Source of the DNA: Chloroflexota bacterium
GTDB taxonomy: Bacteria; Chloroflexota; Dehalococcoidia; Dehalococcoidales; JACPPQ01
Assembly: GCA_016190925.1 (NCBI GenBank)
Contig: JACPPQ010000017.1
Span: 1-43,423 of the forward strand
Reading direction: 5' to 3'
Length of the DNA: 43,423 nucleotides
Shown here: positions 1 through 43,423 of the stretch, one piece after another
Numbering within the stretch: position 1 is the first letter of the stretch
Layout of the letters: each line of letters begins with the position of its first letter
Notes under the pieces: generated by a model
Database searches by the model: none
What the model saw: the letters and a program-made list of their open reading frames with translations, nothing else
What the model was told of the DNA's origin: nothing
Program-made: the position numbers and the translations under genes

Positions 1-344
1 AAATATTTAGCTTCGAGTTGCGCACGAGCTACAAAATATTCTGCCATTTTTGCGCACACCTTTATTGTTAAGGGACTAAGCACCAAATACTAAACAAATT
101 CAAATTAACAAAATTGAAATCCCTCTTAATCCCCCTTTGCGAAAGGGGGAGCCTCCCCATCCCACCACTGGATTCCCGCCTGCGCGGGAATGACAAAAGG
201 GATTCTTTTTCGTGGTAATATCAAAATCCAAATATTCCAAGACGTTTTGAGTTCCTAAATTCGGTCATTTGAATTTGGCAATTATCCCTTGACATCAAGT
301 AAAGGGGTTTTAAATTTGGTAAAAGCTCCCGCATTTAATGAACC

Positions 345-374
345 GGCAAGAACTCCCTGTGGTCTTGCCACAGG
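345..374. repeat. Nested ABA'B' inverted-repeat motif, copy 1
   Basis: GGCAAGA(345-351)/TCTTGCC(363-369) and CCTGTGG(356-362)/CCACAGG(368-374). Confidence 0.75.
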
Positions 375-402
375 AATGAATTGCCGTAAGCTCTTTATCG
401 TA

Positions 403-432
403 GCCAAGACGCCCTGTGCTCTTGGCACAGGG
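403..432. repeat. Nested ABA'B' inverted-repeat motif, copy 2
   Basis: GCCAAGA(403-409)/TCTTGGC(420-426) and CCCTGTGC(412-419)/GCACAGGG(425-432). Confidence 0.75.
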
Positions 433-445
433 AGGTTCGCAATTT

Positions 446-1309
446 TTAAATCAGTCCCCTTTGCTTCAGCAACGGCCGGGGGTCTACGGTATGTCTTGAA
501 AGCCATTTGTCAACCGATTTGTTGCCGAAGGAAAGCCCCATCAGTTCCGTGAAATAGAAGACCGGGATGTTGTATTGCCTCCCTGACTCCCGCGAGATTT
601 CCTTTTGCCAGGAATCCAGGTTGGACTGGCACATGGGACATCCGGTAACGATGCAGTCTGCCCCCGCTTCCTCCGTCATGTCCAGTAGCTTCTGGATTAG
701 CCTGTAGGCCACGCCGGGCAGCGTGAGCACATGTCCCGCCCCGCAGCAATCGGTCTTGAACGACCAGTTTTTCACATCGGCGCCGAGCGCCTTCAAAATG
801 TTGTCTATCGTTTGGGGGTCATCGGGACACTTGACGTCAGTGACTTTCGGTGGCCGGGTGATAAGGCAGCCATAGTAGCAGACCGGGCTGAGCCCCTTGA
901 GGGATTTGACCATCTTGGCGCGTAGCGCCTTCTCGCCCACGTCATCCCAGATGAAGTCGGTCAGGTGCTTTATCTTGAAGTTGCCTTGAAATCCATCGAT
1001 AATACCCTCAATCTGTTTGCCAGTCCGCAGTTCTTTGTCGGCAACCTTCAGTCTCTGGTAGCAGGCCGCGCAGGGAACCACCATATTCATACCGGCTTTA
1101 TCGGCAACCAGCACATTCCTGGCGGGGAGGGCAAAGGCTAATACGTCGTTCGTGATGTGGCCGGACGAAGCCCCGCAGCAGCTCCACCCTTCAAGCTCTT
1201 TTAGCTCAACACCCAACTCCTTGGATATCGCTTCAGTGGAGTCAGCGTATTCCCTGGCTGTACCGTGGAGGGAGCATCCCGGATAGTATGAAACGTTTAT
1301 CGCGGTCAT
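446..1309 (-). CDS. hdrB: Heterodisulfide reductase subunit B-like protein (two CCG domains)
   Basis: 287 aa; CSLHG...WSCCGASS...CAACYQRL and CYYGCL...TDCCGAGH...CPMCQSNL match paired cysteine-rich CCG domains; adjacent to an HdrC-like gene. Confidence 0.9.
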   Translation of the reverse strand: MTAINVSYYPGCSLHGTAREYADSTEAISKELGVELKELEGWSCCGASSGHITNDVLAFALPARNVLVADKAGMNMVVPCAACYQRLKVADKELRTGKQIEGIIDGFQGNFKIKHLTDFIWDDVGEKALRAKMVKSLKGLSPVCYYGCLITRPPKVTDVKCPDDPQTIDNILKALGADVKNWSFKTDCCGAGHVLTLPGVAYRLIQKLLDMTEEAGADCIVTGCPMCQSNLDSWQKEISRESGRQYNIPVFYFTELMGLSFGNKSVDKWLSRHTVDPRPLLKQRGLI

Positions 1310-1872
1310 TTCGCACCCGCCTTTTTGAAGATTTTCTTTACCTGGCCGCGCGCGGGTGAGAGAACAGGAAGGGGCTTGAGCTTACCTTTAGCAAACATGG
1401 ACATACCCATACCAGCCTGTTTAATCAGGCCGCTCAGTCCACTGCTTTTCAGGGTAAAGTTGACACCTACCTCCGGCTCAAAGACCCTGCCGTACTTCTT
1501 GATGGAGGCGAGAAATACATCGTGGAAAACGGGGACATTTTTCTGCGAGGGGGTTATCCCTTCTCGACGGGAGAGCTGCCTGAGGGTATCCATCACGTGG
1601 GCGATATCGATGCCGTTGGGACACCTGGTGGAGCATGTTTCGCAGGAGGCGCATACCCAGATGGTATCGCTCTTAAGCGCCTCATCTCTGAGGCCAAGAT
1701 GGACGGAGCGAGTGAGCTTGTGCGGGGGGATATCCATGGCAAAGGTTACGGGGCAGCCGTTGGTGCACTTCTCACACTGGAAGCAGGCAGAGACCTTCTG
1801 CCCGTTCATCTCCTCCACTTCCCTGCGAAAAGACCTCTTAGGGACTACTGCGGCCGGTACTCCTGCGGTCAT
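1306..1872 (-). CDS. hdrC: Heterodisulfide reductase subunit C-like 4Fe-4S protein
   Basis: 188 aa; two ferredoxin motifs CFQCEKCTNGCP and CASCETCSTRCP; overlaps the hdrB start by 4 nt. Start may be the internal Met (MNGQKVSACFQC). Confidence 0.88.
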   Translation of the reverse strand: MTAGVPAAVVPKRSFRREVEEMNGQKVSACFQCEKCTNGCPVTFAMDIPPHKLTRSVHLGLRDEALKSDTIWVCASCETCSTRCPNGIDIAHVMDTLRQLSRREGITPSQKNVPVFHDVFLASIKKYGRVFEPEVGVNFTLKSSGLSGLIKQAGMGMSMFAKGKLKPLPVLSPARGQVKKIFKKAGAK

Positions 1873-2341
1873 CTCTCGCCCTCCCCAGCTTCATTATACT
1901 ATTTTAGGCACGTGTATAGGAAATGACATTAATCACGGGGTTTCTAATGGGGTAAAAGCGGGCTTTACGGTTCCAAAATGGGAAGCTGAACCGAACCATC
2001 GTATCCACCAACGTAGTTATAACACAAGACGGTTAGGGCTGTAAAGTGAAAAGAGAGGTTTGTTTGGCTTGTTGAGTCAACCCCGCCTCCTCCACCCGCC
2101 AGCTTGAAGGCAACACCATTCGTGCCACGATTTCAGTGCACTAAAATACATCCCGCAAGCAGGTGCTTGCGGGGCGGGTAAATCACGCAGGGTTTAACCG
2201 TAACGAGGACAACGTGCCTGCACGCCGGGATACGTTATGGACGCAGGCGCCCCAATCTCACCGAACACTCTTTGAGATGAGTGACTGCTGAGATTGCTTC
2301 GCCCGCCAGAGGCGGGTCTCGCAATGGCAGATGGAGGCCAA

Positions 2342-2620
2342 TCACTTGGACTGATATGTCTGGCAATCAGCGTGCAAGCTATGGAAAGCAACATCGATGT
2401 TCGGGGATTTGCATTCCAGTTGCTGGTTGAACTTGCAGTCCGAAGCAAAGCAGGCGCCGATTCCACCCTTTACCTCCGCAAACCCACCCCTGGCGCTTCC
2501 GTGGTGGTAGGTGTTGCATTCTGCATGCGGGCCCACGTTTATCCCCAGCGTGTGACAGATATTTTGCTTGTTGTAGGTGCATGTGGATGCGTTACATTTG
2601 GCTACCTGGCTCATTTCCAT
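2342..2620 (-). CDS. DUF1540-type small Cys-rich protein with two repeats
   Basis: 92 aa with two similar Cys units: CNASTCTYNKQNICHTLGINVGPHAECNTY and CFASDCKFNQQLECKSPNIDVAFHSLHADCQTY. Confidence 0.8.
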   Translation of the reverse strand: MEMSQVAKCNASTCTYNKQNICHTLGINVGPHAECNTYHHGSARGGFAEVKGGIGACFASDCKFNQQLECKSPNIDVAFHSLHADCQTYQSK

Positions 2621-2697
2621 TTCTCTACCTCCTCTTTTGATAATTTGTTTTAAGCTTCACTTTTGAGTTTTGAACTTTAATTTTTGATCTTGAACAA

Positions 2698-3426
2698 TCA
2701 CTCCTTCTCGAAGTCGGTTTTGGCCGCGCCGCAAACGGGGCATACCCAGCTATCGGGGATTTTTTCAAAGGGAGTCCCCGGGCTTATGCCTCCGTCAGGG
2801 TCGCCCTTCTCAGGCTCGTAGATATAACCGCAAACGGTGCAACGGTATTTCGCCATCGCGGATTTCGCCTCCTGTTTTTCCTCAGCTTTAACAATCGGCT
2901 TTACTTCGGCATAGGTGGCAGCGGCTTTGGGAGTCAAGCCTCCCTTTATCTGATGGTAATAATCGTAGGTCAGGCAGGCCTTTTCAGCGAGCGTATCCGC
3001 ATCGACCACCTCGCCGATGAAAATTGTGTGAGTGCCTACATCAACCTCCTGTTTCACCCTGGCCTCCAGGTAGGAGACGGCGTTGTCCAGCACCACAGGC
3101 GCCCCTGTCTCCCCTATCTTGTAGTCCAGACCCTGGAATTTGTCTGTGTCACGCCCGGATTTGAAGCCGAAGCGACCGATAAAAGTGAGAGGAGTATCCT
3201 CGCAAAGGACAGAAACGGAAAAGACCCTGCTGTCCTTGATGTACTCCCAGGTAAGGTTGTTCCTGTTGATACTGACAGCGATGGTAGGCGGCTGGGAAGT
3301 CACCTGAAACACGGTATTGGCTATCTGCCCGTTGAATTTATCGCCCTTTCTGGAACTCACCACATACACCCCGTAGCCTATCTTCTGGAGAGCTTTGATG
3401 TTCATTTTCCCTGCCTTTTCAGTCAC
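2698..3426 (-). CDS. Flavin reductase domain fused to C-terminal rubredoxin (high molecular weight rubredoxin type)
   Basis: N-terminal flavin reductase-like sequence; C-terminal [47 protein letters not shown] is a rubredoxin. Start may be the Met at 3405. Confidence 0.92.
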
Positions 3427-3636
3427 TCTGTAAGGCTAACGCACGGGAGTGCAACAATGTATATATTAACGGGCTTATAGTAATGCAGTATATCCGTAAG
3501 TCTACTTAATTAGGGCGGAAAAATCACGTAATCTGTAGCTATCAGCTTTTAGCTATTGGCTATTTGGTGTGATTGCTACATTTGTAGCAGTGATTTGCGA
3601 ATAACCTTTTGCAAAGAGCAGGATGTCAATCAGCTT

Positions 3637-6348
3637 TCAATGTCGGTTATCCAGCGCCATCCGTTTCCTGAGCAGGGCTTTCACCGCTTCCATGAGAACA
3701 AAGACCGCCAGGCCAAAAGTGATTATCAGACCGATTTCTCCAAGCGTGGGTATGGTAATACCGAAAGCATCTCTTATCGCGGGAATCTGAACCAGCGCGG
3801 CGACCAGCACAAGCTCCCAGACAATGGCAATGAGGAGCCACCTGTGCGGCGGCGCCTTGAAAACGCTGAATCTGAGAGAACGGCAGTTGACGGCTATTAC
3901 CAGCTCTACAACGATAAACAAAAAGAACATATCCGTTCTGTCACGAACTATGTCATCCATCCCGTGGAACCAGATAAAGAAAAAGAAGGGTGCTTCAACC
4001 AGGGCGGCCAGCAGTATAAAGGACTTCACGTCCCAGCCAAAGATACTGGCCTTCGGGTTTCTCGGTGGCCGCTGCATAATGTCGGGGTCAGGCGGGGCTA
4101 TTCCGAGCGCCAGGGCCGGAAGGCCATCGGTCGCCAGGTTCATGTACAATATGGCAGCCGGCAGCAGCGGCAGGAACGCGGGTCCCAGCGCGAGCACTAC
4201 TCCGCCGATGACAATCACCTCGACGATGTTGGCCTGAAGGAGATAAGCCAGGTATTTTTTGATATTATCGTAAATCCATCTTCCTCTCTCGATGGCCTTG
4301 ACGATGGTGGCGAAATTATCGTCGCTCAGTACCATGTCGGCCGCCTCTTTGGTAACATCGGTGCCGGTTATGCCCATGGCGATGCCGATATCTGCGTGCT
4401 TGAGGGCCGGGGCATCGTTTACCCCGTCACCGGTCATGGCCACCACTTCTCCCCTGGTCTTCCAGGCCTTGACTATCTTCAGCTTGTCCAGCGGTGACAC
4501 CCTGGCATAAACGGTAACTTTATCCACAATCTTCTCGAATTCCTCGTCAGGGAGCTTTCCCAGCTCAGCGCCGGTGAGCACCATATCACCGTCCTGATAG
4601 AAACCTATTTCTCTAGCGATGGCAACGGCGGTAAGTTTGTGGTCGCCGGTTATCATGACAGGCCTGATGCCCACCTGTTTACATGTCTTCGTGGCTTCCA
4701 TGGCCTCTTCTCTCGGGGGGTCCATCATCCCGGTAAGTCCGAGTAAGACCATATCACGCTCAATAGCCTCTTCAGTCCCATCGACCGCTTGAGAAAGTTC
4801 CCTGTAGGCTACCGCAAGGACTCTCAGGGCATCCAGCGCCATTTCCTCGTTTACTTTTAAGACCTTTGCTCTTTCTTCCGCCGTCAGGGACTTTATTCCA
4901 CTGCCATTCATAATGGAGGAGCACTTCTCCAGCACTACCTCCGGCGCGCCTTTCATAAAGGCAACCTTCTTGTCGTCTTCCATGGCGTGGATTGTAGTCA
5001 TCCGTTTTCTATCGGAGCTGAAGGGTATCTCCTCTACCCTGGGACTCTTGAGCCTGCTCTCCGTGGGATGCAAGCCTGACTTGGCCGCCGCTACCACCAA
5101 GGCGCCCTCTGTGGGGTCTCCCTTGATGGACCATTTGCCATCTCTTTCCTCAAGTGTGGAGTCGTTGCAGAGAAGCCCCCCCTGGAGAAGCAACTTCAGG
5201 GACGGATTGTCAGCCGCAGTGGTCATGCCTGGAGCCTTGAATTCACCCTGGGGAGTATAGCCTGCCCCGGTAACTTCTATCATTGCGCCTCCGGTGTATA
5301 TCTTCCTGATGGTCATCTCACCCTTTGTGAGCGTGCCGGTCTTGTCGGAGCAGATTACCGTAGTGCATCCGAGCGTCTCAACGGCGGGCATCCTCTTTAC
5401 CAGGGCGTTCCTCTTTGCCATCTGGCGCATTCCTATGGCCAGAGCGCCGGTGACGATGGCGGCCAGAGCCTCGGGGACGGCTGCAACGGCAAGGGCTACA
5501 GCGAACATCACCACTTCCAGCACGAACTTTATAGTTACTCCGCTACTCCAGAACGACTCCCTCACAAAGCTCACCGCTATGATGACCCCACAGATGGACA
5601 GGGCGATAATGCCGAGGGACTTGCCTATCTCCGCCGTCCTCTTTTCGAGCGGCGTCTTCTCGGTTTCAACAGTGGCAACCTGCTCCGCTATTTTGCCGAA
5701 CTCCGTGTTCATGCCGGTAAGCACAGCCACCGCTTTTCCCCGCCCGTAAGTTACGATAGTGCCGGTGAAGGCCATATTCTTCCTCTCCCCCAACGGCGCA
5801 TCTTCCGCAAATGGCCCCGTTTCTTTGCCGACAGGCGCAGATTCCCCGGTAAGAGGCGCTTCGTCACACCTTAGTGAATGGATTTCAGCCAGCCGGGCAT
5901 CAGCAGGAATCCGGTCCCCTGCCTCAAGGAGCAATATGTCCCCCGGGACGACCTCCTTCGAGGGAATCTCCTCTTCCTTTCCTTCTCTCAAGACTGTAAT
6001 CATGGGTGAGAGCATCTTTTTCAGCGCTTCCACCGCCCGCTCGGCCCTGTATTCCTGGGTGAACCCCAGGACCGCGCTGAAGACGACGATTACCGCGATG
6101 ATAGCGGCATCCATCAGTTCCCCGATGGCTGCTGATAGGATTATGGCTACCAGGAGGACTGCAATGAGGACGTCTTTGAACTGGTGAAAGAAGAGCGTGA
6201 GCGGTGAAATCCCCTTCTCTTTCTTAAGTTCGTTATATCCATATTGTTCAAGCCGTCTTTTTACTTCGTCTCCGGAAAGACCGCGGCTGAGGTCGGTATC
6301 CAGTTCTTTTAAGACTTGAGCTGACTCCATTGCATGCCAGACTGCCAT
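3637..6348 (-). CDS. Cation-transporting P-type ATPase (Ca2+/SERCA-like)
   Basis: 903 aa; phosphorylation motif CSDKTGTLTKGEM, TGES, MTGDGVNDAPALKHADIGIAMG. Confidence 0.95.
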   Translation of the reverse strand: MAVWHAMESAQVLKELDTDLSRGLSGDEVKRRLEQYGYNELKKEKGISPLTLFFHQFKDVLIAVLLVAIILSAAIGELMDAAIIAVIVVFSAVLGFTQEYRAERAVEALKKMLSPMITVLREGKEEEIPSKEVVPGDILLLEAGDRIPADARLAEIHSLRCDEAPLTGESAPVGKETGPFAEDAPLGERKNMAFTGTIVTYGRGKAVAVLTGMNTEFGKIAEQVATVETEKTPLEKRTAEIGKSLGIIALSICGVIIAVSFVRESFWSSGVTIKFVLEVVMFAVALAVAAVPEALAAIVTGALAIGMRQMAKRNALVKRMPAVETLGCTTVICSDKTGTLTKGEMTIRKIYTGGAMIEVTGAGYTPQGEFKAPGMTTAADNPSLKLLLQGGLLCNDSTLEERDGKWSIKGDPTEGALVVAAAKSGLHPTESRLKSPRVEEIPFSSDRKRMTTIHAMEDDKKVAFMKGAPEVVLEKCSSIMNGSGIKSLTAEERAKVLKVNEEMALDALRVLAVAYRELSQAVDGTEEAIERDMVLLGLTGMMDPPREEAMEATKTCKQVGIRPVMITGDHKLTAVAIAREIGFYQDGDMVLTGAELGKLPDEEFEKIVDKVTVYARVSPLDKLKIVKAWKTRGEVVAMTGDGVNDAPALKHADIGIAMGITGTDVTKEAADMVLSDDNFATIVKAIERGRWIYDNIKKYLAYLLQANIVEVIVIGGVVLALGPAFLPLLPAAILYMNLATDGLPALALGIAPPDPDIMQRPPRNPKASIFGWDVKSFILLAALVEAPFFFFIWFHGMDDIVRDRTDMFFLFIVVELVIAVNCRSLRFSVFKAPPHRWLLIAIVWELVLVAALVQIPAIRDAFGITIPTLGEIGLIITFGLAVFVLMEAVKALLRKRMALDNRH

Positions 6349-6404
6349 ATCAATACCTCTCAGAATATGCTGTGTTGCGCCACCTATGAATGATGAAGAG
6401 CCTT

Positions 6405-6524
6405 CCGCGAAACGCGCCTATGGTTTAATTTCAATGTCTATTATGTCATTCCCCGCGAAGGCGGGGAATCTACTTTATGCATTATTAGACCCTCCGCCTT
6501 CGCGGAGGGTGACAGTTTCGCGGG
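6405..6524. repeat. 120-bp unit bounded by CCGCGAAACGCGCC and GACAGTTTCGCGGG
   Basis: CCGCGAAAC/GTTTCGCGG arms at 6405-6413 and 6515-6523; two internal hairpins. Confidence 0.65.
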
Positions 6525-6589
6525 ACGCTATGATGAATATTATCTTTGCACAGGTCCTTCAGGGAAAGATGGCCTCTATATCCAGCGAA

Positions 6590-8038
6590 TCACGTTATCT
6601 TTTCTACCTTGAGAAGATTAGTGGAGCCGGCAACGCCTATCGGGATGCCGCCGGTGATGACAATCAAATCCCCCGTCTTTGCCAGCCCAAGCTCCTGTGA
6701 AAGCCGTGCCCCGGTGGCAAACAGTTCGTCTATGGATGAAGGAAACGCGATGGGGAAGGGATGGACTCCCCAGCGCAGCAGCAGCCTTCCCGCCACAACG
6801 CTGCTGGGAGTTATTGCCAGTATGGGCACGCCGGGGCGGTATTTGGAAACGCGCCCTGCTGTGCTGCCGGACTCGGTAAAGGCCACGATGGCTGCCGCCT
6901 TCAGACGTTGGGCGGTGTGACAGGCGTTATAGCTTATCAGCTCCTCGGTCTGAGGGGCAAACCATTCGCCTCTTTCAGCCAAAATGCGTTCGTAAGGCAG
7001 TTTGTTTTCTGCCTCCTGTGCGATTTTTGCCATTATCCGTACAGCCTGCGCCGGATATTTCCCGACAGAGGTCTCCGCCGAAAGCATGACCGCATCGCTC
7101 CCGTCGAAGATGGCGTTGGCGACGTCGGTGACCTCGGCGCGGGTGGGACGCACGGAGTTTACCATGGACTCCAGCATCTCCGTAGCGGTGATAACGGGTT
7201 TTCCCGCGCGATTGCACTTTCGAATGATGTCCTTCTGCACCATCGGCACTTTTTCAATAGGTATATCCACTCCCAGGTCTCCCCTGGCTACCATGACACC
7301 GTCGCTGGCTTCAAGTATGCTATCGAAGTCGTGGACTGCCTGCCCGCGCTCTATCTTGGCGATAACAGGAATGTCCGCACGGTTCTCCCGCAATATGCCT
7401 TTGACGCCGGAGACATTGGCAGCACTGCTGACAAAGGACAGCGCCAGGTAGTCAGGCTTCTGCCCCACTGCAAAGATAATCTGCCTCCGTAGAGAATCGC
7501 TAATGAACGGCTCGATGCTGGGCATTCCGGGAATAACCAGGCCGCGGCCCTCGGTAAGCGGACCACCCACAGTCACGCGGGTTTTCACCTCGGCGCTCTC
7601 TACCTTAAGCACCGTGAGTTGCAACCTGCCATCATCAAGCAGGACGGTATCTCCCGCTTTAACGCTCTGCGGCAGGGTGGTGAGGTTCACCGGCACCAGA
7701 GTGGCATCACCCTCTACCTGCCGGGTGGTAAGCACCAGGGTGGCGCCTCTCTTGAGGACCGCATGGCCGCCTTTCAGCTTGCCGGTGCGGTACTTCGGCC
7801 CGGCGAGGTCTATGAGAGTGGCAACATTGATTCCCAGGCGCTGGCTCAACCTCTTCACCGTATCCACGTAACGGGCGTGGTTGTCGAAAGTCCCATGAGA
7901 CAGGTTCAGCCTGGCAACATTCATGCCCGCGCGGATGAGCCGCTCAATCATGGCCGCCGAACCTGTTGCCGGCCCGATGGTGCACACTATCTTGGTCCGC
8001 CTGTTGAAGAAGCGAGCATTTTTCATGGTTGTAATCAT
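6590..8038 (-). CDS. pyk: Pyruvate kinase
   Basis: 482 aa; TKIVCTIGPATGS, MVARGDLGVDIPIEKVPMVQKDIIRKCN, ITATEMLESM. Confidence 0.96.
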   Translation of the reverse strand: MITTMKNARFFNRRTKIVCTIGPATGSAAMIERLIRAGMNVARLNLSHGTFDNHARYVDTVKRLSQRLGINVATLIDLAGPKYRTGKLKGGHAVLKRGATLVLTTRQVEGDATLVPVNLTTLPQSVKAGDTVLLDDGRLQLTVLKVESAEVKTRVTVGGPLTEGRGLVIPGMPSIEPFISDSLRRQIIFAVGQKPDYLALSFVSSAANVSGVKGILRENRADIPVIAKIERGQAVHDFDSILEASDGVMVARGDLGVDIPIEKVPMVQKDIIRKCNRAGKPVITATEMLESMVNSVRPTRAEVTDVANAIFDGSDAVMLSAETSVGKYPAQAVRIMAKIAQEAENKLPYERILAERGEWFAPQTEELISYNACHTAQRLKAAAIVAFTESGSTAGRVSKYRPGVPILAITPSSVVAGRLLLRWGVHPFPIAFPSSIDELFATGARLSQELGLAKTGDLIVITGGIPIGVAGSTNLLKVEKIT

Positions 8039-8210
8039 AGCACACCTGGCTGTGCTCTGGCACGGATTTGTGTCGTGTCAGGGAACCCGGAGATGTATTG
8101 GGGTAGATGGCAAGCTTGATTTCTAGCCTGCGCCGGAATGATAAGCTTTTGGTTCGGCTACAGAGTTGGGAAATGTTATCAGAAAGCCTTCGAGTGGGAT
8201 GGCGAAGAAA

Positions 8211-8819
8211 TCAAGCAAAAGTCTGAAACTTGTCCTTTTTGGCATTGCATATAGGGCACTCATCCGGTAAGTCCCCTTCGCAAGTCCATCCACAAACTGT
8301 GCATACGCTCACAGGACCAAGATTCACGTCCTTTTTCCCTGAGTCGATAGCCTGTTTGGCCTTTTGGAACAGGGCAGCATGAGTTTTCTCTCCCTCAAAC
8401 GCATAGGTGAAGCTCAGTTGCGCGCCTTTTTCCCTCTGGAGTTTTGCAGTTTCCAGAAAGGTGGGATACATCTCCGTAATTTCATACGTCTCACCATCGA
8501 TGCCGCCCTGGAGGTTCTGAGAAGTGCCACCGAGCCCAAAGACAGCCATCGAAGCACACAACTTATCGCCCACCTGGTCTTTCAGGGCACGGAAATGGCT
8601 GGCGGCGTGGACCGTCTCGGCTGAAGCGATGGCCCTGAAGAGCCGTGCGATATTGGGATAACCCTCCTGCTCAGCTTTATCGCCCCAAATCTTGTAGCGC
8701 ATGTGGGCCATGGATTCGCCGCCGTGAGCGTTTCGTAAATTGGATACCGTTATCGCATGCATAAAACCTGCCTCCTTCAAAGTCGATTGGCGATATTCAT
8801 TTAACATGCTAGGACACAA
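8211..8819 (-). CDS. Rubrerythrin
   Basis: 202 aa; ferritin-like N-terminal domain and C-terminal rubredoxin-like CTVCGWTCEGDLPDECPICNAKKDKF. Start may be internal. Confidence 0.92.
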   Translation of the reverse strand: MCPSMLNEYRQSTLKEAGFMHAITVSNLRNAHGGESMAHMRYKIWGDKAEQEGYPNIARLFRAIASAETVHAASHFRALKDQVGDKLCASMAVFGLGGTSQNLQGGIDGETYEITEMYPTFLETAKLQREKGAQLSFTYAFEGEKTHAALFQKAKQAIDSGKKDVNLGPVSVCTVCGWTCEGDLPDECPICNAKKDKFQTFA

Positions 8820-8957
8820 CCTTCAGCGCGAATATACGTAGACATACGTAATTGAATCGAGAAACCCCCGTAATTTCAGTTAACCCGGCACCATTATACC
8901 AAGAATGTGCCTATAATGATTAATAGGCAATTGCCAGAGGGAAATTGGAGGAGCAAG

Positions 8958-9971
8958 ATGAAGAACTGGATTATTGCTCTGGTTATTATTGTGCTTGCGG
9001 CCGGAACAGGTACCAATGGGTATCTCTACTTGCAAACCAGCGATGGCCTTAGAAACGCACAGTCTGAAATAGCCAGTTTGAAAGCGGACGCCTCGGCTCT
9101 GCGGGCAAGTCTGGCGCAGACGGACGGCAACCTGAAGGACGCCCAGTCCCGGATATCGAGCGCGGAGACAGGCATCTCGGCTCTGGAGTTCAACCTTGCG
9201 CAGACGGGCAGCGGCCTGAAGGATGCCCAGTCACAGATAGCAAGCGTGAAAACGGATGTTTCATCTTTGCAAACGAGCCTTGCGCAGACGGATAACAGCT
9301 TGAAGAATGCCCAGGCCCAGCTCCTGGACGTGAAAACAGAAATTTCCAGGTTTGCTAACGTGCAGCAAGCCCTGGATGTGACTGCGAAAAGCATCGTTGA
9401 CAAGATTGAACCAGTGCTGGTAAGAATCAATGTCGGCGGCATAGGGTTCCAGGCGGCAGGTTCCGGGTTTCTGGTCAGTGGCAACGGCTATGTCTTGACC
9501 AACAACCACGTAATTGACGGTGCCACCTCAATCAGGATTACGCTGAACGACGGCCAGAGATTTTCGGCTTCCATAATCGATAGCAATGGCACAAGAGACC
9601 TGGCGCTACTCAAGATAGCTTCCACCCGCACCGACTTTCCACGGGCTGAGCTAGGCTCGTCATCGGGCGCAGCCGTAGGTCAGGGGGTGATAGCGGCAGG
9701 TTTTCCTCTCGGGACTGATTTACCGGGTCCGGCTACGTACACCAGGGGCATAATTTCCGCTTTCAGGACGATACGCAACCTTAAGTACATTCAGATGGAC
9801 GCTGCAATAAGCCCGGGCAATAGCGGTGGCGTCCTGGTCGATTTTGGTGGTAAGGTTATCGGGATAGTTTCTGCCGTAGTTATGCCGGGGAATCCGGAGG
9901 TTGAAGGCCTCGGCCTGGCTATCCCCATGGATGAGGCCAGGGCTTTTATCCAGAGGACAATCGGCCAGTGA
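8958..9971 (+). CDS. Membrane-anchored trypsin-like (S1C/HtrA-type) serine protease with coiled-coil stalk
   Basis: ATG at 8958 preceded by ggaggag; N-terminal TM; 28-aa coiled-coil repeats; triad motifs LTNNHVI, TRDLALLKI, ISPGNSGGVL; no PDZ apparent. Confidence 0.88.
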   Translation: MKNWIIALVIIVLAAGTGTNGYLYLQTSDGLRNAQSEIASLKADASALRASLAQTDGNLKDAQSRISSAETGISALEFNLAQTGSGLKDAQSQIASVKTDVSSLQTSLAQTDNSLKNAQAQLLDVKTEISRFANVQQALDVTAKSIVDKIEPVLVRINVGGIGFQAAGSGFLVSGNGYVLTNNHVIDGATSIRITLNDGQRFSASIIDSNGTRDLALLKIASTRTDFPRAELGSSSGAAVGQGVIAAGFPLGTDLPGPATYTRGIISAFRTIRNLKYIQMDAAISPGNSGGVLVDFGGKVIGIVSAVVMPGNPEVEGLGLAIPMDEARAFIQRTIGQ

Positions 9972-10118
9972 GCTTGGGGATTTATCCTTTTCCCTCCCCC
10001 TTGTCTGCATTGCGTAGAGGGGCAGTGGTGAGGTCGTGACCCTGAAAGCTGACGGCTGAAAGCTTTTCAACTTAAGACGCACATACAAAAATTAGAGGGG
10101 TTAAAGCTTGAGATTCAG

Positions 10119-10595
10119 TTACTTGGTAGCCTGCTGCTTTTGTCGGAACCTGGACTCTCTCCTTGCCTGTGCCTGGCGATTTCTCCGCCTTTCATCTTCA
10201 GTCTCTGAAATGAGCGGCGGGGCCGACTTGGGTCTGCCCTCTTTGTCCAGAGCTACATAGGTCAAATAAGCCGAGGCAGTGTGCTGCACCTCTCCCGTGA
10301 GCAGAGTTTCGGCCTCCACCCGTACGCCAATCTCCATTGAGGTCTTCCCGACAAAGTTCAGGCTGGCTTTGAGAGTCAGGAGTTGACCGGCAAAAACGGG
10401 ATGATGAAAATCCACGCGGTCGATGGAGGCTGTGACCGCGTTAGAGCGTGCGTGCCTGATGGCCACTATCCCGGCTGCGGTATCTATCAGCTTCAGGATA
10501 ACTCCGCCATGCACATTACCTGCCACATTTACATCTTGCACCGTCATGTATTGGGTCATCACCAGGCTGCTTTCACTTACTTTCTTGCCTTCCAT
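10119..10595 (-). CDS. Acyl-CoA thioesterase, hotdog fold
   Basis: 158 aa; VAGNVHGGVILKLIDTAAGIVAIRHARSNAVTASIDRVDFHHPV is typical of YciA/BACH-type thioesterases. Confidence 0.88.
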   Translation of the reverse strand: MEGKKVSESSLVMTQYMTVQDVNVAGNVHGGVILKLIDTAAGIVAIRHARSNAVTASIDRVDFHHPVFAGQLLTLKASLNFVGKTSMEIGVRVEAETLLTGEVQHTASAYLTYVALDKEGRPKSAPPLISETEDERRRNRQAQARRESRFRQKQQATK

Positions 10596-10753
10596 AAGTT
10601 TTTAGCCTCCTTCGTATCACTCACCCTTCCGAGAGGGTAATCAAGCTGTTCAAATCATACCACATTCAAGTAAAACCAGGAGAGTGCTATAATCTTTTTA
10701 TACGGCTCTGCCTTCAAGAAAAACGACCCGGTTCGTAACGAGGTGAGGTTGAT

Positions 10754-11524
10754 ATGATAGCCTTCCAAATCGGCCCTTTCACTGTGGCGTATTACGGCAT
10801 TATGATTGTCACCGGCGTCATTGCCGCCACACTGGTGTCTTTGCTCGAGGCCAGGAGAAAGGGCGAGGATACCCAGCATCTCTACAACATCCTTCTGGTC
10901 ATTCTGCCGTTGGGTTTTATTGGTGCTCGCGCCTATCACGTGATTGACCAGTGGGCTTATTACAGCCAGCATCCGGCCCAGATTTTTGGGGGAGCGGGGT
11001 TGGGCATATTCGGCGCCGTAATAGGTGGAGCCATCGGGCTTACAATCTACGCCATTGTCCGTAAACTGAACGTGCGGCGCTGGCTGGACATCGTCGCCCC
11101 GGGGGTAATTCTGGCCCAGGCTATCGGGCGGTGGGGCAACTTCTTCAACCAGGAACTCTACGGCTACCCCACCGATTTACCCTGGGGAATCTACATCGCC
11201 CCTGAGCACAGAGTACCCGGTTTTGAGACGTACACCCATTTTCAACCACTTTTCTTCTACGAATTCCTGTGGAATTTGTCCGGCTGTATTTTCCTGCTTT
11301 TAGTAGCGCGAAAATTACAGAAGCGCCTGGTGGATGGCGATATCGCGCTGCTTTACGTGATGTGGTACGGGGTGGGGCGGTTCTTCCTGGAGGGTCTCAA
11401 GATTAGTGTGTGGACTCTTGAAGGCATTCCCACGGCAAGATGGATATCAGCCATCGGGATTGCAGTGGCGGTCTTAATCATGATTCTTCAGCATCGCCGT
11501 CAAAAACCGGCTGCGGCATCATAG
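10754..11524 (+). CDS. lgt: Prolipoprotein diacylglyceryl transferase
   Basis: 256 aa multi-TM; GRWGNFFNQELYGYPTDLPWGI and VGRFFLEGLK. Confidence 0.95.
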   Translation: MIAFQIGPFTVAYYGIMIVTGVIAATLVSLLEARRKGEDTQHLYNILLVILPLGFIGARAYHVIDQWAYYSQHPAQIFGGAGLGIFGAVIGGAIGLTIYAIVRKLNVRRWLDIVAPGVILAQAIGRWGNFFNQELYGYPTDLPWGIYIAPEHRVPGFETYTHFQPLFFYEFLWNLSGCIFLLLVARKLQKRLVDGDIALLYVMWYGVGRFFLEGLKISVWTLEGIPTARWISAIGIAVAVLIMILQHRRQKPAAAS

Positions 11525-11733
11525 AAACGATTCTTCGGGGCCAGATTGTAGCAGTTGCATCGCCCCGCTCCCTAGAGTAATATTAGTTTAGGTTCGGCTG
11601 CGAAGCATTGTGAAATGTGAAAACCGGCAAATTATTTTGATAGTTAAGCTGTTGCTGCGCACTGTGCACAGTTGTTTACATAATCTACGTTAACCCCTCG
11701 CCTCAAAAGCGCTGAGCCAATTCTTTTCCCGGA

Positions 11734-13482
11734 GTGGAGTTTTCTTTAATGATTTGGAATTCATCCCAAAAACCGTCCGATTCTTTCACAGTTGCCTTTT
11801 TCTCGATGGAGTTCGGCATCGACCCGGCCATATCGACATACAGCGGCGGTCTGGGGATACTGGCAGGTGATAACGTCCGTGCTGCGGCGGACCTCGGCCT
11901 GCCGATGGCGGGTGTAACCCTGCTGCACCGGAAGGGCTATTTCCGGCAGCATCTTGATAGCTGCGGCAATCAGTCCGAGATTGAAGCTACCTGGTCCCCT
12001 GAAGCACTCCTGGAGCGGTTGCCCGTCCGGGTCCTGGTGCCCATCGCAGGCCGCCAGGTGCAGGTGCAAGCATGGCGTTATCTGGTGCGGGGACAGTTCG
12101 GAGATACCGTGCCCATCTACTTTCTGGACACCGACCTGCTTGAAAACAGCCCGTGGGACCGCAGTCTTTCCGGTCACCTCTATGGTGGCGATGCCTCCTA
12201 CCGGCTATGCCAGGAAATAGTGCTGGGTTTGGGCGGAGTAGCAATGCTGCGCGCCCTCGGCTATCGCAAGGTCCAGGCATATCACATGAATGAAGGACAT
12301 TCTGCCCTTGCCGTTATTGCGCTTCTGGAAGAACAGTGCTGGGGCCGAGGCCTCAGCGCAGCTACCAATGAAGACCGGGAGGCCGTTCGCCAGCACTGCG
12401 TATTTACCACTCATACCCCCCTGAGGGCAGGCCACGACGAGTTTCCCCTCAGCCTGGTCCTGGAAATGCTGGGGGAAGAGCGCACCAATTTTCTGATGGG
12501 GACCCAGTGCTGCCCCAATGGTTCGCTGAACATGACCAACCTGGCGCTGGACTTCTCCCGCTATATCAACGGTGTCTCGATGCGGCATGAGAAAGTATCC
12601 CGTACCGTGTTTTCAAATTATCCCATCGATGCCGTCACCAATGGCGTTCACGCTACCACCTGGACATCGCCGCCTTTCCAGCGCCTTTACGACCGTTACA
12701 TTCCCGGATGGCGCCGTGATAATCAGTATTTGAGATATTCTGTAAGCATACCCCTGGAGGATATATGGCAGGCGCACATCGAGGCCAAGCAGGAAATGAT
12801 TCAAGAGGTGGAGCGACGAACAGGAGCGCGCCTCGACCCAAAGGTGATGACGTTTGGTTTTGCCCGGCGCGCCGCCCCTTATAAGCGCAGCGACCTCATT
12901 TTCCGCGACCTCGAGCGGCTCAGGCAGATAGCCAGGGAAGCAGGGCCGTTTCAGATTCTGTTCGGCGGGAAAGCCCATCCGAGAGACACCTGGGGCAAAG
13001 ACATCATACGGCACATCTTCCAGGCGGGAGAATCTTTAAAGGATGTCATACCTGTGGTTTACCTCGAGGAGTATGACATGGTGCTGGCGAAGTACCTGGT
13101 TTCGGGCGTAGACGTGTGGTTGAATACCCCTCATAAGCCGCTGGAAGCCTCCGGTACCAGCGGGATGAAAGCAGCCCTCAACGGGGTGCCCAGCCTGAGT
13201 ATACTGGACGGATGGTGGATTGAAGGATACATAGAAGGTGTAACCGGCTGGTCAATCGGAGAAGAATGGCAGTCTGAGAGCAACCCCGAAAAAGACTCTC
13301 TCTTTCTGTATGACAAGCTGGAGCACGTAGTATTGCCCACTTTCTACCAGCGCCCCAGCAATTTTGCCAGCATGATGCGTTCAGCGATTGCCTTCAATGG
13401 TTCTTTTTTCACCGCCCAGCGCATGCTATCGCAGTATCTTCAGAATGCTTACCTGCATCCGGCGAATGGGACAAGGCCGTAA
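11734..13482 (+). CDS. glgP: Alpha-glucan phosphorylase (GT35), short form
   Basis: 582 aa; AFFSMEFGIDPAISTYSGGLGILAGD, YHMNEGHSAL, KPLEASGTSGMKAALNG (PLP-lysine region). GTG start at 11734 or ATG at 11749. Confidence 0.9.
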   Translation: MEFSLMIWNSSQKPSDSFTVAFFSMEFGIDPAISTYSGGLGILAGDNVRAAADLGLPMAGVTLLHRKGYFRQHLDSCGNQSEIEATWSPEALLERLPVRVLVPIAGRQVQVQAWRYLVRGQFGDTVPIYFLDTDLLENSPWDRSLSGHLYGGDASYRLCQEIVLGLGGVAMLRALGYRKVQAYHMNEGHSALAVIALLEEQCWGRGLSAATNEDREAVRQHCVFTTHTPLRAGHDEFPLSLVLEMLGEERTNFLMGTQCCPNGSLNMTNLALDFSRYINGVSMRHEKVSRTVFSNYPIDAVTNGVHATTWTSPPFQRLYDRYIPGWRRDNQYLRYSVSIPLEDIWQAHIEAKQEMIQEVERRTGARLDPKVMTFGFARRAAPYKRSDLIFRDLERLRQIAREAGPFQILFGGKAHPRDTWGKDIIRHIFQAGESLKDVIPVVYLEEYDMVLAKYLVSGVDVWLNTPHKPLEASGTSGMKAALNGVPSLSILDGWWIEGYIEGVTGWSIGEEWQSESNPEKDSLFLYDKLEHVVLPTFYQRPSNFASMMRSAIAFNGSFFTAQRMLSQYLQNAYLHPANGTRP

Positions 13483-13484
13483 AG

Positions 13485-13549
13485 AGCTATCAGCTGTTAG
13501 CTTTTAGCTTTCAGTCCCGCCCCTTCTTCTGGGCTGACTGCTGATAGCT
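13485..13549. repeat. Inverted repeat AGCTATCAGC...GCTGATAGCT between glgP and plsY
   Basis: 10-bp arms at 13485-13494 and 13540-13549; related AGCTATCAGCTTTTAGCT-like text at ~3536-3565 and ~18877-18898. Confidence 0.7.
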
Positions 13550-13607
13550 GGTTTCTCGCCTGTTTCCCACAAGGCCTATTGACATTTTCGTCCCATCCGT
13601 ATATCTT

Positions 13608-14348
13608 GTGAGAAAACCTGTCTCGCCATATTACTGTTGTAGTTGCATCGAAACTCTCAAAATGGGAAACAACGTCTGGCTAATCCTGATCGCAGTCAGC
13701 GCCTACATAATAGGCTCGATTCCAACTGCATATTTTGTGGTTGGGCGGATGATAGGCACGGACATCAGGCAGTCCGGCTCGCACAACATAGGGGCCATGA
13801 ACACCTTCCGCCTCATTCAGGAGAATAGGTCTACCAAAGCCGGCATGGCCGGTTTCTTTCTGGTGCTGGTCGGGGACGTGGGAAAGGGTGCGCTGGCTGT
13901 TTTTCTGGCTCAGTGGCTGAGCTTTCTTGACTATGAACCCGGACTGGCAACGATTATCGCGGGCTTTTTTGCCGTGGCAGGTCATAACTACTCTATATTT
14001 ATGAGGTTCCAGGGGGGAAGAGGCCTGGCAACAATCGGCGGAGTAGTGATGGCGCTGAATCCTGCATGGTTCTTTCTCAGTGTTGCTATCCTTCTGATTA
14101 CAATTTTTGCTTTTCAATATTTGGTGGTGGGCAAGATGAACTGGGGCAGTTTCTCCGAGATTTTTTCGGTGGTGGGCTCTCAGTTAATCGGACGGGTAGC
14201 GGGTCTCATCTTCGTAGTTATAGCTATATATTTCTTCAACCCCGGTATTTTTCTCCCCACTCTTGCCGGAATGGTCCTGGTTTACGTAAGACACGTCGAT
14301 AGGGTCAAGGCTTATATCATAGAATTGCGAACAGCAAGGAAGAAATGA
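13608..14348 (+). CDS. plsY: Glycerol-3-phosphate acyltransferase PlsY-like
   Basis: Multi-TM; AYIIGSIPTAYFVVGRMIGTDIRQSGSHNIGAMNTFR and GHNYSIFMRFQGGRGLAT. The true start is probably internal (MGNNVWLILIAVSAYIIGS). Confidence 0.9.
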   Translation: MRKPVSPYYCCSCIETLKMGNNVWLILIAVSAYIIGSIPTAYFVVGRMIGTDIRQSGSHNIGAMNTFRLIQENRSTKAGMAGFFLVLVGDVGKGALAVFLAQWLSFLDYEPGLATIIAGFFAVAGHNYSIFMRFQGGRGLATIGGVVMALNPAWFFLSVAILLITIFAFQYLVVGKMNWGSFSEIFSVVGSQLIGRVAGLIFVVIAIYFFNPGIFLPTLAGMVLVYVRHVDRVKAYIIELRTARKK

Positions 14349-14368
14349 GGACAGGACAAAATCTGAAT

Positions 14369-14440
14369 GCCCCCAACGGAATTCGAATCCGTGTTGACGG
14401 CTTGAAGGGCCGCTGTCCTAGGCCACTAGACGATGGGGGC
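14369..14440 (-). tRNA. tRNA-Glu (UUC)
   Basis: Reverse complement GCCCCCATCGTCTAGTGGCCTAGGACAGCGGCCCTTCAAGCCGTCAACACGGATTCGAATTCCGTTGGGGGC folds as a cloverleaf; anticodon loop CCTTCAA; T-loop GGATTCGAATTCC. Confidence 0.96.
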
Positions 14441-14596
14441 TTGACCTTGAAAAGTATAGCAAAAATGGCCTGACTCTACAAATAAAGACTCAAGGGACCG
14501 TCCTTGGCTCTGCAAGAGTGGTAGGACGCTTTCAACTATGATAGAATAAAGAACGAATCAACACCGAGCTATGGGAAGATAACTGGAGGTAGATAG

Positions 14597-14869
14597 TTGA
14601 GCAAATCAGCACAAAAGCAGGTGCGTGCATCCGCCAAAAAGCAACTGCGAAACAAATCCGGGCGTAGCCTGGTGAAGACCAACATTACCAAAGCAGAGAA
14701 ACTCACGCTCGGCGGACAAATCGAGTCCGCAGAAACAACAGTGGCAGTGGCCATCAGCTCCCTGGACAAGGCAGCGGAGAAAGGGATTATCCACCGCAAC
14801 AATGCTTCCCGGCGCAAATCGCGGCTGATGAAGAAGCTAAACCAGGCCAGGGCAGCTTCAACCAAGTAA
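14597..14869 (+). CDS. rpsT: 30S ribosomal protein S20
   Basis: 90 aa basic protein; TTG start; RRNKSGRSLVKTNI-like N-terminus and IHRNNASRRKSRLMKKLN are typical of S20. Confidence 0.93.
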   Translation: MSKSAQKQVRASAKKQLRNKSGRSLVKTNITKAEKLTLGGQIESAETTVAVAISSLDKAAEKGIIHRNNASRRKSRLMKKLNQARAASTK

Positions 14870-14899
14870 CCCACGACCATAATTTTTTCTTTGAAACTA

Positions 14900-14949
14900 T
14901 TGACAACACGGGGTGGTTATTGTAAAGTTATTCACAGAACAAACGTTCG
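14900..14949 (+). promoter_or_regulatory. lexA promoter with Gram-positive-type SOS box
   Basis: -35 TTGACA (14900-14905), 17-bp spacer, -10 TAAAGT (14923-14928); perfect GAAC-AAAC-GTTC (14937-14948) followed by G, at the expected transcription start. Confidence 0.88.
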
Positions 14950-14974
14950 TTATCACTGCCGAGGAGTTGTGCCG

Positions 14975-15631
14975 ATGAAACGCCAAAGCAAAGCGTTATC
15001 TACAAAGCAGAAGAAAATCTTCGAATTCATCCGTGATTTTCTAAGGGAGAGGGGGTATCCGCCCACCGTTCGCGATATCGTGCACGGCTGCGGGATTAGC
15101 TCCACCTCAGTGGCAAGCTATAATCTCAACATACTGAAGAACAAGGGCTATATTCGCCGCTCCCCGGATATATCGCGCGGTATAGAGCTGCTTGACAGCT
15201 CAGTTGCGCTTCGCAACAAAGTACAGGTGCCTGTAATCGGACAAATTGCAGCAGGAAAACCGATACCTGTGCCGGATTCCGATACCTGGGATGTCACTGC
15301 TTCCGCTGAAACCATCGAGGTGCCCCAAAGCCTTACCCGGGGCAAAGAAGGAATCTATGCCCTTAAGGTCAAAGGATTGTCCATGATTGATGCTTTAATT
15401 AATGATGGCGATATTGTCCTCATGCAGCAGATGAGCGTGGTAGAAAACGGCGAGATGGCGGCAATATGGCTCAAGTCAGAAAAAGAGGCAACACTGAAGA
15501 AATTCTACTATGACAAGCGTGGCCGCGTGCGCCTGCAACCTGCCAACAGCCAGATGAAACCGATATATGTTAATCCGGAGAATGTTGAGATTCAGGGCAA
15601 GGTCATTGGGGTTATCAGAGGACTGACATAA
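14975..15631 (+). CDS. lexA: LexA repressor
   Basis: 218 aa from ATG 14975 (gaggag RBS); winged-helix N-terminus, AAGKPIPV cleavage site, Ser in KGLSMIDALINDGD, Lys in KKFYYDKRG region. The listed ORF start at 14891 lies upstream of the promoter. Confidence 0.95.
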   Translation: MKRQSKALSTKQKKIFEFIRDFLRERGYPPTVRDIVHGCGISSTSVASYNLNILKNKGYIRRSPDISRGIELLDSSVALRNKVQVPVIGQIAAGKPIPVPDSDTWDVTASAETIEVPQSLTRGKEGIYALKVKGLSMIDALINDGDIVLMQQMSVVENGEMAAIWLKSEKEATLKKFYYDKRGRVRLQPANSQMKPIYVNPENVEIQGKVIGVIRGLT

Positions 15632-15692
15632 TCAAGACCCCCCTCATGCCCTCTTCCACTGGTCGAAGATAAAGATTACGGCGAGGATGCCA

Positions 15693-15847
15693 CTAGTGTG
15701 GTGTCTCGTAAGTGACTTGACAGATAACGTCTCCCTGGTAGGAGAGAGTTAAGCTGATGGTGAAATCATAAAACACCCCTCACTTACGTCTCTCCCGCAA
15801 GGGGAGAGAGAAGGCCATGTGAAGCTATTTGAGAGACACTAGACTAG
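15693..15847. mobile_element. MITE-like 155-bp inverted-repeat element
   Basis: Left end CTAGTGTGGTGTCTC, right end GAGACACTAGACTAG (13/15 matching as inverted repeats); no ORF; TIR resembles that of 41273-41423. Confidence 0.55.
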
Positions 15848-18000
15848 CTTCGAGTCTGCCAGCGAGCGGGTTCCGGCGCTATGCACTTGGTGGCGTACTC
15901 CTTGAGCATTCGCCGGGCGGAGAAACGCGGCGCTGCTGTGCGTATGGACTCTTTGACCATAGCAATCCAACCGCGCGGAATGCCGTTGCGGTCGCGCGTA
16001 TAGTACAGAGGCACAACCTCATCTTCCAGCAAGCGGTACAGCGTCTCAGCGTCCGCCCTGTCTTCCTCTTGCGAGTCTGAGGGGACTTGTTCGCTGCCGA
16101 TTGCCCAGCCGTTTTTACCGTTGTACCCTTCATACCACCAGCCATCGAGGACACTCATGTGAAGCGCACCGTTCAAACAAGCCTTCATACCGCTGGTGCC
16201 GGATGCTTCTTGCAGGCGTCGCGGAGCATTCAGCCACACATCCACGCCTGCAATCAGGTCGCGAGCCATGTGCATGTCGTAGTCTTCAACAAAGGCAATC
16301 CTGCCCTGAAAACCATCGTCTTGAGCCAGGTTGTATACCCGCTGAAGCAGTATTTTGGACGGGAAATCAGCAGGATGGGACTTGCCTGCGAAAATAAATT
16401 GCACCGGACGCTCCCGATTGGTGATAATCCGCTTCAATCTTTCCGTGTCAGTGAAGATTAGCGTCGCGCGTTTATACTCGCTGAAGCGGCGAGCGAAGGC
16501 AATGGTCAGCACATCAGGGTCAAGGAACATCCCTCCTACCAGCATCTGCTTGGGCGACATGCCTTCCTGGACCCACCGTTTTCGCACATGCTCTCGGAGA
16601 GTCCCGGCAAGCTTGCGGTCCAGTTGACGGCGATACCGCCAGAGCTCTTCATCAGGGATATCCATGACACGCTCCCAAAGTTTGGGGTCATCGTGCTTCT
16701 TTATCCAGTCAGCGCCGAGGTATCTGGCATACAGACGGTACATCTCTGGCGATATCCAGGTTGGGACATGGATGCCATTGGTCACGCTGCCGATAGGCAC
16801 TTTCTCTTCCGGCAGGTCCGGCCACAGAGTATGCCACATCCTTTGCGTCACCTTCCCGTGCAGTTTGCTCACAGCGCAGCGCTGGCCGGAGAGCTTCATG
16901 GCAAGGGCAGTCATATTGAGAACGTCGCTTCCGGGATTGTCCTGCCCCAGCTCGAAGAACTCCTTCCACGAGATTCCCAGAGCCTGGCAACAGGTGTTGA
17001 GATACCTTTTAACAGATGAAACCGGAAACATGTCGTGGCCTGCCAGCACGGGCGTGTGAGTGGTAAAGATGGTAGCAGCCCGTACCTTTTCGACAGCATC
17101 GGAGAAAGACAGCCCCTTTACCAGTTCCTCACGAATACGTTCCAGCATCATGAAAGCGGTATGACCCTCGTTGGCATGCCAGAGAGCGGGATTGATGCCG
17201 AGCGCCCGCAGGGCGCGCACACCCCCGATACCGAGCACAACTTCCTGCTGTATGCGCAGTTCTCTGTCAGCCACATAAAGCCGCGCTGATAGCTGGCGAT
17301 AGGGCACGGGGTTTTCATCGAGGTTGGTATCAAGCAGGTAGAGTTTTGTCCGTCCCACTCGCACCAGCCATACCCCGATCTCCAGGGTAACATCCCCAAC
17401 TTCAACCTTCGCAATAGCAACATCCCCCTTGGCAGAAAGGACGCGGCTAATTGGTGCCTCGCTAAAGTTAAGCTGACGGTATATTTCATTTTGCCAGCCG
17501 TCAGGTGCGACACGCTGCTGAAAGTACCCTTGAGGATACATGAATCCCACAGCGACCATCGGGAGTCCCAATTCGCCGGCTTCTTTGCAGATGTCACCCG
17601 CCAGGACTCCCAGTCCTCCGGCATACATAGGCAGGGAGCTATGAATGGCAAACTCCATTGAAAAATAGGCCATAACATCTTTGACCAGTCCCGGATTAGT
17701 GGAGCCCAGCCAGGTTGCCGAGGTTGTCATATCATCGTCAAAGGCTGCCATTACCGAATCATACAGGGCAAGAAAATCCGGGTCTCCGGCAGCTGCCCGC
17801 AGGACGTCCGGGCTGACCTCACGCAATAGCTTGACCGGGTTGTGGCCGGTTACTCGCCACAGGCGAAAGTCCAGAGAGCGGAATAACTGACGCGCCTGGT
17901 TATGCCAGCTCCACCACAAGTTATAGGCAAGTTCGTCAAGCCTGCCGATGCGTTTCGGAATCCTGGTATTGAGTTCTACGTCCCCGGCGGTCGGGTTCAT
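15844..18000 (-). CDS. glgP: Alpha-glucan phosphorylase (GT35), long form with DUF3417-like N-terminus
   Basis: 718 aa; RIGRLDELAYNLWWSWH N-terminus, YFSMEFAIHSSLPMYAGGLGVLAGD, WHANEGHTAFM, LQEASGTSGMKACLNG. Confidence 0.93.
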   Translation of the reverse strand: MNPTAGDVELNTRIPKRIGRLDELAYNLWWSWHNQARQLFRSLDFRLWRVTGHNPVKLLREVSPDVLRAAAGDPDFLALYDSVMAAFDDDMTTSATWLGSTNPGLVKDVMAYFSMEFAIHSSLPMYAGGLGVLAGDICKEAGELGLPMVAVGFMYPQGYFQQRVAPDGWQNEIYRQLNFSEAPISRVLSAKGDVAIAKVEVGDVTLEIGVWLVRVGRTKLYLLDTNLDENPVPYRQLSARLYVADRELRIQQEVVLGIGGVRALRALGINPALWHANEGHTAFMMLERIREELVKGLSFSDAVEKVRAATIFTTHTPVLAGHDMFPVSSVKRYLNTCCQALGISWKEFFELGQDNPGSDVLNMTALAMKLSGQRCAVSKLHGKVTQRMWHTLWPDLPEEKVPIGSVTNGIHVPTWISPEMYRLYARYLGADWIKKHDDPKLWERVMDIPDEELWRYRRQLDRKLAGTLREHVRKRWVQEGMSPKQMLVGGMFLDPDVLTIAFARRFSEYKRATLIFTDTERLKRIITNRERPVQFIFAGKSHPADFPSKILLQRVYNLAQDDGFQGRIAFVEDYDMHMARDLIAGVDVWLNAPRRLQEASGTSGMKACLNGALHMSVLDGWWYEGYNGKNGWAIGSEQVPSDSQEEDRADAETLYRLLEDEVVPLYYTRDRNGIPRGWIAMVKESIRTAAPRFSARRMLKEYATKCIAPEPARWQTRS

Positions 18001-18144
18001 TCACTACCTCATTGTCGAATTTTTGTTTTCAGGACTAACATTTATCTTAGCACAGATGAGGATAACTGAAAAACATAAGAAGATAGAGAAAGGTATCAGG
18101 GAGACCAAAATCCCAGCGCTGAACCGCTACGACGATACGCTGAG

Positions 18145-18864
18145 TTATCTCTGTTCAAAGTCCTTGAAGCGATAGCCGATGCCCCGCTCGCCGAGGATGT
18201 ACTTCGGATGTTTGGGGTCTTCCTCGATTTTGCGACGGAGATACGTTATGTAAAGCCACAGGTACTGGTCTTCATCCCGATATTCGTGACCCCACACTCT
18301 TCTCAGCAGGGTTTCATGGGTAAGAACACGACCGGCATTGCTCACCAGGTGATAGAGAAGGCGATATTCAGTAGGCCGCAGGTGGATTTCTTTGCCCCTG
18401 ACCATCACCTTTCGCCGGGTGAAATCGATTGAAAGGGCATCATCCACCTTTATTTCGGTCTTGGGCGCCGGGGTAGGCATTTCCGCCCGACGCAGGGCGG
18501 CTTTCACCCTGGAAACCAACTCACGCGGGCTGAACGGCTTGGTAACGTAGTCGTCGGCGCCCAACTCAAGCCCCTTCACCTTGTCCGGTTCCTCGCCCTT
18601 GACCGTGAGCATGATGACCGGTATGGTGGATACCTCGCGAATCCGTTTGAGGGTCTCGAAGCCATCCATTTCAGGCATCATCACATCCAGAATAGCCAGG
18701 TCAGGCAGCTCCTCGGTGACCTTTCTGAGCGCCTCATAGCCGTTGTTGGCGCCGGACACCTGGTATCCCTCCAGTTCAAGGTTCATGCCTACGGCCTCGA
18801 CAATGCGAGGCTCATCGTCTACAACCAGAATGGTCTTGCCCCGTTTTGCTAGTGGCTCATTCAT
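18145..18864 (-). CDS. OmpR/PhoB-family response regulator
   Basis: 239 aa; receiver domain [59 protein letters not shown]; winged-helix effector. Confidence 0.95.
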
Positions 18865-18892
18865 ATGAAATCCTTTAATTAGCTTTCAGCTT

Positions 18893-20548
18893 TTAGCTCT
18901 CCCATCCCCACCCCGAGATTCTTCGCCCGCCCGAGGCGGACCGGCTGTCCAACACGGTAGATTCCTCAGGCAGAGGGATAGGCAGGGTAAAAATAAACCT
19001 CGAACCCTCGCCACGTTCGCCCTCCGTCCAGATTCGACCGCCGTGGGCCTCGAGAATGGTCTTGCAAATATAAAGCCCGAGTCCCATGCCGGGTGTAGAC
19101 TTCCGGCTGCTGTCTGCCACGCGGTAAAACCGCTCAAAAAGTTTCTCCCTGTCTTGCAGCGAAATGCCAATTCCCTCATCAGCAATGGTCACCTGAATAT
19201 CGTTGTCCAGGACTTTTCCGGTGATGTTGATTGTTCCGCCGCGGGGTGAGAATTTTACGGCATTGTCCACCAGATTGGTCAATACTTCTTCTATCTTTTC
19301 AGGGTCGGCAAGAATGCCGGGAAAGTCCGGCGGGAAATCACTCTCAAATTTATGAATCTCCGTATTCCTGGCCAACCTTCTGACCACCTTCACCACTTCA
19401 CCGGGTAAATTAACCGACATCATATTCAACGGGAGAGACCTGGCCTCAAGTTGAGATGTATAAAGCAGCTTGGCGACCAGCTTGCTCAAGCGGTCGCTTT
19501 CCTCCTCGATGGCCTGCAACTTGTCCCGAATGGTCTGAGGGCTCCACTCGGCATCAGGCCGGGCGAGGGTGCTGGCATATGCCTTGATAATGGAAATGGG
19601 GGTCTGTAGCTCATGAGAGACGCCGGCAAGCAACATGGACCTCACGTTGTCAATCTGCCTCAGTGTGCCGATGTCACGCACGTTTACCACAGTGGTAGAA
19701 GGCTGCCTGGGAGAAGGGAGGGAGTAACTCATGCTTACGTCAACCTTCTGAGAATCTTTCCCGGTGATAGCTCCCCTTTGATAATAGACCCCGCTGACAC
19801 CCCTGGCGATGGGGCACTTCCTCCGGCAAAGTTCCCTTCCCTGGTTATCAACGAGATTCAGGACTCTGAAACAGTAGTCCCCGATAGCCTCGCTCCTCTT
19901 CCAGCCGGTGAGGCGTTCCATGCCGGCGTTGAAGGTAAGGATGCGCAGCTTCGAGTCGATGGTCATAATTCCATCGGCGCTATGTTCCACGATTGATTCC
20001 GTCTTATGATGCTCTTCCGCAAGCTGCGAAGCAAGGCGAACGTTCTCCAGGGACATGACAGCCTGCCCGGCAAAGGCGGAGAGCACCCTTCTGTCGCTGG
20101 CGGTGAACTGCTTTGCTGAAGATGGACGCAATATGTACATCAACCCGATGGTCTTATCATCAGCAAAGAGCGGTGCGGCAATAACAGGGTCGAAAACCTG
20201 GTGTCCCCCCACCGGGTTACGCAGTCCCTGCGCGATGCGCGAAATCCGACCAAAACCGTTTCTTCCGGCACCTAAATCCGGGATAGCCTTTTCCAGCATG
20301 GGACGCAGCTTCCTGGCAATCATGGAATCCAGGCCGTAAGTTGCCTCGGTGACAAAGCGTTCCCTGTCGCTTTTCCACAGCGCGATGACTCCCGCCGTTC
20401 CATCCAATGACTGCACTGCTGTAGCAAGGACGGGAACCAGCCTATCCTTGAAAGGCGCCTTTCCGGCGACTATGAATTCCGCTCTCTCACTTTTACTGGG
20501 ATTGTTGTTTTTCACGTTTGCTATCTCAACTCTGTAACGTTTGAGCAA
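18893..20548 (-). CDS. GAF-PAS sensor histidine kinase
   Basis: 551 aa; GVSHELQTPISIIKAYAS H-box, NLVDNAVKFSPRGG N-box, GMGLGLYICKTILEAHGG; the start is probably the GTG near 20515 (VKNNNPSKSERAEF). Confidence 0.93.
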   Translation of the reverse strand: MLKRYRVEIANVKNNNPSKSERAEFIVAGKAPFKDRLVPVLATAVQSLDGTAGVIALWKSDRERFVTEATYGLDSMIARKLRPMLEKAIPDLGAGRNGFGRISRIAQGLRNPVGGHQVFDPVIAAPLFADDKTIGLMYILRPSSAKQFTASDRRVLSAFAGQAVMSLENVRLASQLAEEHHKTESIVEHSADGIMTIDSKLRILTFNAGMERLTGWKRSEAIGDYCFRVLNLVDNQGRELCRRKCPIARGVSGVYYQRGAITGKDSQKVDVSMSYSLPSPRQPSTTVVNVRDIGTLRQIDNVRSMLLAGVSHELQTPISIIKAYASTLARPDAEWSPQTIRDKLQAIEEESDRLSKLVAKLLYTSQLEARSLPLNMMSVNLPGEVVKVVRRLARNTEIHKFESDFPPDFPGILADPEKIEEVLTNLVDNAVKFSPRGGTINITGKVLDNDIQVTIADEGIGISLQDREKLFERFYRVADSSRKSTPGMGLGLYICKTILEAHGGRIWTEGERGEGSRFIFTLPIPLPEESTVLDSRSASGGRRISGWGWES

Positions 20549-20609
20549 TATTCTAATGTAAATCTAAGGGACTTCAAGTGTACTTCTAAGCAACTTCTAT
20601 GGCTATTCT
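20544..20609 (-). promoter_or_regulatory. Array of six phased 11-bp direct repeats upstream of the sensor kinase operon
   Basis: Minus strand: AGAATAGCCAT|AGAAGTTGCTT|AGAAGTACACT|TGAAGTCCCTT|AGATTTACATT|AGAATATTGCT; G2, A3 and T11 invariant. Confidence 0.75.
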
Positions 20610-20670
20610 AGCATAATCCGACTAAACTATTACAAAGGGCGCAAAGAGTCCGAGCGCAACTTGTAAACAA

Positions 20671-21459
20671 ATGAGCATTATCAACAAGACAGAAGTAGAT
20701 ATCCGCAGCTTCAGTATAAATGCCTGGGCGCGCCTGTGCACCAGTTTGACCAGTAAACTTGGCGGGAGATACGCCTCCGCGCTGGGCATTAACCTTGCCA
20801 GCATGGAGGCGGACGAGATATTCAAATGGTTCCTGGCATCGATTCTCTTCGGCGCCAGAATCAGCGAGGCCGTGGCCATAAGGACCTACGGCGAGTTCAA
20901 GCAGGCTGGCGTCCTCTGCCCGGAGGCGGTGCTGGATACAGGCTGGGACGGGCTGGTGAGCATCCTGGATAGGGGCGGCTACGCAAGATACGACTTTAGG
21001 ACCGCCACCAAGCTGCTGGACGTGACAGGAACGCTCAGGGAGAAGTATGCCGGAGACCTTAATCGATTGCACTTTTTCGCACAGGATGAGAGAGACCTGG
21101 AAAAGAAACTAAAGAGACTGGGAAAGGGAATCGGACCGGTCACAGTGCGCATCTTTCTAAGAGAGCTGCGAAATATATGGGAAAAGGCCGAACCGCCGCT
21201 ATCGGATGCTGCCCTTTTTGCTTCCCGGATGCTGGGACTTACCAGGACAACGGATGCCGCACTGGCCCTGGAAGAGATGAGGGAGATGTGGGAAGAAAGC
21301 GAGCCTGCCAGGGCAGGATTCCCTGACCTCGAGGCCGCCCTGGTAAAGCTCGGCAAGAACTTCTGCTTGAAGAATAAATGCCGCCTATGTGTGGTAAAAC
21401 GTGAGTGCCAGAGTTCAAACTGTCGGAAGGAACTGTCTGAAATAGCAGGGTCTTTATAA
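20671..21459 (+). CDS. HhH-GPD (endonuclease III superfamily) DNA glycosylase-like protein with C-terminal Cys cluster
   Basis: 262 aa; LGKGIGPVTVRIFLRELR HhH, LSDAALFASRMLGL, and CLKNKCRLCVVKREC. Confidence 0.72.
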   Translation: MSIINKTEVDIRSFSINAWARLCTSLTSKLGGRYASALGINLASMEADEIFKWFLASILFGARISEAVAIRTYGEFKQAGVLCPEAVLDTGWDGLVSILDRGGYARYDFRTATKLLDVTGTLREKYAGDLNRLHFFAQDERDLEKKLKRLGKGIGPVTVRIFLRELRNIWEKAEPPLSDAALFASRMLGLTRTTDAALALEEMREMWEESEPARAGFPDLEAALVKLGKNFCLKNKCRLCVVKRECQSSNCRKELSEIAGSL

Positions 21460-21528
21460 AACAAAAATCATCCGCCTCAGGCGGACAAAACCACAACTCA
21501 AAACTTGGGGATTAAAAAGGAGATTAAC

Positions 21529-21840
21529 ATGGCAGATATAGTTATTCTAACCCAGAACGAAATACAGCAAAAGATAGAAACGCTGAAGGAACCGGGAAGC
21601 ACGGTATTCTTCTATCTTGGCGCCGGTCCTTCAGGCGGCGGCCCTCTGGGGCGGGGGGCTGCCGTGGTGGAGCTTAACCCGGGCTATCCTGCCAAGAAAC
21701 AAAAGAAATACAACATCTACACCGCCGCTGTGGAAGGCACGGAGACCACGGGCAAGGGGCAGAAGCTGTGGGACTCCGACAAGACAAAGGACATAGCAAA
21801 ATGGATTAAGGAGAGACATTACCTGCCTTCCTCTAAGTAA
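21529..21840 (+). CDS. Hypothetical protein, about 103 aa
   Basis: ATG at 21529 preceded by aaaaaggag; MADIVILTQNEIQQKIETLKEPGSTVFFYLGAGPSGGGPLGRGAAVVEL. Confidence 0.72.
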   Translation: MADIVILTQNEIQQKIETLKEPGSTVFFYLGAGPSGGGPLGRGAAVVELNPGYPAKKQKKYNIYTAAVEGTETTGKGQKLWDSDKTKDIAKWIKERHYLPSSK

Positions 21841-21919
21841 AGATGCTTCCTGCATACGTCTCTCAAGAGTGTAGTGACCGTAGTCGATTTTTACAAGACC
21901 GTAACATTAACGAAACATC

Positions 21920-21944
21920 ATTGTAACGAATTTCGTATTACAAT
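21920..21944. promoter_or_regulatory. Operator-like interrupted palindrome
   Basis: ATTGTAACGAATTTCGTATTACAAT; outer ATTGTAA/TTACAAT and inner CGAA/TTCG arms. Confidence 0.45.
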
Positions 21945-22060
21945 AATACAGTTGATTGAGCATTTGGAAAAAACAGGTGAATGGCAAAGCAAGAAAACAC
22001 CGGAGCCATCGCCTGATAAGATAATTCAAGACCGGTGAATCTAAGAACCGAGATGAGGGG

Positions 22061-22237
22061 ATGACTAACAACAGATTTCTTAAAAAACCCTGCCCAAAGT
22101 GTGGGGGCAACATTTACCTGACCGACGACAGCTACGGGTCATACGAGCTATGCCTTCAGTGCGGCTACACTCGCGACCTGGAAGTTGTCACTAAGGAAAA
22201 GCAGTCCCCTGAGACAGCGTCAGCACGAAACTCGTAA
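22061..22237 (+). CDS. 58-aa zinc-ribbon protein (below the ORF track length cutoff)
   Basis: MTNNRFLKKPCPKCGGNIYLTDDSYGSYELCLQCGYTRDLEVVTKEKQSPETASARNS; CPKCGG...CLQCGY; gagggg upstream. Confidence 0.72.
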   Translation: MTNNRFLKKPCPKCGGNIYLTDDSYGSYELCLQCGYTRDLEVVTKEKQSPETASARNS

Positions 22238-22600
22238 CAACGAGTAACAGGCAGGCGGCAGCCTTCAAAAGACCGGGGTAGAAAAACAGCGTAGAAACAT
22301 TTCACTGAAATGACGCACACGAATATCACCACCGATAACAACTTTGTGCTCCTCTCTTTTGAAGGGCCAGCCTATATCCCCTGGCCGATTGGCTGGGGGT
22401 AAGGGTGACCAACCTTTCCTGACTCTGGCACAGATGGGCTTTCCGGTCCATTCTTCCGACCCGAAAGAAATCGTGGAATCCTGGAGTACCTCCAGACCAA
22501 TCCGGCGGAAGAACAAAGAATCCGCCGAGACGCCAGAGAGACAGCCATTGAGATTGCTTCGTGCTTCGCCCTCGCAAAGACAGCATCTTAACAGGAGCCT

Positions 22601-22700
22601 CCCGCGAAACGCGCCAGTTTTTCATACTGTAAAGCTAATCTGCCCCACCCTGATATGCTTCGTCCGCCTGAGGCGGACTTCAGCATGACAGTTTCGCGGG
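22601..22700. repeat. 100-bp unit bounded by CCCGCGAAAC / GTTTCGCGGG inverted repeats
   Basis: Arms 22601-22610 and 22691-22700 are perfect inverted repeats; same boundaries at 6405-6524. Confidence 0.65.
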
Positions 22701-22753
22701 TGCCTATCTTACAATCATTCGCAGTTTTTCTCCGCACGCTGTATAATGGACTA

Positions 22754-23326
22754 ATGTTAAACATTTTTGCGAAAAGAGGTACAAAGTTGGAAAAAAGTGA
22801 AAGGGTAATGATATTTATCGACGGCAGCAATCTTTATCATTCCCTCAAAGCCCTATTCCACAGGACCGACATAGACATCGGCAAATTCTGTAACAAACTG
22901 CTGGAAAAGCGCCCGCTGGTGAGAATCTATTATTACAATGCCAGAGTAGGAATAAAAGAAGAGCCGGAGCGCTACCGAGACCAGGCGAAGTTCTTCAACA
23001 GCGTGGCGCAAATACCCTATCTCGAGCTGCGGTTGGGGCACCTGGTCTATAATCACTGGCCAAATGTCCCGCCCCTGGAAAAGGGCGTGGATGTACAGCT
23101 TGCCACTGACATGATAACCCACAGCTACAAGAACAACTACGATACCGCCGTCCTGGTAGCCGGCGATAACGACTTCGTTGGCGCGGTCCAGGCTGTGAAA
23201 GATGTCGGTAAACACGTAGAGATAGCGCTTTTCGGCAAGGAAAGTAGCTCCATGCAGTTGCGCAGGGTGGCCGACAAGATAATCGCCGTCAACGCTCGCT
23301 TCATGAAGGGCTGCTGGAAGAACTAG
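22754..23326 (+). CDS. NYN domain (LabA/DUF88-like) protein, putative RNase
   Basis: VMIFIDGSNLYHSLK, DVQLATDMITHSYKNNYDTAVLVAGDNDFVGAVQAVKDVGKHVEIALFGKE. Start ATG 22754 or TTG 22787; upstream part of the listed ORF is dispersed repeat. Confidence 0.88.
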   Translation: MLNIFAKRGTKLEKSERVMIFIDGSNLYHSLKALFHRTDIDIGKFCNKLLEKRPLVRIYYYNARVGIKEEPERYRDQAKFFNSVAQIPYLELRLGHLVYNHWPNVPPLEKGVDVQLATDMITHSYKNNYDTAVLVAGDNDFVGAVQAVKDVGKHVEIALFGKESSSMQLRRVADKIIAVNARFMKGCWKN

Positions 23327-23338
23327 CAGGCATCTTAC

Positions 23339-24964
23339 ATGGACCGGGATAGCATCAATGAAGCCCGCGAGCGTCTCTCCGGAGAACAGGGCACAATCAT
23401 CAAGGACTGGGGCGGCAGAATTCCTTTTGCCCTGGTCTACCCCAATTCCTATTATGTCGGAATGTCCAACCTCGGTGTCCACGCCATCTACGGCTTCCTT
23501 AACAGCTATGTCGCAGCGCTGTGCGAAAGAGTCTTCTGGGAGAAGTCCAATGCAGAAACCGGGCAGATGCCGGTCTCTATCGAATCCCAGAGACCGCTCA
23601 CGGATTTTGCCGTCCTGGCCTTCTCCATCAGCTATGAGCTCGATTATTTCAACGTAGCGCGAATCCTTAAAGCCAGCGGCATCCCGCTTTACGCCGCTGA
23701 CCGCGATGAGCGCTATCCCCTGGTCATTGCCGGAGGCCCGTGCATCACGGCAAATCCTGCGCCGCTTTCCCCTTTCTTCGATTGCTTCGGCATTGGAGAA
23801 GCAGAGACGCTCCTGCCCTCTATGCTGCCGTTGATTTCCAAAGGACTAGGCGGCAACCGTAGCGATTTCCTTAAATCGCTTGCGGCGCTCCCCGGAATCT
23901 ATGTGCCGCACTACTCAGGCACGCAGGTAAAGCGACAGTGGGTGCATAACCTCGATGATTTCCCAGTGGGGTCGACGGTCTTTCCACCGAAGGATGAAAC
24001 CGAGCTCGGCGACCTTTATCTCATGGAGGTGCAACGGGGCTGCAACTGGCACTGCCGTTTCTGCCTGGTGAGCAACGCCTTCTGCCCCATGCGCTACCGT
24101 TCGCTGGACAATCTTTTGACGCAAGCCGAGCGAGGACTGAGGTACCACAAGCGCATCGGCCTAGTCGGGCCGGCGGTCTCCGACCATCCTCAAATAAACG
24201 AGCTGCTATCAGGGCTGTCTCATATGGGGGCGGGTATTTCCATCAGCTCTCTGCGTGTCAAACCTATTTTGCCCGTAGTGCTGGGGGAGCTTGTCAGGGG
24301 CGGAGCTCGGACTGTCGTTCTCGCGCCGGAAGCAGGTTCCCAGCGCCTGCGCAGAGTACTCAGAAAAGGCATCTCCGAAGCGGACATTCTGGAAGCGGTG
24401 GGCAAGGTCTCGGAGCAGAACATCCAGCAGCTAAAGCTCTACTTCATGTTCGGCCTGCCCACTGAGACGGATGAAGACGTGGAGGAAATTATCAAGCTGA
24501 CCCTCCGCTGCAAAGACATTCTTGATAGAAAACGCAGGGGCTGCCGGCTCACCCTCAATATCGCGCCTTTCGTGCCCAAAGCAGGAACGCCGTTCCAGTG
24601 GCTTCCGATGGAACATCCGGACACGCTGAACCGGCGGCTATCCTTGTTGAAACGCGGCCTTATGCCGAAGGGAATCAAAATCAAGAGCGAAAGCCCATTC
24701 TGGAGCGAGGTGCAGGCAGTTCTTGCCCGAGGAGACGCTCGAACAGCGAAAGTCCTTGCCGCCATCGAGGAGATTTCGTTAGCCGGCTGGCGCAGGGCAG
24801 TGGACGCTTGCCGACTGGACTCCGACTATTTAGCCCATCAGGAGTGGGACATCGGCGGGGAATTGCCGTGGGACATGCTTGACCTCGGGACCGGTCCCGG
24901 TTTCCTCGAAAAAGAGATGAAGAGGGCGCTGACGACAACACGGACTGACGCCCAAAAAGAATAG
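23339..24964 (+). CDS. Radical SAM protein with N-terminal B12-binding-like region
   Basis: 541 aa; VQRGCNWHCRFCLVSNAF (CxxxCxxC), VLAPEAGSQRLRRVLRKGI, LYFMFGLPTETDEDVEEI. Confidence 0.9.
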   Translation: MDRDSINEARERLSGEQGTIIKDWGGRIPFALVYPNSYYVGMSNLGVHAIYGFLNSYVAALCERVFWEKSNAETGQMPVSIESQRPLTDFAVLAFSISYELDYFNVARILKASGIPLYAADRDERYPLVIAGGPCITANPAPLSPFFDCFGIGEAETLLPSMLPLISKGLGGNRSDFLKSLAALPGIYVPHYSGTQVKRQWVHNLDDFPVGSTVFPPKDETELGDLYLMEVQRGCNWHCRFCLVSNAFCPMRYRSLDNLLTQAERGLRYHKRIGLVGPAVSDHPQINELLSGLSHMGAGISISSLRVKPILPVVLGELVRGGARTVVLAPEAGSQRLRRVLRKGISEADILEAVGKVSEQNIQQLKLYFMFGLPTETDEDVEEIIKLTLRCKDILDRKRRGCRLTLNIAPFVPKAGTPFQWLPMEHPDTLNRRLSLLKRGLMPKGIKIKSESPFWSEVQAVLARGDARTAKVLAAIEEISLAGWRRAVDACRLDSDYLAHQEWDIGGELPWDMLDLGTGPGFLEKEMKRALTTTRTDAQKE

Positions 24965-25018
24965 CGCCCGATAGGAACCTACCAGGCGCTAGTGCTTATT
25001 ATCTCAACAATACTCTCT

Positions 25019-27766
25019 TTAGCGAGGTGTCAGGATGCTCAAACCGAGGCTGATAACTACTGCAGCAAACACTGATGCCATGACCACCACACCAGCAAAC
25101 ACAATAAACTCCCAAGAAGAAAGAATCTTCCTCAGCAGGGCTCTCGGAAGGGCTTCCCCGGCTACCTTTCCCGCTTCCTGGGCTGCCTTGATAGCTGCCG
25201 CCGCTGCTTCCTGAGCTTGCCTCGCCAGAGCACTTGCCGCTTCGGCTGCCCGTGCCGCATCAGCCGCCGCCGCCCTGGATGTCCTCATTGCCGCTTCAGC
25301 AGCCTCTCTGGCTTTGTTACTGGCTTCCTCGGCTTTTCTGGCAGATTCCTGCGCTGCCCTGGAAGCTGCTTCGGCAGCCTTCCGGGATTCTTCAGCGGCC
25401 GCTTTTGCCGCCGCCTCAGCGGCTTCTCCGGCTTTGGCACTCGCTTCCGCGGCTGCTTTTGCTGCTGCCTCGGCTTTGCGCGCTGCCTCTTCAGCCGCCG
25501 CTTTTGCCATCTTCATCGCCGCCTCAGCAGACGCCTTAGCCGCAAGACTCGCTTCCTCGGCTTTCTTTGCCGCTTCCTCCGCTACTTTAGCAGCCGCCGC
25601 TCCGGCCGCCTGGGCTTGTTCACCAGCTAATTTTGCGGCTGCTTCGGCCGCCTCTCTGGCAGCCATGCCGGCTGCTTCGGCTCTCGCTGCTGCCTCCTGT
25701 GCTGACTTGGCAGCTGCTGCTCCAGCCTTCCGTGCTTCTTCAGCGGCCGCTTTTGCCGCCGCCTCAGCGGCTTCCTTAGCGGCAAGGCCTGCTTCCTCGG
25801 CTCTTCTGGCAATTTCTTCAGCCGCGAGCTTGAATACCTCGGCAGCAGCTTTGGCACCCTTATCGGCTGCCTCGGCTTTGCGCGCTGCCTCTTCAGACGA
25901 GGCTATTGCTGTTTTGGCCGTCTCTCCAGCTTTTCGCGCCGCCTCCTCAGACGACACTTTTGCTACTTTGGCTGTTTCTTCGGCTTTCCGAGCAGCCACT
26001 TCTGCTCTTCTGGCTGCTTCAGCAGCAGCTGCCTCGGCCGCCTTGATTGCAGCCTCAGCCGCTGCCTGGGCACGCTCTGCCGCCCCTTCAGCCCTGAGAC
26101 CGGCTTCTTCAGCTCGCTTTGCCGCCTCTTCACCCAAGGCTTTCATCGCAGCTTCAGTGGCTTCCCTCGCTTCCCTTGCCACCTCTTCAGCCCTGCGACC
26201 GGCTTCTTCGGCTCTCTGACCGGCTTCCCTCGCAGCCATCTCAGCCGACTGTTTAGCTTCCTCAGTTTTGGCGGCTGCCTCTTCACCGACTGTCTTCGCT
26301 GCAACTTCAGCAGCCTCTTTGGCAATCACCGAAGCCTTTGAGGCTGCAGCCGCCGCTGCTTCCGCCGCCCTGGCCATCTCCTCCGCCCGGCTTATCAGTT
26401 GGTGCAGGGTCCTGGAAGCCGCTTCAATGGCTTCATCACCAGCCACATCAGCTTGCTCAGCCTTCTTGCGAACCTTATCAGCTACCTTGAAACCGGCTTC
26501 TGCCGCGTCCCTGGCTTCCCTGCCCGCTTCGTCAACTCTATCAGCAATTGTTCCTGATACCGCAACAGCCGCTCCGGCAGCTTCATCTCCGGCTATCTCA
26601 GCTAACTCAGCTTTTCTACGGGTCTCTTCCGCCGCCTCAAAAGCGGCCGCAGCTGCCCTTTTTGCCTTTCTACCGGCATCCTCGGCCTGGGTAGCCGTCT
26701 CCGCAGTAGGCGTCCTGGTCACTTTTTCAATCGATGCCCTCGCTGCCTTTGCAGCCTCATCGGCTTCTTTTCCGGCGGCATTCGCCGCACTTATGGCGTC
26801 CTCAACAGACTGCCTGGCAAACCTGGCCTTTTCCTCAGCTCTTACCGCTGCTTCTTCCGCCGCTCTCGCGGCAGCCGCAGCCGCGGCTTTCGCAGCCAGG
26901 TCCACGTCTTCAGCCTTTCTGGAGGCTTCTTCAGCCGCCTCTCTGGCCAATCTTGCTGTTTCCTCAGCCCTTGCGGCTGCCTGTTCTGCTCTTTCAGCAG
27001 CTTCCTGGGCGGCCCTGGTGGCCGCATCAGCCGCTTCTCTGGCGGCAAGGCTGGCTTCTTCAGCTCTTCGTGCTGCTTCGTCTGCTGCGCCGGTAGCAGC
27101 CTCAGCCGCTGCTTCTGCCCTTCTCGCAGCTTCGGCAGCCGCTTCCTCAGCCGATTTCGCGGCGGCCTCAGCCGCTTCTCTGGCGGCAAGGCTGGCTTCC
27201 TCCGCTCTACGGGCTGCTTCCTGCGCCGCTTTGACCGCCGCCTCGCCAGCTTTTCTGGCCGCTTCAGCGGCGACCTCCGCCTTTCTGGCCGCTTCTTTCG
27301 ATGCTTTCGTTGCTGCTTCAGCCTCGGCAATAGCACTGGCACTGGCTGCCTCTGCTCTTCTGGCAGCCTCTTCAGCCGCCTTCTTGAATGCCTCAATGGC
27401 AGCTTTTGCTCCCTTATCGGCCGTCTCAGCTTTGCGCGTCGCTTCCTCGGCTGCGTGTCTCGCCACAGTGGCAGTCTGCTCCGCCTTAGCAGCCGCTTCG
27501 GCAGCCGCACGGGTAGCACTTTCGGCGGCTTTCTCCCCGGCTTCGCGCGCCTCTACGGCCCGCTCTGCCGCCTCATGGGAAGCCTTGGTGGCTTGCTGGG
27601 CCGCGCCTCTAGCCAGCCTTGCCGCTTCCTCCGCTCTCCTGGCTGCCTCAGCCGCCAACCTGATATTGTCATCCATTTCATCCAGGATTACAGGCAACGG
27701 CTTGGTCAAAATTTTGGCTGATTCAGGCTTCTTTTCCCCCGATGCCCCCACATTCTTGGTTACCAT
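25019..27766 (-). CDS. Very long Ala/Glu/Lys/Arg-rich helical repeat protein with C-terminal TM anchor
   Basis: 915 aa; many degenerate AARKAEEAAxxA units; C-terminal WEFIVFAGVVVMASVFAAVVISLGLSILTPR; RBS aaaggag upstream. Confidence 0.8.
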   Translation of the reverse strand: MVTKNVGASGEKKPESAKILTKPLPVILDEMDDNIRLAAEAARRAEEAARLARGAAQQATKASHEAAERAVEAREAGEKAAESATRAAAEAAAKAEQTATVARHAAEEATRKAETADKGAKAAIEAFKKAAEEAARRAEAASASAIAEAEAATKASKEAARKAEVAAEAARKAGEAAVKAAQEAARRAEEASLAAREAAEAAAKSAEEAAAEAARRAEAAAEAATGAADEAARRAEEASLAAREAADAATRAAQEAAERAEQAAARAEETARLAREAAEEASRKAEDVDLAAKAAAAAAARAAEEAAVRAEEKARFARQSVEDAISAANAAGKEADEAAKAARASIEKVTRTPTAETATQAEDAGRKAKRAAAAAFEAAEETRRKAELAEIAGDEAAGAAVAVSGTIADRVDEAGREARDAAEAGFKVADKVRKKAEQADVAGDEAIEAASRTLHQLISRAEEMARAAEAAAAAASKASVIAKEAAEVAAKTVGEEAAAKTEEAKQSAEMAAREAGQRAEEAGRRAEEVAREAREATEAAMKALGEEAAKRAEEAGLRAEGAAERAQAAAEAAIKAAEAAAAEAARRAEVAARKAEETAKVAKVSSEEAARKAGETAKTAIASSEEAARKAEAADKGAKAAAEVFKLAAEEIARRAEEAGLAAKEAAEAAAKAAAEEARKAGAAAAKSAQEAAARAEAAGMAAREAAEAAAKLAGEQAQAAGAAAAKVAEEAAKKAEEASLAAKASAEAAMKMAKAAAEEAARKAEAAAKAAAEASAKAGEAAEAAAKAAAEESRKAAEAASRAAQESARKAEEASNKAREAAEAAMRTSRAAAADAARAAEAASALARQAQEAAAAAIKAAQEAGKVAGEALPRALLRKILSSWEFIVFAGVVVMASVFAAVVISLGLSILTPR

Positions 27767-27875
27767 TTTGCTATGAAACTCCTTTTGTCCCTGTTAACTC
27801 GCAAAGCACAGGAACTAAAATAACTTGTCATGCGCCTGAGGCGCACTCACGAACGATGAAAATATTAACACGCCC

Positions 27876-27960
27876 TATGTCATTCCCGCGAAAGCGGGAA
27901 TCCGGTGGGATGGTGGGGCTGGATTCCGACCCCACATCAATCCCGTATCAAGCACGGGAC
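27876..27960. repeat. Composite hairpin repeat (ATTCCCGCGAAAGCGGGAAT + GGAATCC/GGATTCC + TCCCGTATCAAGCACGGGA)
   Basis: Three successive inverted repeats; same architecture at 41321-41387; truncated reverse copy at ~155-193. Confidence 0.7.
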
Positions 27961-28286
27961 AAGGTTTGGGGCAAGCTTTTCGTCGGAATGGTTATTTTCT
28001 AGGTAATCAGTGAAGATTACGGCTATCTTTCAGACGTAAAACATGAACTATTCTTCACGATAGTAGCTAAAATCACTAAAATTATGCTCTTGCTTAAAGC
28101 GCATGTCAAGTATTTTCGGAAGATTTTTGTAAGGATTTGTGGAGGGTTATCATTAAGCTCAAAAGTCAAAGCTCAAAGCTCAAAATTGCATCGCAAAACT
28201 TAAAGCTGGAGGATGAAACAATCCCGGTACTTACACTGAAGGAATTCGCAATGGCGTTTGAGCTTTATGCTGGCACGGTGGGTAAT

Positions 28287-29054
28287 CTACAGTTGTCTGG
28301 CCCATTTTACCGCATTGAGGAAAATTTGAAAGCCGTCTCCGTACTTTTGAGCGCCCTGCCTGGGCCACTGCGGATGCTGGCTGCCCCGGATATGACGCTC
28401 AGGATGAGGCATCAGGGCAAAAACGCGCCCCGACGCGTCACAAATGCCGGCGATGTTTCCTACCGAGCCGTTGGGGTTGTGCGGATAGCCCGCGCTGGTA
28501 TCCCCCTTCTCGTCAGCGTAATACAGGGCTACGTTTGCCTCTGGAAAGTACGATGCGATAAACTTTCCTTCGCCGTGGGCAACAGGCAAATACATGCCCT
28601 CGATATCCCTGGTAAAGACGCAAGGGCTTTTCTGGTTCGCACGGAGATGCACCCAGCGGCATTCGAACTTGCCGGAATCGTTAGCAGTCAGGGTCACCCG
28701 CAACTGGCTCTTAAGCTGGGATGGCTCCGGCAAGATGCCTGTTTTCACCAGCACCTGGAAGCCATTGCAAATTCCCAGAATTAAACCACCTTTTTCGATA
28801 AATGCCAGTATATCCTCGCCAAGCTTCAGCATAAGCTCGTTGGCAAGGATTTTACCGGCCCCCAGGTCATCCCCATAGGTGAAGCCACCGGGGATTACCA
28901 TTATCTGGTAATCGGAGAGCCTCTTCTCACGGCTCACGAGCCGGTTAACGTGCAACAGGGATGATTCCGCCCCGGCCTGCTCAAAGGCAAAGGCTGTCTC
29001 GACATCACAATTGGCCCCCGGTGCGCGCAGTACCAGCACTTTTATTTTGCCCAC
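28287..29054 (-). CDS. purQ: Phosphoribosylformylglycinamidine synthase I, glutaminase subunit
   Basis: 255 aa; VLRAPGANCDVETAFAFEQAGAE, IPGGFTYGDDLGAGKI, GGLILGICNGFQVLVKTGILP, PHPERH. Confidence 0.95.
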   Translation of the reverse strand: MGKIKVLVLRAPGANCDVETAFAFEQAGAESSLLHVNRLVSREKRLSDYQIMVIPGGFTYGDDLGAGKILANELMLKLGEDILAFIEKGGLILGICNGFQVLVKTGILPEPSQLKSQLRVTLTANDSGKFECRWVHLRANQKSPCVFTRDIEGMYLPVAHGEGKFIASYFPEANVALYYADEKGDTSAGYPHNPNGSVGNIAGICDASGRVFALMPHPERHIRGSQHPQWPRQGAQKYGDGFQIFLNAVKWARQL

Positions 29055-29060
29055 GTTATC

Positions 29061-31919
29061 CTACCACCTGAGCGGCTTCTGCCAGGCTTCCTTCAATTGG
29101 TTAACAGGAACAGAAACGACTTTTCTACCGTCGACTCCGTAAACTTCGAGCACATCGGTATTGGTGACTTTGCCAATGACCGCAAAAGTGCTGCCGCTCA
29201 TCACCTTCTCAAACTGCTGCCATTTGTCCGGCGCAACCTCAACCAGGAAACGGCTGTTCGATTCGGAGAAGAGTATGGAATCGTCACGAGCAATCGGCTC
29301 ACCTAGTGGGACAGATTCGAGTTCTATCTTCGCGCCCAGACCACCGGCAAAAGCCATCTCGGCGACGGCCACACCGATGCCGCCTTCACTGCAATCGTGG
29401 CAGGCGTTCACCAAGCCTTTTCCGGTAGCGCTGCTCAAACTATCCATCAACGCCTTTGCCTGCTGCGGGTCGACTTCAGGCACATTGTTCCCCGTGAAGC
29501 CGCAGCTTCTGAAATACTCCGAGCCTCCCAGCTCGTTTTTTGTGATGCCTGTTATATATATCAGGTCGCCGGCCTTTTTGAAGTCCATCGATACGGCGCG
29601 GCTCACGTTATCCATAACCCCCATGGCAGAAATTAGCAGGGTGTGCGGGATAGAGATGAGCTTGCCTTCGTATTCAAATTCATTATTCAGGCTGTCCTTG
29701 CCGGAAATGAAGGGGGTCTGGTAGGCCAGCGACATGTCATGACAGGCCTGCGCCGCACGGACAAGCGCGCCGAGCATCTCCGGACGCCCGGTATTGCCCC
29801 AGCAGAAATTGTCCAGCAAAGCTACCTTTTTCAGATTTCCGCCCACGGCTATTATTTGCCTCAGTGCCTCATCGATGGCCGATGCGGCCATCCAGTAGGG
29901 GTCTATGTCCCCGTACTTGGGATTTATTCCGTTGGAGACAATCACACCCATATTAGAGTCAAGCACCGGCCTGATGATAGCGGCATCACTGGGGCCGTCA
30001 TTGTCCCTCCCGACCAGAGGCTTGAGCACATTTCCCCCCTGCACCTCATGGTCGTACTGGCGGATGACCCATTCCTTGCTGCACACATTCCATGAACCGA
30101 GCACCCGCAAAAGGTCACCGGTCAGGTCGGTCAGAGGAGGAAAGGCCGGCTCAACATACTGAGGCTGTTTCCATGTTGCCTCCCGCTCCACCTGTGGAAG
30201 ACCATCGTGCAGAAACTCCATATCCAGGTCGCAGACCTGGTTTCCCTGGTAGAAAAGCCGGAGCCGGCGGTCGTTGGTGAACTCACCGATAACCGCCGCC
30301 TCCACATCCTCGCTATCGAAGAGTTTCAGCAATTCTTCAATGTTTTCCGCAGGAACAGCAAGCACCATCCGCTCCTGCGACTCCGATATCCATATCTCCG
30401 AATAGGAAAGTCCGGTGTATTTCAAAGGGACTTTCTCCAGGTCCACACGTACGCCGGTATCAGCCCCCATCTCTCCCACAGCGGATGAAAGTCCTCCGCC
30501 GCCGCAGTCCGTGATGCGGCGGAAGAGCCTGCGGTCCCTGGCCTGCAATATAACGTCAATGACCTTCTTTTCCACGATGGCGTTGCCAATTTGCACCGAG
30601 CTCGAAGAGACCATGGTCGATTGGTCGGTGAGCTGCTCCGAAGCGAAGGTAACACCGTGGATTCCATCACGGCCGGTCCTTCCACCAACAACTACCACCA
30701 GGTCCCCGGGATGCTGCTGGCCCCTGCGGGCAACCTCCCTCGGAATCAGTCCAAGCGTCCCGCAGTAGACCAGGGGATTGGCGATGTACCTTTCATCGAA
30801 AAGGATAGCGCCGTTAAGTGTGGGTATGCCCAGGCGGTTGCCGTAGTCAGCCACCCCCGCCCTTACACCTTTGAAGATGCGGCGCGGATGCAGCACACCC
30901 CCGGGAAGCTTGTTATAGGGCAAGTCCGGCGGGCCGAAGCAAAAGACATCGGTATTAAGGATTGGTTTTGCGCCAAGCCCTGTGCCGAGCGGGTCACGGA
31001 CTACTCCCCCGATTCCGGTAGAAGCCCCGCCGTAAGGCTCAACCGCGGAAGGATGGTTGTGCGTCTCGACCTTGAAGCACAGCGCCCAGCGGCCATCGAA
31101 GTCAATCACTCCGGAGTTATCTTCGAAAACAGAAATGCACCACGGCTTATCCAGCTCACGGGTGGCCTTCATGATGGTGCTTTTGAGCAGATTATCGATG
31201 GTTGCGCCGTCAAACCTGATTTTACCCCTGAAGGTCTTGTGGACGCAGTGCTCTGACCAGGTCTGCGCCAGAGTCTCAAGCTCGGCATCGGTGGGGTTCC
31301 TCGCCTGGCGCTGGAAGTAGCCTGTAATGGTCTGGAGCTCCTCGACGGAGAAGCCGAAACGCTGCCTGACCTGCTGGAATACGGTATTATCCAGGCCGAG
31401 GAGTTCGACATAGCCCAACTTGAAAGTATACTGGGGGTTCTCAGGGAAGGCCACATGCTCCCGCTCAACCACGTGCTGGATAATGGGGTTTAACAGGAGC
31501 TTGCTTGAGATGGAGTCCAGTTGCCGCCGGGTCAGCGGCCCCTCTATGAGATAGCGTTTGGAGGTCTTGACCGCCCTGACACCCCCCACACCCAAGTCTT
31601 TGATGGCCTTCATGGCGGAGCCTTCCACCGGGTCGGTGACGCCCGGGTTATAGGCTACTTCTACCGTATGAAAGTCGGCATTGGGTTTTTCCCTAGCGGG
31701 CTTCACGCCGTAATGATATTCCTGGGTAACCGGGTCGGCGAAGAGGTTGCAACAAATCGACTCCAGTTCACCAGTCGTCAGGTCAGCATCCAGCCAGTAA
31801 ATGTCCTCCACGCGGACATTTGAGACATTGGTTATTTCCAGGTCGTGGATGTCTTTGACCAGGCCGAGACCCCGGGGGTCGGGCAGGTCACTCCTCAGGC
31901 TGACTTCTATTTTATGCAT
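29061..31919 (-). CDS. purL: Phosphoribosylformylglycinamidine synthase II with N-terminal tandem PurS-like repeats
   Basis: 952 aa; LAQTWSEHCVHKTFRG, VETHNHPSAVEPYGGASTGIGGVVRDPLGTG, CHDCSEGGIGVAVAEMAFAGG. Confidence 0.95.
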   Translation of the reverse strand: MHKIEVSLRSDLPDPRGLGLVKDIHDLEITNVSNVRVEDIYWLDADLTTGELESICCNLFADPVTQEYHYGVKPAREKPNADFHTVEVAYNPGVTDPVEGSAMKAIKDLGVGGVRAVKTSKRYLIEGPLTRRQLDSISSKLLLNPIIQHVVEREHVAFPENPQYTFKLGYVELLGLDNTVFQQVRQRFGFSVEELQTITGYFQRQARNPTDAELETLAQTWSEHCVHKTFRGKIRFDGATIDNLLKSTIMKATRELDKPWCISVFEDNSGVIDFDGRWALCFKVETHNHPSAVEPYGGASTGIGGVVRDPLGTGLGAKPILNTDVFCFGPPDLPYNKLPGGVLHPRRIFKGVRAGVADYGNRLGIPTLNGAILFDERYIANPLVYCGTLGLIPREVARRGQQHPGDLVVVVGGRTGRDGIHGVTFASEQLTDQSTMVSSSSVQIGNAIVEKKVIDVILQARDRRLFRRITDCGGGGLSSAVGEMGADTGVRVDLEKVPLKYTGLSYSEIWISESQERMVLAVPAENIEELLKLFDSEDVEAAVIGEFTNDRRLRLFYQGNQVCDLDMEFLHDGLPQVEREATWKQPQYVEPAFPPLTDLTGDLLRVLGSWNVCSKEWVIRQYDHEVQGGNVLKPLVGRDNDGPSDAAIIRPVLDSNMGVIVSNGINPKYGDIDPYWMAASAIDEALRQIIAVGGNLKKVALLDNFCWGNTGRPEMLGALVRAAQACHDMSLAYQTPFISGKDSLNNEFEYEGKLISIPHTLLISAMGVMDNVSRAVSMDFKKAGDLIYITGITKNELGGSEYFRSCGFTGNNVPEVDPQQAKALMDSLSSATGKGLVNACHDCSEGGIGVAVAEMAFAGGLGAKIELESVPLGEPIARDDSILFSESNSRFLVEVAPDKWQQFEKVMSGSTFAVIGKVTNTDVLEVYGVDGRKVVSVPVNQLKEAWQKPLRW

Positions 31920-32131
31920 AGGGTCGTAGCCTCGAAATCAACGGGGTGTGGACTGGGGTGTCAGCCGGAGAAACCAGAAACGGAAGACTGGTATCTTGTA
32001 TTACAAGACTGTTACATAGCCTCCTGTCATTGCGAGCCCTTCCGCAGAAGGGCGAAGCAATCCGTATGGTTGACCGAGTACGTTCTTTGTTGAGGTACAA
32101 GATGTAAACTTTTGATTTCAGATTCAGAAGA

Positions 32132-32626
32132 CTATCCGAGCAACTCGGTGACAACGACATTTATTTCCCGTCCGTCCGCCTTGCCCTTAAGCTGAGACAT
32201 CAGTTTGGGCATAACCTTGCCTTTATCGCGGGGACCCTGTGCCCCTACTTCCTGGATGACCCGCCGTACCTCAGCCACAATCTCATCGCGGGTCAGCTGG
32301 CGCGGCAGGTATTCGTTCAGCACTGCCAGCTCGGCTTCCTCTTTGGCAACCAGGTCTGCCCGGCCGCCCTTTTTAAAGGCCTCGATGCTTTCCTGGCGTT
32401 GCTTGACCTCTTTGGCAATAACGCCCAGAATATCCGGGTCAGAAAGGGGCGCATTGCGGGCGATTTCCGTGTTGACAATGGCCGACTTCAGCAACCGCAA
32501 AGTCGAGACGCGAGTCTGGGCTTTCTCCAGCATGGCCTTCTTGAGGTCATCAGCCATTTTCTGCCTTAGTGGAGAACTCTGAGTATCCCGCCAGTGAGGA
32601 GTGCTTTCCTGTTCTGTTTGGCTCAT
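32132..32626 (-). CDS. yqeY: GatB/YqeY domain protein
   Basis: MADDLKKAMLEKAQTRVSTLRLLKSAIVNTEIAR, AELAVLNEYLPRQLTRDEI, GKVMPKLMSQLKGKADGREIN; start may be internal. Confidence 0.9.
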   Translation of the reverse strand: MSQTEQESTPHWRDTQSSPLRQKMADDLKKAMLEKAQTRVSTLRLLKSAIVNTEIARNAPLSDPDILGVIAKEVKQRQESIEAFKKGGRADLVAKEEAELAVLNEYLPRQLTRDEIVAEVRRVIQEVGAQGPRDKGKVMPKLMSQLKGKADGREINVVVTELLG

Positions 32627-32631
32627 CGAAA

Positions 32632-32826
32632 TTATCTGCTGCTTCGCGGCGCTCTGGAACTCTTGCGCCTCTTGGCCGCTTCCTTGCGCTTCCGTTTAAT
32701 GCTGGGCTTCTCATAGTGCTCTCGGCGGCGTATCTCGGAAAGAATACCCGCCTGCTGCACTCTCCTGTTAAACCGCTTCAGTAAACTTTCGAAATCCTCA
32801 TTCTCTGACGCTATTACGTCGGTCAA
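32632..32826 (-). CDS. rpsU: 30S ribosomal protein S21
   Basis: 64 aa; [47 protein letters not shown]. Confidence 0.95.
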
Positions 32827-33140
32827 ACAACATCACCCCTTCATGACCATAATAATTTTGGACACCATCCCATTTTAGACATACGGCGGCGGTATGTCAA
32901 GAAAAATAGAAGGTTTGTTATTTACCAATGTCCATACACATGGGAAGAAATATTTGCAGGGCGTAATCCCTTGAAAAATTAGAGCAAATTCACCATCTGA
33001 AAAGAGGGGGCTTTTTATTATGAAGTAACATCTTTCGACTATTGGCAAACACTCCACTTGTCTGCTATCATCCACTACACGTGAACATATTTTCATGAAA
33101 GATAATATTCAGAAGCCGCCTTAAGAATCCGGAAGAACCA

Positions 33141-33716
33141 ATGGAAAACGAAAAGGCCATACCCAGCACGATTTCAGTCATCATACAATCAGCCAATCCC
33201 GTTTTCATCCTTCTTGCCATCGGACTACCTGTTGGCACGTTAATCTACGCCCTCAATTTTGGTCCTCTTGTGAGCCTCAACTTTGTTCACATCATGAACG
33301 GCGCTCTCTGGACGGGCATTGACCTGTTTATGGGCTTCGTTCTCGGCCCAGTGCTGGGCGGGATGGAGCCTAAAGACCGCGCCGCCGTGTTCCGCCGCCT
33401 GGTACCGAAGATGATCTTTCTCATGCCAGCGCTGGCTACGGTTACTACGATATCCGGCTTTGAGCTGGCGCAAAGGCTCGGCTATTCCCTCAGCAATCCG
33501 TGGGCAATCGCGGCGATTGTCATAGTGTCCCTGTTGACCATCCAGGGATTTGGAGTATTACTCCCTAATGAAATCCGCGTCTTTCAGCAGCTGCTATCCA
33601 GGACGCCGGACATCGAGAAGATTTCCAGGCTGGGCATGAGAAACGCAAAACTTGGCGGCCTTCAGGGACTGTTTCAAATCGCCATCATCATCGTCATGGC
33701 AAATCTCAGGTTTTGA
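33141..33716 (+). CDS. Multi-TM membrane protein, CopD/DUF2269-like
   Basis: 191 aa; hydrophobic segments; FVHIMNGALWTGIDLFMGFVLGP resembles the His-containing helix of CopD-like families. Confidence 0.65.
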   Translation: MENEKAIPSTISVIIQSANPVFILLAIGLPVGTLIYALNFGPLVSLNFVHIMNGALWTGIDLFMGFVLGPVLGGMEPKDRAAVFRRLVPKMIFLMPALATVTTISGFELAQRLGYSLSNPWAIAAIVIVSLLTIQGFGVLLPNEIRVFQQLLSRTPDIEKISRLGMRNAKLGGLQGLFQIAIIIVMANLRF

Positions 33717-33759
33717 AATTGACATCAGCCAAAACACGAACAAAAAGACGGAGGAACAA

Positions 33760-34446
33760 ATGAGGAAAACGGTCTACCTTATTGTAGGGCTACTGCTGGC
33801 AATCCCTCTGATGTTGCCAGCCTGCGCTAAAACGGCCCCCACACCACCACCAACGCCAACCCAGATTGTAACCAAGTTCAATGTCAGCTATGGGGCTGCG
33901 CCGGCTGCCGGTTGGAAATGGGGCGTGGCGGAGCTTACAACAGGGGCAGATGAGCGAACCACGAGCACTGCGCGGCATGGATTCGCCTGGATATTCTACG
34001 TCGTCCGTGGTTCCACCGAGGTTGGCATTGCCGGTGAGAAAAAGGTGGTTTCCGCCGGTGACGCAGTGTTGGTACCAGCGCAACAGGACCACACCCACCG
34101 CTATCCTCCACAAAGTCAGGTGCTTATATTCCGCCCGGCTGACCGCCCGTTCGGCGACTTTCATCAAGGAAACCGACTCTGGGAGTCCGACGCGTCACTA
34201 GCCCTGAACGCAGGGCAGAACTATTCAACCAGAATAAGGGAGTATACTCTTGCACCAGGGGTAGCGAACCTTACCGCAGAAGGTCAGTGGGGATACGTTT
34301 TGGAAGGAACGCTCACTCTGCGTGAAGGCGGCACTGCGACTACCCACCAGGCTGGCAAAGTCTTCGCTTTGACATCGAATGCGAGCCAGGTCCTGAACAA
34401 TGAAGGACCCACACCTGTGCGATTCATAGCGGTAGGCTTGCATTAA
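33760..34446 (+). CDS. Cupin-domain lipoprotein
   Basis: 228 aa from ATG 33760; lipobox LMLPAC; IFYVVRGSTEVGIAGEKKVVSAGDAVLVPAQQDHTHRY and GYVLEGTLTLREGGTATTHQAGKVFALTSNASQVLNN (bicupin-like). Confidence 0.78.
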   Translation: MRKTVYLIVGLLLAIPLMLPACAKTAPTPPPTPTQIVTKFNVSYGAAPAAGWKWGVAELTTGADERTTSTARHGFAWIFYVVRGSTEVGIAGEKKVVSAGDAVLVPAQQDHTHRYPPQSQVLIFRPADRPFGDFHQGNRLWESDASLALNAGQNYSTRIREYTLAPGVANLTAEGQWGYVLEGTLTLREGGTATTHQAGKVFALTSNASQVLNNEGPTPVRFIAVGLH

Positions 34447-34614
34447 TTCCTTAAAAGCGAGGTATTTGAGTAAAGTATGTGTCACCTCTTCGCGTTAAAG
34501 TGGCAGAAAGGAGAAAAGCCGCTCGGCTCTGCTAATAGAGGGCGGCAGGGGCGCTAAAAACGTAAAACATAGCCGTATCTCATAGACACCTTTTACAAAT
34601 TTAAGGAGGTGCTC

Positions 34615-35112
34615 ATGCAAGCAGTGGAAACAAACAAACGTTTAGTCAAATTCATTGTCGCTGCCGTTCTTTTCTTCGCCTGGGGTGTGATTCAGGGTGC
34701 TATTCAGGCGCAAGGCCCGGTACATGAGTTCATTGACCAGGGACCGGCTGGCATCATAGTCGGCGCGCACGTCCACATCAATCTCCTGGGATGGGTCTCC
34801 CTGATGGCAGCAGCGCTGGCTTACTACCTGGTGCCGATACTCACCGGCAATCCCATTGCCGCACCACGCCTTATTAACGTGATTTTCTGGGTCTGGGTGA
34901 TTGACCTGGTGATAAATTCAATCTTAATGATTAGCGTAGGCATCGTCGCCGGCAATGCCTTCATCGCCGGGGTCAAAGGTCCGCAGCTAGGCGCAATTAT
35001 GGAGCCATTCATGATACCAATCGGTATATTGAGCATCATATGCGCCATTGTCCTGGTGATGTTTGTGGTGCAGATACTGGCCAGCATTGGCCGGAAAGCA
35101 AGCCAGGCATAG
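34615..35112 (+). CDS. Small four-TM protein resembling a fragment of haem-copper oxidase/NO reductase subunit I
   Basis: 165 aa; RBS aaggaggt; VGAHVHINLLGWVSLMAAALAYYLVP resembles a His-containing helix in CcoN/NorB-like proteins. Confidence 0.65.
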   Translation: MQAVETNKRLVKFIVAAVLFFAWGVIQGAIQAQGPVHEFIDQGPAGIIVGAHVHINLLGWVSLMAAALAYYLVPILTGNPIAAPRLINVIFWVWVIDLVINSILMISVGIVAGNAFIAGVKGPQLGAIMEPFMIPIGILSIICAIVLVMFVVQILASIGRKASQA

Positions 35113-35423
35113 CAGACGGTTAGGCTTTGAGGACTTGCGGCTTCATTCACCGGCTTCAAGTGCTTGGGTGGTGACTTCCTGGCGATGACCTCATCGTTCG
35201 CTCCTCTTCAATATCTTCCTTGCGGCCACCACCCCTGAGGCGGAAGCTTGTGCCAACCATCCGCCGCTCATGAGGTCAAGAAATCCACCCCAACGGTCGC
35301 TCCGATGGCAACGAATCATCTATCTCAAGCCTCACATGGGACTCTTGACATGGCCAGGTCAACAGAGTAGAGTGTCCCGTGACTGCTTGAGGTGAAGATG
35401 TCCTCTCTAACGAGACAAAGACC

Positions 35424-36644
35424 GTGACCGCACAATCGTCAAAAAACGGGGGCTACCGGTGGGTGATACTGGTGGTAGCGTCCCTGATTCAGGCTATAGT
35501 GTCCATGTCCGTTTTCTCATTCGGCCCCCTGGCGCCATTCCTCCGGGATGCCTTTGACATAACCCGTGTTCAGCTCGGGGTCTTCGCGTCCCTTTTTGCC
35601 CTGTCATCGATGTTCGTGAGTGTGCCCGGCGGGTGGCTGGTCGACAGGTTCGGCATTCGCAAACTGCTTCTGTTGGGACCCGGAGCTTTCGGGCTGTTTT
35701 TCGTCCTCTTTTCACGGGTGCCGGACATCAGCACGGGCTATGTCATGGTTTTTCTGGCGGGACTGGGTAACGCCTTCGTCACACCGGTCACAACTGTGGC
35801 GCTGGTGCACTGGTTCTCCGTGAACAGCAGGGCTACAGCGGTCAGCCTCAAACAATCCGGGTTGACAATCGGAACAGCCGCCGGAGCGGTAATGGTGCCT
35901 ACCCTGGCCTTATCGCTCGGCTGGAGGGACACGGTAGCAATACTGGGAGCGATTTCTGTGGCAGTTGCCATCGCCAGTTTCGCCATCTACCGCAGACCAG
36001 CCAGCCAACCATCGACAGGACGGTTGCCTGCGCTATCGACACTCCGCCAGGTGATGGGCAATAAAAGACTCTTGAGACTGGGAATGGCCGGCTCGGTCTT
36101 TATCGGACTGCAATTCTGCGTATCAAGCTACCTGGTACTGCAGATGGTAGAAGTGAGGCAACTGTCCGCAGTTATTGCGGGCACCTTCCTGATGACGGTG
36201 AATCTCGGAGGCACTTTTGGCCGCATATTGTGGGGGACACTCAGCGACAGAAGTTTTCGCGGTCAGAGGAGGCCGGTGTTGCTCATGGTCACCACCATAA
36301 GCGGCATTACGGCCCTCGTTTTATCTGCAGCCAGCGATACCATGCCCTGGTGGCTGCTATATTTAACTGTCGGCGTTCTTGGTCTGAGTGGTTTCGGGTT
36401 TAACGGAGTTTACCTCACCTTTGCTACCGAGATATCGGGCCAGGAAACTGCGGCAACGGGTCTGGGCTGGGTGGTAACCGTCCACGCCGTAGGAGTCCTT
36501 TTTGGTCCGCCATTATTCGGATACATCGTAGACAGCACATCCTCTTACAATCCGGCATGGCTGGTCTTCGGCATTCTGACGGTAGTTGCCTCCCTTTCCC
36601 TCATGTTTATCAGGGAACATAAGCCGGTGATAGCTCAAACGTAA
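35424..36644 (+). CDS. MFS transporter
   Basis: 406 aa; about 12 TM; GGWLVDRFGIRKLLLLG and GRILWGTLSDRSFRGQRRPVLL; GTG start. Confidence 0.92.
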   Translation: MTAQSSKNGGYRWVILVVASLIQAIVSMSVFSFGPLAPFLRDAFDITRVQLGVFASLFALSSMFVSVPGGWLVDRFGIRKLLLLGPGAFGLFFVLFSRVPDISTGYVMVFLAGLGNAFVTPVTTVALVHWFSVNSRATAVSLKQSGLTIGTAAGAVMVPTLALSLGWRDTVAILGAISVAVAIASFAIYRRPASQPSTGRLPALSTLRQVMGNKRLLRLGMAGSVFIGLQFCVSSYLVLQMVEVRQLSAVIAGTFLMTVNLGGTFGRILWGTLSDRSFRGQRRPVLLMVTTISGITALVLSAASDTMPWWLLYLTVGVLGLSGFGFNGVYLTFATEISGQETAATGLGWVVTVHAVGVLFGPPLFGYIVDSTSSYNPAWLVFGILTVVASLSLMFIREHKPVIAQT

Positions 36645-36827
36645 ACTATCGATGTTTGCTTGATTTTCATTATCGTCTCTCGGCGTTATGTCAAAAACCT
36701 GGTATTTTCCCATTAAATTATTTCAGGCAGCTCCGCCATACCATTGGTAGTCAGCACCTAGAAATGAAGTCAGAATCAAGCTATAATAGTAAATTGTCGC
36801 CGAATAATGGTTTGCTAAGGAGAGGGC

Positions 36828-38003
36828 TTGGACAAAGAGAAGTTGAAGGGCGTGGCCATCAAAGAAGTGGATAGCCGCCAGGATGAGCTCCGCGACCTGA
36901 GCCTGAAGATACACTCTAATCCGGAACAAGGCTTTCATGAGGTCCAGGCTGCCGCCTGGCTGACCGGGTACCTGGAGAAAAACGGCTTCTCGGTGGAACG
37001 GGGTATCTACGGCCTGGAAACAGCCTTCCGCGCCCGCTACGGCAGTGGAAGACCTGCTATCGCCTTGATGGCGGAGTATGACTCCCTGCCGGCTGTGGGA
37101 CATGCCTGCGGACACAACATCATTTCAACCTCCGCCGCCGGCGCGGGGGTCGCTTCAAAAATGGCCGTCGATAGCCTGAGCGGGAGCGTGCTTGTCATCG
37201 GGACGCCCGCCGAGGAGATATACGGGGGCAAGGCGCTCATGGCGGAAAGGGGAGCCTTTAGCGACCTGGATATAGCCATGATGGTGCATCCGGCGTCTTA
37301 CAATGTCTCTGCCATGGAAGCCCTGGCCTGCCAGACCCTGCAGGTCGAGTTCTTTGGGCGGGCAGCCCACGCCGCCGCCCAGCCGGAGGCAGGAATCAAC
37401 GCCCTGGAAGCCATGCTCCTGTCGTTCAACGCCATCAACTCGCTGAGACAGCACATCAGAAACAGGGCGCGCATCCACGGAATCATCACCGATGGGGGCA
37501 AGGCAGCCAACATCGTCCCGGACCATAGCGCCGGCGATTTCATCGTGCGGGCCGGCGATAATGAGTATCTCACAGACCTGAAAGAGCGGGTGCTGGACTG
37601 CTTCATCGGGGCTGCAACCGCTACCGGCGCGCGCCTGGAGTATAAGTGGGGAGACGTCTGCTACTCCGCACTCCGCAATAACAACACCCTCATCGGGCTA
37701 TTCAACGAAAACATGAAGACCGTGGGGCGAGAGATGCTGCCGGTCATCCCCGGACAGTCATTCGGCAGCACGGACATGGGCAATGTCAGCCAGCTCGTTC
37801 CAAGCATCCACCCCTTTATCGCCATAACGGACGTGAACGTGCTGATTCACTCCCCGCAGTTCGCGGAGGCAGCCGCCTCGGAGAGGGCTATCGAGGGACT
37901 GCTCGATGCCGCCAAGGCTCTGGCCATGACCGTTATCGACTTGCTAGCCAGCCCCGAAACGGTTGCGAAAGCAAAAGAGGAGTTTACACTGGGAAATGAT
38001 TAG
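36828..38003 (+). CDS. M20 family metallo-amidohydrolase
   Basis: 391 aa; IALMAEYDSLPAVGHACGHNIISTSAAGAG, GTPAEEIYGGKALMAERGAF; TTG start. Confidence 0.93.
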   Translation: MDKEKLKGVAIKEVDSRQDELRDLSLKIHSNPEQGFHEVQAAAWLTGYLEKNGFSVERGIYGLETAFRARYGSGRPAIALMAEYDSLPAVGHACGHNIISTSAAGAGVASKMAVDSLSGSVLVIGTPAEEIYGGKALMAERGAFSDLDIAMMVHPASYNVSAMEALACQTLQVEFFGRAAHAAAQPEAGINALEAMLLSFNAINSLRQHIRNRARIHGIITDGGKAANIVPDHSAGDFIVRAGDNEYLTDLKERVLDCFIGAATATGARLEYKWGDVCYSALRNNNTLIGLFNENMKTVGREMLPVIPGQSFGSTDMGNVSQLVPSIHPFIAITDVNVLIHSPQFAEAAASERAIEGLLDAAKALAMTVIDLLASPETVAKAKEEFTLGND

Positions 38004-39135
38004 GGTAGGCGTTCCGAGAGCTTTGCTGTATTATCAGTACTATCCCATGTGGAAGACCTTTTTCGAAAGCCTGGGAGCGGAGGTAGTAGTGTCACCCACG
38101 ACTACCCAGGCGATGGTATCCTCCGGCGCTTCCCGGGTGGTTGCCGAGACCTGCCTTCCAGCTAAGGTCTTCCTGGGCCATACGCTTACCCTGGCGGACA
38201 AGTGCGACTTCATGTTTATTCCGGTGGTGCGCAGCGTAAGAAAAAAGACCTACAACTGCTCCAAGTTCCTCGGCCTGCCGGATATGTGCCGGGCGGTTAT
38301 CCCGGAGTCGCCGCCCATCCTGGAACCGGAGATAGACGTCAACAGGGGTCAGCGCGACCTCTACCTGGCTATATACCGGCTGGGACGGCGCTTCACCTGG
38401 AACCCGCGCAAAGTGAAACAGGCGGCGCAGGCAGCATGGCAATCGCACCTGGATTATCTCAACCTTATGTCAAGTGATAAATTAACCCCGCCGCAGGCAA
38501 TCGAAAGATTAACCGGGACGTCTCAGCCGAGCCTGTTTGGTGACAGACTCGAAATCCCCCTTAATCCCTTCAGGGTGAACCTTCAGGATGAACCCCCTTT
38601 TACAAAGGGAGACATTCCACATTCTCCTGTCTCTCATTCCCTGGAGAAACGGAACGGACAGAAGAAAAATTCCGAAATGTCAGGCACTCACAAAGCCACA
38701 ATTGCCGTAATCGGACACTCCTATATCCTCTATGACGAGCACATCAGCCATCGCATCATCCATCGTCTCGAGCAGGCCGGAGCAAAGGTGCTCACACCGG
38801 ATATGCTGATGCGGCAGGAGCTCGAGGCAGCCGTAATAAAGATTACCGGCAGGGTCTACTGGACGCAGGAAGAGGAGGTAGTCGGGGCAGGTGTGCATTA
38901 CCTTGAAAGCGCCGTTGACGGCATTATCGGCTTGACCACCTTCGGCTGCGGGCCTGACTCCCTGATGATGGACGTGGTGCGCCGGCAGGCCACCAAACTG
39001 AAGAACGTGCCTTTCATGAGCCTTACCCTGGACGAGCACACGGCAGAAGGGGGACTAATCACCCGTCTAGAGGCTTTTCTCGACATGCTCCAGAGGAAGA
39101 AAAGGGGGAAGTCAGAAGTATGCGCCTCGGCCTGA
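37996..39135 (+). CDS. DUF2229/HgdB-like (2-hydroxyacyl-CoA dehydratase superfamily) protein 1
   Basis: 379 aa from ATG 37996, overlapping the M20 stop; MIRVGVPRALLYYQYYPMWKTFFESLGAEVVVSPTTT, CLPAK, CGPDS; contains a repeat-derived linker. Confidence 0.85.
   Translation: MIRVGVPRALLYYQYYPMWKTFFESLGAEVVVSPTTTQAMVSSGASRVVAETCLPAKVFLGHTLTLADKCDFMFIPVVRSVRKKTYNCSKFLGLPDMCRAVIPESPPILEPEIDVNRGQRDLYLAIYRLGRRFTWNPRKVKQAAQAAWQSHLDYLNLMSSDKLTPPQAIERLTGTSQPSLFGDRLEIPLNPFRVNLQDEPPFTKGDIPHSPVSHSLEKRNGQKKNSEMSGTHKATIAVIGHSYILYDEHISHRIIHRLEQAGAKVLTPDMLMRQELEAAVIKITGRVYWTQEEEVVGAGVHYLESAVDGIIGLTTFGCGPDSLMMDVVRRQATKLKNVPFMSLTLDEHTAEGGLITRLEAFLDMLQRKKRGKSEVCASA
38551..38610 (+). repeat. Dispersed repeat located in-frame inside a CDS
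   Basis: gaaatcccccttaatccc...cccccttttacaaaggga matches the intergenic gaaatccctcttaatccccctttgcgaaaggggga at 116-150. Confidence 0.7.
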
Positions 39136-40193
39136 CTCACATGGGCAACCTTTACGTCGGCATAAGGGGTATAGCCAGCAAAGTTGGCTGCGAGCTGGTG
39201 GTTACGCCGCCCACAACCCAGCTCACCCTCTCCCTGGGCGTGAAATACTCACCGGAGACAGTCTGCCTGCCTTTCAAGCTCCAGCTGGGCAACATGATTG
39301 AGGCGCTGGAGATGGGGGCGGACACGCTGGTGATGCCGGGCGGACCCGGCCCGTGCCGGTTCGGCTATTACAACAAACTCCACAAAATGATTCTGCACGA
39401 GATGGACTACAAATTTCACCTGGTAACCCAGGAGCGCGGTATAATGCATATTATAAGGTCTCTCACCGGCGGCGCTCCCCTGCAACAGGTGATAGACGGC
39501 TTCCGTTTCGGCATCGCCAAGCTGAACGCGATAGAAAATCTCGAACGGCTGGCGCACAAGATGAGGGCCATAGAGCGGAACAGGGGGGAAGCCACCCGAA
39601 TCTTCAGAGAGTCTGTCAAGGCCATTGACGAAACTGAAGACCATAAGTCATTCAAGCAGATCAGGAAAGAATACGAACAGAAGCTCACGAGCCTTCCTAC
39701 AGTCGAATCACCTGCTCCTTTAAAGATTGGCATAACTGGAGAAGTCTTCATCGTGCTAGACCCGTTTGCCAACATGGATATAGAAATCGAGCTTGGTAAG
39801 CTGGGGGTTGAAGTCAGGCGCACACTCTTCATCGGCGACTGGGTGAAGCTCAACCCATTCATCTACAAACTCGGCCTGCGAGAAAAGGACAGGAGCCACA
39901 GGGCGGCGCTGCCGTACCTCGCACGCCATGTCGGAGGAGATGGCTGGCAGTCGGTAGGCGAAAAGGTGCTGCATGCCAGGGATTGGGACGGACTGATTCA
40001 CATCGAGCCCTTCGGCTGCGTGCCGGAAATAATGGCGCGCAATATCATGCCCTACACCAAAGAAGCTCTGCCGGTGCTCGATATCATTTTCGATGAGCAC
40101 ACCGGAAGGGCGGGGGTAATCAATCGTCTCGAAGCATTTGTCGACATGATACGTCGGAAAAAACGGAAGAGGAAAGTCCAAGTATGCGCATAG
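39120..40193 (+). CDS. DUF2229/HgdB-like protein 2
   Basis: 357 aa; MRLGLTHMGNLYVGIRGIASKVGCELVVTPPTT, SPETVCLPFKLQLGN, EPFGCVPEIMARNIMP; overlaps upstream gene by 16 nt. Confidence 0.85.
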   Translation: MRLGLTHMGNLYVGIRGIASKVGCELVVTPPTTQLTLSLGVKYSPETVCLPFKLQLGNMIEALEMGADTLVMPGGPGPCRFGYYNKLHKMILHEMDYKFHLVTQERGIMHIIRSLTGGAPLQQVIDGFRFGIAKLNAIENLERLAHKMRAIERNRGEATRIFRESVKAIDETEDHKSFKQIRKEYEQKLTSLPTVESPAPLKIGITGEVFIVLDPFANMDIEIELGKLGVEVRRTLFIGDWVKLNPFIYKLGLREKDRSHRAALPYLARHVGGDGWQSVGEKVLHARDWDGLIHIEPFGCVPEIMARNIMPYTKEALPVLDIIFDEHTGRAGVINRLEAFVDMIRRKKRKRKVQVCA

Positions 40194-41263
40194 GCATACC
40201 TCACATGGGCAATGTATGGGTGACCGTCAAGGCCCTGCTCAAAGGGCTGGATGTCGAATGCGTTGTGCCGCCGATGAGCACGCGGCGCACCCTCTCCCTG
40301 GGCGTCAGGTACTCGCCGGAAGGGCTGTGCCTGCCTTTCAAGCTTACCCTGGGAAACCTGATTGAAGCCGCAGAAATGGGAGCAGACGTTCTGCTCATGC
40401 CCGGCGGCTCCGGCATCTGCCGGCTGGGATACTACGGCAACATCCAGCAGCAAATCCTTGATGAGATGGGATTCAAGGTGGAGGTCAAGGCCATCGGAGT
40501 CTCGGACCGCAAGCTGTTCGGCGTGCTGGCGCTGATAAGAAGCCTGCCGAACAAGCCCTCCTGGTCTGCCATACTATCATCCTACCGCTTCGGCATGGCC
40601 AAGCAAAACTCCCTGGACAGGATAGAGATGCAGGTGCAGAAGGTACGGCCGGTAGAGCAGACGAAGGGAACCGCCAACAGGATATATGATAAGGCCATCA
40701 AAGCCGTTGACGCCGCTGACGATTATGATGCGCTTAAGAGCGCAGAGGCGGAGCACGCCGTCCAGCTTAACCAGGTGCCGAGAAATGGACGCAAACCGCT
40801 GCTGGTCGGCATAACGGGAGAGTTCTATGTGCTGCTTGAACCATTTTCCAACCTGGATGTAGAGGACGAACTGGGTAAGCTGGGGGTTGAGGTGAGAAGA
40901 ACCACCTTTATTTCCAAGTGGACCAGATTCAGCCTGTTTCTTAACGCAATGGGGCTGAACGAGAAGCAGAGGATTCACCGCGCAGCGATGCCCTACCTGA
41001 AACGGGACATCGGCGGTGACGGCTGGGAATCGGTGGGGGAAAAGGTGCTCCATTCAAGGGAGTACGACGGCATAGTGCACCTTGCGCCGTTTACCTGCAT
41101 GCCGGAAATAGTGGCGCAGAATATCATGCCTTCGACTAAAGAGAAAATCCCGGTGCTGACTCTTCTGTGCGACGAGCAAATGGGCAAACCGGGGATGCTG
41201 ACCCGCCTGGAGGCCTTCGTCGACCTGCTGGAGCGCAGGCGGAAGATACCAAGTAGCCAGTAG
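40184..41263 (+). CDS. DUF2229/HgdB-like protein 3
   Basis: 359 aa; MRIGIPHMGNVWVTVKALLKGLDVECVVPPMST, SPEGLCLPFKLTLGN, APFTCMPEIVAQNIMP; overlaps upstream gene by 10 nt. Confidence 0.85.
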   Translation: MRIGIPHMGNVWVTVKALLKGLDVECVVPPMSTRRTLSLGVRYSPEGLCLPFKLTLGNLIEAAEMGADVLLMPGGSGICRLGYYGNIQQQILDEMGFKVEVKAIGVSDRKLFGVLALIRSLPNKPSWSAILSSYRFGMAKQNSLDRIEMQVQKVRPVEQTKGTANRIYDKAIKAVDAADDYDALKSAEAEHAVQLNQVPRNGRKPLLVGITGEFYVLLEPFSNLDVEDELGKLGVEVRRTTFISKWTRFSLFLNAMGLNEKQRIHRAAMPYLKRDIGGDGWESVGEKVLHSREYDGIVHLAPFTCMPEIVAQNIMPSTKEKIPVLTLLCDEQMGKPGMLTRLEAFVDLLERRRKIPSSQ

Positions 41264-41272
41264 CCAGAAAAT

Positions 41273-41423
41273 CTAGTGTAGTGCCTCAAAGATTACTTTA
41301 CAATCATCACACTCGTGTTGTCATTCCAGCGAAGGCTGGAATCCAGTATCCCCAACCACCTGGATTCCGTATCAGGTACGGAGTAACTGACGTTGTTAGG
41401 GTGTTATTGTTACACTACACTAG
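41273..41423. mobile_element. MITE-like 151-bp inverted-repeat element carrying a composite hairpin repeat
   Basis: Perfect 11-bp ends CTAGTGTAGTG / CACTACACTAG; similar length and TIR to 15693-15847. Confidence 0.6.
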
Positions 41424-41582
41424 TTTCTGGTGTTTGGGATTTGGTTATTGGAATTTGTTTGGTTATTGTATCTTGGTTATTGGTAATTTACGTTGGCAGG
41501 GCGAATTGCTTCAAAATCGTACTATACCATAAAATGACTGCTCTAAAAACTTGATTCGGATAAGAGTGATATTGGAGGTCTT

Positions 41583-43127
41583 ATGCGGGCTATCGTAAGT
41601 GTCTGGGACAAAACAGGTGTAACCGATTTCGCCAGGGGACTGGTGCGGCTGGGCTACGAGGTAGTCAGCACCGGCGGCACCAAGAAAGCGCTGGCCGAAG
41701 CGGGCGTGCCGGTGAAAAGCATTTCGGATATTACCGGCTTTCCTGAGATTCTGGATGGCAGGGTGAAGACCCTGCACCCGTCTGTGCATGGCGGCATCCT
41801 TGCACGACGCGACCTTCCCGACCACATGTCCCAACTGGCTAAAAACAAAATCGAGACCATCGACCTGGTAGCGGTGAACCTCTATCCTTTTGTCCAGACT
41901 GTTTCGAAAGAGGGCGTCACATTAGAGGATGCGCTGGAGAACATCGATATCGGCGGGCCGACGCTGATTCGCGCGTCAGCCAAGAATTTCCCCGGCGTGA
42001 TTGTGGTGGTAGACCCGGCTGACTACGGAGCGGTGCTGGAGAAGCTGGCAAAGGGCGGGCTGGAGCTTGCCGACCGCAAACGGCTGGCGCAGAAGGCTTT
42101 TCAGCATGTGGCTACCTATGATACCGCCATTTCACAATATTTGCGACAGGGCGAGGAGGGTTTTCCTGTGGAGATGACCGTGGCCATGAAGAAGCGCTAC
42201 AGCCTGCGCTACGGCGAGAACCCGCACCAGCAGGCTGCTTTCTACGCCGAGCAAGCGGTGGGGGCAAAAGGCGCGACGGGTATCACCTGGGCAGAGCAGC
42301 TCTGGGGGAAGGAGCTATCTTTTAACAACATCCTGGATGCCGACGCCGCCTGGGGGGTGGTCACCGATTTTGCGGCACCGACAGTGGCTATTATTAAACA
42401 CACCAATCCCTGCGGCCTGGCCTGCCACGATGATATTGCCGAGGCGTACCGCCGGGCGCTCACCGGCGACCCTATAGCGGCGTTCGGGGGAATTGTGGCA
42501 ACAAACCGGCCGGTCGATGCGTCTGCCGCAGGAGAGATTGTCAAGACCTTCTACGAGATTATCATCGCGCCAAAATATGAGGCAAAGGCGCTTGAGCTAC
42601 TTAAGAAGAGGAAAGACCTGCGCATACTGCTCGCCGAGCTTCCTCCTGGATACGGCAAAGCTGAGCCGCCCTACATCGATTTCCGTAGAGTTAAAGGCGG
42701 GTTCCTGGTGCAGACCTCGGACACGCTGCCCGAAAGCAGTGTCGAGTTGAAGACCGTTACCAAACGCGCGCCAACCGGGTCTGAGGTAGAGGACCTGCTT
42801 TTCGCCTGGCGGGTGGTGAAGCATGTAAAGTCCAATGCCATTGTCCTGGCCAAGGGAAAAACATTGCTGGGGATGGGAGCGGGACAGCCCAGCCGCATTG
42901 TCAGCGCTCAGATAGCGGTGGAGAGGGCGGGAGATAAGGTATCCGGAAGCGTGCTGGCCTCCGACGCCATGTTCCCCTTCCCGGACGTGGTGGAACTGGC
43001 TGCCAAGGGCAAGGTGACAGCCATTATCCAACCCGGCGGCTCGATACGGGACGAAGACTCCATCAAGGCGGCGGATGAGCGCGGCATAGCCATGGTATTC
43101 ACCAGGGTAAGGCATTTCAGGCATTAA
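41583..43127 (+). CDS. purH: Bifunctional AICAR transformylase/IMP cyclohydrolase
   Basis: 514 aa; GGTKKALAEAGVPVKSISDITGFPEILDGRVKTLHPSVHGGILARR, LRYGENPHQQAAFY, KHTNPCGLA. Confidence 0.97.
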   Translation: MRAIVSVWDKTGVTDFARGLVRLGYEVVSTGGTKKALAEAGVPVKSISDITGFPEILDGRVKTLHPSVHGGILARRDLPDHMSQLAKNKIETIDLVAVNLYPFVQTVSKEGVTLEDALENIDIGGPTLIRASAKNFPGVIVVVDPADYGAVLEKLAKGGLELADRKRLAQKAFQHVATYDTAISQYLRQGEEGFPVEMTVAMKKRYSLRYGENPHQQAAFYAEQAVGAKGATGITWAEQLWGKELSFNNILDADAAWGVVTDFAAPTVAIIKHTNPCGLACHDDIAEAYRRALTGDPIAAFGGIVATNRPVDASAAGEIVKTFYEIIIAPKYEAKALELLKKRKDLRILLAELPPGYGKAEPPYIDFRRVKGGFLVQTSDTLPESSVELKTVTKRAPTGSEVEDLLFAWRVVKHVKSNAIVLAKGKTLLGMGAGQPSRIVSAQIAVERAGDKVSGSVLASDAMFPFPDVVELAAKGKVTAIIQPGGSIRDEDSIKAADERGIAMVFTRVRHFRH

Positions 43128-43352
43128 TGCTTAGTTGTAATACCAACGTTATGGCAGTCTCCTCTCCCCAGTGTGGGAGAGGATTAAAGCCTGCCCCGTG
43201 CTTGATACGGGGGTGAGGGGTTGTAAATAACGTCTTTTCACCCTCACCCAGCGCATCGCTTCTCTTAAACAATAAAAAGGTGGGTTTCGCCTCGATTCCA
43301 TCTCGCCTGCACCCACCCTAAGAGACTATACGAAGATTAGCAAGGGTGTAAT

Positions 43353-43423
43353 ATGAAATTTTTGAATAAAGTTATAAAAAAAATCGGTAGAGAGTTGGAT
43401 ATTATTCCGGATGAGTATTGGGA
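43353..43423 (+). CDS. Partial CDS running off the window
   Basis: ATG at 43353: MKFLNKVIKKIGRELDIIPDEYW...; no stop before the window end. Confidence 0.45.
   Translation, partial: MKFLNKVIKKIGRELDIIPDEYW

Follow-up and report, generated by a model that had tools for sequence, protein, structure and literature searches.

What kind of enzyme is encoded by an operon that joins an M20 hydrolase to three unlike HgdB/DUF2229-type proteins, and where is the activase on which such proteins would depend? We addressed this question for a stretch of 43,423 nucleotides, here called the window, which is the entire contig C137 of a draft genome of 2.3 Mb in 178 contigs. The four open reading frames (M20, A, B and C) lie exactly at the coordinates given in the original prediction and overlap by 8, 16 and 10 nt in the ORF listing of the window (Table 1). 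The named relatives of C come from Chloroflexota and comprise a Chloroflexi MAG, a 'Dehalococcoides sp.' MAG and a Dehalococcoidales MAG.

Table 1 Coordinates of the operon and its 3' flank in the window.
Feature	Position	Strand	Basis
M20D-type metallohydrolase, first gene of the operon	36828..38003	+	TTG start; Pfam, TIGR01891 and PDB matches
Subunit A, 379 aa, ATG start	37996..39135	+	DUF2229 and C-terminal HGD-D segment; Cys conservation; Foldseek
In-frame insert within A, ~residues 172-218	38509..38649	+	Alignment, lengths, repeat copies in the genome
Subunit B, 357 aa	39120..40193	+	DUF2229; 49% identity to C; tree clade with other B genes
Subunit C, 359 aa	40184..41263	+	DUF2229; conserved Cys; HadC/DCCP/BzdN-like fold
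Repeat-rich spacer from C to purH; place of the activase gene in relatives	41264..41582	.	blastn
purH	41583-43127		Domain/family profile matches

Domains, cysteines and predicted fold of A, B and C

In Pfam searches, A matched DUF2229 (7.5e-51) together with the C-terminal part of HGD-D (2.7e-7), and B and C matched DUF2229 over their N-terminal part only (6.8e-11 and 2.9e-10, respectively). With 173.3 bits for A, 42.6 for B and 40.6 for C at a gathering score of 29.4, all three are members of DUF2229 (PF09989). The cysteine skeleton proposed for the three paralogs is real. Residues C53, C88 and C318 of A were invariant in 58 sequences, C70 was present in 57 of them and the C-terminal C376 in 45. 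C49, C79 and C305 of C were invariant in 60 sequences, with C329 occurring in 57, and C49, C79 and C300 were conserved in the five sequences of B, where C356 is found in addition. The known subunit BzdO binds a [4Fe-4S] cluster on three cysteines (Cys95/128/380) and BzdN a double cubane on six (PMC11971306). Because their core comprises three to four conserved cysteines and not six, A, B and C look like single-[4Fe-4S]-cluster subunits.

To the level of detail offered by single-chain, shallow (4-5 sequences) models of moderate confidence, the predicted folds agree with this assignment to the BCR/HAD superfamily. Using the AlphaFold models of A (pLDDT 67, pTM 0.62) and C (pLDDT 65, pTM 0.67) as Foldseek queries, all 13 PDB hits of A and 16 of the 17 of C at E ≤ 1e-3 were HadBC, DCCP, BzdNO or MbdON, with a probability of 1.0. 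Both A and C carry C-x-P and T-R-[LI]-E-A-F motifs that line up with those of HadC, BzdN and DCCP. In HadC, the cysteine of C-x-P falls on the third cluster cysteine and T-R-[LI]-E-A-F on the end of the protein; the first two cysteines correspond by motif and spacing only. For B, membership in the superfamily follows from its 49% identity to C. Domains, cysteine motifs and, for A and C, fold thus back the superfamily placement given in the original prediction.

At the sequence level the three proteins stand well apart from characterized families. Comparison of C with a small HGD-D set by hhalign reached a probability of 16-17% and was convincing at the C-terminal motif alone. When B, or profiles built for A and C, served as queries in sequence-only searches of the PDB, nothing significant was returned, DCCP being the sole PDB family hinted for A (E 0.042). 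Among the NCBIfam models, no equivalog matched A, B or C over its cut-off, and neither the class I benzoyl-CoA reductase B/C/N/O models nor NF040772 (double_cubane) matched any of them. In the tree, B and the B genes from four further loci form one clade at a support of 1.0, three of these loci reading A-B-C-ACT and one A-B-ACT (ACT, activase); judged by this phylogeny, B is an older paralog of C.

The 379 residues of A are not the length of its family, because the insert of ~47 residues is unique to this genome: it was absent from 57 aligned relatives, in which A measures 314-344 aa, two A-C fusions aside. At a threshold of E ≤ 1, 24 partial copies of the insert were found elsewhere in the genome, and eight of these reach E < 1e-3; owing to this recurrence, it seems that a dispersed repeat of palindromic type was inserted into the coding frame of A and left the frame intact. 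In the model of A, the insert region is a low-confidence loop that is probably disordered. Short copies of the spacer between C and purH were detected by blastn in the window and on contig C129. Dispersed intergenic repeats also occur at 41281-41400 of the window, 3' of C, where their translation is VIPAKAGIQ-like, and at 1260-1490 of locus L017, 5' of the activase gene.

The activase and the split of the cluster

Searching the whole genome with PF01869 returned three activases over the cut-off, one on contig C70, two on contig C129 and none on contig C137. The reported absence of an activase therefore holds for the window; as a feature of the system it does not, since the genome encodes a TIGR00241 activase (185 bits at a cut-off of 125), and the orphan activase that the original prediction proposed to search for is not missing. 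This protein, ACT70, is encoded on contig C70 as a lone activase between purM and plsX (neighbors named from sequence), matches HadI, HgdC, DCCP-R and MbdQ in the PDB and is ~73-81% identical to most A/C-linked activases of the order. Lack of an activase in the window thus need not mean an activase-free mechanism. Residues C128 and C167 of the activase were invariant in 59 sequences, as was, in the same conservation analysis, a C-terminal extension of the pattern C289-x2-C292-x3-C296...C315, a Cys4 motif that is likely to bind an additional cluster or a metal. The other two activases form a quartet on contig C129 with two HGD-D proteins, which resembles class I benzoyl-CoA reductase or HAD systems. 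At this locus (L016 1794-8524) a thiolase-like gene precedes the two HGD-D proteins and two activases, and the scores of the quartet reach none of the BCR or HAD equivalog cut-offs.

Relatives of the same order and class, whose loci represent a partial sampling, show the order M20-A-(B)-C-ACT-plsX at dozens of loci. The cluster mostly lies between nusA-infB-rbfA (divergent, upstream) and plsX-trxA-trxB-dnaB (often downstream). For 54 of the 65 B/C-like ORFs of relatives with enough 3' sequence, ACT is located at most 1.6 kb downstream; among the other 11, L119 and L136 are also ACT-adjacent with overlapping frames, and in L151 ACT stands beside a fused C-type frame. In the genome of the window, M20-A-B-C lies beside purH, and ACT-plsX is on contig C70. 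Because relatives carry these genes as one cluster, this lineage has undergone a split with its break between C and the activase, as seen at the contig level of a draft genome. Linkage in close relatives, the loss of which would have spoken against the original prediction, is kept there; it is the present genome that lost the link to its activase. Repeats flank both sides of the split and are possible recombination sites.

Several other accounts of this arrangement were rejected. The GC content of contigs C137 (0.541) and C70 (0.544) and their tetranucleotides agree, which makes wrong binning of the activase contig unlikely. The two are not adjoining contigs, as their ends do not overlap, and neither purM nor purH is an ancestral neighbor, both being absent from the loci of relatives.

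That A, C and ACT form one machine is best supported by fused forms and intermediates. Many genomes of the class, from more distant relatives, encode single proteins of ~1,400 residues instead of split genes. The split-gene profiles map on these proteins collinearly: two ACT copies come first, the second with a Cys4 linker, and A and C (with its paralog B) correspond to the C-terminal half, A preceding C. In loci L122 (337-2463) and L123 (964-3096), A and C share one frame of ~710 aa that is followed by ACT. From synteny and fusion, we infer that ACT70 is the partner of A, B and C.

At some loci of relatives, ACT-plsX is present, often together with M20, and A and C are not (L137, L138, L152-L155); M20-ACT-plsX is kept in L138, L153, L154 and L155. 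The plsX-side activases of L154 (7084-7935) and L155 (6766-7632), from genomes with no A/C at the site, are devoid of the C-terminal Cys4 extension. Genomes that have no A/C at the site still encode a solitary HGD-D protein of ~341 aa, and this co-occurrence in a dozen genomes makes it plausible that the solitary protein is a second client of the plsX-linked ACT. Its counterpart in the genome of the window is a 345-aa HGD-D protein on contig C122 (L018 2943-3980), the gene of which lies between a metallo-beta-lactamase-fold gene and a putative glyceraldehyde-3-phosphate dehydrogenase-like gene, the latter named from sequence.

The M20 hydrolase and neighboring genes

The first gene of the operon encodes the M20 domains PF01546 and PF07687 and scores 213.4 bits as a TIGR01891 amidohydrolase (cut-off 153.75). 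Its nearest solved relatives are HmrA (5e-76) and the Xaa-Arg dipeptidase PM20D2 (7.2e-68), and the HACGHN and PAEE motifs are kept in the alignment with HmrA. Its linkage to the paralogs is conserved across relatives, M20 being located upstream of 33 of the 57 B/C-like ORFs with enough 5' sequence. Part of this linkage may be positional, because the region is syntenic. Two loci, L128 and L139 (the latter outside the class), show M20-A-C-ACT with no plsX, trx, dnaB or nusA in view.

The MFS transporter gene upstream of the operon, which had been considered together with it, occurs in no relative's locus among those examined, so that we place it outside the system. Also near the operon, at 34609-35112 of the window, a 167-aa protein is encoded that gives a partial match only, to haem-copper oxidase subunit I (COX1/ccoN, 1.9e-10). 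No CoA ligase, beta-oxidation, CoA-transferase or dehydrogenase genes and no HAD pathway genes were seen linked to the cluster. With this gene content and a site among nusA-infB-rbfA and plsX-trxA-trxB-dnaB, the catabolic half of the suggested undescribed reductive or catabolic complex finds no gene support, and none of the linked genes hints at the breakdown of amino acids or aromatic compounds. A limited literature search found no characterized orthologs of the A/B/C set or of the four-gene set.

Proposed mechanism, alternatives and known systems

We consider it likely that the system is an ATP-dependent Fe-S reductase of two components from the DUF2229 branch of the BCR/HAD superfamily, with the operon encoding its catalytic half. 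In HAD, the activase gives an ATP-driven electron to the cluster of the beta-subunit, from which it reaches the active-site cluster (PMC11574389). By analogy, a HAD-like electron scheme is the one best supported here for A/B/C and ACT. A would pair with C and/or B, and in each subunit the three conserved cysteines would hold one [4Fe-4S] cluster. In the homodimer of the activase, C128 and C167 from both monomers would bridge a single [4Fe-4S] cluster, and ATP hydrolysis by this homodimer would push an electron of low potential into the dimer formed from A/B/C. The electron would then move from ACT to one of A/B/C, on to its partner and finally to a small substrate, which the dimer would reduce or radically dehydrate. 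More tentatively, M20 might act in the same pathway, e.g., by cleaving an amide or dipeptide that contains the substrate. ACT70 could also serve other clients instead, such as the solitary HGD-D protein on contig C122. A far-reaching version, which we regard as quite unlikely in its entirety, would be a hitherto undescribed ATP-driven Fe-S enzyme of three unlike HgdB-type subunits with a dedicated M20D hydrolase, acting on an amide-released, possibly non-CoA substrate, whose activase is shared with the solitary HGD-D protein and can outlive one client even in small-genome relatives.

ACT and A/B/C might instead be a reductive activator that passes low-potential electrons to another metalloenzyme and is not a metabolic enzyme itself. 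Such a maintenance or activating role is a serious rival because of the conserved site among housekeeping genes, and the occurrence of the cluster in many families of an anaerobic order, with no CoA-ligase or beta-oxidation genes seen linked, would suit it. In methyl-coenzyme M reductase (MCR), a metallocofactor is known to be activated at the expense of ATP, according to the account in PMC12176620, and the activase does score against methanogenesis marker 15. However, this score of 131.9 bits is far under the cut-off of 455.75, no client enzyme is linked, and the predicted folds of A and C are those of catalytic HAD/BCR subunits, so that an activator appears unlikely to us. Still less can be said for a double-cubane reductase of the DCCP type, in which A, B or C would carry [8Fe-9S] and reduce small molecules. 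The best fold matches of A and C include DCCP, which also provides the one sequence hint for A, but a cluster of the BzdN type needs six cysteines (PMC11971306), whereas A has four plus C376, B three plus C356 and C three plus C329, and the double_cubane model matches none of them; we consider this reading very improbable.

The separation from the activase and the repeat that inflates A could also mean that A/B/C are drifting or non-functional in this genome. Relatives that retain M20-ACT-plsX with no A/C exist, and the repeat-derived insert is found in this A alone. All four frames are nevertheless open and overlapping, cysteines and motifs are intact, B is retained and the insert is in frame within a probably disordered loop, which together render decay highly unlikely. 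A doubtful but tenable view concerns M20, which may share a common chromosomal site with ACT-plsX and be unrelated to A/B/C, as it stands beside ACT-plsX even at the four loci with no A and C. This merely positional linkage is at odds with L128 and L139, where M20-A-C-ACT occurs outside the usual surroundings, and with the present genome, in which M20 stands with A/B/C and ACT-plsX is located elsewhere.

DUF2229 proteins are widespread in anaerobes and have the parts of a strong reductase; a limited literature search found no reaction assigned to them. The split form provides separately expressible subunits, a named activase partner and, with M20, a candidate upstream enzyme, and thereby makes the reaction approachable.

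The two-component reductase that we favor is a known kind of machine, present here as a split three-subunit variant. It shares with HadBC and HadI the predicted fold, putative three-cysteine clusters, the C-x-P and TR(I/L)EAF motifs and an ASKHA activase. However, A resembles HadBC in its C-terminal segment only, B and C hardly do so at the sequence level, the activase differs from HadI in its extra Cys4 extension, and no linked HAD pathway genes were seen. BzdNO and MbdON with their activases have the same fold and ATP-driven electron input; in contrast to these, A/B/C do not contain the double-cubane cysteine set, and a separate BCR/HAD-like quartet is encoded on contig C129. The two-component, ATP-driven DCCP:DCCP-R system also has this fold, but the subunits described here carry three to four core conserved cysteines instead of six and are hetero-paralogs, not a homodimer. 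For M20 itself the closest known proteins are HmrA and PM20D2, the metal-site motifs being kept in the alignment with HmrA. The fused activase-DUF2229 proteins, annotated, e.g., as CoA-substrate-specific enzyme activase and with no function found described in a limited literature search, consist of the same parts in the same order. Compared with these, A, B and C are separate in the present genome, C is duplicated as B, an M20 hydrolase leads the operon, and a single copy of the activase is encoded on another contig.
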